Origin: Thelephora terrestris
Taxonomy: Eukaryota; Basidiomycota; Agaricomycetes; Thelephorales; Thelephoraceae
Assembly: GCA_015956445.1 (NCBI GenBank)
Contig: WIUZ02000019.1
Location: forward strand, 682,001-746,000
Length of the DNA stretch: 64,000 nt
Reading direction: 5' to 3'
Under the pieces are notes generated by a model. It had not been told where the DNA came from. It searched no databases and saw only the letters and a list, made by a program, of their open reading frames with translations. Of the stretch, positions 1 through 64,000 are shown one piece after another. Within the stretch, counting starts at the first letter, position 1; each line of letters opens with the position of its first letter. The position numbers and the translations under genes are program-made.

Positions 1-2254
1 ATTTGAAGTTGATCCTTGGAATGATCTGGACGCTAGTCCTTCGGTTTACCATCGCAGATATCAGGTCCGTTCTATCGTGGTCTTGAATCCAAGGATCGCT
101 CAAACAATTTCGTTTCAAAGTGAAGAAGGACTCTCTGCAAAAGAGGGACTGCTACTCTGGTGCCAACGCAAGACAGCTCCGTACAAGGAAGTGGATGTCC
201 AGGACTTTTCCACAAGCTGGTCGGATGGGCTCGCTCTGTACGTATCTCGCCCCATCCGAGACCTTGTATTCGCATCCCCCAACGGAATTCTGTTGTAGAT
301 GTGCATTGATTCACTGTCACCGACCAGATCTACTTGACTACGATAAGCTGGACAAGGTCCGTTGCTCGTCTGTCATCCGTATTAGTTTCCTCATCGCCTT
401 TCTACAGGCTAATCGTCATGAGAACACTCGCCTTGCGTTTCAGGTGGCCGCTGAACACCTCGGAATCCCGGTACGCAGTCTGCGAGATATGGGCGAGCTC
501 CGTCTCATTGTGACCACAGCAACTCTTTGAGGTTGAAGACTTGTGTGATTCGAATCGACCCGATGAACGGAGTGTTATGACCTATGTCGCGAGTTTTTTC
601 CACGCGTTCTCTACAATGGGTGTGCAGTGTCACAAATTTTATTTTACGCTTGGTTAAACGGACGGTTGGTAGATCAGGCACAGACGGTGTCCCGGAGGGT
701 GGAAAAATTCGCTGAACTCATGCAGTCGGTTTGGGTCAGTAGGAATGACTACGAACGTAGAGTTCGAGCGGTATGCCCTGTTCATTGCAATAACGCGCCA
801 CTTCTGACTTCATCTCATCAAGTTGCTCCATGCACTCGAAGGAACACAGGCGGGCTGGGCCACGATCAGATTCGAGGGGACCTATGCGGATGCCATGAAC
901 CACTCGGCGCAATTCTCGACTTATAAACAAACAGTCAAGAGGAATTGGGTCACTGAGAAGCAGGATCTCGCGACTCTGTTCAGTAACGTTCAGACTAAGC
1001 TGCGGACGTACGGATTAAGGGAGTACGTGCCCTCACCGGGGCTTGCTCCTGCAGTATGTAATACTCCGATGGACCTGTTCTAACCTTACTTACGTAATTG
1101 CAATGCAAGGACCTCGACAGCGCATGGGCTTCTTTGTTAAGCTCGGAAGCGAAGACTTCGAAGGCTATAAACGCACAAATTCGGGAGTAAGTTGGACTTC
1201 TAGTGGACGGTTCCATGTTAATTTTGGATAGGATCAAGGATTCGCTACGAAGAGCATTCGCAAACTTAGCCAATGGCTTCGAGAGAAGATTGAATGTGAT
1301 CTCGACGGAACTCGCAAACATCGGCGGTCCTTTAGAGGTACTCGACCCCACTTTTCAGCGCGTTTCGTTGTTCACACCATTTGGCAGGACCAGCAAGAAC
1401 ACATACACGCTCTTGAGACTCGTATCCCCGAACTCACAGATTCTCTGAAGGGCGTCGCCGAGGCGGAGGCAGCTTGCAACAACGCCAATATCGATGAGAA
1501 CGATTACACAGTATTCACTTGCGAAGACCTCAGATTCGAATTCGAGTTGGTCATCCAGAACATCTCGAAGAAGATTTCATTCCTCGATAATCAGGTTTGG
1601 GAATTTCCCTATAGACTTCTCATTGGGCTGGCCTGACTCGAAGCTGGCAGATCGTGTCCCGCAATATGACCAACCTTACACCAGCACAGCTTGAGCAATT
1701 TGAAAGCACTTTCCGGTATTTCGATAAGGATGAAACGAATACACTCAGTCTGTTCGAGATGTCTGCTGCGTTGGCCAGCCTCGGGATAGTATATCCGGTA
1801 GGTTTGATTTGATAACTCGAGGGACAGGCAGCTCATCTCATCAAATCTCCAGGACGAAGATTTGGATATAATTTACGACGAGCTCTTGGAGGGATACGGT
1901 GCGGTCACGTTCGAAGCCTTTATTAACCTGCTTGTGAGTTGGCATTCACAATCACGACGCAAATGCGGGCTGATTGGCCGCTGCAGGTCAACATCACCGA
2001 GGATCAGACGACGCCGGAGCAACTCCGCGACGCGTTTAGGGTCTTGGCCAACGACGAGGTGAATAAGTCTCTGTTTTTCTATAACTTGTTGTCTCACCGC
2101 GACGCAGCCTTTTGTCACCGAGCTGGATCTTCGATTGGCGCAGGTCCCAGCGCATTCGATCGATTATTTGAAAGAGGCGATTCCATCAAAAGAAAACGAG
2201 GCCGGGGAGCTGGAGTACGACTACGAGACTTGGCTAGATCAGGTTTTTGCATAG
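1..2254 (+). CDS. alpha-actinin, 3' part (5' end outside window)
   Basis: Actin-bundling protein of cortical patches and cytokinetic rings. The window opens inside the first calponin-homology domain ([14 protein letters not shown]). A short intron follows, then the second CH domain ([20 protein letters not shown], then [19 protein letters not shown]). A spectrin-type helical region ([19 protein letters not shown] at about 940-1000; [19 protein letters not shown] at about 1120) comes next. The C-terminus is EF-hand-like ([20 protein letters not shown] near 1710) and ends [12 protein letters not shown] at TAG 2252-2254. At least eight short exons are needed, with introns of about 50-60 nt. The order CH-spectrin-EF is diagnostic. 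Exact exon borders in the 540-820 stretch were not all resolved. The N-terminus lies upstream of base 1. Confidence 0.9.
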
Positions 2255-2321
2255 ACTTTTAAGTGTATAATTAGCAGCTTTTGTCATACCGCTTTTTGCG
2301 AGAAGTTGGAAACGTGGGAAA

Positions 2322-2366
2322 ATGTCCGATTGTCCTCCTGTCGATGGAAACTCCCTCCACTCCTAA
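2322..2366 (+). promoter_or_regulatory. uORF overlapping the cox20 start codon
   Basis: The first ATG of the likely leader opens a 14-codon frame that stops at TAA 2364-2366. It runs over the cox20 ATG at 2344 in another frame. If both lie in the mRNA, ribosomes would need leaky scanning to start cox20. The transcript start is not known. Confidence 0.45.
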
Positions 2367-2906
2367 GCCCGTCGCTCCAAAGAAGCCTGTGTACGTTGGA
2401 AACGTTGAAACCACTGGAGACACATGGACCGACGTTCGTGAAGCGACAAAGGTTAGTCTCCAATCACGGTGGTCATACCGTACCTGACGAGCGTTGAGGT
2501 ATAGAGGTTGTCGTTCACCGACTTCTCTCGCATCAGCGAGATGCCCTGTGTCCGTAGCAGCCTCTTGACTGGTATCGCTAGCGGCGTTGGAGTTGGAGTC
2601 ATTCGTGGGGTTTCCGCACGTGAGTCCGTTCATGGGACGGTTTTTGCATCGTGTGGCTGACACTTGTTACCCAGGACCGTTCGTTGCATCCAACTGGGCT
2701 ATGGCTACGTTCCTCGTGATATCGACTGGATCCTGGTATGAACTTCCACCCGCGCATCATCTTCTCGGAAATTGATGAACTTGTTCGACAGGATGTTGTG
2801 CCAAAAGACCAAACGGGATGAATTTACGCGCATACACTATGCCATGAACTCGACTCCTCCACGGACTTTGAAGAAAGATAACGGAACGGAGCCTCAACAC
2901 GATTAA
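2344..2906 (+). CDS. cox20: cytochrome c oxidase assembly protein COX20 (132 aa)
   Basis: Inner-membrane chaperone for newly made Cox2 during complex IV assembly. Four exons (2344-2451, 2505-2619, 2675-2735, 2792-2906) join in phase to 132 residues, the usual size for this family. The family signature is the IPCAR-like segment (here SEMPCVRSSLLTGIASGVG). The first hydrophobic helix (GIASGVGVGVIRGVSA) and second hydrophobic segment (NWAMATFLVISTGSW) follow, then a charged tail. ATG 2344 was chosen because the upstream ATG 2322 is a dead-end reading frame. The gene converges on the rhodanese gene, with 52 bp between the stops. Confidence 0.88.
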
Positions 2907-2958
2907 AACAGAAGGTGAGTTCCTCCGCTTCCGGCATATTGCCCGTAGTCTACGAAGC

Positions 2959-3514
2959 CTAATCCCATGCTCGTTCGTCCCAATTTTCAACCAGCTCGGG
3001 GTCGTGCTGGAGAAACGGAGGGTTGAGATGACGGAAAAGTGCGCTGGTAGTTGACGAAGGCGGCTCACCCTGAACAGCTGCTGGAAATCAGAAAATCCAC
3101 CCTTCAAGGCGTACACTTCATACTCGACATCGGTGCCCCCTTCGTGCAACAATCTCGCCTCGGAGTATATCTGCAAAGACGCCTGAGTGGACCAAAGTTG
3201 ATCTGTGTCGGTCTGTGCTCACCCGTGCAGCTTTCGGACCTCTTTTTTGGGGACGGTGAACATTCAGATAAGACTTGGATTAGATAGGCGCACCTTTGTT
3301 GAGATAATGCGCAATGGAAGATAATCTTTGACACGTTCTGAGTGTCGTCGATGAGTTGGTGTACCTTGAGGTGGAATTGGTCAGCGGGGATGTTTCTACC
3401 GCCTTTAATGTTTCCTCCCCGATAATCATCGTCGCGGACGTCTACGATGAGATAGTCTTTGGATTTGCTCTTGATGAGTGTCTCGAGTTCTTGCGGGGAT
3501 ATGTATTTGTACAT
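2959..3514 (-). CDS. Cdc25/Acr2-like rhodanese phosphatase (129 aa)
   Basis: Single-domain rhodanese with the HCx5R active-site loop, of the Ych1/Ibp1/Acr2 type. Members act as tyrosine phosphatases or arsenate reductases; the sequence does not say which applies here. Exons are 3514-3294, 3241-3223, 3170-3069 and 3006-2959. The second exon is only 19 nt. The spliced loop reads FHCALSQQR then GPKAAR, so the catalytic Cys is in exon 1 and the catalytic Arg codon is split across the first intron. The N-terminus shows ISPQELETLI and IVDVRDDDYRGGNI, typical rhodanese strands. The stop codon is TAG at 2961-2959. All phases close, giving 129 aa, normal for the family. Confidence 0.87.
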
Positions 3515-5121
3515 CTCGTTCGCCAGCCTGGAGTGATGTGAAAGGCACTCTCGAAACCTGGAGAATGCCGACTTTGCGTTGGCTGAAACCTTGGTTGCCG
3601 AACTGATGTGTTAAGGTGAAACGCGGTAGATGCGGCTTGTACTCTTCGCGCTGTGAACCCGGTAGTACTATCCCCTCGCAAACCGTTCCTCCTCCGCCTC
3701 TGAATTCGAGGCTGGATTCCAGCCTAGATTTCGGACACCCTCAGATCTCGCGCAAAACCCATCTTGGGGCTCCTGAGGCCAATAAGTCTAAGAATGCACA
3801 ACTTTTGTTCCCAGCTGTGAGGTTAGCCCTATTTTTACGCACTTCAGATAATGAGGTGCCTACTTTCTTGATTTTGCGGAGAAACGATGATTTCTTTTCA
3901 TGGGTGGATCAGTTCCATTCAAGAGAACTGCGAACGAAAGCCTTTGGGATACGATAATGAAAAGTGCAGTAACTGCTCTCCAGCTGGCACACGGGTGGAT
4001 CGGCCGTCTGGTTCCAACCTTCTCGTGTGGTTGATGGGGGGAAGTCGCATCCTACATTCAAGTTTTGTTCAGCCTGTACTGTCCGTCGCTTCACGCGTTC
4101 ACACAGGGAGATTCATAAGGTTCAAGGATGCAGGCTTTGGGTGGCTCGGCCTAGACCCTGAACAATCTGGAGGTTGGAGGCGTTGAAAACTCGACGCTTC
4201 ACATTCACTGTAATGCCCATTGTCGTTCACGAAGCCAAAGATGGGTCAGTGTTCGTAACTGAGAGAAGAGCCAAGGATTGTGAGCTGCTCCCTCAAATAA
4301 CCCTCAAGATTGGAGTTCTTGCTCGTGACGCCGAGATCCAATCAGCGGACATCTTGAAAGGCAGAGTTTGCAGTGAGGATCCGCACACACAACTTGACGC
4401 GAGATACATAGCTCACCGTGATGTGCCAGCCAATATGAGATAAGGCGGCCTGAGAGAGATCGTGAATGGCGATTGATTGAACGCGTGCCTAAGATGGTTT
4501 GTCGTCCTTGAGCAACCCAAAGATGATATGGATTACATTGGGCGGGATACTCGGCCAGCGCGGTGGCGGGTGGCGAGCAGTTCTGGCACGTCGTATCAAC
4601 ATACAAGGGTGCGGCGGGGAGAGACATACTGAGGAACTATGACGCGCCAGTCATGGTGGAAAAGGGGCAAGATCCTGAACCTGGGCCAACTGCGAAGGTT
4701 CAACACGTCATCATATTTTCGTCGACATCGCTGTCCTCGGGATAGTTGCAAGGAAGGATATAGGCCGGGATCCAATCTCGGGTCCAGAGGGGATTTTAAG
4801 TGGCGTCCTTTGATCGTGCTTGCTGTCACGGCGGTTTGGACAATCGACTTGCAGCTACAACCTTCTTTGATCATTGCTATATCGTGGGGTGGGACGACAA
4901 CTCCGGCGGTCCTATCCAAACTGAATCGACCGAATGTTTCACGGTTTTTTCGGCCGCCAGAAAGGCCGTGCGCGCACGATACCTTCTGTCGCGATGTCAT
5001 CATCTCCTCGCGTACAGCATAACAAACCACCAGTCCTCGAAGGCCAAAGTCAAGGATCGTCGTCGATGTAAGTCAGCGTACTTGAGACGTTGGTCGATTC
5101 TCACCAAACACTGAAACCAGT
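3515..5121. other. 1.6 kb without a recognisable gene
   Basis: Several open frames of 80-140 codons occur on both strands (for example minus 4304-4627, plus 4639-5022), but none resembles a known family and they overlap each other antisense. Bases 3700-3728 hold a copy, in reverse, of the CTAGGCTGGAATCCAGCCT motif that recurs at 18.75 and 18.87 kb. A small multi-exon gene on the minus strand at 4190-4630 cannot be excluded. Confidence 0.4.
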
Positions 5122-6435
5122 ATGGGCCGAGAGATCAACATCGAGTCGATAAAAGCCTTGGAGAGGCAGATAGAAGAAGGAAACGGAGACGCGATCGAGC
5201 TCAAACGCGCTCGAAATTCATTATTGAACATATCCACGATTGTTCCTCCAGAAATCCTTGGAGACATCTTCTCCTGGACCCTCATCCGGGCTTCAAGCTT
5301 CAGCGGGTTCTGCGAGGGATCTTATAACTTCCTCCTCGTTTGTCATTATTGGTCCGAGGTCGCATCCCATACTCCGAAGCTTTGGAGTTTCTGGGGAAAT
5401 ACCTTGCAGGAGTGGGAGAAATGGCACAGTCGTCATCCCGGTTTCGTTCCCCTTGACCTAGTGCTGAATGGCAACACGGGGCGCATGGATAACTCCATCG
5501 ACAGTGCCCTCAGGGGCGCGCTTCGAGATCGCGCCGCTCAAGACACCATCCGACAACTCCATCTCCTTTGGGACCATAAAGTCCCTCTATCCTCCATCAT
5601 TTCCTCATTGACCCCCGATGGTGACCGCGCTCAATGCAAGTCGATTGAGTCGATTGATTTACGGAGTTTCGGGCCCTCGGTCTTGGACGTCTCAAATTTC
5701 TTCTCCCGGACATATCTCCCAAAATTGCAGAGCCTCCGCCTCCATGGTGTATTCAAAATGGCATCGTGGGGCCACCTTGCGCAACGGACCACGCTTCTGA
5801 CACTGCTGTCACTCGACATCGATAAATCCCCGCCATCATCCACTCCAACTACCCGCCAGCTATTTTCGATCCTTGCTTCGAACCCTGGCCTTCAGTTGCT
5901 TTCACTGGTTGTCCCCAAAATCCCCGAAGACAGCGACTATGGATCCATACCCCAAGTAACACTGCGACACCTGAAAAGACTCCTCTTGACAGGAGATCTT
6001 CACCGGGTTTTCAGTGTATTAGACCGACTAGCCTTCCCCCGTCCATTGACCTTCATCGAAGTCACTGCATTGGACTCCACGGTCGAAGTGATCTCACACA
6101 CCCTCGGGCCATATCTGCAACGCTACTTCCAGTGCGATTACGAGCCCCGGGATAGACTGGCCATAGAAGCCTACTCCTCCTATAATCATATCTCGATCGT
6201 TGTCAAAACCCAAGGCGGGACCCCTAGCTTCAGCCCGTTTTTGGCGAAGTTCAGAGTGTCCCTGGACCCAAACGCTGCCGAAAGCCGTGAGGTCCTGGAA
6301 AGTTTATGTCACGATTTCATTGCGTTTACTCCTCGAGAGCGCGCATACGCTTTTGCCACAAACCTTCCTAGGACTCGGTTGGAAGCCCTGCTCGCCACGA
6401 TGCAAAACATCGAAAGGTTGGGGCTCTCGTTGTGA
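5122..6435 (+). CDS. F-box/LRR-like protein, prematurely ended (437 aa)
   Basis: Member of the large Agaricomycete F-box family (substrate receptors of SCF ubiquitin ligases, inferred). After a coiled N-terminus (IKALERQIEEGNGDAIELKR) comes a typical F-box: IVPPEILGDIFSWTL, later LLVCHYWSEVASHTPKLW. Leucine-rich segments follow (LPKLQSLRLHGVF; LTLLSLDIDKS). It is intronless, as many members are. The frame ends at TGA 6433-6435 after IERLGLSL. The following 290 bases still encode the usual C-terminal sequence of the family in a shifted frame (see next entry), so the annotated protein is truncated relative to its ancestors. Confidence 0.75.
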   Translation: MGREINIESIKALERQIEEGNGDAIELKRARNSLLNISTIVPPEILGDIFSWTLIRASSFSGFCEGSYNFLLVCHYWSEVASHTPKLWSFWGNTLQEWEKWHSRHPGFVPLDLVLNGNTGRMDNSIDSALRGALRDRAAQDTIRQLHLLWDHKVPLSSIISSLTPDGDRAQCKSIESIDLRSFGPSVLDVSNFFSRTYLPKLQSLRLHGVFKMASWGHLAQRTTLLTLLSLDIDKSPPSSTPTTRQLFSILASNPGLQLLSLVVPKIPEDSDYGSIPQVTLRHLKRLLLTGDLHRVFSVLDRLAFPRPLTFIEVTALDSTVEVISHTLGPYLQRYFQCDYEPRDRLAIEAYSSYNHISIVVKTQGGTPSFSPFLAKFRVSLDPNAAESREVLESLCHDFIAFTPRERAYAFATNLPRTRLEALLATMQNIERLGLSL

Positions 6436-6728
6436 AGATTTCCATGGGTTTTCTTCAGCCAGATCCAGGTGGCCCTCATGCCCAGGCGAAGCTCCTTCCC
6501 TCACTTCGTTCCCTGCTCATGGCAGGTGTCCTCGCGATCGACGGTTGACGACCCCCGGCGGGGTATCTGGCTCACCAAGCCTCTGATGGTCAGGCCATCA
6601 CTCTCAGGCTTGAAGGCGTCGCTACTCAAATGTGCTCGGAGGTGGCAAAGGAGATACAATGTTTCGTTAAGGAGTTTGACTGTCGTGTATCGCTGTCGGG
6701 ATGTCGTCAGGGTCACTGCCACTTCTAG
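6436..6728 (+). pseudogene. decayed C-terminal tail of the F-box gene
   Basis: Read in the frame starting at AAG 6435-6437, the sequence gives SMGFLQPDPGGPHAQAKLLP and later YLAHQASDGQAITL and EVAKEIQCFVKEF. It ends at TAG 6726-6728. Two lesions separate it from the upstream gene: a one-base loss at about 6432 and an in-frame TGA at 6546-6548. The conserved-looking text indicates former coding sequence rather than 3' UTR. That these segments are family-conserved is from memory of such proteins, not from a search. Confidence 0.6.
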
Positions 6729-7343
6729 TAGAGATGGAGATGGCTTGGTAGCAGGGTGGTCTAGCGGCACCTCGTAGGGTAATCAGCCCGTATGTAGTAG
6801 TGATTTGTAGAGATTAGATGATACCCGGGGTCTGTGGGATTTGCATATCTACATCCAACTGACAGCACGACAGCCGAGCAGTATGCGTGAAACCAACCCG
6901 CCCCCCTAGAGTCTCCAGCTGCGCCGGCAACGAGTCAAAGGACTAGCACCTTGGAAGAGTCAAGCTTCTCCTGTCGTTCGCCAGCAGTTCGAAGAGTTAA
7001 GTCACTCTGCGGGCCGTTTCGAAAGCCATATTTTATTTGACTAGTTCTTGACGACCCCGCTGTCGCAGATTCTCGGTGGGCTCCTCCAAGTTCACCGCCG
7101 CACAACCAAATTGTGGGTTAGGTTCCGGAAAATGGAGCAAAACATCGATCTTCAATGTTGCGTGCGATGTGGGTGAGATTGAGTCGCGATCGAGAGGCCT
7201 GAGGTCAGGCCGAATCTCGCCGTGAATCGTGCGACTTAATTGCCATAAGGAGCGCCGGGGAATAAAAAAAAGTCGGAGCGCGGACCATAACGCCAGCTTG
7301 ACCCTTCCAGCTTACTTCTCTACCCCTCACCTAACTCATCCAG
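6729..7343. other. intergenic, likely VDAC promoter and leader
   Basis: No supported gene. The pyrimidine-rich stretch 7300-7343 (CTTACTTCTCTACCCCTCACC) just before the VDAC ATG fits a highly expressed fungal promoter/leader. Confidence 0.4.
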
Positions 7344-8507
7344 ATGACTCTCCCTCAACCAGTCCCACCTTCCTGGAAGGTATTTTGGCCATAATCGTCA
7401 CCTGTCTTATTTCTGACGCGTTTTTCCGCTTCCAGGACCTTGGAAAGTCCTCAAATGACCTCCTCGGCAAGGATTTCCCCATTAACGGCACTGCTCTCGA
7501 TGTCAAGACCGCCACGTCTACCGGCGTGTCCTTCAAGGTTGCTCTTCTCAGGGATGCCAAGAGTGCTATTGCTGGCGACCTTGAGTCAAAATACAACCTC
7601 AAGCACCACGGCCTCACCCTCACCCAAACCTGGACGACCACGAACGTGCTCCGCACCCAGGTTGAACTCGAGAACCAGATCGCGAAGGGTTTGAAGTTCG
7701 ACCTCGCCACGTCTTTGTTGCCAGACAAGGGTTCCAAGTCCGCCTTGTTGACCGCCATCTACAAGCAGCCCGGTCTTCACACCCGCGCTTTCCTCGACAT
7801 CTTCAAGGTTCGGAACTTGCACCCTACGAACGTGTCTTCTGGGGTTGACCTGATGTCGTCGTTTTAGGGACCAACATTCACTGCCGACACCGTCTTCGGT
7901 CGTAATGGATTCCTCTTTGGTGCCGAGGCATCTTACAACGTCACTGAGGGTCGCCTCACGCGTTACTCTGGTGCTGTTGGCTTCAGCGCCCCAGACTATG
8001 CCGTCGCTATCCACAGCTTGGGTAACTCGTCTACGTTCGCTGCCAGCTATTACCACCGTGTGAGCCCCGATGTCGAGGCTGGCGCCAAGGCCATCTACGA
8101 CACCAAGGCTACCACCCCCAGTGTTAACCTTGAAGTCGGTGTAAAGACGTATGCACCCGCTCTTCACTCCTAAATCTTGAACGTTGACGCAATCCCGTTG
8201 GACAGTTACCTCGACGAGGCTGCATTCGTCAAGGCCAAAATCAACAACGCCGGTATTCTCGCCCTTGGTAAGTGATCGACCCATAGAATGTAACTTGCAT
8301 TCCAACTCCCCCTGCTAGGATACACCCAAGCTCTCCGCCCAGGTGTCAAGGCATCGTTCGGCCTTGCCATTGATACCCAGAAGCTGAACGATGTTGCCCC
8401 CACTGGCGCCGCCCACAAGGTTTGTCGCTACTCAGCCAAATCACCATCCATTCCTTTGCTCAACTCATTTTCTCCAGGTTGGTGCTAGCTTTACTTTCGA
8501 GGCGTAG
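7344..8507 (+). CDS. por1: mitochondrial outer-membrane porin (VDAC)
   Basis: Beta-barrel channel for metabolites of the mitochondrial outer membrane. Six exons join in phase: 7344-7379, 7436-7807, 7868-8148, 8206-8267, 8319-8419 and 8478-8507. The N-terminal helix reads VPPSWK then DLGKSSNDLLGKDFP, the porin-3 signature start. Typical strands follow (LTLTQTWTTTNVLRTQVELE, LLPDKGSKSALL, TFTADTVFGRNGFLFGAE). The nucleotide-contact GLK-like motif region is seen as IAKGLKFDLATS. The C-terminus is KVGASFTFEA, as expected for a barrel closing strand. ATG 7344 lies directly after a CATCCAG context. The predicted length of about 293 aa matches fungal porins. Confidence 0.95.
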
Positions 8508-8677
8508 ATGATTACAATAGCGTAAATTACGAATAATGATTCCTCTTGCTCGTTTTTGCCGGGACATCACATGAGCACCTCGTGTGATCAGGTATTTGAA
8601 TGATCACCCGGGAGGTCAAAATCTCACGCAAGAACGTGCAGTTCTTGCTTTCCTTACTACCTCCATCGTTCCCCGTA

Positions 8678-9067
8678 ATGCGTCTATGGCTGCTATGTGA
8701 AATCCTTCTCCTGTTGTCACTCTGCGCAGTGACCTGTGTGGCAGTTAGCGGACAAACAGTGGCGATGAGACGGGCACACCAACTGAGGAAATTTGATCGA
8801 ATTACTCGTACGTGACTTCCACTGTGGCGAGCTTAAACGCTGTAGGAGATCTCATGGTCTCTTGCAGATGCGAATGACGACCTAGTGGGGCAGATACTGG
8901 CGCAAGGGAGCTCGTCGCCCCCCCAATCATCCGTCGCTGGGAAATGCACCCTTGTCAGGCCACGCGCAATGACTACCCCGGCCCGCACTAAGTTCTGCCG
9001 CCCCAAATCCGGTGAGCCCCGCTTCCCGATGGACACCCGTGAATTCCTTGCTGACACCGCCTATTAG
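8678..9067 (+). CDS. small putative secreted protein (109 aa)
   Basis: Not recognised. Two exons (8678-8807, 8868-9067) are joined by a very strong donor (C|GTACGT) and a TTGCAG acceptor, keeping the frame (CAT codon across the junction). The N-terminus is a clear signal peptide: MRLWLLCEILLLLSLCAVTC followed by VAVSGQ. The mature part is basic, with two cysteines (GKCTLV, KFCRPK), and ends FLADTAY. An earlier in-frame ATG at 8600 would place 26 polar residues before the hydrophobic stretch, so 8678 is preferred. Lack of homology recognition makes this moderate. Confidence 0.45.
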
Positions 9068-9675
9068 TGAGCAAGACCAACGGCACCACAACACAGGGCT
9101 CTTCGAAGAGCTCCGCTCACACTTTCTCTCTCAACGGTGGAAAATGGTTGTACACTTCATTGTCCCTGGTGGCCCTCACTTTCCTTTACTCGTTCTGAGG
9201 CCCTTTCATTCCCCGAAATCCGTGCTTGCAGGCTAGCCTTTAAGCTCACGGAATCTTTTACCACGAAAACGCCGATGCCGGTTGATGTCATGTTGTACCT
9301 ACAGATCCTTATTCCCGGGGCAGTATGCCCTGGGTCCTGCAGGTTTTTCATTTGGTTCCGTCCCGCAAAAAACGTTGACTTTATCGCAGCACGTGCATGT
9401 TCTCATGACGGCGCCAGAAATTTGCAAATACCTCCTGAGAACCTAAAACAGAAATGGTTGACCGTCATTGCCCCTAGTACATCGTGAAAGGAGTGTGATG
9501 AGATAACGCCTGTGTCTGCTCGAGCACGTCTTGCCCAGTGCCCGGTCAAGCTTAAGATTGCTACTGCGCCTCGGCAAAAACCTCAACCCGTCGCGGGATG
9601 ATGTTTTTCTTCTTTGTAGGTAGTCATCACTTTTACGCCATCCATCAAAACCCCTGTAGTATGCTGCGAGTGTGA
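9068..9675. other. intergenic, nothing recognised
   Basis: Short frames only. It holds no TATA-like sequence that clearly pairs with a gene. It ends at the presumed left flank of the Helitron. Confidence 0.4.
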
Positions 9676-9701
9676 TCGGCCGACCGTATCGGTCCGACAA
9701 A

Positions 9702-9724
9702 CAAGGTTTCGGCCGACGCCAAGT
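9702..9724 (+). repeat. 23-bp sequence shared exactly with 60758-60780
   Basis: The string starting CAAGGTTTCGGCCGACGCC is identical over 23 bases at both places; the flanks differ. Here it lies just inside the proposed Helitron left end, so the distal copy may be a Helitron end remnant. Confidence 0.6.
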
Positions 9725-9871
9725 CGAAAACAATGACTCAGTCACTCAGTACTCAACTGCGGACCGACGCTTTGTGCCGATACAGTGTCCCCTTTCCACA
9801 CCTTCCGTCCTCTCTCTTCCCCACGCTTCTTTGTTTCTCTCTTTCATCTCGTTTCCACTCCCACCACCGCA

Positions 9872-12800
9872 ATGAACTCCTCGTACCAAAAAATCTTTGT
9901 TGGAACCATTGCCTCTGTTCCTGTATCCACCGCCATCCAACCGACAACTGCGACATCAACAATCCTCCTCTCTGCCGCGTATCGGCTCCAACTTCTTCCT
10001 CTGTTTAATCGCTTCGGTCTATATACGTGTGACGTCACGTTGTCCGTTCCGACCAGACGTGGTTTCTACACTTCCAAGCTCTCTCTGCAATGTTCTCACA
10101 TTTCAGGTGTAAGCGACGTTGTTCTAGGATCGGATTGGATGACAGCCTGCGGCGCCGTCCTATGTGATGACGGTTCTGAACTACTGGACCCACCACACCT
10201 CACAGTTACACCGTTTTCACCTGGTCACTATTGGTCTCGAAATGAAGGTGAAGTTTACTTTTTTCTTCTTCGGTGGAACAGTCTGTTGAAAACCTCGTAG
10301 ACGCGCCTCCTCCCGGTAACAATCTGATTGACACGGCACTGGCTCTTGATAAACTTAATGAATGCCTGACGGATGATTCCACTGCCGATTGCTCTGCTTT
10401 TTTTGTTGCTCATGGTATGGATGTTGAAGACTCGTCATTGGATCGGTCAGACACTCTTGCTCATCTATTGAATGGTTATTGCGCCAACCACGTAGCTAGT
10501 GGATGTTCTGAAATTTCTCACAATGTCAGATCACCCGTGGAGATGGCGATTGCAGTCACAGAGATGGTCATCGATGGGAACACACGTAAGCAGATATCTT
10601 CCGAGCATCTTCGTGTAGCCTGTTCTGCAATTGGAATTCAGTCTGGTGGCTGCCGGCCAGAGAGTCCAACACTTTTGAGAAAGCTGGAACAGCGTTGTAC
10701 CGACTTGCGACAGCTTTTAGGCCGCACCAATATAGAAAATGCATTTAGTGCGGTTGAAAGCCTTGGAAAACGGGCCCTTCAGCAGCTTGCTGATCAACAT
10801 CACCTGGACTTACACGCCGGGCACAACGATGTCGACAATATTCGGACGAAGTTGGTTGATCACCTCTCCTCAGGTGCTTGTCAGGCATCTCGGTCCGGTT
10901 TATGTTCATCTATCCAGGATGAGTTTCAGAACACTGCGTATAGTGACCTTGAAACACACATCCTTGGATTTGCTGCCAAAAAAGGGTCTGTTCGGAAGAA
11001 GACATTGAAACGGATTCTGAAATGTCGCGGTGTTGAGTTCAGTGGAGATGATGGCATTGGCGGTCTTCGAAAACTGTTGCGCTCGTATGTTACACAACTT
11101 CGAAAAGGCAAACAATCAGAATTATCTCGGAACCAACGCGTTCAAGATCAGTCTGAACATGAGAAGAAGTTGGGTGAGATTCGTAGCACCTGGCCACAGC
11201 CTGCTAGTATGAAACAAAAGGAGGAATGCATTCGAAATTTTCGCGCAGCTACGTCATCCAAATCCCTTCAACAATTTACATGTGCCTGTTGTGCAGAAGC
11301 TGTGAATTCTTCTGAATGCAAAGTTGTGTCAATTGAGGATATTGACTTGAGTCTCATGCGCAACCGTACAGACCATGTCTTTGATGCCAGTCAAAGTATT
11401 CCACCCGATTTACCTTTCGTTGATGGACCACTTGCTGATATACTCGTTGATCCGAACGGTGTGATAGAGTTTGAGGAAGGATTGTCACTCCAACTGTGTC
11501 ATCGCTGTAGCTCAAGTCTTTCTCGAAACAAACTCCCGCGTTTAGCGATCGCAAACCTGAACGTTTTGGGGCCTGTTCCGCAGGAAATGAAGGAAATGAC
11601 AATAGTTGAGGAAATGCTCATTGCTCGTTGCCGCGCCAAGCAATGTGTTGTCAAGTTGCAGGACCATCGAAATGATGTTAGTTTGCCATCGTCGCAGCGT
11701 GGGTTTAAGGGTCATATCATTGTCTATCCTCAGAAAGTAGAATCACTCGCAAATGTCCTACCTCCGCCTGTTGACGACATTGTCCATCCGATTTGTGTCC
11801 TTTTTGTTGGCTCCGCACTGCCATCTCAATCGTGGTTGAAAGATAAGGCCCACCCGCTAGTTGTCAGGAGAGAACTTGTGCGGCGGAATCTACTCTGGCT
11901 GAAGGCACACAACCCGCTCTACAAAGATGTTGAGATCAGCGAAGAGCGTTTACAGGCATTACCGATAGACGACATACTAAACTACAAGATTGAACACGTT
12001 AAACCCTCTGATAAGACTGACGCACTCGGGTCACGATATGACACAAATCCCTTGTCAGAGACTAATCAATCTGCGCCGCCTCCTGACGAGACAACACATA
12101 TCCAATTCTCTAACATCGTGATCACTGACGTTGACGGTAATGCTCCTCCAAAAGATCTCATAGCCGCTGCCTTGCGTCATTACAAACGGGGTGGATCGTT
12201 TCTTGCTGCGCCTCACGAGCCAACACCTGTGAATGAGTTTTTCAATCCAGGTCTGCTACCAATGATGTACCCTACTTTATTTCCATATGGCATTGGTGGT
12301 GCCGAGGACAGACGTCGGACAAATGCAATTTCGTTCGAAAATCACGTGAAGCACTTTCTTGCTCTTGCCGATCGTAGATTTCAGGAACACTATTCGTTTA
12401 TTTTTGCTGCATTCAACATAATCCAGCGACGGAAAATGTTGCTCCACACGAGTTTGAAAATCAAGCGTCCGAGATTCAAATCGTGGGCACGCAGATTCCA
12501 AACCGTTTCACCAGATGCAATTGAGAGGGTCATAGAACGATCATCTGATGGAAATTATGCCACCGCGCACGATAACGAGGAACGAAAAGTGTTGGACCTA
12601 ATGAATGAGGTAAACACAATCACTTCTCATGTCCCTGGATCTGCCGCTTCACGTGTGGCAATGAGGAATGAGATCAGAGCCTTGACAATGAAGATTGGAT
12701 TACCGAGCTTCTACATCACGGTCAATCCTGCCGACGTCCGAAATCCAGTTGTGAAGTTTTTAGCCGGCGAAGATATTGACGTCGATGCATTACTTCCAGA

Positions 12801-15800
12801 ACAGGTTCCAAATTCCTGGGAGCAATCTATCCTCATTGCAAAAAATCCCGTGATCGCTGCACGGTTTTTTGATTGCTATCTGAAGGCCTTCATTTCGACG
12901 TTGCTCGGATATGATCCAACACAAAAGGACCTAACTGGTGGGGTGCTCGGTCTTGTGAAGGGTTACTATGGCTGTGTTGAAGCTCAGGGACGCGGGACAC
13001 TGCATTGTCACATGTTGGTATGGCTCGAAGGCGCTCTCAATCCAAACGAGATTCGTGACCGTGTTTTGAAGGAGGGTGATGCTGAATGGGGGCAGCGGCT
13101 TCTCCGGTTCTTAGATGACACCATTACAAACATTATTCCCAGCGACCCCGATCCTGAACTTTCAATTCCCTCGTCAATTCATCACCCTTGTTCGGTCAGA
13201 GGTGTAGATCTGGACGAACCCGATATCAGCCTTCGATTGAAGTCGCGGTTGAAAGACTTATACCACGTGGCAAAGGAGTGCCAAATCCATTCTCATACGA
13301 AAACTTGCTACAAGCATCATAAGGCGGGACGGACCCTTCACTGCAGGTTTGACCACAATGAGAACAATTTTCGTGAAGAGACGAAATTTGACCCAGAAAC
13401 CGCCGAGATATGTCTCCGTTGTTTGCAGGGTCTGGTGAATGATTTCAATGCCACCATGCTTGAAGCGATTCGATGCAACATGGACATCAAGTTTATTGGT
13501 TCCGGGGAATCTGCAAAAGCCATTCTCTATTATATCACGGATTATATTACCAAGACTGAATTGAAGACGCACGTTGCATTTTCTGCCCTGCAACTTGCTG
13601 TCGAAAGACTTGGCGAACACGATCCGACTGCTGATGAAGCGACGGTCAGGGCAAAGCGGCTATTGCAAAAATGTGCTTACGCAATGCTCTCTCACCAAGA
13701 GCTTTCGGGACAGCAGGTTGCTGCATGGCTCATCGGGAGTGGTGATCATTATACCAGTCACCAGTTTCGTCACCTGTACTGGACAGCATTTGAAGCCAAC
13801 GTAAATGCTGAGAACCCATCACCCGAATGCTACAAAGCACGGCGTCAGACATTAACGGAACAAATTGATGGCCTCGAGAACGATTTAAGCACTGATACTC
13901 AATGTGATTCTGAAACGGATCGATCAGAAACACAGAAAGAAAACACCCGATGTGAACGGTCTGAAAGTGAAAGGGAAGACGATGAGGAAAGTGATACCGG
14001 CGATGATGAAGAAAAGGACACAAGTGAAGATGAGAATGACGTACACCTTTCTTTCTCTCGAAGTGGCCATGTCTTCGAGCGAAGTTCTCAGGTCGAAAAT
14101 TACAGGTTACGTGCAAAAGAGCTTGAAAACCTTTCGGTTTGGGAATTTGTGTCCACTGTAGACCAGATGTCGAAGTCAAGTACACAGCAGGATTTTGATG
14201 AGGAGATAGACGATATAGATGACGAAGATGAGCTGCTTGTAGACGATGTCGATGTTGGTACCGGTCCGTACGAACTCCATCCCGAGCACAGCGAATACCA
14301 GAAAAAGCTACAACATGTTCGCACCCTTCACTGGAAGCATTTGGTTCCTGTCCCGATTGGTCCTGCCCTCCCACGACGTGACCGCCCTGAACTGTACCCG
14401 AAATACGCGCGGTTGATGTTAATCCTCTTCAAGCCATGGCGTACAGAAGCTGACCTACGTGGGGGTATGAACGATTGGGCGCAAGCATTTGATGAGTTTG
14501 TAAAATCTTGCTCGCCTGAAATACGGAAGATGTTAGATAATATGCAACTTCTTCATGAGTGCAAAGATTCCAAAAACTCACATTGGGCCGAAAGAAATAG
14601 AATTTTCGATGAAGAAAGGCGAGCTACGCGAAGTGAGCACAATGCGGAAGTTGGCATGGAAGAGATTATGAATCACATTGATTCGGTGGATAATTACCAC
14701 GATCGAGCTATTGCCGAATCCCTGGCAAACGTTACAGATTGTTTGTCAGAGTTGCAAGCTGCAGGAATGTTTTCACATACCGAACGTACCGAAAATCTCC
14801 CTTCCCTAAACATTGCGCGATCTGAGAGGCTCATGCTACCAGTCGATGACACACTTGAAGACCAATGGAAGCATACGTATGATGACCGCCGGAATGCCTG
14901 GAAGAAGAAATTGAGTAACGCTCATGGTGAGATGCCCGCCGCCTCCCCAACCAGGAACGCACAATCGTTAGCCATCATGAGTGCCACTGATGCCAATCCT
15001 GCTCCAGTTGAAGGTCAAATCATGCAGTTGGAGTTGCCATCGTCATCCGGTGTACCTAACATATCCATCGATGAGGTAGTCAATGTGTGGTCCCTCAATG
15101 TTGAACAAGCTAGAGCATTTAGGATCATCGCTTCACACTCGATTGATTCGAAAGTGAAACCGTTACGAATGTATATAGGTGGACCAGGTGGAACTGGAAA
15201 GTCACGAATAATCCATGCGTTGACTGACTTCTTCGGACGGAAGCAACAGTCAAGGAGGTTACGGCTGGCGTCATTCACAGGAGCAGCCGCAAAGAATATC
15301 GGTGGAACCACCCTGCACACGGCACTGTCTATGAATCCGGCAAGCAAAAAATCAGTTGGCACCAAGACACGTGCAGATTTGATTGCGATGTGGGACGGCG
15401 TGGATTATCTTCTTATCGACGAAGTTTCTATGATCGGTTGTCACCTCTTAGCTGATATTCATAATGCTCTTGTGAACGCTACGGGACGGACAGAGCCATT
15501 TGGTGGTGTCAGTGTGATATTTGCTGGCGACTTCGCTCAGTTACCGCCCGTTGGAGACACAAAACTCTATGCACACCTGAACTATAACAAGCTTCGTGTA
15601 GACACTCCATCAGGTCAAAAAACGGTCTTCGGTAAGCTTCTGTGGCGTGCTGTAGACACGGTCGTTATGTTGAACGAGCAGATGCGGCAGGCTGGTGAGA
15701 CAAATACCCGATTTGTTTCCCTACTGAACAGGCTAAGAGATGGTTCGTGCACTGAAGAAGATTTTGCGTTACTGAATACCCGCTTGATTTCTGTTGCTGA

Positions 15801-16776
15801 GGAACAGTTGTCGGAAGTATCTTGGCAAAATGCACCGATGATTGTCTCGGAGAACGCTGTGAAAGATGCAATAAATGTAAAGGCTACATTGGCATTTGCG
15901 GAAAGAACGGGTCAAGTCGTGGAGTGGTTTGAAGCTATAGACACATACCGTGGAACAAAAGTCACAGACCCAGATGTACATGAGTACTTGCTTGCCCAAC
16001 CGTCCGGGAAAACTGGCCAGCGGTTAGGCAAAATTCCATTGGTGCTCGGAATGCCTGTCATTGTGAATCAAAACTTTGACATTGGAGGCGGTCTCGTGAA
16101 CGGAAGTTTTGGGTATCTGAGGGAGTTCCGGTCACAGGAGGACGCTGATGGAACTTGGTCGTTGAAGTCGTGCATCGTAGAGGTTCCTGACATCACGTGC
16201 GAACCCCTACCTCATCTTCCCCCTAAACACGTTGCAATCATCTCAGATGCTGTCGAAATGCGACCCATCACTCACCCGGCCTCTGGAAAGAGCTGCACAA
16301 TGCGACGTTTTCAAATCCCGCTGACGCCAGGTTTCGCCATGACCGCCCACAAAGCACAGGGGCTTACTCTGCCGCATGTGATCGTTGACTTTGTCAGCTG
16401 CAGGGGCACTGAGTCCCCATACGTCATGGCGTCACGATGTACCAGCCTGGAAGGGCTCCTAATCATGAGGCCATTCCCTATCTCCAAGATTTCTTGCCAT
16501 CGGTCTCAAGAAGCGAGAGACGAGTTCAATCGGTTGGAGCTTGCGCGATGGCAAACGATCGCCATCCATGGAACCCCACAAGAGCAAAACTTTGCGAGAG
16601 GGAAGCTGTCGACCGGAGCAAGTGGTCACTCGATGCAAATCGAGAACCTTTTTGCAAACGGTAGCCCCACCGATCCGGCAACAGCTGCACAGCTTCTTCA
16701 ACAAATTCAAAACGAGGGTACCCGTGTCGAACAAGGTGCGCCACAACCCGCTAAAAACTTGCTAAGCTTAGTTTGA
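9872..16776 (+). CDS. Helitron Rep/helicase (2283 aa)
   Basis: Rolling-circle replication initiator fused to a Pif1-family helicase; it nicks and unwinds element DNA in the nucleus. Two exons, 9872-10247 and 10301-16776, with a 53-nt intron (G|GTGAAG ... CTCGTAG|AC) that keeps frame and joins the N-terminal 125 residues to the long frame. Motifs in order: CACCAEAV and LCHRCSSSL (Cys pairs of the DUF6570-like region, about residues 450-525), HUH motif RGTLHCHMLVWL (about 1023), two-tyrosine motif YYITDYITK (about 1200), an acidic linker (about 1330-1420), Walker A GGPGGTGKS (about 1751), Walker B LLIDEVSM (about 1829) and a late helicase motif TAHKAQGLTL (about 2140). All catalytic motifs look intact and no stop interrupts the gene, so the element may be recently active. 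Confidence 0.93.
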
Positions 16777-16959
16777 GGGTCCAGACCCCAATCGAATTCG
16801 CAAGCGGCGAAGAACTGGCCAGTCTACCGCCCGAATTACAAAGCGAACTAAACGATGACAGCTTTAAAAACCCACGTACGCTTTAATCCTTTCTCTTCCC
16901 CCTTCGACGTACTCTCTCCTTACTCATAGCTCAACCTTTTCGTTTGTTTCTGTTTTAAC

Positions 16960-18317
16960 ATGCCACCCTCTTTCAAAGACCGCACGGAACGGAAAGGAAT
17001 CTACACCCTTCTCACTCCTCTCCTCTCAAAAAGCCGAGACGCTTTGTGTAACCTCGACACCCACACTGCTCTTCAACCTTCACTGTCTGGTCTCTGGGGC
17101 AAAAAGGCAAACAACAAGACGACCCACTTCAAGGCCGCTCATTCGAACAAAGACTTGGTGGTCAACATTTTTGGAGAAGTGCTTGGGCGCGCCGGCGGGA
17201 CCGCTCTTGGCGCACTCGGGGGATCGAACCCGAAGGAAGGCCAGGTGGGCAACTATACCATTGCTCGCTCGTGAAACGTCTCACCCCTACAAACTAAAGA
17301 TCATTGATGATGGTGTTGCAACTTCTATTCGAGACGTTCTTGCCCTTGACGTTCCCACGGAGGCACCACCGGAGTTGACTGACTTCTACAGAGATCAAGT
17401 CGGAACTCTGAATGAGATCTTCGATTTGGATCTCGGCTTTTCGGTATGAAGCTTCTCCATCCTCGAAGTAGCCTCACTAACCGTTCGCCTTCAGCAATAT
17501 CCCAAACGTGACTGGGTTAGGGCGATCCCCAAACATGACGAAAACCAAGTCATTTCTATCGTCCTCCCCTATAAGTACCGTGTACATTTCCTGCGGTCCA
17601 TGCCTTGCTGTTGCGTCTTAAATGATTGTATTTCCCAGATTCCCAAAGACTCGGGAAAGCGAGTAGTCAAGCGTTCTAGGAAAAGTGATGACATGGATGT
17701 CGCTGATTCGATTCAGCATGCGCCGAAAGAAACCGAGGGCAGTAAGTTAACCCTTTTTTACTCCAGCAACTATCTGGTAACGTCTGAACCCGCCAGAAAT
17801 TACCTTGGACACCACCTATACTGCAAGTCGCCTCTCTGACTTTGATCCCAACGTCATCCGCTTGGCACATGCAAAACTCGCACAGCAACCACTCCAGGAT
17901 CCTAGGGGAAATCTTATTGCACCTTGGTTGGCCCCAGAGGCACTTCGTCCAGGAACACTTGTGAACGTCGAGGCCAAGCTAGCCGTCCACCATTTTAACG
18001 TGGAGAATGAGCCTAGCAGCGTGAGTCTGCAGCCTTGTTCCTCGCTTCTCGTTTAACGTATCTTTACTGCTCAGACCTACCAGATCGTTGCCACCCGAGT
18101 CAAGATATTGGCCGAATCCCCGCTCCCCTACGAACCCGACTCGTCTAGCACAATTCAAACCACGCAAACTTCCTCCCAACCCTCCTCTTCCCAGAACCTT
18201 GAACGCGGACTGTTCGACGAACTCAGCGAAACTGTTGAAGAAGCCGACGCCCAAACTTCTGATGCGGAAGTAATGGCGACCCTCGAAGAATCGCGCAAAA
18301 GGTCGCACCCCAAATAG
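16960..18317 (+). CDS. Helitron-borne accessory protein, possible OB-fold (361 aa)
   Basis: Second gene of the Helitron, 183 bp downstream of the helicase and on the same strand. Six exons (16960-17244, 17300-17443, 17495-17581, 17639-17741, 17797-18020, 18075-18317) close in frame to 361 residues, with consensus donors and acceptors. The N-terminus carries RKGIYTLLTPLLSKSRDALC. The middle has ISIVLPYKYR and a basic KRVVKRSRKS stretch. The C-terminal part APEALRPGTLVNVEAKLAVH followed by TYQIVATRVKILAESP resembles an OB-fold strand pattern. The last 60 residues are Ser/Thr- and Glu-rich. Some plant and animal Helitrons carry RPA-like single-strand DNA-binding genes, so a comparable role is proposed, but this is inference from position and pattern only. 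Confidence 0.7.
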
Positions 18318-18524
18318 CTATCCTCGAAAAAAAAATTCTCTCAAGAATGTGGTGAGGTTCTTGTCCTGATAGCTTCCCCAGTAGTTCCGTCTGTATAGTT
18401 TAGTCACTCTATGTTCAAATGTATCGTGTTTGCATCCACTGATCATACCGGATCATCCGTCGGCCACTTGAACCCATCAACTCTCAGCCCCGGGCTCTGC
18501 CGCTTGTCGGCCCTAGGCCTTATA

Positions 18525-18770
18525 ATATATTGATGAACGAACGGCCAAAAAAATGTTGAATAATAAGAAAACACGACGCTGCAGGTCACCTAACCCTGCA
18601 CGGCCTTGAGTTTTGCGCAAACCCGAGAGCTGCTCAACCCCCGCGTCAACATGAATGTCAGCGCGGAGTGCAACTTGAATCCTTTCGCTCCTGGTTCAAC
18701 GGCACCGGCCTGGGGGCCCACGCAATAGACTTCTGGATCTTGGAACCAGAGGCCTAGGCTGGAATTCAGC
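18525..18770 (+). repeat. about 250-bp repeat, partner at 22887-23160
   Basis: Starts TTGATGAACGAA and runs through CGCTCCTGGTTCAACGGC to CTTCTGGATCTTGGAACCAG, with the same landmarks in the same order at 22.9-23.15 kb but many substitutions. Not coding in either copy. It abuts the proposed Helitron right end, so it may be the original target sequence. Confidence 0.65.
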
Positions 18771-18894
18771 CTCGAATTCAGGGGCGAGGAAGACGCGATT
18801 CAGAAGGGGACGATACATAGGGGGACGGCGCCTGCCTGAGAGGCCTCGATCTCGTCAAAGACCAGAGTTTCTAGGCTGGAATCCAGCCTCGAAT
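18753..18894. repeat. two copies of a CTAGGCTGGAATCCAGCCT motif
   Basis: Imperfect palindromic motif at 18753-18780 and 18870-18894, with a reverse copy at 3700-3728 and a weaker one near 28115. Core GCTGGAATCCAGC is self-complementary. This looks like the terminal part of a short repeat family, but full element borders were not found. Confidence 0.5.
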
Positions 18895-19566
18895 ACAGAG
18901 CGAATTCGGAGGAGGATTTGAGGGGGGGGACTGCTGTTGGGTCTCTGTTGACAAATACCCTTCGCAAAGTACGTACAGTCGAATAGCTCTAATTGCATAG
19001 TATCTTATTGCATAAATCCTAAAATGCATCGGATTTCGGCCAGAACAATGGTGGTACAGGGGGGCGCTTAGAAATAATGCATAATGCATAATGCATAGAC
19101 CTTGAGATGCCTTCTGTCAGCCATTTATGCAGGTAGGCCACCTCGCTTACAACCATCTGACATCAGACCACGCTGTCATTTTTACTAGTGGAAGAGATAT
19201 ACAATGACCGGGACCAGGTGGCAAGTTGGAACAATGCAAAAGCGACTATGCAATTGAATAAATAAACAAAATTAGCCGTTCGCCCTAAATTTCCCAACCA
19301 TAACTTAAGGGGCCCTGCCCTCAAAGCTGCTGGCACAAGGTGAAATTACACGACGAGATCTAGAATGCTGGACTTGTGGTTTGTTGGTCACACATTTGAG
19401 TTAGTCACAACACGTTATGTATTTGTCACACGCGTTGTCCCTGCATAAATTGTCTAAATGCATAGGATTTTCGTGCGACCAATGTCATGCAGTTAGAGCT
19501 ATTCGACTGTATACGTTCTATTGAAATGAAAGCCCTTGTCGCTGAAATGCATCCTCGCTCGCTAGC
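18895..19566. other. AT-rich repeat debris without genes
   Basis: Contains runs of ATAATGCATAATGCATA at about 19072-19098. Upstream of the kinase fragment it holds a stretch that could be its old promoter. No supported gene. Confidence 0.4.
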
Positions 19567-19735
19567 ATGGCCAGCATACCACTTGCGTTCGGAAGTTCGA
19601 ACTTGCCCGCCTGGCTGCTGACTCCATACGCTGTCATTACAAAATGTAGGGAGCATGGTCACGGGCCCTCGGGCTTCGCAGAATATTCCCCGGATGGTAC
19701 CGAGTCGGCGTGGATCAATAGTATGGTCCCAGGAC
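19567..19735 (+). pseudogene. APH-like kinase gene, 5' fragment (copy A)
   Basis: Encodes PLAFGSSNLPAWLLTPYAVI, then KCREHGHGPSGFAEYS and TESAW, matching the first 57 codons of the fuller copy at 28570. It breaks off at TATGGTCCC, and the matching continuation lies 1.7 kb downstream at 21432. Together they look like one gene split by an insertion. Confidence 0.65.
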
Positions 19736-21431
19736 CCGGGAAAGTTAGTTGAGCGCCCGGATCCAAAATCCAGACGGTTTGGGCGATTTTTGGCGTTGAG
19801 GCCGGATCTTTTTGGCGTGCAAATCCGGACGGATGGACCGCCGAAGCACCTTGGGGCCGGAGGAGCGTCCAGACGGGGTGGGATTTTCAGATGAGTTGCC
19901 GGTTCCAGCATCCGGACAGTATGATCTTGGCTCGGCACAAAATTGGTCGATGCTCCAGTGGTCGACGCTGGACTGCCTAATGCCTAGCCAAGAACTTCCT
20001 GAGCCCGCCCTGAAGCAGAGACTGAGGCAACGGCCGAAGAGTTTATGCGTCTATCCTCGTTCGTTTGCAAACGGATCTCCTTACCCGCACTTATTTTCAA
20101 AGACAAAGCCCCCCAGCCATCTGCTCCCAATACTGGCAGCCTCGACTTCCCAGCCATGGTAGAAGTGTGACGCTCACATCAGACTTGGTATGCTGCTGAA
20201 GGCGTCCGAACCCATGATGTGGCGGAGACCGATAGACTTGGGGAGTCGGTTCAGCTTGGATTAATGCGAGAGTTGAACGCGCATCTTCGAAAGGAGGAAA
20301 ACCGCGCCACGGGAACCGGCCAGGGTCACAAGCTATGCTGGATTGAACCCACTCAAGGGGGGGAGGCTCGTTCCGAACCCGAAAACGAACTCACACCGGC
20401 CCCCACTGGAAACTCTGCGAATGCCGCGATTGTTGCTCAATTGAAGGCGACGAAGGTATTTTTTTGTTACGTGCACTCCCTTCTAGTACTAACCAGTGGT
20501 CAGGCACTCGAGTATCGACGAGGAAGGTTCAGTCGTGCGGGAGTTCCGCTCATCAGCCTTTTGGAAACTGCCCGAGTTTCTGCCCTCTCCCCTATCACTG
20601 TTGGTCGATAGGCGTGGGTTTTCCTCGCACCAGGCGAGTACTCCTGCTTCTTTCCCTCAAACCAACTGAGACGTCTGGCAACCAGTTGTCTGTCTGTATT
20701 CAAAATCAGGTGGGAAGAATGGTAAATACAGCGCGGTTACTGACTCGTTGAGTGTCACCACGGTGTCACATACCGGTGTGCAGGTCTTTGGCTAAAGTCA
20801 TGGCAGGTGGTTCACGCATGTCCCTGAAGGAACTGCGAAGCTACAAACAAAATATTTTGCACTGCTACCGCCCCAGAATTTGCTCCTCCTACTTCGTTCG
20901 CCCCCAAAGACAAACCAAACCCAGTTGTTGGAGGTCTCACGTGAAGATATGGAAGAATTCTCCACATTGACAGTGCGGAACGAAAATATAGAGGCAGCAC
21001 TTTCGAAGTACAAGGTAGAATAGCTAAATTACATTATCCTTGCCTAGCAGGGAGAATACACACCATGAATCGCCTTCTACTGTAGAGTGGTATAATGGCC
21101 AGATCCCGATCCGGACGGAAACACGGTTGCTGATGGAGAGGCCAGATCTCAGTCCGGACGGGTTGTCACCTCGCCGATTTGCCAGTCCGGACGAATTCAG
21201 TCATTTTGGGATCTGGCCTTTATTGCGGATGTCAGGGGTCCAGGAAAAGAGGCACCAGCTTACATATTTGATTACTGCACTTATTTGATCTTGTTTTTGA
21301 CAGCTCCCCGCCATTTAGAACCCTCCAGATCTCGTAATTTTTGACCTAGATTATTTAATCACAAATAACCGAGAACAAGGTGAAATAAGGTGAAATAATC
21401 AGTAAAACAGTGGGCCGCCACGTTTGTTGAT
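19736..21431. other. 1.7-kb insertion splitting the kinase relic
   Basis: It separates the two collinear kinase halves. It contains several GATCCGGACGG-like repeats (19753-19830 and 21100-21220) and frames that hint at a broken multi-exon gene (AETEATAEEFMRLSSF near 20010; RLGESVQLGLMRELNAHLRK near 20230; NSANAAIVAQLKATK near 20410). No transposase was recognised. No convincing target duplication was found at its borders. The last 135 bases resemble the region upstream of the kinase at 28229-28330. Confidence 0.45.
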
Positions 21432-22876
21432 GCCGAGTAACCATGGGAGAGGCGCGTACTTAAGTCTTCATTGCGGACGTCATGAACTGCGATGAGGGTT
21501 ATATTGTTCGAGTACCTCACGTCTTCTACGCTTTTCCGCATGAAGGGATTGGATACATCCTAATGGAACACATTCGCGGCCAGGATTGCAGTGAAGATGA
21601 CTTCGACTGAATCGCTCTTGGTGTCGAACAACTCAGATCTATTGGTAGCCCAACCACATCACCTGGACCAGTTGGGGGTGGGCCAATCGCACACCGCTTT
21701 TTCGACGATGGCCAGTCTTCTGTCGGGAACCTAGGTTCTTGCTTTGACGGGTTATCCGATCAGCTTCGACTTCAACAAGGAGGACGGTGGAATCCTCAGG
21801 CTTTTTTTCGACGACATCCATCAGGGAAGTTTTCGGAAGGATGACAACGATCAACTACTCGCCCCGGATTTTGGGCACACAAACTTCCTACCTCCCGCTT
21901 TTCAGGACCTTTCCTTCATGAATGGCCGCAATTCTGCCCATGATATAGGAAACCCTCGGCCATTCTAAGTCTGAAGATTGGGGCGCTTTGAGGCTTGCTG
22001 CCGCGCGTCTGAATGTGCTCCAGAGTAACAATCACGGTAAGCTACTCGCACTATCTATCTTCGCACGCGTGCTTAGACGTGGATAGGTCCCCCAAAATAT
22101 CTTCGTCGGTCGAGCCGCTCTCGTGACCTACTCGAGGAGGAACTATCTCTGGCTAGAGTATCAGTACTCGCTAAAGCATCTTTAGTCTATAAGAGCGTGC
22201 TTTTATCGAGCGGAGAGAATTCTATACCCCCCTAAGCTACCAATTGCATACGCATGGGCGACGGTAGTGATCGTGAGTCAAACCTTAGCTTCAACTATGA
22301 GGCCAATTCTCATACTAAGTCTCGAATTTTTCGCCGCCAACATGCATTGAAGCCCAAAGCTCCACCTTCGAGTTACGTGTGGTTCAATGCTACCTGCAGC
22401 AGAGAGCTTTTTGGGGCTCTACACAGTCCAATCTCAACCAGCTTACTCGCAAGCTCGCCGAGCTCGAGGGCGGGCTCACCAAGCATCGTACCTCCACCGG
22501 GTCGACAAGCACAGCAAGTTCGCGTTCTCTTTTTGACAGTAGTGCCTGCTCCTCTTGCAGGGCCTTGCAGTTGTATGGGTTAACTGGGCGAGGGAGAAGT
22601 CGGAGTTTCGACTGCTCGATGGTGACTCCTGGCCTGTCACTCTGCAGACGAAAACGAATGAGCTTCAGTCGGTATAGTTTCTACAGTTCCCGAGAACATT
22701 GGCTCCTTACCTAGTTCAGCGACCTCTTTGCCTCATCAAGGCAATTTATGTCGCCTTTGAGGTAAGCGCCCACATTCAGTGCCCTGCCACATCGTCCCAG
22801 CTCCGCTCGTCCCTTCAGGCTAATACTTTTGAAGCTCATGCAGTTTTTCTACAAAACCGCAGATGCCTATTTGTGC
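21298..22876 (+). repeat. segmental duplication, partner 28229-30245
   Basis: Both segments begin GACAGCTCCCCGCCATTTAG, contain the kinase relic, then a downstream stretch (CTATCTCTGGCTAGAGTATC; TTTCGCCGCCAACAT; CTCCTTACCT-GTTCAGCGACC) and end near ACAAAACCGCAGATGCCT. The copy here lacks the 5' exon region. Shared non-coding landmarks over about 1.5 kb show duplication of a segment, not just of a gene. Confidence 0.75.
21432..22085 (+). pseudogene. APH-like kinase gene, 3' fragment (copy B)
   Basis: Resumes at CATGGGAGAGGCGCG with the same order of landmarks as 28.73-29.47 kb: ARVPRVF-like, YILMEHIRGQDCSEDD, then PISFDFNKEDGGILRLF, DDIHQGSF and LAPDFGHTNFL. Stops and frameshifts are present (for example TGA shortly after the CSEDD segment). 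A block between about 21720 and 21735 is deleted compared with 29000-29110. Non-functional. Confidence 0.65.
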
Positions 22877-22886
22877 AGATCCATAC

Positions 22887-23160
22887 AAATGTATTGATGA
22901 ACGAAAGGTCCGAAAAGTGTCAAGTAGAGGACACGGTGCTGGTCACCAAACCCTGCATGGCCTCAAGTTTTGCGTAACCCCGAGAGGTGCTTAACTCCCC
23001 GACGATAATGATCAAGTGCGCAAAACCCACCACATCTGCACAGAGTGCAACAAGAAGACCTTTGAACCCTTCCGCTCCTGGTTCAACGGTATCGGGCTGG
23101 GAGCCCACGCAACACACTTCTGGATCTTGGAACCAGAGACCTTGATCTCGTCATAGAGGT
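22887..23160 (+). repeat. second copy of the 18525-18770 repeat
   Basis: Begins TATTGATGAACGAAAGG and ends CTGGATCTTGGAACCAGAG. The unique bases before the shared part differ from those at 18.5 kb, which is what an insertion at the border would give. Confidence 0.6.
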
Positions 23161-23984
23161 TTTTGTGGAGCGAACAGGCCCGAGTTGTCTCATCCAAAAG
23201 CGCCCCCATTGAAAAGGATCGATTCACCGATTCATTCCGGCATGATCGCGCAGATTATTATTCAGTGAGTTGAATCCGCAGAATAAGAGAACCCGAACCT
23301 TTCGGCTGAAGGTTTTTCCCCATGCCAGCGTTGATTCCATTTTAAACCATTCTTTGATCTTCTTGGCCTCCCCCATGTTTGCGAGGGTAGGATCGCTCGC
23401 TCTGCCCTTCGCTCCCCATCGCGCCAAGGTCATAAAAATGCATTCCTTGGTCGTTCTTGAGGCCGTATGTTTGCCAATGTTCCATTTCATTATTTTTTCA
23501 CTGCTGAGATTGCCCATATACTGGATGTAGGAATGGGCTAAGAGTCTTCGAGGATCTTCTTCGAAGATCCGGGTCAGGCGGGATATGTATGCTCGGAAAG
23601 CCGGGTGTCGTTATGGGAGCACTTGGCGCAGGGAAGGATATACCTCTCCTGAAAACTACAGAAACCGGATCTTAGATAACCGCAGGGAAGAGTGAATGGC
23701 TTTCAGCTTGTACCATGTGCACCATAACATTTATCTGAGGAAAGGTGGAGACAACTCGACCACTCTGTTCGTCCAGGAACACTGCGGAACTCGGCCTTGT
23801 ACTACGTTTGGAGATGCACCGAGCACGCCTAGTTCTAGAGACAGTCACCCAGTATGAACAGTCTCGCCATGCCTTGTAACCCACCAATGCAAATAAAGGT
23901 AACGTAATCCCCATGACGCGACCGAGTGTTCACTGTGATGATTTCACCGTTTACCCCCTTTTATTCCCTTTATTTAACGCCTCA
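23161..23984. other. no gene recognised
   Basis: Short frames on both strands with no family resemblance. It leads into the Z-family repeat beginning near 23985. Confidence 0.4.
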
Positions 23985-24320
23985 TCACCACTAAGTCAGT
24001 TGGTGCCCTGCCCTAAACACGGCGGTAAACTGTTTATTATGCAGTATGCCCTATGCCTAACGACTCAAAGTCCAATACGTGGAACGTGCTACTAGTCAAG
24101 ATACCCCAGAAGACCCGAGGTATAATATGTGAACATGTACCGGCGGACCTTCATACAAAGATCCCCCCTACCTGGCCCTCCGTTGCCCCTGGACGACTAG
24201 TAGATATTCAGGCTACCGACAACAAGGGATGTATTACTAAGCGTCGCGCGCTGACCTCTCGCAGAAGTCAACCGGCTTATTAATCTGACCCTTGAATTGG
24301 ACTTATGAAAACCATTATGT
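23985..24320 (-). repeat. Z-element 3' flank (copies at 40060-40386 and 58505-58850)
   Basis: The stretch with CCCTGCCCTAAACACGGCGG and AAACTGTTTATTATGCA is found in reverse at 40320-40386 and in the same orientation at 58528-58560. It lies downstream of the Z gene in both full copies. Homology between this copy and the 58.5-kb copy continues past CACTAAGT, so that string is not a safe element end. Confidence 0.65.
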
Positions 24321-24397
24321 TTTACGACTCATGGATCACACGCAATAGACAAAATAGAAAGAAGATTCATTGGAAGCCAACAGTACAAAAGAGTTAT

Positions 24398-25660
24398 TTA
24401 ATCAATATCTCTTCGGATCCTTTGTACTACTTCCAATGCCGATCTCACCAACTCCTCGTTCAACCAGTTCTGCTCCCGGATCTCGTTCGGGTCCACGTCT
24501 GACAAGTCATCGTAATCTGGAAGCTCCGTATCAGAGTTTGGTTCACTATCGGGAACGAACTCGGTGTACGGATCATACTCCAGAGCAGGCCATTGACGGC
24601 GACTACCCCAAGGAGTAGAAACGAACTCAGGACGAGGAGTGTCCCTACGGACAACTCCTACGTTCTGGTAGAACTCGTCGCTCCCGATTTCAATGACCTC
24701 ATCGTCAATGGGAACCAACCTGTTCTCGTGGCAGACCAACAAACGAGCGGGCGGCGACTCAGCCCGATTAGGGATGATCGGCAACCCGGCCCGATACGGA
24801 ACCTCCGGCTCCTCTTCTTCGACTCAGACCTCCGGTTCGTTACACCTCCTCTGGAGATCCCGGACCTCCCCGGTCAATTCGGAGATACGACGGGTAAGGC
24901 AAACCTAAAACGAATAGGGTTAGAAGACATCAAAAACCTTCAACCCCTACCCGTTACCTTATCGTCCTCCAATTCTCCGGTCTTGGTAACCAGAGCCTGG
25001 ACCAAGTCCTTGAGGGTAGTCACCTCTCCCTAGAAGGAAAATGTTGGGTTAGAAAAGCCAATTATCTCCCGACCCCACATTTACCTTCAGCAAATCAATG
25101 TCGGCCCCCTGTCGAACAACGGTATCTTCCTGTCCATGAATAACCCCCTGCATATCCTCCTTCCAGTTCTCCAAAGCCTCGATCTCCTCACGACGACCAT
25201 CAATACGCTCGTTGACGTGAGCCACTTCATCCATTAACATGGACCCAACGTTCCCCGTATGGAGAACGCTGGCCTCCAACACGGAGTTGAAGGTCTCGTT
25301 GGCCTCGGTCACAAACTCGACACCCCTATTGAGGAGTTCGTTCGCATAAGGGTTAGTCTCGATGCGCGCCAACTTACGCCGAGATACCCTACGAGCAGCT
25401 TGGAGGAAGTCCCTGAAACCTAAAAGGAGTTAGCTTGGATTCCTAAACCGGAATGCGCAAGCAGGGCCCCCACCTAAATCAGAGAACCCTTCCTTAGGGT
25501 CGGCGGTGGCGGTCCGGTCCATAACCGCTCCCAAAGTGGGATAAGGGCGAGACGGATCACAGCGGGCATGGGAGAAGCGGTCGATGTTGAAGTTATTCTC
25601 CTAAACAGGAGAGTAAGAGGAAGAGCGACGGGTGGGAACATGAGTAGAGGCACGAGGCAT
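24398..25660 (-). pseudogene. Z-family coiled-coil gene, copy A (in-frame stop)
   Basis: Not recognised as a known family. Same exon plan as the copy at 37827. It starts MPRAS at 25660, then ENNFNIDRFSHA, ARIETNPYANELLNRGVEFV, a heptad-rich helix (DEVAHVNERIDGRREEIEAL), a middle segment PIIPNRAESPPARLL, and an acidic tail (DYDDLSDVDPNEIREQNWLN ending VVQRIRRDID). A TAG at 25613-25611 interrupts exon 1 where copy B has ATG (GTTTAGGAG versus GTCATGGAG). Unless a tiny intron removes it, this copy is dead. A TATA-like TATATAACC lies about 60 bp upstream of the start. Confidence 0.6.
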
Positions 25661-26548
25661 GTTGGCTGTGTAACAAAGGTGGGTTTGTTGGAAGACCAGT
25701 CATCCAACCCCCTTTGGTTATATACCAAATGCCACGCCCCTTCCACGACTCAGGAGTTGAGTCATCTTTTCTATTGTTTACTGCACATGACCCACATGAC
25801 ATCATATGCCCCTATTTCTTAGTCATATGCTCCCCTTTTGCCATTGGCTGTTAGTCAGTCATACCCACATTCCTTCCGAACATTCCCAGGCTACGTCATG
25901 CTTTGTAACTGCTTTGTAATGCTCTCAAATTGCTATTGGCCGCCACACTTTCGTTTATCAGCTGATAATTTGTAGCATTAGTCACCACGTAACGCACAGA
26001 CCATGCAGTGCTGTGCACGGACCATGTTTGTCTGTGTTTGTATCCATAGTGTAGTTACAGGTAACGGTCACGTCACAAATCTAAGTAGTATATATACTCG
26101 GAGTAGTTTAGCCTGTACTCCTTAGATTTGTTATCATCAGACTCTCCGTGACCTCTACTGCTGTGTGCTTAGAGCAAGAGTGCCTGAAGACCCTTGTCTC
26201 CTTCTTTCTCCTCTTCTCCAATCTAGTCTGTGAAGAGATTTCCGATATCCCTGGGTTTGCAACAGGGTTATAACTGTGTGTTTGACCCCTGCGTGTGATA
26301 GGTTTGGATAGCAAGAGTGCTATTGAACTGTAGAGGTCGCGTCGGCCTGACATTCACAAGTTTTGACGTTAATCAAAACAAAGGTGACTTTGGAACAAGT
26401 ACGTGGCAACAAAAACCGACTTTCCACATAACCGCGAACACATACAAGCTATTCGAAGGGGTTTCCTACGAGTTTCGTATCAAACTACAAAACATCCACG
26501 CCACTGTGAATAAGGCATGAATCGGGCGATATCGAGAAGACATTGCAT
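25661..26548. other. Z promoter, empty XY site, and AT-rich leader-like tract
   Basis: 25690-25890 is the Z copy A upstream region. It matches 37692-37826 joined to 35280-35382, that is, the same locus without XY copy 1 (see findings). 26088-26098 holds TATATATACTC with a pyrimidine-rich stretch downstream on the plus strand, suggestive of a retroelement promoter, but no element was delimited. Confidence 0.5.
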
Positions 26549-27588
26549 TCAGGCAGTTTGGTTGAACTTAATGCGGTTCTCCTTGTCCACATGAGCGATG
26601 AATCCTTTAGGCCAGACGGCGCGATCGACTGGGTTCTCGAAGCAGCTTACTTCGCGGTTTGATTTGAGGAGGACGTGGCTGGTCTGATCTTCAGGCTTGG
26701 CGTAGCGCCAACCGAGCAGCTCGAAGATGTGCTTCTTCTCCTTCTTGACCATGCCGTCCGTGTAGTCCTTGTCTATGAATTCGGCCGCTGAATTGAAGCT
26801 AAGTGGGAACAAAAGATCATGGGGTAAGTGAGTGCACTGGGAAAGCTAAATGGCTCACATGAAATCACGGCACCCGAAGATGACGAAGTCAATCTTCCTG
26901 AAGTAGAAAGGTTCCATACCACGCTTGCGGAGGGTACCGATGAGGTCGTCGAGCATCAACTTTATATCAGCTTTCACGGTAAGGGTAAGATCAAAGACTG
27001 CGAAAGCGTTGATGGAGGGGGCGGTACGATCCACGACTTTGATAGTGAGCGCTCCACGCACAGGCCTGCCCTCCACCGGCTGGCAGATGGGGTGGCCGCC
27101 ACTTGAGCGGATACTGGCTGGCGCGATGACAACATTTTCGACCATCCCTTCTTGGATCACAACCGGCTTGGGTTCAACCCCAGGGTCACTGAGCTCAGTG
27201 GGCTTTGTGTTGCTGTCGACCGGGCTATAGACCTCAGGATCACTGCTGTCCTCGTAAAAGTCAAATTGTTCGCCGCCGGAGCCGGGGCTGGATCCATCTC
27301 GGCTGCTTGGAGCGTACTGAGCTTCGTCGGATCCGACGCTGGGGGTCATGTCGGGGTCGAAGCCAAAGCTTACACCTAAGACCTCGGATTACAATTGGTT
27401 TCAACCAGCACGTGCCATCTCCAATGGTTCTTCATTAGGCCGCGCCTAAGAACATCCTCTTGTGAAAGGCCTGTGCCAACCATGGGGCCAGCGTTCAGGA
27501 CCTCTAGGCTTAGACTCTTGCCCACGATAGGGAGAGAGAGAAGAGCGGGCGGTATGTCGCTGCCAGTGTGTGTGCCAACGAAAGACAT
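26549..27588 (-). CDS. orphan 311-aa protein, intact three-exon gene
   Basis: Not recognised. Exons 27588-27383, 27338-26859 and 26798-26549 join in phase with good splice sites (AG|GTCTTAGG, CCCCCAG|C, AT|GTGAGC, CCACTTAG|C) to 311 residues. The N-terminus is hydrophobic/neutral (LLSLPIVGKSLSLEVLNAGP). An acidic linker rich in Ser, Pro and Glu follows (residues about 75-125). The C-terminal half looks globular (KADIKLMLDDLIGTLRKRGM, then FYFRKIDFVIFGCRDF and HIFELLGWRYAKPEDQTSHV). It is undamaged although surrounded by decayed repeats. Host orphan gene or element cargo are both possible. Confidence 0.6.
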
Positions 27589-27858
27589 CTACAGACAGAG
27601 CAAAGAGCACACAAAGGAAGCGTACAATGAGCGTCATTGCGCACCCGACTGCCAACGACTTACCTGATGATAGACGACGACGAGCTTAGAGAAATGGGCG
27701 ATTTACGTGGTAGAAGATATCGAGGCGGGGGATAGGGACAGGCTAAGTGGTGGATAGTATCGTACTTATACTCCTCGCTCCAGCAGAGAAACCGAGTCGT
27801 GTTCAGTGACATTGAGATTGTAACTGCATTGGAAGAGGGAAAATCAGCTTACTGAGTG
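27589..27858. other. upstream region of the 311-aa gene
   Basis: On the minus strand a TATA-like TATAAGTACGATAC lies about 180 bp upstream of the ATG. Nothing else recognised. Confidence 0.35.
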
Positions 27859-28078
27859 CACTGGTAGAAATCCTGCGTGCTAGATTTAGTAGATTGCGGC
27901 TGAAATTACAAAGTTCAGCTGCAGAAGACTGAAATTGCAGGTTCAGTTGGTGGAGGCCACTGAGCATATGTAGTTACCTGGAATGTAACATAAAGCAACT
28001 GAGATTCAGTATTTTCCGACTGGACTTGAAATCTCAGTCAAAATTCACTGAATTTGACGCGCGCTATTTTTACCAGTG
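27859..28078. mobile_element. 220-bp MITE with CACTGGTA termini
   Basis: Left end CACTGGTAGAAAT and right end ATTTTTACCAGTG are inverted repeats with one mismatch. The interior has repeated CTGA(A/G)ATT-type blocks and no coding potential. No 3-bp target duplication is visible, so the exact ends could be off by a base. Termini resemble the CACTG MITEs at 38.8 and 41.4 kb. Confidence 0.6.
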
Positions 28079-28228
28079 CGACACGAACCAACTGAGACTC
28101 AGTCGATGTAGGTAGGCTGGAATCCAAGAGGCAATCCGGAGAACGCGATTTAGAGGGGGACAAGATTTAGGTGCTGGATACAACTCATAATATTCTTCCA
28201 GTGGTGATTGAGCTACAAAATTCATTTG

Positions 28229-30245
28229 AGCGTATTTGTGACAGCTCCCCGCCATTTAGAAACCTCCAGATTTATCATTTCAAATTCATGTCTTCTCAAG
28301 TACGCTAGATAATCACATGACCGAGAAATGGGCGGAGAGATCAATAATTTCAAATTGCCACGCTAAGCGCCGCAATTGGCGGATAAAATGGGCCAAGGCA
28401 AAGGCAGCTTCTATAACCTCGTTGACTGCAACTTTTGCTCGCTCCCCAGAGTACTTCCATGACCCTCCTTCCATATCTACTCCTACCGCCAGTCTTTGTG
28501 TACAAGTAAGTACAGATAAGTACTAACTAAGAAGCTTTCGTCACTGACATACTGTCCTTGCTTGCTAGGATGGACAGCATGCCACTTGCATTCGAAAGTT
28601 CGGACTTGCCTGCATGGCTGCCTCATCCACATGCTGTTGTTGCGAAATGTAGGGAACATGGACCCGGGCCCTTGGGCTTCGCAGAATATTCCACGGATAG
28701 TACCGAGTCGGCGTGGATCAAGTATGGTCCCCGAGTATCCATGGGAGAGGCGTGTACCCAAGTCTTCATCGCGGACATCCTGAACTCCCAGAAGGGCTAC
28801 ATTGCTCGAGTACCTCGCGTCTTCTACGCTTTCCGGCATGGAAGGATCGGATACATCCTGATGGAACATATTCGCGGCCAGGATTGCAGCGAAGATGACA
28901 TCGACCAAATCGTTCTTATTATCAAGCAACTCCGATCTATTGGCAGCCCGACTACATCACCTGGACCGGTCGGAGGTGGGCCAATCGGCCACTGCTTTTT
29001 CGACGATGCCCAGTCTTCTATTCGATACGAGTCAGTTGGTGAGCTTCAGGAGCATATAAATAAAGCGAGCGATACTTTCGACTCTTCGTGTCAATTATTT
29101 ACCTGGATGGACCTAGGTTCTCGCTTTGTATGGTTATCCGATCAGCGTCGACTTCAACAAGAAGGACGGTGGAGTCCTCAGGCTTTGCTTAGACGACATC
29201 CATCTGGGAAATTTCCGGAAGGATGAAAACGGTCAACTGTTCGTCCTGGATTTTGGGCTCACAAACTTCCTACCTTCCTATTTTCAGGAACTTTCCTTCG
29301 TGAGTAGTAGCCGCGGGTTTGTTTGTGCCATAGGAAAGTATTTCGACCGGTCCGAGTCCGATGATGTGGTAGCTTTGGTGCTCGCTGCAGCGCGTCTGAA
29401 TGTGTCCCAGAATAACAATCACGGTAAGCTACTCGCACCACCCATCTTCGCACGCGTGCTTAGGAATGGATAGGCCTCCCCAAACATCTTCGCCAGCCGA
29501 GCCGCTCTCGTGACCTACTCGATTAGAAGATATCTCTGGCTAGAGTATCAGTACTCGCTTAAGCATCTCTAGTCTACGAGGGTGTGTTTTTGTCGAGCAG
29601 AGAGAATTCTATGCCCTCCCAGCTACTGATTGCAGACACATCGGTGTTCATGAGTTAAAGCTTGTCTGCAACTATGGGGCCCGTTCTCGTACTAAGCCTC
29701 GAATCTTTCGCCGCCAACATTCGCTGAAGCCCAAAGCCCCACTGCCGAGTTACGTGTAGTTCAATGCTACGCAGCAGCAGCGAGCTTTTTGGGGCACAGC
29801 TCAATCGCAAGCTTGCCGAGCCCGAGGGCGGGCTCATAAAGCACCGGACCTCCACCGTATCAACAAACATGAGCAAGTGCGCGTTTTGTTGTCGACAGTA
29901 GTGTCTGCTCCTCTTGTAGGGCCTTGCAGTCAAATGAGGCGAGGAAGGATTCCGAGTTTCGATGGCTCGATGGCGACTCCTGGCCTATCATTTTGCAAAC
30001 AAAAATGAATGAGTTTCAGTAAAGTTTGGTCACTGGATTCCATTCGTTATCGTTTTTACAGTGCAGGAGAACCTTGGCTCCTTACCTCGTTCAGCGACCT
30101 CTTTGCCTCATCAAGGCGGATTATGTCGCCTTTGAGGTAAGCACCCACATTCAATGCCATGCCACATCGTTCCAGCTCTGCTCATCCCTTCAGGCGAATA
30201 CCTGAAGCCTGTGGAGTTTTTTTTACAAAACCGCAGATGCCTGTG
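28229..30245 (+). repeat. segmental duplication, fuller copy of 21298-22876
   Basis: Carries the kinase-like gene with its upstream region and about 0.75 kb of shared downstream sequence. It ends directly before a Tc1-like transposase region. Confidence 0.75.
28570..29473 (+). CDS. APH/kinase-like protein, best copy (frame break near 29110)
   Basis: Probable phosphotransferase-fold protein of the aminoglycoside-phosphotransferase-like group expanded in basidiomycetes. It starts MDSMPLAFESSDLPAWLPHP. The hinge-like segment is GRIGYILMEHIRGQDCSEDD, a catalytic-loop-like stretch is CLDDIHLGNFRKDENGQ, and the DFG-type motif is VLDFGLTNFLP. The first frame runs to 29226, and the catalytic part lies in another frame from about 29117. 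The junction fits an 83-nt intron (GTTGGTG ... GACCTAG) or a frameshift. The stop is at 29471-29473. Substrate unknown. Two broken relatives lie at 19.6 and 21.4 kb. Confidence 0.5.
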
Positions 30246-30519
30246 GATTAAGGCGAAGAAAGTAATAAATTCCCACGTTAGCTGATGTAAGCGCCACAAT
30301 TGAATGTCCAACTTCAAGGCGGCTTCTATACAGCGGTTTGCATACAGCGGTTTGCATCGGGACCTGAACACGCAGAATTGGGTCGAGGTCGCTGTGGCGT
30401 GACGTTGACGTGACAGTCGAATGGTACCTCCCATATTTGGATAATTTGTCAACCAAGATTTGAACATATCGACACTGGCGTGTGGAGACCCGGCCTCACC
30501 GCTTCTCACCCGCTCGACG

Positions 30520-31592
30520 ATGGTCGCCGCACATTCCTCTGACCTGAGAGAGAGGATTGTCCGGTGCTACCACCAGGGGGAGACAATGAGGGCAGTTGCC
30601 GACACATTTAATGTCTCTGTTGGTTTTGTCCACCATATCGTTGATCTCCACAGGAAGCACGGCCAGGTCACTGATCCCTACGCTGAGCCGCGGCGTGGGC
30701 ACCGAATCCTCACCGCTGAAGACGAGGACTACATTCGCGCTCTCATAGAGACAAGACCATCTCTTTACTTGGATGAAATTCAGGAGGGTCTCTTCGCCGA
30801 GCGTGGAGTGCACACGTCGATTGCCACAATTTCACGGACCCTCAGCCGGATGCAAATTTCGAGGAAATCCCTCTCGCGTAGGGCAGCAGAACGCAATGAA
30901 CAGCTTTGGATCCTCTGGGAGTTAGAGGTTGCTAAACTTGATGATCCGGACCTCTTCGTGTTTATTGACGAGAGCGCCGTCGACAATCAGACCGACCAGC
31001 GCTCCAGCGGGTGGTCAGCTGTAGGGGACCGCTCAATATCTTGCTGCCCCTTCTTCCGTGGAAAGCGTCATTCCATCCTCCCAGCATTGACCTCCAACAG
31101 TATCATTGCGTTGGATATCTTTGAGGGTTCTGTGAGTAAGGAGAGGTTCTTGCAATTCTTGAGTGAAGGAGTGGTGCACTCATCCTCATTTAACATTGGT
31201 TCAGTTATTAACCCTGAGCGTGGGCTCCCCAATTGAATCCATTCCCAGGGAAACAAAGTGTTGTTATAATTGATAACTGTTCCATCCCACGATGAAGAAA
31301 TCCGCAAGTTAATTGTTGATGGGTGCGGTATGTCAGCATAGGCTCTTTATTTCCATTGAACACTCACTGAAGTCATCTAGGTGCCCGCTTGGTTTATTTA
31401 CCACCATACTCCCCTGATTTCAACCCCATTGAGGAAGCTTTTTCATTCATCAAGGGATGGCTCCGTCATCATGAGATCGAGTACACCAATGATGATCAAT
31501 TGCCATGGCTAGTTGATAGGGCAGTTCAGGATATAACGAGGGAGATGTCACTTTCTTGGTTTGCAGACTGCGGTTATGTTTATGTTACATAA
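30520..31592 (+). pseudogene. Tc1/mariner-like (DDE) transposase, frameshifted
   Basis: Cut-and-paste transposase. The N-terminal helix-turn-helix reads SDLRERIVRCYHQGETMRAV and VADTFNVSVGFVHHIV. The first catalytic Asp is in DLFVFIDESAVDN, the second in SVVIIDNCS (about 31255-31285), and the Glu in PDFNPIEEAFSFIKGW. An intron at about 31329-31380 restores the frame before ARLVYLPPYSPDF. A second intron at about 31170-31225 is likely. A one-base frameshift near 31285-31291 (IDNCSIP|HDEEIR) breaks the gene. It ends at TAA 31590-31592. Terminal inverted repeats were not found. The 42-bp tandem array follows directly. Confidence 0.75.
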
Positions 31593-31624
31593 GCAGGAAA
31601 TCAATATACTTTGTTGTTGAGAAA

Positions 31625-31750
31625 CACACCAAGAAAGTAGTATACAAGGCAATTGGTGGCAAGAAATACATCAAGAAGGTAGTATACATGATGATTGGTA
31701 GCGCAAAACACATCAAGAAAGTAGTATACAAGATGATCAGTAGCGAGAAG
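31625..31750 (+). repeat. tandem repeat, 3 x 42 bp
   Basis: Three units of exactly 42 bp sharing CATCAAGAAAGTAGTATACA, 33 bp after the transposase stop. The frame stays open and would encode a 14-residue repeat of KKVVYK-type. Confidence 0.8.
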
Positions 31751-32790
31751 TTGAATGCTTCTTGGAACGGTGGTCGTCACACCTCTCCTCTGCGAGAACA
31801 TGAATGCTCATTACCGCACCCATGGGGAGGCCGGTCAACCTGGAAACCACACCCTTCTCGAGAGTCCGATTGACAGGGCCACTCTTCGCCCTTCAGGTAC
31901 CAGTGCTGTTGGTGAGTCGCAACTCCAACCAACAAGAAACAATGGGGCAAAGGGGGAACGACTTCCCTATATCCACCCAAAGTCTACGTGGTCCAAAACA
32001 CGATGGACGAGTGTTCTCCGGTAGTTTGTCCGAATTCACAGCAGGAGTGCCGAGCCTCTATCTGATAAATCCCTATCTTCGTCCGAGGGCAGATGTGAGA
32101 GCCCGAGGATGGTGCCTCAAACTGGTGCTTGATCAAGAGAGCGACGAGGAACTCCTTTTTGTAAGCGCGTTCGCCGATTCTTGATGCAAGGCCAAGAGAG
32201 AGAGGAGAGCGAACATGTTCAAAGAGGTACTCGATAAGCTCTTCAGTGGCCTACAGCAAATACACCGATGCTGCAAGGAGAAGAGGACTTCCCGAGATAT
32301 CAAAGATAGGGAATCCTCAGCTACTCTACTGGTACCTATATAGGAGAGTGGCCGGGACAGAGATAACCCTATCTAATAATAACTCGGAGCAAAGAAGGGC
32401 TGAGAGTAAGCCAGAACAGTAAGCGGCCTGGAACATAGAATAGAAATGATAAAGGAATGACTAATGGGTCAGGGCTTGTGAGAAAACAAGAAAGGGGTCA
32501 TGATGTCGTGTGGGAAAGGAATGACAAAGGACAATATCACATGCGAAGACTGACCAATAAGAGGATGACGCGTCAGCTCGTCCGATCGGGACAACAAAGG
32601 ACCGAGTGGGGCTTGAGTTGCGAGGCGAATGTATGGGGAGTCTGGACTGGTGAAACAATGGACCGATCCAATGGCGAATAGGGCGCGAGCGCTGTCAATG
32701 GTCGGATAAAGCGTAGTGTGAACCGGCCATTGGATCCATCAAACTCCCTTCTTCCCAAATCAACAATCCCACCAACCAACTACTCCTACC
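31751..32790. other. no gene recognised; possible promoter of W
   Basis: Short frames only. 32680-32790 precedes the W gene and includes CAATCCCACCAACCAACTACTCC directly before its ATG, like a leader. Confidence 0.4.
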
Positions 32791-34532
32791 ATGCCGATGA
32801 CTTCTGATTGCGTTTTCCGTGCTGAGAACAGCACCGCTACCATCGAGTCCGCGGATCCTTGTTCCGTACAGAACAAGGGGTACTTCCTTCCGAATGCCAA
32901 TGTGGCGTATCCCAGTTATCGAGAGGCGCGTTGTCACGCGTACGCCGGTTGTTGGCGTTCGACTGACATCGCTTTCACAGATCTTCACAGCTGCCGACAA
33001 GGTGGACGCCCGACAACTGGAGGCTACGATTGCCAAGCCTCCCAGTTACCTGACCATGGACGACGAGTTGTGGTTTCACAACTTGATCGACCACCAGCTG
33101 CAGGAGTTGATGCGTGGGGTGACGTTCAACACTGAGTTACGCATGCTGTATGAGACTCCGGTGGCGTCAGCGCTGTGGGGTCTTCTGCGGATGGGAATCT
33201 ACGACCTGGGAAACGGCAAAGGAAGGTGGCCCGGAGCTACTCGCTCCCAACACTACACAGCAGCCGTTGGTCACCGTCTCTGGTTCCTGTTGCGGCGGAA
33301 CAGAAAGCGGTGAGTCGATCTGTGCATCCCGCTTGTGGGATAACACTGATTGGCTTGTAGAACGAGCGTTTGAAGCGCGAGGTGAAGGAAGCGAAGGACA
33401 ACGCCCGCAGAATGTACTCGGAGGCGTTGGACACCAAGAAGATGTTTCTCCTGATGAACGACACGCTTCGTGTGACGTTTGAGAGCGAGATGTTGGCGAT
33501 GTGCGAGGAACACAACCGACTGGTCGAGTCGTTGAAGGAAAGGGACAACACCATACAGCGGGACCTGATTGAGGTCGATCGACAGCTCAATCGTCATAGA
33601 AGGACCTTAAATGAGCTGGACACCAAGGTTGGTGTGACTTCTCTTGGTCTTTTAACCGAGAGAGCTCATGCCACTTCTAGGTTGACACACTGGATGACGC
33701 CTTGCCGTTGCTGGGTGCTCGGGTCGAGTCCATGAGTGAGCGGCTGTGCCACTGTCGTACTTGTTCGGTGGCAGCAGTTCGTGACGAGTCAATTCCGGAC
33801 AGGATGGCTTCCCCTATAGGTTCGGGATGCCGGTTGACATATTTGACCTGTCTGCTGACATTCCGCTAGCCTCTGATGGTTCGTACCGTACGCCGGCGCG
33901 TACCGATGGTGGGGAGGAGGTCGTTTGCGAGATGTCCGAGGAGACGGCAGTCAACCCGGTTAGTAGTTTGCCTGAGTTGGAGTACGCAGGGGAGAACGAG
34001 GTGGCCGTTCCAGTTCCGCCTCCTTCGATCTCTCCAGTGCGTGGACAATGTTCCATTCGTGCTCGTCGATGGGTTCCTTACAACGGTGCTTGTCGTCCAG
34101 CCCATCGCATGTGTCCCAGCAATCCCGACGCTGTCCGCCAGGGTGGAGACATCGAGTCCACCGTCCTATTCCAATGCGACGATGTTGCAGTGTCGCCTGG
34201 ATCGCGGCGAGCTGATCCCCGTGGAGTCCGTCGACGTGAACGGGTTAACAAACCTTACGGTCTTGTCGGTCCAGCGTGCAGCGGAGGCCGTGCGCTTGGT
34301 GGCTCAACTGACCGAGAGAGTGGAGGGTTGGTCAGTCCAGAGGACTCAGGATCAGACTATGGTCGATTCAGCGAGGAACCGCCTTCGCGCCGAAGTTCAG
34401 CTGGCCGTAGCTCATCTTCTGGAGGAAGCTCTGGTCGTCGAGATGGTTGACAAGGAAGCCGTCGAGAGTGCCTCGGAGGGGACGGAGGAGGAGGTTGCCA
34501 GTGCTGAGGAGTACTGGCAGACCAGGTCTTGA
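32791..34532 (+). CDS. W-family multi-exon coiled-coil protein (model approximate)
   Basis: Not recognised; it resembles the Z genes in plan. The likely coding path uses at least six exons. These are MPMTSDCVFRAENSTATIES at 32791; IFTAADKVDARQLEATIAKP; after a short intron near 33225, LVPVAAEQKA; from 33361 NERLKREVKEAKDNARRMYS with a long coiled coil to NELDTK; from 33683 VDTLDDALPLLGARVESMSE; from 33880 SDGSYRTPARTDGGEEVVCE; and from 34101 PIACVPAIPTLSARVE to stop TAG at 34530-34532 (AEEYWQTRS). Donor GTGAGT at 33311 and acceptors TTGTAG, TTCTAG and GTCCAG fit the phases; the first two introns are under 80 nt and uncertain. The C-terminus is helical and acidic. Confidence 0.5.
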
Positions 34533-34807
34533 CGACTAGGGTTGGTGCTCTTTTTAGTCCTTGTCCATAGAGTCGGTGCGGATTCAACTCCGTTGGCTGT
34601 TCGTCTTGTGTCTTCGTTGCGGGTTCGCCCGTTGTAATATCATCTGTGTCTTTGTCTGTGCCTTTTGGATGACGTGTGAGTCGTGAGTGGGGAGACTGAT
34701 AAGATAAGAAAGGGGTATAGATAAGGAAAGTGGGTGAAAGTTGGGTGTGAAAATGGTTTGAAAAGAGGGTAAAATTCAGCACGCTGACAGTGGCTCGCTC
34801 TTCGACT

Positions 34808-35062
34808 ATGTCGACAGCACTGCCGAACAGTCACCCGGTCCTGGAGATGCTGAACCAAGTACTCCAAAGTTCGGTGACCTCTGGTCAGCTGGTGGGACCC
34901 TTCGAAGGAGCCTCTTCATATCGGCTTGAACTAACCGTTCAGTTGAGCACTGAGGATGGGGATGCCCTGTTTGGAGAGCTGCTTGCTGGGAGAGGAGGTT
35001 GGTTGAACCAGGATGGACAGATGGAGCATTGGGTTCCCATTGAGGATAGGATCGACTTTTGA
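34808..35062 (+). CDS. small 84-aa ORF downstream of W
   Basis: ATG 34808, stop 35060-35062. It reads STALPNSHPVLEMLNQVLQS, with later ELLAGRGGWLNQDGQMEHW. It is predicted to be soluble and helical at the start. It lies 275 bp after W on the same strand. No family recognised, and it could be chance. Confidence 0.35.
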   Translation: MSTALPNSHPVLEMLNQVLQSSVTSGQLVGPFEGASSYRLELTVQLSTEDGDALFGELLAGRGGWLNQDGQMEHWVPIEDRIDF

Positions 35063-35487
35063 TGGACTATTATATTGACGCATCGTATAGAGACACGCTT
35101 AGTCTCATTGTATAGTCTTGTGGTTCCGGTTTGCTTTGAATGTAGTGTGCGTTTGGTTTGTTCAAATGGTTGAGAATGAAGAATAAGGAGTGTAAAGCAT
35201 TCAAACATAAGAACGGTAAGAAAGTTCGAAGAAAGAGAGTGTTATAAAAAAGTTTAAAAATACCATGTTCCTGACAGTATCATGGGAATGTTTGGAAATG
35301 AATGTGGGTTGGCTGAGTAATAGCCAATAGCAAAAGGGGAGCATATGACTAAGGATAGGGACATATGATATGATGTGGGTCATGTCACGAACGCGTGACA
35401 TAGTAGCCAAGATCGCACAAGTAGTTCAAGACATTGGTCTCATTCGCAGTAGTAATAGTACAAAGATGGGAAAAAGGAACTACAAAC

Positions 35488-36391
35488 TCAAACAAGAACA
35501 AACGGGTCGACATCGCATGAACAGTTCTGAGGAAGGGGGCAACGATGAGCAAAGTGGTGAGGGTTATACACACTCTCAGGACAGTAAAACCATTCTCGCG
35601 TCACCGGATCCTGCCAACACTCCCTACACCCCAACACATCATGAGACAAGCTATCATACATCTCCCGCTTCACATCCGACAAGGCTGCGCTCACTAAGGC
35701 GAACCCATAGCGGTCTTGGAGACCCGCCACTTCCACCTTCAACTTCATCCGAACCTGACGTGACTTGTCGGAGGGACGACAACGTTGACCAGAACGAGTC
35801 ATCGGACTCTTGCGGGTCTTCTTCTTCTGGGACCTCTCCACCATCTGGCGAACTGGGGCAGGACTCCAGGGAGGGGATGGAGGGAGAGGAACGCCCTGAT
35901 CCTGGCGGTGGCGAAGGGACGACTGGGGACTTGCAAGGGGGGTCGGTGCAATAAGCTCCGTGGCATGGGTGTCCGAAATATCGGAAGAGAGATGCCTGGA
36001 AAGGTCCCCAATGTTCCAAAGCAAAATGAGAGAAGTCATCATTCAAGCTGTTCATGATGACGTACATGAGATCCACACGCTTCTCCAACTTCGCGATCCT
36101 ATCTTCCCTCTCCCTCTCCATGGCGTCCAACAGAAGGACGGCTCCAGGATGATTAGCCTCAACTTGAGGCCTAACGAGTCGGGGATCTTCGTACCCAGCT
36201 TGCTCCCAGAATTCGGCAGGAGCATTGTGGGCGGTAAGGAAGTCGACGGCGACCTGGTTGTTGTAAGCGATGTTGGCGGGGGTATCGTACAAATGTTGCT
36301 CCACGTCGTAAGGAGCGTCCGTCTCGAAGGATGGAGTAAAGGGGGTGGCAGCGGCGTTGAGAACGACATTGTTAGCAACGAAGGCAGACAT
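35488..36391 (-). CDS. XY element protein Y, copy 1 (277 aa)
   Basis: Unrecognised protein. Exon 1 36391-36066, 70-nt intron (AT|GTACGT ... TTTCCAG|GC), exon 2 35995-35488. N-terminus MSAFVANN with an alanine-rich start and FLTAHNAPAEFWEQAGYED. A short coiled coil EREREDRIAKLEKR lies before the splice. A proline-rich linker (LPPSPPWSPAPVRQMVERSQ) and a basic stretch (RSGQRCRPSDKSRQVRMKLK) follow. The C-terminus is Cys/His-rich: CRECW, YCPES, NPHHFAHRCP, CDVDPFVLV. The Cys/His residues are kept in all three copies while linker residues vary, pointing to selection and perhaps metal binding. An alternative open frame through the unspliced intron is not conserved in copy 3. Confidence 0.75.
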
Positions 36392-37047
36392 AGTAGTAGT
36401 AGATGTATAGGGAGGAGAGTGGTATTGGTGATTGTGGGAGTGGAAAAGAGGCGATGGAGGGAACGATCATTAATCCCCCTGGCTTAAATACATCCTGACT
36501 CAAAGGCAAACCGGAAGGAGAAAACAATAACCCATTATCCATTAAAGTCCGAATTAGGATAAACAAACCCTTAACCCTGATCGTGATCCCATCAAACTCC
36601 GAGAAATCCCCATCGATCATGAGAATTCCCCACCACGCTTCTATTGCTACCATTGATCCAGAGAAATCCCCATCGATCACGAGAAATCCCCACCACGCTT
36701 CTATTGCTACCACGAAACACGAGAAATCCCCGAATGCTTCTATCAACTCGTGCTCCTATTGTTCCCGTATGAGTAATTACTATCTGTCGTCCTAAGTCCC
36801 CTCATTCTGACTCGTCTACCCTACCCTAAACTACGCACAGACCATGTTGACCCCTGTTTGACTCGTTGTAGAATAATGACTCCTGTAGAGGATTGGGTAT
36901 ATAAGGAAGAGCATTCGCTCCTACTTTTCCCCATTCTCAATCTCTTCTGTACTCCTCTACTCATAACCTGAATACAAGTAAGCTGAGGAATTCTCCTCAC
37001 GTCTTGCCTTTTCTAACTCATTTTAGCAGGAATCCTCCTGCCAGTGT
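36392..37047. promoter_or_regulatory. divergent X/Y promoter with GAGAAATCCCCA repeats, copy 1
   Basis: A 656-bp region between two start codons. TATA-like CTTAAATA at 36483-36490 serves Y and TATATAAGG at 36898-36906 serves X. Five GAGAAATCCCCA-like motifs sit at about 36600-36735. A 5'-UTR intron for X is likely (AA|GTAAGC ... TTTTAGCAG, about 36980-37030). Confidence 0.65.
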
Positions 37048-37671
37048 ATGTTCAACGCCCCTAACCCTTTCCCATCTACAAGTCCCGTTCAGCAACCAGT
37101 TGTCCCAGACGCTAGGAGATCTATCTGGGAGTATAAACTCATCAGAAGTCTTCAAGTAAACCGAACCGCCGGTTTACTCACCCATTTCCCTTACTATCGT
37201 CCCTTTGCAGCTCTCGACGCCGGAGTCACTACTCCCCCTTTCCTTCTAGGCGCAGACCATCAGTTCCTTTGGAACTCAGACCTCACTGAGAGTGTCCTAG
37301 CAACCGTCTATTTCAGCGTTAGCCCCGCCTTTTATTTCCCGTCTCCAAAAGTTCATTTAACCACCAACGTTCACACTCACTGCCCTGCTCTCATCGTCCT
37401 TTGGTGGGACATCCCTACTGAACTACCTTATTCGATTATAGAATATCTCGTTCACTTCGAACAACTCAGCGGTCAAGATTTCGAACCGTTCGTTCAGCAA
37501 CTGAACCAGTTTTGCCAAGACTATAACTCACCCGTCCACCCTTATCAGACAGAGTCGCCACTCTCTCTTGATATTCCTCCTCCTCTCACCTCTACGCCCG
37601 GAACCCCCTTCAAAACTCGACCCGACACCCGACACCCCTCCGCTAATCCTCTAGCGCCCCACAAACAGTAA
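37048..37671 (+). CDS. XY element protein X, copy 1 (207 aa)
   Basis: Unrecognised, intronless. N-terminus NAPNPFPSTSPVQQ, then ARRSIWEYKLIRSLQVNRTA, FPYYRPFAALDAGVTTPPFL and LGADHQFLWNSDLTESVLAT. A hydrophobic core FYFPSPKVHLTTNVHTH and ALIVLWWDIPTELPYSIIEY follow, with a Pro/Thr-rich tail ending APHKQ. The stop is 20 bp inside the element end. Three copies stay full length and open with about 90% or more identical residues, mostly conservative changes, indicating coding constraint. There is no signal peptide or membrane helix. Function unknown. Confidence 0.75.
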   Translation: MFNAPNPFPSTSPVQQPVVPDARRSIWEYKLIRSLQVNRTAGLLTHFPYYRPFAALDAGVTTPPFLLGADHQFLWNSDLTESVLATVYFSVSPAFYFPSPKVHLTTNVHTHCPALIVLWWDIPTELPYSIIEYLVHFEQLSGQDFEPFVQQLNQFCQDYNSPVHPYQTESPLSLDIPPPLTSTPGTPFKTRPDTRHPSANPLAPHKQ

Positions 37672-37691
37672 GCAGGCCTACAACCCTGACA

Positions 37692-37826
37692 GGTCATGCG
37701 CAGTAAACAATAGAAAAGATGACTCAGCTCCTGAGTCATGGAAGGGGCATGGCATTTGGTATATACCCAAAGGGGGTTGGATGACTAGGTCTCCCAACAA
37801 ACCACCCTTTGTTACACACAGTCAAC
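37692..37826 (+). promoter_or_regulatory. Z copy B core promoter with paired TGACTCA sites
   Basis: TGACTCA at 37720-37726 and its inverse TGAGTCA at 37732-37738 form a Gcn4/AP-1-like pair. TATA-like TATATACCC follows at about 37760, 60-70 bp before the ATG. Copy A keeps one site and the TATA. XY copy 1 is inserted directly upstream. Confidence 0.5.
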
Positions 37827-39975
37827 ATGCCTCGTGCCAACATCTGTTCTATCTCTTGTTGCCTCTCTGTTTCTCCAGTCATGGAGAACAACTTCAACAT
37901 TGACTGTTTTTCTTATGCTCATCGTGATAGGTCCCGCCCTTATCCCACTCTTGGGAACGTTATAGACCGTTCTGCCACCGCCGACCCTGAGGAAGGTTTT
38001 ACCGACTTAGGTGGGGGGCCTGGTTACACATTCCGATTTAGGAAATGCTAACCAGACACCTTTTTAGGATTCAGGGACTTCATTCAAGCTTCTTGTAGGG
38101 TGTCTCGGTGCAAGTTGGCGCGTATCAAGACTAACCCTTATGCGGAAGAACTCCTTACTCGCGGGGTCGAGTTCGTTACTGAAATGAACGAGACTTACAA
38201 CTCGATCCTGGAGGCTAGTGTTACTCATACGAGTAATGTTGGTACCATGTTAATGGACGAGTTGGCCTACGTTCAGGCCCGTGTTGACAATAGGAAGGAG
38301 GACACCAAGAAGCTTGAAGAATGGAAGGAGACCGCGCAAGATATCATGCATGGACAGGAGGACACCATTATTCAGCAGTTGGCCGATATTGACTTGCTGA
38401 AGGGGGAGTTGGTTACCATGAAGGACTTGGTCCGGAGTTTGGTTTCCAAGACTGATAGGTTGGAGGATGACAGGGTAAGGGGTTGGGGTAGAACATCTTT
38501 TGGTTCGTTCTAACCCATTCCTTTGTAGGTCCATCTTACTCGTCGTGTCTCGGAATTGACCAGAGAAGTCCGGGATCTTCAGAGAAGATGTCAGGAGCCG
38601 GAAGTTCGGGTTGGTGAAGAAGAGCCGATGATTCCAGAGCGTGCTGAGTCTCCACCTGCTGGGTTCATGGTCCCGGTCGAGGGTCGGTTGGTCCCGGTTG
38701 ATGACAAGGTCATTGAAATTGGTGAGGAAGAGTTCTATCAGAACCTTGGGATCGTCCGTAGGGACACCCCTCATCCGGTTACACTGGGGACAAGCCCCCA
38801 CTTATTGACCAGGTACTTTTTGAACACATTGTAGTTCCATGTCTAATGTACCAACACTTTGCTGGGCAAGAACAAGTTGAGTTCTTTCAGAATGTACTGA
38901 ACAATGTAACTACTACTTCCCAGCTCAGGACATTGTGGAAACATTCAAAAGGTACTGAATCATGTGACCACAATGTCTCTGATCAGTAATTGCTCAGTAC
39001 TTTTTGATTGTCCCAAAGAAAGTGATCAACAAGTACCTGCACTGCACATTGTGGTTTCAATCAAAATTTACTGGGTCATGTGACCACAAAGTACCAAATC
39101 AGTGAATGCTGAGTACTTCTAGAATGTCCTGAGCCCATGTGTCCCAATTTTACCTGAGTGGCTCAAAGAAAATGTGATCACAAAGTACTGAGACTGGGTA
39201 AATCCTGAACACTTTTTGAAAGAAACCAAAATATACTGAATCCTTTAAAAAGTACTGTGCAACGATTCAGTATATTTTGGTTTCTTTCAAAAAGTGTTCA
39301 GGATTTACCCAGTCTCAGTACTTTGTGATCACATTTTCTTTGAGCCACTCAGGTAAAATTGGGACACATGGGCTCAGGACATTCTAGAAGTACTCAGCAT
39401 TCACTGATTTGGTACTTTGTGGTCACATGACCCAGTAAATTTTGATTGAAACCACAATGTGCAGTGCAGGTACTTGTTGATCACTTTCTTTGGGACAATC
39501 AAAAAGTACTGAGCAATTACTGATCAGAGACATTGTGGTCACATGATTCAGTACCTTTTGAATGTTTCCACAATGTCCTGAGCTGGGAAGTAGTAGTTAC
39601 ATTGTTCAGTACATTCTGAAAGAACTCAACTTGTTCTTGCCCAGCAAAGTGTTGGTACATTAGACATGGAACTACAATGTGTTCAAAAAGTACCTGGTCA
39701 GTAAGTAGGGACTTGCCCCCAGTGTTAGAAGGTTAACTCCTCTAATCACCGTTACAGACACCACCTTGCCGAGGGGCCAATGGCCGGTTCAGGATTTTGA
39801 TCCGTACGCTGAGTTTGTCCCTGACTCGGAACCAAACTCTGATTCAGAACTTCCTAATTACAACGATTTGTCCGATGTAGATCCGAACGAGATTAGGGAG
39901 CAGAACTGGGTGAACAAGGAGTTGGTGAGAACCGCCTTGGAGGCCGTACAGAGGATTCGCAGGGATTTTGATTAG
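37827..39975 (+). pseudogene. Z-family coiled-coil gene, copy B, broken by a foldback MITE
   Basis: Unrecognised family. Exons 37827-38010, 38068-38474 and 38529-39975 without the MITE. Text includes NIDCFSYAHRDRSRPYPTLG, RIKTNPYAEELLTRGVEFVT, a long coiled coil (about 38200-38560, for example MKDLVRSLVSKTDRLEDD) and an acidic tail (NYNDLSDVDPNEIREQNW ... AVQRIRRDFD). The 943-bp foldback with TTA duplication sits in exon 3. Subtracting it and one TTA leaves 1092 nt, an intact 363-codon frame, so the gene was open when the MITE arrived. With the MITE present the frame ends inside it. Confidence 0.7.
38782..39724. mobile_element. 943-bp foldback MITE, 461-bp arms, TSD TTA
   Basis: Starts CACTGGGGACAAG and ends CTTGCCCCCAGTG; flanked by TTA on both sides (38779-38781, 39725-39727). 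The two arms (38782-39242, 39264-39724) are equal in length and nearly perfectly complementary, around a 21-nt centre. No coding potential. CACTG ends plus a 3-bp duplication fit the CACTA (CMC/EnSpm) superfamily. Confidence 0.9.
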
Positions 39976-40429
39976 TAGATAGTTCCTCTGTACTATTGGC
40001 TTTCGCTTTTGAATCAATCTTCTTTCTTGTCTATTGTGCGTGATCCATGGGTCATAAAACATAATGGTTTTCATAAGTCCAATCCAAGGGTCAGATTAAT
40101 AAGCTGGTTGACTTCTGTGAGCGGTCAACATGTGACACTTATTAATACATCCCTTGTTGTCAGTAGCCTGAATCTTTACTTGTCTTCAGGAGGCAACGGA
40201 GGGCCAGGTAGGGGGAACCTTGGTAAGGATTCGCCGGTACATGTTCACGTATTATACCTCGGGTCTTCTGGGGTATCTTGACTAGTAACATGTTCCATGT
40301 ATTGGACTTTGAGTCGTTAGACATAGGCATATTGCATAATAAACAGTTTACCGCCGTGTTTAGGGCAGGGCACCAACTGACTTAGTGCCATCTTGGCCTG
40401 TGAAATGAGTGGGAGAAGAAGAAGGAACA
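39976..40429 (+). repeat. Z-element 3' region and spacer before the LTR
   Basis: 39976-40386 matches 23985-24400 in reverse (TTATTAATCTGACCCTTG, TTTACCGCCGTGTTTAGGGC). The last 43 bases before the LTR at 40430 are unique in this window. Confidence 0.6.
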
Positions 40430-40684
40430 TGTTGAACCGGAGGTCTATGCCCGGCAACGGGTCAACCGGCTCCACCGCTTTGAGCGAGAGCTGATGCCGG
40501 AGAGCACTCAAGAAGCGACCCGAAGAGACGGTATCACATCAGTGATCCGATCGATTGGTATGACGCGCGTGTGCCTTAAGTGTCACGAAGCGTGACATAT
40601 TGGCTAAAATCACACAAATAGTCAAAGACATTGGTCTCATTCAAAGTAATAAAAATACAAAGACAACCAGTAAAAACTACCGCT

Positions 40685-42092
40685 TCAAACAAGAACAAAC
40701 GGATCTACGTCACAAGGACACTCTTGAGCAAACGGACAACGGTGAGCGAAATGATGAGGGTTATGTACGCTCTCAGGGCAGTACGAATACGCTCGAGTCA
40801 CCGGGTCAACCCAGCACTCTCGGCACCCCAATACATCATGATACAAACTCTCATACATCTCTCGCTTCACGTCCGACAAGGCCGCGCTCACTAATGCGAA
40901 CCCATAACGGTCTTGGAGACCCGCCACTTCCACCTTCAACTTCATCCGAACTTGACGTGACTTGTCGGAGGGACGACAGCGTTGACCAGAACGAGTCATC
41001 GGATTCTTGCGGTTCCTTTTCTTCTGGGATCTCTCCACCATCTGGCGAACTGGGGCAGGACTCCAGGGAGGGGATGGAGGGAGAGGAATGCCCTGATCCT
41101 GGTGGCGGCAAAGGGATGACTGGGGACTTGCAAGGGGGGTCGGTGCAATAAGCCCCGTGACACTGGTGTCCGAAATATCGGAAGAGAGATGCCTGGAAAG
41201 GTCCCCAATGTTCCAAAGCAAAGTGAGAGAAGTCATCATTCAAACTGTTCATGATGACGTACATAAGATCCACGCGCTTCTCCAACTTCGCAATCCGATC
41301 CTCCCGTTCTCTCTCCATAGTGTCCAACAGAAGGACAGCTCCAGGATGTCTAGCCTCAACCTGACACTGGGGGCAGGGGCACCTGGAATTTGTGATTTCA
41401 TCTTGATTACATGGTGAGTTCATGTGCACTTTTCAATGATTGTAATCACCGATTCCAGGTTGATTACATTTCAAATGTTACCTTGACATGTAATCCAACT
41501 GTTGCCACCAACTCCATTTGAAATTTCCTTAAGATGTTCCCAAGCAATGTTTCCTGAATGTGCCCAGTGGGTACATTGTGAAAACATCTCATGTTTTTGA
41601 GTGCATTTAGATTACATCTCAGACAATTGAAGAACATGTTGACTACATTGCAGTATCATTTTTGCTGACAGGTCAAAAGCATCCCAGAAACATTTGTTGA
41701 GAACATTTCAAATGAAATTGGTGGACATTGACTGGATTACATGTCAAGGTAACATTTGGAATGTAATCAACCTGGAATTGGCGATTACAATCATTGAAAA
41801 GTGCACATGAACTCACCATGTAATCAAGATGTAATTACCAATTCCAGGTGCCCCTGCCCCCAGTGTGAGGCCTAGCAAGTTGGGGATCTTCGTACCCGGC
41901 CTGTTCCCAGAACTCGGCAGGAGCGTTGTGAGCGGTCAGGAAATCTACCGCTACCTGGTTGTCGTGAGCAATGTTGGCGGGGGTATCGTACAGGTGTTGT
42001 TCCATGGCGAAAGGAGCATCCGTCTCAAAGGACGGGGTAAAAGGGGTGGCGGCAGCGTTAAGCACGGCGTTGCTGGCGATGAAGGCAGACAT
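40685..42092 (-). pseudogene. XY protein Y, copy 2, interrupted by a MITE
   Basis: N-terminus MSAFIASNAVLNAAATPFTP up to GYEDPQLARP, then the MITE at 41365-41865, then VEARHPGAVLLLDTMERERE, the conserved 70-nt intron and the C-terminal exon with CRECW, YCPES and NPHHFAHRCP. Without the MITE the frame would be open. With it, exon 1 ends shortly after entering the insert. Confidence 0.75.
41365..41865. mobile_element. 501-bp CACTG MITE, TSD TGA
   Basis: Ends CACTGGGGGCAGGGGCACCTGG and its inverse. Inverted arms reach well over 100 bp (ATTACATGGTGAGTTCATGTG near both ends). Flanked by TGA at 41362-41364 and 41866-41868. XY copies 1 and 3 lack it, so the empty site is visible. Confidence 0.9.
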
Positions 42093-42770
42093 GACGAAAT
42101 AGATGTTTAGGAGAGGGTGGTGATTGATTTGGTGGGAGTGGAAAAGAGACGATGGAGGGAACGATTATTAATCCCCCTGACTTAAATACATTCTGACTCA
42201 AAGAAAACCAAAAGGGGAGAACAATAACCTATTGTCCATTAACCACCCCCATTAGGATAAACGAACCCTCAGCCCCAATCTCGATCCCATCAATCCCGAG
42301 AAATCCCCATCCGTCTTCTACTGCTACCGCGAAACGAGAGAAATTCCCACCGATCACGAGAAATTCCCACCGATCACGAGAAATTCCCACCGATCACGAG
42401 AAATCCCCACCAGTCTTCTATTACCACCGTCAATCGCGAGAAATCCCCATTATGCTTCTAATGACTCTGTCACTATTGTTCCCCTATTGTATTTCGTCAG
42501 TTATCGTTCCAAAGTTCCACTCCCCTGACTCGTCTGACCTACCCTAAACTACGCACAGACCATGTTGACTCATGTTTGACTCGTTGTAAAATAATGACTC
42601 CTGTAGAGGATTGGGTATATAAAGAAGAGCGTTCGCTCCTTTCTTTTCCCCATTCTCAATCTCTTCTGTACTCCTCTACCTACAACCTGAATATAAAGTA
42701 AGCCTGAGGAATTCTCCTCACGTTCTACTCCCTCTAACTCATTCCAAAGCAGGAATCTTCCTGCCAGTGT
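42093..42770. promoter_or_regulatory. divergent X/Y promoter, copy 2
   Basis: Six GAGAAATCCCCA / GAGAAATTCCCA motifs at about 42295-42455, three of them in a perfect CCGATCAC-spaced run. TATATAAAG at 42616-42624 serves X and CTTAAATA at 42181-42188 serves Y. Confidence 0.65.
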
Positions 42771-43394
42771 ATGTTCAGCGCGCCCAATCCTTTCCCCTCC
42801 ACTAGTCCAGTCACACGCCCCAACATCCCCGACGCCAGGAGGTCTATCTGGGAGTATAAACTCATCAGAAGTCTCCAAGTAAATCGTACCAACGGTTTAT
42901 TAACTCATTTCCCTTATTATCGACCCTTCGCTGCCCTTAACACAGGAGTCACCACTCCTCCTTTTCTTCTAGGCGCAGACCATCAGTTCCTTTGGAACTC
43001 AGACCTCACTGAGAGTGTCCTAGCGACCGTCTATTTCAGCGTTAGCCCTGCCTTTTATTTCCCATCTCCCAAAGTTCATTTAACCACCAACGTTCACACT
43101 CCCTGTCCTGCTCTCATTGTCCTTTGGTGGGACATCCCAACTGAACTACCTTACTCAATTATAGAATATCTCGTTCACTTCGAACATCTCAGCGGTCAAG
43201 ACTTTGAACCGTTCGTTCAGCAGTTAAATCACTTCTGCCAAGACTACAACTCGCCCGTCCACCCTTATCAAACAGAGTCACCACTCTCGCTTGATATCCC
43301 TCCTCCTCTCGTCTCTACACCCGGAACCCCCTTCAAAACTCGACCCGACACCCGACACCCCTCTGCTAATCCTCTAGCGCCCCACAAACAGTAA
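42771..43394 (+). CDS. XY element protein X, copy 2 (207 aa)
   Basis: Full-length homologue of the 37048 gene with no gaps. Variation is concentrated in the first 20 residues (TSPVTRPNIPDARR). The core LGADHQFLWNSDLTESVLAT is unchanged. Open and apparently intact although the partner Y gene of this copy is broken. Confidence 0.75.
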   Translation: MFSAPNPFPSTSPVTRPNIPDARRSIWEYKLIRSLQVNRTNGLLTHFPYYRPFAALNTGVTTPPFLLGADHQFLWNSDLTESVLATVYFSVSPAFYFPSPKVHLTTNVHTPCPALIVLWWDIPTELPYSIIEYLVHFEHLSGQDFEPFVQQLNHFCQDYNSPVHPYQTESPLSLDIPPPLVSTPGTPFKTRPDTRHPSANPLAPHKQ

Positions 43395-43595
43395 GCAGGC
43401 CCTCAACCCTGACATTAAGCCGCTGCACGGACCCTGCATCAGTCACGCTATACAGTTGTGACATCAATAGAGTAGATAGATCAATCAATCGCTTCTCTCT
43501 CTTTCTCTCCCATTAGCAACTATAAGCCTCTCCCCTTCAGGTAAGACTTAGAGTATCCATGTAGTAGTATAGTATTATACTCTATCTGCTCAACA

Positions 43596-43816
43596 GAACG
43601 GACATCTGAAAAATTTTGAACAGGGGGAATGAAAACAAGTGGGTTGTGAAAGTTCAAGTGTGCTGCTTTCGGTTGTTGTAACTGGCTGCTGAAGGGTGTA
43701 CCACCGGGGGTCCATAGACCTCGAGTCTCGTGACTTGTCACGTGCAAGAGATCGGTCTCTCGCTGGGTCTCTCGTGTCTCAGAAGCCGACCCCGCCTCCT
43801 TCACTTTCCGCTTACG
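43596..43816 (+). promoter_or_regulatory. remaining TAM41 upstream region
   Basis: 221 bp of unique sequence between the solo LTR and the proposed TAM41 ATG. The insertion of LTR plus XY copy 2 places about 3 kb of repeat directly upstream. No TATA box is obvious. Confidence 0.35.
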
Positions 43817-43865
43817 ATGATCCTCACCCGCAACCTGCATCCTCCTGTCAGGGTTGTAGGCCTGC

Positions 43866-44489
43866 TTACTGTTTGTGGGACGCTAGAGGATTAGCGGATG
43901 GGTGAGGAGTGTCGGGTCTGGTTTTGAAGGGGGTTCCGGGTGTTGAAACGAGGGGAGGCGGAATATCAAGAGAGAGGGGTGACTCTGTCTGATAAGGGTG
44001 AACGGGTGAGTGGTAGTCTTGGCAGAACTGATTCAGCTGCTGCACAAAGGGTTCGAAGTCTTGGTCGCTAAGGCGTTCGAAATTGACGAGATATTCTATA
44101 ACAGAGTAAGGTAATTCAGTTGGAATTTCCCACCAGAGAACGATGATAGCAGGAGAGTGGGTGTGGATGTTAGTGGTGAGGTAGACACGTGGAGAGGGGA
44201 AGTAAAAGGCTGGGCTGATACTGAAATAAACAGTCGCGAGGACGCTCTCAGTAAGATCTGAATTCCAAAGGAATTGATGATCTGCTCCCAGGAGAAAGGG
44301 AGGGGTAGTGACTCCGGCGTCGAGAGCTGCGAAGGGTCGGTAGTAAGGGAAATGAGTAAGTAAACCGGTGGTTCGGTTTACTTGAAGGCTTCTGATGAGT
44401 TTATACTCCCAGATAGACCTCCTAGTGTCAGGGACGGTTGGTCGCTGGACTGGACTTGTAGAGGGGAAGGGATTGGGGGCACTGAACAT
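43866..44489 (-). CDS. XY element protein X, copy 3 (207 aa)
   Basis: Same length as the other two copies. Differences such as SVIEYLVNFERLSDQDFEPF are scattered and conservative. The stop codon is 20 bp from the element end as in the other copies. Confidence 0.75.
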   Translation of the reverse strand: MFSAPNPFPSTSPVQRPTVPDTRRSIWEYKLIRSLQVNRTTGLLTHFPYYRPFAALDAGVTTPPFLLGADHQFLWNSDLTESVLATVYFSISPAFYFPSPRVYLTTNIHTHSPAIIVLWWEIPTELPYSVIEYLVNFERLSDQDFEPFVQQLNQFCQDYHSPVHPYQTESPLSLDIPPPLVSTPGTPFKTRPDTPHPSANPLASHKQ

Positions 44490-45164
44490 ACACTGGCAGG
44501 AGGATTCCTGCTGAAAGGAGTTAGAAGAGGTAAGGCGTGAGGAGAATTCCTCAGCTTACTTTTATTCAGGTTGTGGGTAGGGGAGTACAGAAGAGATTGA
44601 GAATGGGGAAAAGAAGGAGCGAACGCTCTTCCTTATATACCCAATCCTCTCAGGAGTCATTATTCTACAGCGAGTCAAACAGGGATCAACATGGTCTGTG
44701 CGTAGTTTAGGGTAGGGTAGATGAGTCAGAATGAGGGGACTTAGAACGACAGATGGTAATTATTAGTACGGGAACAGTGGAGGCGCGAGTCGATGGAAGC
44801 ATTCGGGGATTTCTCGTGTTTCATGGTAGCAATAGAAGCGTGGTGGGGATTTCCCATGCTCGATGGGGATTTCTCTGGATCGATGGTAATGATAGAAGCG
44901 TGATGGGGATTTCCCATGATCGATGGGGATTTCTCTGGATCAACGGTAGTAGTAGAAGCGTGATGGGATCGCGATCGGGGCTGAGGGTTTGTTTATCCTA
45001 ATTAGGACTTTAATGGATAATGGGTTATTGTTTCCCTTTCCGGTTCTTCCCTTGAGTCAGGATATATTTAAGTCAGGGGGATTAATGATCGTTTCCCTCA
45101 TCGTCTCTTTTCCTCTCCCACAATCACCAGTATCACCCTCTTCTTCAAAACACCTACCACTACT
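44490..45164. promoter_or_regulatory. divergent X/Y promoter, copy 3
   Basis: Five TGGGGATTTCTC-like motifs (the inverse orientation) at about 44805-44945. TATA-like TATATACC/CTTATATA at 44632-44640 serves X, and ATATATTTAAG near 45062 serves Y. Confidence 0.65.
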
Positions 45165-46068
45165 ATGTCTGCTTTCGTTGCCAACAACGCCGTTCTCAAC
45201 GCCGCCGCCACCCCCTTCATTCCGTCCTTTGAGACGGACGCTCCCTACAACGTGGAGCAGCATCTATATGACTCCCCCGCCAACATTGCTCATGACAACC
45301 GAGTTGCCGTTGACTTCCTCACCGCACACAATGCTCCCGCCAAATTCTGGGAGCAGGCTGGGTACGAAGACCCCAGACTTTCTAGGCCTCAGGTTCAGGC
45401 TGCTCATCCTGGAGCTGTTCTGTTGTTGGATGCCATGGAGAGGGAGAGGGAGGATAGGATTGCGAAGTTGGAGAAGCGCGTGAACCTCATGTATGTCATC
45501 GTGAACAGTTTGAACGATGACTTTTCTCACTTCGCATTGGAACATTGGGGACCTTTTCAGGCATCTCTCTTCTGATATTTCGGACATCAATGCCACGGGG
45601 CTTATTGCACCGACCCCCCCTGCAAGTCCCCAGTCGTCCCTTTGCCACCGCCAGGATCAGGGCGTTCCTCTCCCTCCGTCCCCTCCCTGGAGTCCTGCCC
45701 CAGTTCGCCAGATGGTGGAGAGGTCCCTGAAGAAGAAGAACCGCAAGAGTCCGATGACTCGTTCTGGTCAACGTTGTCGTCCCTCCGACAAGTCACGTCA
45801 GGTTCGGATGAAGTTGAAGGTGGAAGTGGCGGGTCTCCAAGACCGCTATGGGTTCGCCTTAGTGAGCGCAGCCTTGTCGGACGTGAAGCGGGAGATGCAT
45901 GATAGTTTATATCATGATGTGTTGGGGTGTAGGGATTGTTGGCAAGATCCGGTAACGCGAGCGTACTCTTATTGTCCTGAGAGTGTTCATAACCCTCATC
46001 ACTTCGCTCACCGTTGTCCGTTTGCTCAGGACCGCGCTTGTGACGTGGATCCGTTCGTTCTTGTCTGA
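45165..46068 (+). CDS. XY element protein Y, copy 3 (277 aa)
   Basis: Exons 45165-45490 and 45561-46068 (AT|GTATGT ... TTTTCAG|GC, 70-nt intron), total 834 nt. The unspliced frame hits TGA after ASLF in this copy, supporting splicing as the true path. C-terminal Cys/His pattern CRDCW, YCPES, NPHHFAHRCP, CDVDPF is preserved. Confidence 0.78.
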
Positions 46069-47184
46069 ATTTGTAGTTTTTGTTAGTCTTCTTTGTACTA
46101 TTATTACTGCGAATGCGACCAATGTCTTGAACTATTTGTGTGATCTTGGCTACTATGTCACGCGTTCGTGACACCTCCTCCTTGCAATGCTCGCCTCTTT
46201 CATCGTTGCTCCTTTTCTGCAGAGCCAGTCTCCCATTCTCCTACCCAGTCAACACCACCATCACCACCGCCCCTGCCAAATGCCCAAAGGCCAAGAATAC
46301 AGAAGACCTGGACCCAGCAGGGACCCATATCTACCTCATCTTCCCCCTACCTTTGGCAAAAATCAACTTCTGCCCGTAGCAGATTCTACCCGGATGCTTT
46401 TGGAATCAATCGTCTCAAAATTCAATGCTCCCATTTGGTACGCCTTCGCATACGGTTCGGGAGTCTTTGAGCAAGACGGTTACTCGTCCATGAAGAAGCC
46501 GATGATTGACTTTGTTTTTGCCGTTAATCACACTTTGCATTGGCACTCCATAAACATGGCACAGTTCCCGGGACACTACCCGCTTTACTCACGTGCGTTG
46601 GGTTCTGATTTTGTCGCACGTGTCCAGGAGATATCACTAGGTCTCTGGTTCAACACTTATGTGCCCATGAACAACGTGGTACGTTGATCGGCGCAACTTG
46701 TTATATTCCTCCTCAATGACTCTTCGTTTTGGGCAGACGATCAAGTACGGGGTAACAACAGTCGATAATCTCTGCTCAGACCTCCTGAATTGGGACGCCC
46801 TTTATCTTGCCGGCAGGATGCACAAGCCCATCAGGATCATCAAAGGCGACCCACGGGTTCGACTCACCCAACAAGTAAACCTGACATCAGCGATACGGGC
46901 CGCTCTCCTGACGCTTCCGGAAAGATTCTCCGAAACCGAACTTTTCAAAAAGATAACTAGCTTCAGCTATGGTGGTGACATTCAAATGTTCTTGCCCGCG
47001 GAGAACCAAAACAAAGTGTGCAACATCGTACAGAAACAGGGTCCACAATTCAAGGAGCTGTATTACCGTCTCATGGCAGGATTGCCTGGCGTGTATTGGA
47101 AAAACCACAGTACATTGATCCTTCAGGACACGTCGCCGAACGCTAGGCTAGCCCACTTGCACAAACTTCCGTCGGGATTGTTGA

Positions 47185-47548
47185 CACAGTGGACAATGGG
47201 GTGCAATCCGATCCGGATTTTCCCCTGTTTATGTTCCGATTAGGATAAATATTTGGTGTATTTCCTAAACTAGTATATACCTGAAAATCCGAGAATAATC
47301 CAACAAGGATTACTGTTTGAATATATTTTTCAGATTATCTAAAATTTTCCACTGTGCCAGCCAATCAGCTGGCTCCGATTACAATATTCCATGCCGGAAT
47401 ATTTTACAAGTTTCCCAACATTTTCTTAGTAATATTACCAGAGATTTTCCAGTACTAAACTAATACAGAAAATGTAAGTAATATTTATCCTAATCGGAAA
47501 ATAAACAGGGGATAATCCGGATCGGTTTGCACCCCATTGCCCACTGTG
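47185..47548. mobile_element. 364-bp MITE with CACAGTGG ends, TSD TGA
   Basis: The inverted ends are about 65 bp long, beginning CACAGTGGACAATGGGG on the left and closing CCCCATTGCCCACTGTG on the right. Flanked by TGA (47182-47184, 47549-47551). Removing it plus one TGA restores the TAM41 frame (LPSGLL-RGFASPP). AT-rich interior without genes. Confidence 0.9.
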
Positions 47549-47876
47549 TGAGGGGTTTCGCCTCTCCACCACAACACCCAGAGGAAGCCACCGAGTATTG
47601 GGCGAGGCTTTCCGCCAGGCCTGACTTGGCGACGCTGGTTCAAGACGGTAAGATCACTCCACTCCATCACTTTTCCCTACTTTTACTCACAGCATCAAAG
47701 AAATCAAGCACATCGTGAGGTACCCTTCGGCTGTCCAGACCGTCAAGGGCATTGTCAGCGCAGGGGTCGGAAAGAGCAGCAGGTACGCCGCGGACAAGAT
47801 TACCAAATGGTGGCGGGCAAGCGGGAGCGGAAAGGGGCAACCCCCTTCCCCACCTTCATCTCCGGAATCCTCTTAA

Positions 47877-48185
47877 GATCGATACCAGTCACTTACACAA
47901 TCGGATTGCATTGCGTTCCTCTTTCACCACCGCTAACAATCCACGCTGTCCCCGTACACTACTCCTCACTTTCACTGCGCCCCTCTTTATTTACACTTCC
48001 ACATGGACATCACCCTCTCTTGTATCAGTCTTCTTTCACCGGTCCACCGTGTCTGCGGTTCTGTTAGGCACTACGCATCGCTAGATGAGAAATAAGGTAT
48101 TGCACAGTACATAATCAAACTTCAAATAATGGATGTAACCTGTCATACATAAACCGTCTCACGGGGCTGCCCGCACCTCGCGGCT
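47877..48185. other. short convergent intergenic region
   Basis: 3' flank of TAM41 and of ALG6. No element recognised. Confidence 0.4.
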
Positions 48186-51100
48186 TCAATCGGAAAGCGG
48201 TGGTAAGCCCTCCGGGAAATTCGGCGCCCTCTTTCGGACGCTCGACACGCCCAAACTCTGTACCCTGTTCCGTATGCGATCCGAGGGTTGTTCCCCCAAA
48301 CCCAGATTCAACCCGAGCCCTTGAACCGAGGTGTCTTCTCCGGCTTCCACCCGCCCAACGCGATCCGAGTGGAGCGGTCTGTCCCACCCAGCACCAACAG
48401 GTATCTTCCCCCTCGTTGTCATGCTAGCACTCGACCATGTTCGTTCTCTAACTCCAGGCCTGTGTGGCCCGAATGTTGCAGGCGGGGAGCCGACCCTCCT
48501 ATTAAAGGATGACAGAGGCGAACGAGACGAGTCCCTAGCGGAAGACAAAGATCTGAAATCCCGGTGATGGACCATATGTGGGTGGGGTCTCCAGGGAGGG
48601 GTGGCATTAGCGTGGTTTGCGGTCGAAGATGAGGTGGGGTGTGAGCTTGTAACGGTATGAGAGGTCCCCGGGTTCCCGCCACCGAGGCCAGCGATCGCCC
48701 AACCGACTTCGACACCGGATTTGATGGACCAAAGCCAGACCAGACCGAAAACTGGGGTGCTAACCAAGACATTCAAAACCGGGAAGAGGTCAGGGTATCG
48801 AGCTGGTGGTTGGATGGCAAATTCCAAGAGATGAAGGGCGATGCACGCAACCGAGACAACCTACACCACCAAGGGCAGAGCTTGAACAAGAGTCGCAGCG
48901 GCTGCTACCGAAACACTCACTAGCGAAAGAAGTTGACAATATGTCCTCGGACGCTTGAAGGGCGTGTACCCCAAGGCAGCGTTCCACAGGACCGTCAACG
49001 CGACGTATTGAACCCCAAGCCCATCCCTTTTCAGCAGAGGCCACATGCTAAGAGAGGGTAGTAAAATAAGTCAGCCATTGTGCGAAGGCTTTCGACAAGG
49101 CCTCACCTAAAGACAGCAACGTTGTTAGTCAGCATTCCCAATTCCCACGTCGTGCTTTCCACACTCCCAGAGGCTCCAACCATAATCAAAGTGAGCGGTA
49201 ATAGAGGCACAAGAATCGTCTTCTCATGCACCTGGAAGGAGAAAAGGAAGAAAGACATCGACGAAGTGAGCATAGAAAAGAGTAGGAGGGGGGAGAGAGG
49301 TCCTGGTCCCGTGGTAGGCGTTTCATTCCGCTCTTCTATCTTTGTCGATGGGGTCGTTTCTGCCGCGCTAAAACTCTCATTCCCCGTCGAAACTCCAGGA
49401 CTGGTCGGGGGGGCTACCACATCATCCTTTATCCGCGAGCTAAACCCTGTCCTCAACAACCCCACGACCGAAGGCAAGAACCCAACCGCCGTCAGAAGTG
49501 TCGAAAGCTTTACCAAGGTCCCAGGACTGGCAAGGTTGCGCCATTTGAGGACCACGTTAGAGAAACACCAGAAGTTTGCGACCTTGTCCTCGAAAAGTCC
49601 ACGGGAGAATGGGAATATCCTTGTGACGGGGTCGAAAATTGCCGTGGGGGAGGCAAATGGTGGGAGGAATGGCAAGAATAGAAGAATGAACGATGCGACG
49701 GTCATGATGCCAAGCTGAACGAAAAGTTTTCCCCTGTATGGTGCTATCAGCGAAGAGGAGAGAACGAGGATGATGTGACCGACCCGTTCTTCTGACCGAG
49801 GTAAATACATTTGGCAAGCAAGTACGACCCAATCGCCGGCGCGTAATACAACGCCATCTGCTTGAAACCAAGACTTGCAACGAAGAAAAGCGCAGCAATT
49901 AGATCCTGTCCCTTGTACATATAATTGACACTCAGAAGCGTCAACGCTGCCACAGCAAAGGATGATTAACTGCGGCGAATTCCGAGAAATGTCCAGAGGG
50001 GGCCCACCTAACATGACAGAGTTATATTGGAAATGCCCAAAATCGATCAAAAGCAGCGCAGGTTGCGTCAGGAGAATAACCATGGTGAGATTCTTTCCTC
50101 TTGGATCTTAGCGTTGACGTCCCAAAACCGGAAATGGCATCGTAGGGAAGAGCTTCCTCACCTGTGTTCGTATCGACCTCGTAGCTTGAGTCGCGCGCGT
50201 GAACGTGAGCACGGCCCAAACATACAGTAAATCGCAGATCAAGACGGTTGCACGCATGTAGACTTTGCTCCCATCCGTCTCCATGCCACGCGAAGCATCG
50301 AGGGCGAACCACGAAGGTTCTATCCATGACCCACTGCACACGCAAGAAAAGAGAACAGTCATCAGAGTACAGTTTACCCAGCGAGGCAACCGCCGATGTA
50401 CACTTTACCGCAGAGTCACGAATGGTACGCCTTCAAAGGTGGATAATCGAGTCCCCAATATTGCAGATCGTAGGTGTACCATTGCTGGAACGGGAGATGG
50501 GTAGTTATTTCCATCCAATGCCTTTGAGCCTCATAATCGCCAAACATCGGTGGTGTGTCCCGTCCTAAGGATCGAAAGTTAGCTGTATGCGCCCCTAGAA
50601 ACAAACCCGACGACTTGCCAGAATACGACCCCAACCCTGTAGCCCACTTGACCCAAGTCGTGGAAAGCAGCACGCACGGTAAAATCCAGCGCTTGATCCC
50701 ATCCTTGTGCATCCACCTAATCCACCTCCTCGCGAACCCCCCTTCCCAACCCGGATGTTCCTTCACATGGCGATCAGCCACGAACCGCGTCAGGCTCGCG
50801 GAATGGCCAACCCCACCCCCCTGCGCGTCCCGCTCAGCCAGAGGCCCGATGCTCGAAGATTTCCTGAGTCTTCTCGTTATTGACGGCAGGCGGTCACGCG
50901 GCCGGATGGACGGAGACGTGAGGGACGCATGCATGTGATTTGTCACCGCGTGCATAGTCGAGTGATTTGAAAACGCGGAGCGGTTCGAGGGCGCTGGAGA
51001 GGGTGTCTCGGTTCGTAGCCACGGCAGGCTCTCTTGGGCAGTGATGCTGCTGTGTTTGCGAGGGATGGGAGAGATGATCTCGGATTGTTCGCTATCCGAC

Positions 51101-51489
51101 CTGGATCATGGATGGGGGGACAAACTCAGCCGTCAGCTCGGCGGGGGGGTGGGGGGGAGGAGGGGCCAGCGTGTGGCTTTGTAGACTTACATGACAAGGC
51201 TACGTGTGCTCAGTGGGGATATGCCACGGCTGAATCCAGAATTTGAGAGAGGATCCCCAACGTTCGGGCCGTTTGAGGTTGACATGGCGGATTGGGATTC
51301 GTGTTGTGGCAGAGAGACCACCCTGTTCGTGCTACTGCTGCCGCCGCTGAGCCTAAATTGAGAGCTGCTCTTTCTCGCCTGAGATTTGAGCGAGAGATTT
51401 GGATTGGAAGAGTAGACCGCAGATTCGTCCATCGTCAGCCTCGTTCGTCGTGGGTCGTGGTTCCAAGTTGTGTGATGCCTCGGAGGCAA
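48186..51489 (-). CDS. alg6: ALG6 glucosyltransferase with an in-frame TAG near the C-terminus
   Basis: ER membrane enzyme adding the first glucose to the Man9GlcNAc2 dolichol-linked glycan. Exon 1 51489-51191 (Ser-rich leader), exon 2 51046-50420 with [11 protein letters not shown] and the ALG6 signature [16 protein letters not shown], then [16 protein letters not shown]. The next exon has [16 protein letters not shown]. Later exons hold [56 protein letters not shown] and [19 protein letters not shown]. The last helices begin [24 protein letters not shown] at 48863-48861 interrupts LPLVV[20 protein letters not shown]; beyond it the expected [20 protein letters not shown] continues in frame with a long Ser/Pro tail to 48186. 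Ignoring the stop, the gene looks complete. Confidence 0.85.
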
Positions 51490-51970
51490 ATCTCGGCCTT
51501 TGGGCCAACTCTCGATCGATGGCTAAGTACATATACAATCTCGCAATTGCCCACTCCCGCCAGCTTTTTCAAGAAATATGGATATCAACTGTAGCTAAAT
51601 CCAGTGTCACGCGTGTGCATGAACTACTAGACCACAAAGAGCAATCGACGTCAACAAGAGGACAGTACGAGCCAAGAAACAAGAGAGCACAACATGCACG
51701 ACAACAAACAAGTACGGGGGACGAATTTGCAAGGTATCAAGAAACAACTGGTGACCGAAACACACAGCAGAGGGAACGCAGTCAGAAGGCTGTCCGAAGG
51801 AAGAGGGAGGGGGCAATATACACAGTGCAGGCATTATGGGGGTACAAGCACAAACCTCATGAAGATGGAGACCGTTGGGAACACTGCAATTGAGAGCCGC
51901 AAACCAGCAAGCAAAAAAGGGAACAACGAACCACTTACGTTCCTTCGTCAGGAAGGGTGGCACGAGATGT
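51490..51970. other. ALG6 upstream / RGS gene 3' UTR
   Basis: The RGS gene ends at 51971 and ALG6 starts at 51489, both on the minus strand, so this 0.48 kb holds the terminator of one and promoter of the other. No additional gene supported. Confidence 0.4.
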
Positions 51971-54565
51971 TCAAGGAACAGGAACGGCAACGAGAACGGT
52001 CACGACGAGGAGCGAGATGATGAAGGCGAAGGCTCCAGACCTTACGACGACTTCCCAGTGGGCCCTTGTCACGACCGGGCTAAGGATTTTTGTCAAGGGG
52101 CTCCTGAACGCCGGAACGCTCAAGACTCGTCTCCATCGAATCCTCCAGTTTTCTTTGACCGGTTTCCCGTCATGTTTCCCGTTCGAGACTGTATGGAGAG
52201 AATGGGAGAGCGGTAGGGGCGCGGCCGCCCTTGCGGTATTGTTGATTCCCCGAGTCTCCACAGCGATGGAGAAGTTCCACTCTCCGGTCTCCAGAAGAGT
52301 ATCTCGATATGCAGCTTGGCTCCCATTTTCAGCAGCGTTTCGCCCGGAGGCTTCGCGTGCGCTCCTACTCAGGACATCCTTTATGACTTGCTTTGTGGCT
52401 GCACATTTCCCCTGTGTTCTCCTGATGAACAACATCGGAAACTCGACCGACCACGTCCTCAAGAAACCCTCCCGCCGACTTTCTTCGGTCAGTTTTGTCT
52501 CGTCATGGAGAGGAGGAGGAGGAGAGGCATCACAAGTGCGATACCTCGGTCTTCTCTGGGGAGTCAGGACCATGGCAGAGGACGCGGTGGTTTGGAAGGC
52601 AGGTAAAGCGTCAAAGTCGAAAATCCCCGATTCCTCAGAAAGCCTGGAAGAGGCGATAGTCCCCCTCCTGGGTCTCGTTCGGGAGTGGGCAGACACCCTC
52701 GTTCCGACGGCTCTTTGCCGATCCTGGCTGAGACTTGTGTGACGGGTAAAGTGGCTGATCCGGCTCTCTTCGTCACCGGCGCCGTATCCACCGAGGGACC
52801 CTTCAGTTGTGCACATCAGACTCTGACCGTCCCATTCTTCCCACTCGTTATACTCGAATGGCCTGATGAAACCAGCTGTGGGTATCAAAATTTCCCCTTC
52901 TATCCCTGAAACGGCGGAGGTTCTGGTCTCGCTAGCGCGAAAAACGTTGCCCGCAGGACCGGGAGGGAGGACAGAGTCGGTGAGGTATGATCTGCCATAG
53001 GAAGTGTTGGCCAGGGGAGTGCTCATCGGAGATTCCCCTTGCCACGAGGAAGGAACGGGACTGGAAGTCATCAAGTCTTCAGAAGGGTAAGGGGGTTCAA
53101 TGTCGTAGAACGCCTCTGAGATATGAATCTCCACCTCATCAGAGGACGTGGTGGAAGTACGAGAGCCTCCGGAGTCGCAAGAGGTAAAGGAACCGCTGCA
53201 AACTGAGGTTACGGTGACTCGGCGGTTGAAGGTGTCAGATCGACGACTGGCGCTTGGTGAAACCGAGGGTGAAATTGGTTCAGGAATCGGGGTGAGAAAA
53301 CGGATGGGACCGGTGGAAGCTAGCGGAGAGTATTGCTTTTCGGGATCGTGGACGGGTTTAGGAATAATTGGGGGTCGTGTGATGGGAATCAGCCATGGCT
53401 CTGGTTCAGGAGGAGGCCGAAAAAGGGTCGTGTTGTTCCGGAGAGGGCGAAGACGTCGAGGAGGGGAGATGGAAGGTCTGACGAGTTCAAACGAACGGAG
53501 CTGGCGGAGATCACCAAAGACGTAAATCATCATGCAAATCTAAAATAGTGGCATTGAGGAATTTCAAATGGGGGGAAAGGTCGAAACACGTACGCCACGC
53601 AAACTCGCCAGGATGATGGTAAGCCCGAGCCACAGGCCAGGAAACGCGAGAATCCTGAGCCACCTGTTTTTGGAAAATGCAAAGTTTTCTGCCACCGGCG
53701 GAACGAAGCCTACGAGGGCAATCAGTGTACCGCCGATAAGACCACATGTGGCACGCGAGGTTCCGACGTTGCTGATTGTTGAATTTGCAAACCGGGTCAA
53801 ACTTTCCTGTAGCATAGAGCGAACCTGGTCCTCGACGTGGCTAAAAACTGCCGGGTCGGGATGTGGCGAGAGGGCGCCGCTGGAGGCAGAACAATCACGG
53901 TTGGAATGGTTAAGAGAATTTGAATCTGAAAGAGAGGGAGTGTGGAAGGGCCAAGAATATCAGAGGGTAAATCGAGTTCGTAGGGAGAGTTGGGAGTAAA
54001 GAAAGTTTGCTTCGCTCGTGAGTAAAAGATAGCAAGAGAGCGGTTGGTTTTGAATGAAGGAGGGAGCATAGAGGTCGATTGGTAGGGGTGGGTGGAATCT
54101 GATTTGAGGAGAGCGCGAGCGTTGTTGATCCACTGGGTGTACCTCGCGTTGTATTCCTTCAGCCAGAGGATGAAGTACAGATTTTCGGCATTTTGTTCGA
54201 CAAAGAGGAGCCACTCCTCGAAATCCTTGAGACCTGATCGGGAAAGGCGTAAGCGGAGTCGCGATGACAGACGGCATGACAAAGACCTAGCGGCGGGAGA
54301 TGCTTCCGGTCCAGGACGTCATCCAAAGTGACATCTACGACCGCTGTGGCTGTGTTTCTGGCGTTGGTAAGGGAAGACAAGGGAGAGAGGGCAGAAATAC
54401 CTGAAAACGACCTCACTTTGCCAACGCTTGGTGGTGGATCGCAAAGCCGGCGCTGTGTATGAGAAGTTGGTAGATGAATCGCTTAGAATCTGGCGAAAGA
54501 CCGACAGGGAGAGCCAACAAAGCGGAGGGGGAGAGTTTGAACGTCCTTGGCTGTCTGTCTCCCAT
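51971..54565 (-). CDS. RGS-domain membrane protein, Rax1-like
   Basis: Regulator-of-G-protein-signalling fold followed by membrane helices, like fungal Rax1 (cell polarity/bud-site selection in yeast). Probable start ATG 54565 (MGDRQPRTFKLSPSALLALP), 53-nt intron, then RRLCDPPPSVGKVRSF. The conserved VDVTLDDVLDRKHLPPLG leads into the RGS core LKDFEEWLLFVEQNAENLYF and ILWLKEYNARYTQW. Membrane segments are CGLIGGTLIALVGFVPPVAE and ILAFPGLWLGLTIILASLRG, then ICMMIYVFGDLRQLRSFELV. A roughly 400-residue Ser/Pro-rich region follows, and a final helix SGAFAFIISLLVVTVLVAVP sits at the C-terminus (TGA 51973-51971). The start exon is inferred from phase only. Confidence 0.75.
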
Positions 54566-55014
54566 CCTGGCCAGAGGAGGTGAGTTCACTCCACGGGAAG
54601 GGGAGGAGGAAACATTCCAACTTCTCGCCAAAGTTCTCTCAGAATTCCGACCGGAGATCACTCGAAGACGGGTAATTCACCTCCTATGCTTATTTCCCGG
54701 GAATCAAGCTTAACCGCGGCTCTCCCTTTAACTCGCTCGACTATCTCCAGATCGAGCGACTGCGATTGAGGCCGAGCGTCTCAAAGGCTACAATATAATA
54801 CTCGAATTTCCCCTCAGGGAGCAAGCAACTTGGGAATTGTATCGAACGGGATCCGGCCAAGCTTGCAACGGAAAACCGGGGCGTTGACTGTGAGAGACGA
54901 AATGAGCCCAGTTAGTGGCGTGATGGGTTGAACTGCAGGAGAGGCAGCCTTGATGTCAGCGTTGACACGTTGGAGGGAAACAATGCTTCACTCACCTTGG
55001 TAAGGTCTTAGTTC
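54566..55014. other. divergent upstream region
   Basis: Lies between the RGS gene start and the nuclease-kinase gene start. One possible extra exon for the kinase gene (DVSVDTLEGNNASLTL near 54955) was seen but not supported. Confidence 0.35.
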
Positions 55015-57311
55015 ATGCAAGAACCCTTGAAGTCGATGAGCTGCCCGATCGAGCGGACCAAAAAGCCGATTGAAACCCAGTTGAAACCCGCCAGAGGCGT
55101 GGCTTGTTGTCGAGCCCACTCACTAGTCACCAACCTCCACCTCATGAGCCGCTCTACCCGCGGGAATCCCTCAAAAGTCATCAATTGGTTGTTTTTCAAC
55201 CCGGTGAACATCAAGAGCACAGTGTACCAGCTCTCCGTCTCTGGCCACTCGCTGGATACCGCAGTAGATTCGTTGGGATGGCAAAACGAACTTAGGAGTC
55301 GCTTCAAGTTCAAGGCAGACAAAATCGAATATTGGCTGGTGGGCTGTTGACCAACACTCTTCCTTTTCCAACCCCTGAACTTTTCCCCAGCCGAAAGCTA
55401 CCTTCGAAGTGTGCCAGATCACACGGGATTGGCTCAAGAACACCGATGATCTCGAGGTCATCGCTGAATACTTCCAACCGACCTGTGATGTTAATTCGGT
55501 TGTCGGGGAGCCCTCGAATCCCAAGCACCTTCACCTCTTGATCACGGCCGAGGAATCCGAGGAGGATGAGGAACTAGCGATGGATGCCGAGAGAAAGGAT
55601 GTTGTGCCGGAGCTGCCGTTGCAAATAATGAATCGTCGTAAGCACCGAGTATAAATTCCAGTTCTACGTTGCTCTAAGGCTTTCCAGGCCACAACAAAGC
55701 CAAAAGAGCAAATCAACTCCCCCCCTCTGGGGCTGCCCGGTCCAGAGATTACTCCTTGTTGCAGGGAAAGCCATCGACAGTCATACACAACGGGTATTTC
55801 GTGTGTGACCGGGTGGGAAAACCAAAAGTCATTACCGTCGCGCCGCCTATCCAAATCTTCCATCCAGTTTTCCAGCAGTTCTTGGATAGGATTATGGATC
55901 CCATGTTCAAGCCTGATGATGAGGTTGTTACCCATGTTTCACGGTTGATGCCCTACTCCTCGCAGATCCAACCTTCTGAAAAAGCTGCTCTTCCTGAGCT
56001 GCTTCAAATCCTTACCGCGCTGTTGCAAGGTCACATGTCACAGGCTATATCAACCAAGTCGCTTAACCCGGATGGTGTTATATTCAGGCAAGAACGAAAG
56101 TGCAGGATTCCTCTCGTCCTTTTCGAATACAAGCGTGCGATTGGCGAAGGGGGATGTGATCCTACCATTCAGGCGGCATATACTCTTAAAGAATTTCTTT
56201 CCGTGAACGAGGTCCGTGCTTTTTGCATATTTTGCATCCTTACTGACGCGGTCTTCAGCTCAGCGGACTTCTCGACATGTCTTGTTGTCCGTCCTTCCTC
56301 CTCGGTGGTACTGGCGCCCATCTATCCATCCACGGCGCCGTCCTTAACGACAAGTTCATCGTTCAGCACCTCACAGACATCTATGTTGGGGAGGCCACTA
56401 CATACGAGGATACGCGGGCATATCATATCGCAAAAGTCTTTACATCACTTCGCCGTGCTCGGGAGACATTGGATGAGTACTACAAGGGTATCCTGAATCC
56501 GATAGCTGTCACGGCTCCAGCTGCCCCTGCGGATGATCCTCCCGTCACGGCTCCGGCTACCCCTGCGGATGGTTCCCCTGTGATCACTCCGACTACCCCC
56601 GCGGATGATCACACTGTAACGACTTCAACTTCCCCTGCGGATGTTTACCCTCTCCCCTGTTTTTTTCCCTACCCTACAAGATTCAAAGAGTACCTGGCTG
56701 GGACGGACAGGGAACCGGGGTTCACAGAATTCGAATACATCGACGTTCCTGACGCGGATGCTGCCAATGTCACGTTTTTTGCCAAGGTCAGATCTGGATC
56801 ACCGGATCGAGAGCTAGTTGTCAAGTTCGTCGATCGATATGGGATGGAAGCACACGAACTTCTGGCCAGGGAAGGGATGGCACCTCGACTCCTATACTAT
56901 GGCTCCCTGGACGGCACAAACGACGTCAGAAATAGTGCAGGCCGTGGTGAAGGCGGACTTGAATACGGCCTCTATGTTGGACCCTTGCGGATGGTTGTCA
57001 TGGACCGCATAGTGTGCGTACAGAAAAGGGGGTCTTGGCCGAGGGATGCACGCGATCAGGTGGAGGAGGCGATCAAGAAATTACACGAGAAACAACTTGT
57101 CTTTGGGGATCTGCGGGAGCCGAACGTTCTTTTTTCTGAGGGAAAGGTTTTCCTCATTGATTTTGACTGGGCAGGCAAGGTTGGCGAAGCAAGATACCCC
57201 CGTGGCCTCTCACCACATGTGGATTGGCCAGCGCAGGCAACAAACTTGGAGAGGGAACTCATCAAACCTGCACATGATCTTTATATGCTCAATAAGCTCT
57301 TACCCAAGTAA
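55015..57311 (+). CDS. nuclease-like plus kinase fusion, Crinkler-RHS type (715 aa)
   Basis: Four exons (55015-55338, 55391-55637, 55688-56211, 56259-57311) close to 715 residues. The N-terminal 190 residues are not recognised. A middle domain has the (D/E)xK-like pair NPDGVIFRQ ... IPLVLFEYKRAIGEG (about 315-345) typical of PD-(D/E)xK folds. A Pro/Ala/Asp-rich tandem repeat (about 449-497, units like TAPATPADGSPV) links it to a kinase-like domain: ELVVKFVDRYGMEAHELLA (Lys), catalytic loop VFGDLREPNVLF (Phe in place of His), metal motif FLIDFDWAGK. This order matches the CR effector architecture described across eukaryotes. Whether it is an effector, an incompatibility factor or a housekeeping protein cannot be told. 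The start codon is the least certain part. Confidence 0.7.
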
Positions 57312-58504
57312 TGACTCCCCCATAGATTGTTATGTAGAATGTTGCAAGTTTTGAAATTGTGAGGAGTGACAGAGGCAGCCTCATCTAATACATATCTTTA
57401 GGATTGATGAAGTTAGCTGATGTACTGGGACCCTACAGATGAGATCTAGAGGCCTTGTTTCCACCACCAGCCTCATTCATGTTAGAAAATATTTGTGGGT
57501 ATTAAGAGATATCATCTACCCCCATGTTGGCCATATGGGTTTCGTGTAACGGCGTGCGCAGAATAAGATGGGTGAAAACTGATGATTGTATTCGAGAGAA
57601 ATATCTAGCCTTATATACGTTCTGGTAGGTAGCCGTGTAGTGTGTACGCGTAAGCTATGGATGAAAGAAACAAAGAGACAAAGAGAACTACTAGTGTGCT
57701 ACCGTGCAATACGAAAGACCATGAAGGTGGTCAAAGCGCCACATACCCGTGTCAAAGAATCGGACCGATCTTCACGGCTCACAGCCGGGCCTTTGGCACG
57801 GGATCCGCGTTTTCCAACACTGTGAACCTCAGAGAAAGTGAGGATGAGATTGGGGAGGAACAAAGTCTTTGCCACTCCTGACCTGGACTTCGTCTCTGCC
57901 TGCACTCTCTTCCTTTAATTGCTTACTCAGTTCTGGTACTCCATCCACACCAGGGAAATTATATTTCTAGTTACCAGTTCCTATTGTGGACACGAGAAAG
58001 GGAATGGAGGACATGTCAAAGAGAGCATATTTTCTACCCACATCATTGTCATGACTGCCATGCCCTTATTTCAGATTTCTCTTCACAGACTCTCTTTTCT
58101 CACAATAACTAGTCCATCCATTCACCCTTTTCCTTCATCTTTACGCCAAAAGATGACTATGATGAGTGGTTTATTCCAGAGATACTATGGGTTACTATAG
58201 TATCGAACAAAGAGCCCTGGACTCTACACAGTCCATCTCCTCAGCCTCTTCAACTGCCTCAATCAACTGTGACACCAGAATATCCTGGAGGTCATCCATC
58301 CAAGGATCAATGGTTGAATGGTGTTCCTCTCGTAGAGAAACAGGAATAGGCGATGGAGAGGAAGGCATGAAACCATCAGTCTGCACAACCAACTGATAGG
58401 AAGTTCCACCAGACCTGCTCGCTTCCAACTCAATAAGCTTGTGCTGCCCCTTCCCCTGTGATGATTTCGCCAGTACCAACCCTCTTTTCACCTCAATCAT
58501 CACT
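57312..58504. other. no convincing gene; one candidate minus-strand ORF
   Basis: An acidic frame on the minus strand from ATG 58500 to stop at 58195 (VSQLIEAVEEAEEMDCVESR) is possible but unsupported. The rest is AT-rich. Upstream of 58505 the sequence GATGATTTCGCC resembles the flank of the Z repeat at 23.94 kb. Confidence 0.35.
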
Positions 58505-58850
58505 AAGTTATTAGTGTCCTGCCCTAAACACAGTGGTAAACTGTTTGTTATGCAATATGCCCCTATGCTTACAATCCAAAGTCCAATACATGGCACATGC
58601 TATTAGTCAAGATACCCCAGAAGACCTCCCCTATATGGCCCTCTGTTACCAGCTGGATGACTAATAGAGGTTCAGACTACCGACAACAAGGGATGTATCC
58701 TTAGGATTACACATCTAGCAAATCACAGAAGCTAGACAGCCTATTGATCTGACCCTTGGATTGGACTTACGAAATCCCTTATGTTTAATGACCCATGGAT
58801 CACATGCAAAGACAAGAAAGAGGATTAATTCCAGAGGCCAACTATTACAG
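58505..58850 (+). repeat. truncated third copy of the Z-element 3' region
   Basis: Shares CCCTGCCCTAAACACAG, GTAAACTGTTTGTTATGCA and AAGATACCCCAGAAGACC with 23995-24330, same orientation. Ends near GAGGCCAACTATTACAGGAG, where LTR-like sequence begins. Confidence 0.65.
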
Positions 58851-58904
58851 GAGAACTATCTACACAAGAGCTTTGTCACGAATCCACTTCTGGGAACAAA
58901 AGTG

Positions 58905-59126
58905 ATGCGCACGTGCCTTAAGCCGCTGCATGGACCCTGCATCAGTCACGCTGTACAGTTGTGACATCAATAGAGTAGATAAATATATATACCACACATG
59001 TGTAGATAGATCAATCAATCGCTTCTCTCTCTCTCTCTCCCACTAGCAACTATAAGACTCTCCCCTCAGGTAAGACTTAGAGTACACCATGTAGTAGTAT
59101 AGTATTATACTCTACCTGCTCAACAG
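58905..59126 (+). mobile_element. copia-type LTR fragment (3' part)
   Basis: Matches the right part of the solo LTR (GCATCAGTCACGCTGTACAG; TTAGAGTACACCATGTAGTA) and ends CTGCTCAACA. It contains the uninterrupted TTAAG site where XY copy 2 inserted in the other LTR. A CTCTCTCTCTCTCTC tract lies at about 59024-59038. The left part of the LTR is missing or divergent. Confidence 0.65.
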
Positions 59127-59143
59127 GTTATGAGCCTGGGCTA
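59127..59143 (+). promoter_or_regulatory. putative half-tRNA(iMet) primer-binding site
   Basis: GGTTATGAGCCTGGGC directly after the LTR is complementary to the anticodon region of initiator tRNA-Met (GGGCTCATAACC core). Copia-group elements use such internal tRNA fragments. No gag-pol follows. Confidence 0.6.
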
Positions 59144-60757
59144 TGCCCTGTGTTCCACTCTGCGCCTCTATGGCTGCGCTTGGATAGGCTCTAATCTTAC
59201 CTCAGTGCGCCTTAAAGGCTGCCACTGCGCTACCTATTGCACAGGAAGGGGACTTAAGTGCTGGAAAAAGGCAAACACCTTCACCCACTCTGGACTGAGT
59301 GTGGTTGGAATAGTCCCTCCCCTCTCATTGCGAAGGGAAGTGGAACCATCGTTTTGTTGCTCTGGTCCATGTGACAGACAGATAGGACAGCAGGTTTTGA
59401 CCACCTGTTGCTGTGTGCAGACGATGTCCTCAGAGGTGGAAATAAAATACCCTAACAGCAAAAAGTCTTTCTTTCTCTTGCTTGTATTACAGGGGTCTGT
59501 CTTTTTCCATGCTAGAAAATTCACAATCCCGGTATATAAGAGGGTGCTAGATTACTCTATACATCCATAGGAATACATCCCCAAATTACTGCGGTTTTTG
59601 GCGGAGGGGTTTTTGCCTGGGAGGTCAATCTTTGTCAGACACCAGGGGAGGGTGGAGGGCGGGTTCCACCATTAAATTATTGCATGGAAATTGCTCAATT
59701 GAGTGCCAGACAGTTGATATCAATTGTAGAAAGCTGTTGGCACATAATTTGTGAATTTTAAGGTCGTCACCCTCCCTCCTTGATGTCTGGTATACCTCTG
59801 GGGGGTGGGTGACTCCAGAGTTGCCACACTCTTCTAAAAATCATGAAACTCTATATATATGGTCCATTGGTGATCTAATTGCATGGCCATGAGTTTTTGG
59901 CATTTTGTTTTTGAACAGTGGGACATAAATCTCTTCCTCCCTCTACTACTTGCAACAACACCTCAAGCTCCCTCCCCTTCGGTAACACTTGGATCAACCA
60001 TGTAGTAGTAGGGTAAAATATACCATTCATTGCCCGTGCTCAACCCCCCTATTGTCCCTTTTTGCCGTCCCCATGGCAAATGGGTGGGGGAGATACTGGA
60101 GATACTGGACTGACGCAACTGACCCAGCAGTGGCAATTGCCAAACACAATGATAAGCACCTGTGGGGCGCTGCAGATCTTTGGATGACCAATGACCACCA
60201 GGTTTGCTGGTAGATGTGGAAGTGACAACTGTGAATAGACCCCTCTGCCTCACTGCTTTGCTTGCACCCTGCCACCACATCCATCCACTCAAGCCTCTCA
60301 TCCTTGTCGGTAAGATCTGGTCCATGCGCCTGCAAAAACATTTCATTATCAAAATCTCGAAGCAATCCAATAGTCTCACCCTGAGTTACGAGAAAGAGAG
60401 GCATGGATTGAAGAGTGAAAGCCTGGAAGTCAGTTGAGGAGCAATGTCAATAACGACATAGGGGATTATTTGGCCTTGCGGGCAGTAATCAGAAACTGAG
60501 TCCTGGTAATTGTGTGAGACTTCCCGCACACCCTTATGAGAAGAGACACATTGGATAGGGATCACTCCTTCTTTGAGGTGCAGGAGGATTGCGGTGCGTG
60601 TACGGGAAAGTTTCACCAAGACACATTCAGGAAGGAATTTCAGCCAAACGGTGGATCCATCCTCCAGTGGATTCCGCTTTGGTTGAGAATGATGTTGGTG
60701 ACAACGCCTACTAAGTAACTAACAGAACTGCTGGCTGACCACAATCGATCTGGCAAG
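59144..60757. other. retroelement remnant region without pol
   Basis: A plus-strand frame of 146 codons (59130-59570, Cys-rich) and a minus-strand frame (60404-60027, LVTQGETIGLLRDFDNEMFL) are open but unrecognised. 59990-60035 repeats the LTR-like ACCATGTAGTAGTAGGG. No reverse transcriptase, RNase H or integrase motifs were found. Confidence 0.4.
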
Positions 60758-60780
60758 CAAGGTTTCGGCCGACGCCAAGT
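60758..60780 (+). repeat. 23-bp sequence identical to 9702-9724
   Basis: Isolated copy of the sequence found inside the proposed Helitron left end. Confidence 0.6.
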
Positions 60781-60875
60781 TGGCATTTTCTAGGGATACC
60801 CCTTCTGGGATATTTTACACCATTCCCTGCGCTCACCTTATTTGGAGGCGGGTCAACAGGTCAACAGGCTCTACC

Positions 60876-61799
60876 TAGGATTGGGGGCAGATCGCTGCCA
60901 GCTTGCCAAAACGGCACGTGCCTGGTGTCGTGCCAGGGTGGCACTTGGCAAATGTTGAGGGGGGTCGGCAGAAAGTGGCAGGACATATAAGCGCCCTCTT
61001 GGTTATGTCGAGTCCGTATAGAAGTAATATTAACCTCTTCCACTACACTGCACATATTTCTCAGATGGCCGGCGGCCAAAAACTCGATGAGTTTGTCACC
61101 CAACATTTCACAAAAACAGGAGATAGGCACCCTTGAACAAACAGGTATCAAATGAAATGCAATTACTGCTCACCAGACAAAATAATTGAACACTGCGAGC
61201 CGAGGTGCACAGAGCACCCCTCAAAATGCGGGGATTGTCCCAACGCACCAGAACCTGTTCGAACGGAGGCATTGCATCGACTTGCAACGAAATGTGGTGT
61301 CCTTTCATCCATCACCATTGACGAACTTGGAACACCGTCAAACCCCCATGTTCTGGAGGACAAAGACACTGAAATGATGGGCCTTGAGGATACTACGGTT
61401 GAGGAACTTGAAGCTGAGTTCGATCACCTGCAGGCATCTGATGAACGTTTGGAACAGCATGTTGTGCCACCTCCCCAAACAAATTCCACTGTCTAGCTCC
61501 ACGAGGTGTACAATCTTGAAGAGATTGCCACAATCCGGAAGGGGATTGCCCCACAATCCGCGAGGGAGGAACCAACAATTCATGATCAGGCTGAACAACC
61601 CGGGTCCTGGGACCCCACCAATATTCTACGAGCGTACCACATATTGTAGTAGATAAAATACATAGATTGGTGGTGATTAGTAGGAAATATGGACGATTTT
61701 TTCATTTGCCGGTCTGCCACCCCCTGCCAACCTGGCAGAATGCGCCCGGAACTGCCACTTGCCTGGCAGGTCCTTTTTTAGCAACTGCCCCCAACCCTA
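60876..61799. mobile_element. non-autonomous hAT element, 924 bp, 8-bp TSD GCTCTACC
   Basis: Left end TAGGATTGGGGGCAG, right end CTGCCCCCAACCCTA (one mismatch). Both sides carry GCTCTACC (60868-60875 and 61800-61807). An 8-bp duplication and a BED-type zinc finger fragment inside identify the hAT superfamily. No catalytic domain remains. Confidence 0.9.
61065..61628 (+). pseudogene. truncated hAT transposase N-terminus (BED finger)
   Basis: MAGGQKLDEFVTQHFTKTGD, a TGA at 61134-61136, then QMKCNYCSPDKIIEHCE and CTEHPSKCGDCPNAPEPVR, the usual basidiomycete hAT zinc finger. Another stop at 61494-61496. The frame continues to about 61628 (VYNLEEIATIRKGI). The DDE/hATC part is absent, so it cannot act. 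Confidence 0.7.
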
Positions 61800-61900
61800 G
61801 CTCTACCGCTTGGAGCAATAGCGGATGCCGTAGTGTGCTGAATAAGTGACTTGATAAGTTGAAGGGCCGGCATCACATCAGTGATCCAGCTGATCGGTGG

Positions 61901-62800
61901 TTAAAATAGTGGCGCAAATTGATCCGAGTCGGCGCAACTTCAACCACCACCTTAGGCCAACCACAAAGTCGTGGCTGGCTGTGCTGACCCAACTTCGGGT
62001 GCATTTCATTGTTGTTTTGAAACCAAGGCTGACTTGTGACATCACACCAGTTTTCCTGCCCGATATCGGGTGGAGCGACTTCACTAGGCTCAGAGCCCCA
62101 GACCAGAGCTAATGCGTGTGAGGTGGTCTTCAAGTTGTGCCTGACTGCATCCATGCATGTATGCTGTTCAAAGTGCACAAAAAATAGACTCACTCACACA
62201 ATGCAATCATCTCGCACGCACAGCTAATATCCTCGCGCAAAGGCACAAAAGAAATTGACTAAGCAAACACGCGAATCAATGCTAAGGACTTCGGGGGCGT
62301 GCTCCATCACAAAATTACATTGGATGTGATGAACCAACCAAAATCAGATCACGAGGGTTAAATTCAATTGTGAGCTCCAAAACCCCTTGTAATGACTCCC
62401 GACGAGTCGTCGGACCACATGAGGTCTCATGGGCCAATCATGATCTCCTTGAAAATGGCTCCACAGCACAATATCATCACACTTGTGATCTCACCTGAGT
62501 TATCGTTGAGGTGAGATGAATCTCGACAAAATTCCACAAAATCAACCCATAAGCTTCTGGAATTCGCACTCGGATTCAACTGATCATTACAGATAACCAC
62601 AAAAAATCAATATAATTGATAGTGCATACTACTGTACAATTTGTAGCAGTCAACAGTGAGGAAACCTGACCAAACCTCAGTGGGGAACAGCGGTCATGCC
62701 GACTGCTTGTTGCATCATCAACACGGCCGCGGAACTCGGCGCCGGAGTGTTGTCAAGCTGTGTTGCATGAGGTCCTCCACGAAGATGCGTGAGGACCATG
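61901..62800. other. no gene recognised
   Basis: AT-rich, short frames. Many ATCACA/ TGTGAT words near 62290-62520 but no ordered repeat. Confidence 0.4.
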
Positions 62801-64000
62801 CTGTCACATTTTTGTCAGAGAGAAGGCCGTCGGAGTGGGGAAAAGGACATACCGGCTCCACCACATGAGAAGCAACTGCTGCTCTTCATCCTTCCAGGTT
62901 CCAACAGTAAAAATAATTCTTTGGTAGAACTTCAAGTGATTGAACCCTGTTGTCTCACTTTTGAATGACCAGCGACATGTTGACTCGGCGGACAAAGCGT
63001 AGCGTGCCTGCGGAAGGGCAAACGAGGCGTTAATACCATCACACTCAGCCTACAATGATGTTGGCGTACCCTCCTGCGCCAGAGGATTGGCCTCTGGGGC
63101 GTGCGGCGGCAGGACCAATTAGGATAGAGAGGAGTACCTGCAAGCATTCAGCCAGGTCGTGTCAACAGGGGGTGGAGCGAACCTTGACAAGCAACTCCCC
63201 ACAAAGGAAGCCCTTGTTCATATCCTGTGGGTCCACCTGCTCATTCTCCCATAAAAACACTGGCAAGTCATCAATGGTGATGACTTGAAAAGTCTGGATC
63301 TCTTCATGGGTCCTATATGGAACAGTGTCAGCTCCATAGTGACCTGGAAGGGCAGAATGTCCAAGACGTGCATCTGATCTCCCCAATCTTTGGTTGAGGG
63401 ACACAACAACTGCCCACATACGTTGTTTCCAAATCCACAAAGCTTCTTGTCTTCAGGGACCCCAACACCCCAGCCGGACATCTGGCTGCTGATTGAATGG
63501 ACTTGTGAATCGCGAAACTCATTGCGACCCTTGTCCAGTTGCTGCATGAGGTCAGCCAGAGGCCAATCAGTGAGTAGATCTGAAATCTTGGGCTCGATGG
63601 ACAGAAGGTTGATGAACTCTTCCCTGTAGGTGTGATCACTGCAAGAAGGTGGCTGTCAGTGGCGTCAAAGTTAACATAGAGATGATACACGCAGGGGAGA
63701 GAGGAGTAGAGGGTTGGTGTCAACAAGAGGAGATCCACGTTGGATGATGTCACAGAACCTCCCCCAGATGGAAAACATGATTGCATATCCCTTCCCAGCA
63801 TGGATGAGTTGGGCGTCACGATAACTGTTGCTATTCATGACAGAGAGTGAGACAATGGAATGTGAGTTGACAGAGTAAATGTGACACATGACGGGTTGCT
63901 TGGATGTGGCTTTGTAGCAGGTGATGGTGTGAGCATGATGGTGGTCAAGAAAGAAGAGAAAGAATTGAACTGGAAAAACCCGAACAGGACCACGTTGATT
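62800..64000 (-). CDS. partial gene of unknown family, minus strand, start outside window
   Basis: Frames continue one another on the minus strand: YAIMFSIWGRFCDIIQRG, then IEPKISDLLTDWPLADLMQQ, ISSQMSGWGVGVPEDKKLC, RTHEEIQTFQVITIDDLPVF, QDMNKGFLCGELLVK, and at the end FNHLKFYQRIIFTVGTWKDE with MWWSRYVLF. Several short introns are needed. The Trp-rich end reminds me of fungal DUF6698-type proteins that accompany transposons, but this is a weak impression. The 5' end lies beyond base 64000. Confidence 0.35.

What the first reader, a model, noticed from the sequence alone, without database searches (positions are those of the whole stretch)
35383..46173. A three-copy 2.3-kb mobile element (XY) encoding two unknown divergent proteins
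Three copies (35383-37691, 40581-43414, 43846-46173) share TGTCA/TGACA ends, a 5-bp target duplication different for each copy (GGTCA, TTAAG, CCTCC), gene X (207 aa), gene Y (277 aa) and a central promoter. TG...CA ends with 5-bp duplications are what retroviral-type integrases make (LTR elements, or integrase-derived DNA transposons such as Ginger). Yet no integrase, RT or transposase is present and the two genes point away from each other, unlike an LTR. Either this is a giant gene-bearing solo LTR/non-autonomous element, or X and/or Y belong to an undescribed mobilisation system.
Basis: partly seen in the sequence, partly recalled or inferred. Interest (0 to 1): 0.92.

Follow-up and report, generated by a model that had tools for sequence, protein, structure and literature searches.

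The report
Giant gene-bearing LTRs in a fungus
Hundreds of copies of a 2.3-kb mobile DNA unit in a root-symbiotic fungus look like the end repeats of a lost retrotransposon, yet the copies examined mostly carry two well-preserved protein genes, one of which seems to make two different proteins from the same stretch of DNA; what spreads the unit is still unknown.

Summary
The window copies belong to a family with 275 exact left and 303 exact right ends in a 40.6-Mb genome, very probably Thelephora terrestris. Exact 5-bp target duplications flank 47 of 52 copies. X and Y are real genes: codon-position variability of X is 0.029/0.014/0.193 over 36 copies, and most ORFs are intact. Y appears to make two proteins by splicing or retaining a 70-nt intron; the next 339 nt are read in two frames, whose third positions are four- to six-fold constrained. 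Best reading: XY is the solo LTR of a Tf1/sushi-like Ty3/gypsy element with giant, gene-bearing LTRs. Sister families Z and V in this genome have chromovirus interiors, LTRs of about 3 kb with antisense genes, similar ends and 45-48 solos per provirus. XY ends fit the published Sushi integrase motif, and X stops 20 nt before the border. Against it: no XY provirus was found (0 of 119 right junctions; none of 92 gypsy and 99 copia polymerase matches, with a partial XY map), and Y is not detectably related to Z/V antisense genes. An interior-less unit spread in trans is not excluded.

The parts
35383..37691 (+). XY copy 1, complete unit TGTCACGAACGCGTGACA...CAACCCTGACA
35378..35382 (.). TSD GGTCA (left), repeated at 37692-37696
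37048..37671 (+). gene X, 207 aa, sense; stop codon ends 20 nt before the unit's right end
   Evidence: ORF; codon-position variability 0.029/0.014/0.193 over 36 copies; intact in 31 of 35 copies, three of the four misses lacking the right end in the copy as fetched; 20 nt from stop to end in 32 of 35
35488..36391 (-). gene Y: spliced form 277 aa (36391-36066 joined to 35995-35488); unspliced form A 245 aa (36391-35654)
   Evidence: spliced frame open in 34 of 35 copies; A open in 32 of 35, B (ATG 36042) in 33 of 35
35996..36065 (-). 70-nt intron of Y (GTACGT...TTCCAG), coding in frame A when retained (inferred; no RNA data)
   Evidence: donor GTACGT in 30 of 35, acceptor TTCCAG in 33 of 35; A-phase substitutions summed over 11 alignments of divergent copies 35/9/80
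35657..35995 (-). dual-coding stretch read in frames A and B
   Evidence: third-position variability A 0.036, B 0.038, against 0.210 (A-only) and 0.153 (B-only)
36400..37047 (.). intergenic region between the divergent genes: ~60-nt minisatellite (36609-36754) and conserved TATA-containing segment (about 36883-36982) ahead of X
40581..43414 (+). XY copy 2, interrupted by a palindromic insert 41365-41865; TSD TTAAG; X intact 42771-43394
43846..46173 (-). XY copy 3; TSD GGAGG/CCTCC; X 43866-44489(-); Y about 45165-46068(+)
31871..34789 (-). neighbouring solo LTR of sister family V (right end carries one change; flanking 5-mers CCGAT and GTGGC do not match), antisense gene exons on +

Best explanation
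XY is the solo LTR of a Tf1/sushi-like Ty3/gypsy chromovirus of a group whose LTRs are giant and carry genes. Inferred life cycle: a provirus with two XY repeats is copied through RNA; its integrase cuts at TGTCA...TGACA and inserts with a 5-bp stagger; recombination between the repeats removes gag-pol and leaves one XY between target duplications. X lies in the sense direction between the core promoter and the right end, so it would be the first ORF of the full-length RNA. Y is antisense in U3 and makes two proteins by splicing or retaining a 70-nt intron. X and Y are probably accessory proteins that help or regulate the element, as LTR-located and antisense genes of retroviruses do. Shown: ends, TSDs, copy number, selection on X and on both frames of Y, recombination among copies, and the Z/V precedent. 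Inferred: the lost interior, the RNA route, the splicing (from sequence and one public gene model), the protein functions.
For: Exact 5-bp TSDs at 47 of 52 copies. Ends TGTCACG...CCTGACA fit the published Sushi motif. Same-genome precedent: one Z copy read in full is an 11.66-kb element with 3.3-kb LTRs 99.97% identical, TSD ATCAC, zinc-knuckle gag, protease, RT, RNase H, integrase (H2C2 domain over cut-off; rve split between two loci and below cut-off in each half), SH3_Tf2-1 and chromodomain; V is a sister pol at 62% identity in 3 copies. Terminal similarity: XY TGTCACGAAC...CCCTGACA, Z TGTCAGGAAC...CCCTGACA, V TGTCAGCGTG...CCCTGACA. Z and V LTRs carry antisense genes with overlapping frames. 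Solos outnumber proviruses in both: 404 Z right ends to 8 pol copies, 140 V left ends to 3. X ends 20 nt before the border, so the unit has no room for its own X 3' UTR. Copies are mosaics: over 34 copies and 275 sites mean r2 falls from 0.114 below 20 bp to 0.033 at 800-1500 bp (0.040 at 1500-2600), 0 of 1000 permutations as extreme, as template switching or gene conversion would give.
Against: No XY provirus found. No common interior follows any of 119 right ends (120 rows, one place twice; shared 12-mers within 60 nt). Of 92 gypsy RNaseH and 99 copia RT matches only one lies within 9 kb of same-strand XY on both sides, and that one is Z nested in an XY (the XY map was partial: 200 of 578 listed ends). 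At the Z rate of about 2% internal junctions (8 of 404), 0 in 119 has a probability near 0.09: mild tension, not refutation. Profile comparison finds no homology of Y to the Z/V antisense proteins (best probability 4.3%). By eye X has no counterpart in Z or V; not tested by a search. Copies look young (private substitutions under 1% in 29 of 35), which sharpens the question of where the sources are. V's seventh left base does not fit the Sushi motif. The primer-like motif of Z and V (ACCAGCC) was not seen after XY ends: 11 of 43 pattern matches are the 8 Z and 3 V junctions, the other 32 equal the control (31), and none of those on C1 to part of C12 is a listed XY end; one flank, L123, holds ACCAGC at another register.
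Confidence: 0.62

Rival explanations
1. XY is not a remnant but a replicating, interior-less unit (LTR-only or LTR-derived) that is reverse-transcribed and integrated in trans by the Z/V machinery; X and Y are selected because they serve the unit itself.
For: 303 exact right ends and no provirus found in what was examined; X intact in 31, A in 32 and B in 33 of 35 copies; selection visible in the solos; ends similar to Z and V.
Against: X lacks room for a 3' UTR; no mechanism for priming without an interior is shown; the copies scored were the best matches to the window copy, so intactness is biased upward, and older divergent copies often carry stops; Z and V show that proviruses are rare here anyway.
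Confidence: 0.22
2. XY is a DNA transposon with very short inverted ends whose recombinase is X or a Y product, unrelated to retroviral integrases.
For: Only two genes, no pol; 5-bp ends TGTCA/TGACA are inverted; no Pfam match over cut-off for X or Y and no convincing PDB relative.
Against: Ends fit the Sushi LTR integrase motif and resemble those of Z and V; mosaic copies are not what cut-and-paste alone gives. X gave no confident fold (mean pLDDT 42.5), so a nuclease fold is neither shown nor excluded.
Confidence: 0.1
3. Y's second frame is not translated: frame A stays open because of RNA, DNA or mutational constraint on a region that codes only for B.
For: Low variability continues somewhat beyond the stop of A (B third positions 0.064 at 35635-35600). 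The JGI relatives may come from gene callers that ignore introns (inference).
Against: The intron itself shows an A-frame codon signature (35/9/80); A is conserved down to about 48% identity in metagenome proteins, while T. terrestris model P0039 follows the spliced frame.
Confidence: 0.12

Closest known systems
Tf1/sushi-group Ty3/gypsy chromoviruses (Z and V in this genome)
   Same: TG...CA ends with TGTCA and CCCTGACA, 5-bp TSD (Z), many solo LTRs, same nests; Z has SH3_Tf2-1 and chromodomain; group name assigned from these domains and recall
   Different: No interior found for XY; Y not detectably homologous to their antisense genes; XY has a sense gene X not seen in them
Retand plant gypsy elements with antisense ORFs (PMC11963269, abstract and passages seen)
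   Same: Conserved antisense genes and tandem repeats in a gypsy element
   Different: There the ORFs lie between pol and the 3' LTR, not inside the LTR; plant, non-chromovirus
Retroviral genes in or antisense from LTRs (nef, sag recalled; HBZ: start of abstract of PMC3736048 seen in listing)
   Same: Accessory genes placed in or antisense from the LTR
   Different: No sequence relation tested or claimed; different hosts
Ginger integrase-derived DNA transposons
   Same: Ginger 1 ends begin TGTNR (PMC3601003 passage)
   Different: XY carries no integrase; long TIRs and a 4-bp TSD (both recalled) are absent

Membership tests
Solo LTR of a Ty3/gypsy element | TG...CA ends | tested here: met
Solo LTR of a Ty3/gypsy element | short fixed-length target duplication | tested here: met
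   47 of 52 copies; exactly 5 bp in 31 of 33 uninterrupted copies
Solo LTR of a Ty3/gypsy element | integrase recognition motif of the clade (Sushi TGTYANR...CNTNACA) | tested here: met
   TGTCACG...CCTGACA against PMC3601003 Table 3, passage seen
Solo LTR of a Ty3/gypsy element | cognate provirus with the unit as paired LTR around gag-pol | tested here: inconclusive
   none in 119 junctions and 191 pol matches, but coverage of XY copies was partial
Solo LTR of a Ty3/gypsy element | U3-R-U5 with mapped start and poly(A) site | not testable with these tools
   a conserved TATA-containing segment is seen, no RNA data
Ginger-type DNA transposon | integrase-like transposase inside the unit | tested here: not met
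   only X and Y; no Pfam match over cut-off
TRIM/LARD non-autonomous LTR element | two LTRs around PBS and PPT | tested here: not met
   no terminal direct repeats of 40 nt or more within the unit

The most novel reading that the evidence does not exclude
A gene-bearing LTR has become the replicating unit itself: XY spreads without any interior, using chromovirus integrase and reverse transcriptase in trans, while X and a dual-coding Y are kept by selection acting on a pool of about 300 recombining copies.
Probability: 0.2. Interest if true: 0.9.

Novelty: new variant of a known kind. Interest (0 to 1): 0.7.

Why it matters
LTRs are usually treated as regulatory DNA. Here they carry conserved protein genes on both strands, one with two overlapping reading frames apparently chosen by intron retention, in hundreds of copies. 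If solo LTRs keep working genes, removal of a provirus by LTR-LTR recombination would not silence the element's accessory functions, and solo LTRs could act as a distributed gene reservoir. The Z and V elements of the same genome make this testable.

Tried and rejected
(1) LTR pair C23:1248458/1262777 as a provirus: the interval holds Helitron-like and Pif1-like frames, judged by eye. (2) Longer XY spacings as proviruses: of 20 stretches fetched, those with an interrupted copy hold inserts, which include Z, V-like and palindromic elements; some inserts were not named. (3) C3:950789/954575 as a provirus: the second copy sits inside a V LTR, with flanks CGCTG and CACCG that I read as a decayed TSD. 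(4) C23:57458/63780, two divergent Y copies 6.3 kb apart: the DNA between could not be fetched; no gypsy RNaseH or copia RT match lies there. (5) XY ends followed by the Z/V primer motif: not seen (see evidence against). Purine tract before left ends: 15 of 275 have AGGA within 6 nt; no longer shared flank is visible among them. (6) Fold of X: mean pLDDT 42.5, so no fold search was run. (7) PDB: 3poh at E 0.4 for X and a chain named SAKe6EEref at E 0.0012 for profile positions 144-212 of Y, the serine- and acid-rich part; both rejected as unconvincing. Weak sub-cut-off Pfam hits of frame B rejected. (8) Literature on LTR-borne antisense genes in fungi; several listings were capped (15 of 102, 15 of 453, 12 of 33, 10 of 157) and I judged by titles and abstract starts, so this is no proof of absence. 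Passages of PMC5408684 and PMC7550596 that I saw describe extra ORFs in rotifer elements and TE content of mycorrhizal fungi, not this.
Full report
Host and family. The window is G000:C11:682001-746000 of a 40.6-Mb, 60-contig genome. X and Y relatives named Thelephora terrestris sit on contigs whose lengths equal those of this assembly (2,721,652 = C23, 1,038,386 = C7), so the host is very probably that ectomycorrhizal basidiomycete. Exact end patterns occur 275 (left) and 303 (right) times, controls 0. Only 40 of 399 first-look candidates were scored in the DNA search, giving 51 matches, so copy statistics rest mainly on the best matches to the window copy.

Ends and target duplications. I paired the left and right ends of 33 uninterrupted and 19 interrupted copies: 31 and 16 have perfect 5-bp duplications; of the 33, none agrees at 3, 4, 6 or 7 bp. 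The five misses are L018 (a nested piece follows), L028 (4 of 5 bases agree), L066, L063 and L067. Two of the 31 are one inverted duplication (L025).

The genes. Across 36 aligned copies variability at codon positions 1/2/3 of X is 0.029/0.014/0.193. In 35 copies (one inverted duplicate dropped) X is intact in 31, frame A of Y in 32 and frame B in 33. The unspliced frame A (245 aa) is also constrained: the intron in A phase carries 35/9/80 substitutions at positions 1/2/3, summed by hand over 11 alignments of divergent copies (related copies, so not independent). Over the shared 339 nt, third positions of A and of B vary at 0.036 and 0.038, against 0.210 where only A is coding and 0.153 where only B is coding. 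The constraint falls off gradually past the stop of A. Metagenome proteins conserve the A C-terminus down to about 48% identity, while T. terrestris model P0039 follows the spliced frame. I read this as dual coding by intron retention; there are no RNA data.

Few relatives. Searches with X found 9 and 10 proteins and with Y 37, from T. terrestris, JGI and two other sources without names; no Pfam match over cut-off and no convincing PDB match. The X model is unusable.

Sister elements. Twenty stretches, most with long XY spacings, were fetched; the spacings proved to be inserts. One, in C4, is an element Z with 3.3-kb LTRs 99.97% identical, TSD ATCAC, zinc-knuckle gag, protease, RT, RNase H, integrase, SH3_Tf2-1 and chromodomain. 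A pol search (51 of 130 candidates scored) found 8 Z copies, one with an in-frame stop, and 3 of a sister family V at 62%, whose LTR ends I read from C5. Z and V LTRs carry antisense genes; in Z these also overlap in two frames, with a third-position excess in 6 sequences, one partial. Z and V antisense proteins are related (80.6% probability over 26 columns, and a shared DDELW exon), but Y of XY is not detectably related to either (at most 4.3%). XY, Z and V share TGTCA and CCCTGACA, and XY fits the Sushi integrase motif of PMC3601003 Table 3 (passage seen).

The missing provirus. Of 120 flank rows (119 places) at right ends none shares an interior; repeated flanks are other repeats at other registers, or duplicates of one place or of one inverted duplication. 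Every candidate of the RNaseH and RVT_2 family searches was scored (93 and 102; 92 and 99 matches; the tool calls such counts lower bounds). The XY map used with them held the 200 listed ends of 578 (C1 to part of C12), the 51 places and 138 of the 146 places (the 8 dropped are second halves of listed copies). One match lies within 9 kb of same-strand XY on both sides: the Z element nested in an XY. Z has 404 right ends for 8 pol copies and V 140 left ends for 3, so proviruses are rare in this group; zero for XY in this sample is only mildly unexpected.

Copies as a recombining pool. Nearest neighbours among 35 copies differ by 5.7-10.9% except one pair (0.7%), yet private substitutions are under 1% in 29 of 35. 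Linkage decays with distance (34 copies, 275 sites). Template switching or gene conversion would do this. It also suggests that most diversity arose in active sources and little after insertion (singletons in X 35/26/61, shared variants 34/21/199).

Verdict. XY works like a giant LTR and most likely is one, but its membership lacks the provirus. What is new to me is where the genes lie and how Y is read; the nine paper searches named under Tried and rejected listed nothing like it that I recognised.

Noticed in passing
window 38781-39725 and 41365-41865; L056, L057, L061, L062, L066: Long palindromic (foldback) inserts, several with CACTGGGGGC...GCCCCCAGTG ends, from about 0.5 kb to about 4.1 kb (L057 97.5% self-inverse), several of them inside XY units.
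   Followed up: no
window 46174-47243: Thirteen bases separate XY copy 3 from the first ATG of an ORF pair matching Tam41/Mmp37 (PF09139); its Y gene reads towards that gene.
   Followed up: no
window 34808-35208: Z-like LTR fragment next to a V solo LTR and XY copy 1: a nest of all three families.
   Followed up: partly
window 35383-35400: 18-bp near-palindrome TGTCACGaacgCGTGACA at the left end, not seen at the Z and V left ends.
   Followed up: no
L058 5541-5620, L070: In Z and V the LTR end CTGGTA can pair with TACCAG just inside the interior, as in self-priming Tf1/sushi elements (pairing seen by eye; self-priming recalled).
   Followed up: no
L048 1095-2816: Open frame resembling a Helitron Rep, with Pif1-like pieces, between two XY copies on C23 (by eye).
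   Followed up: no
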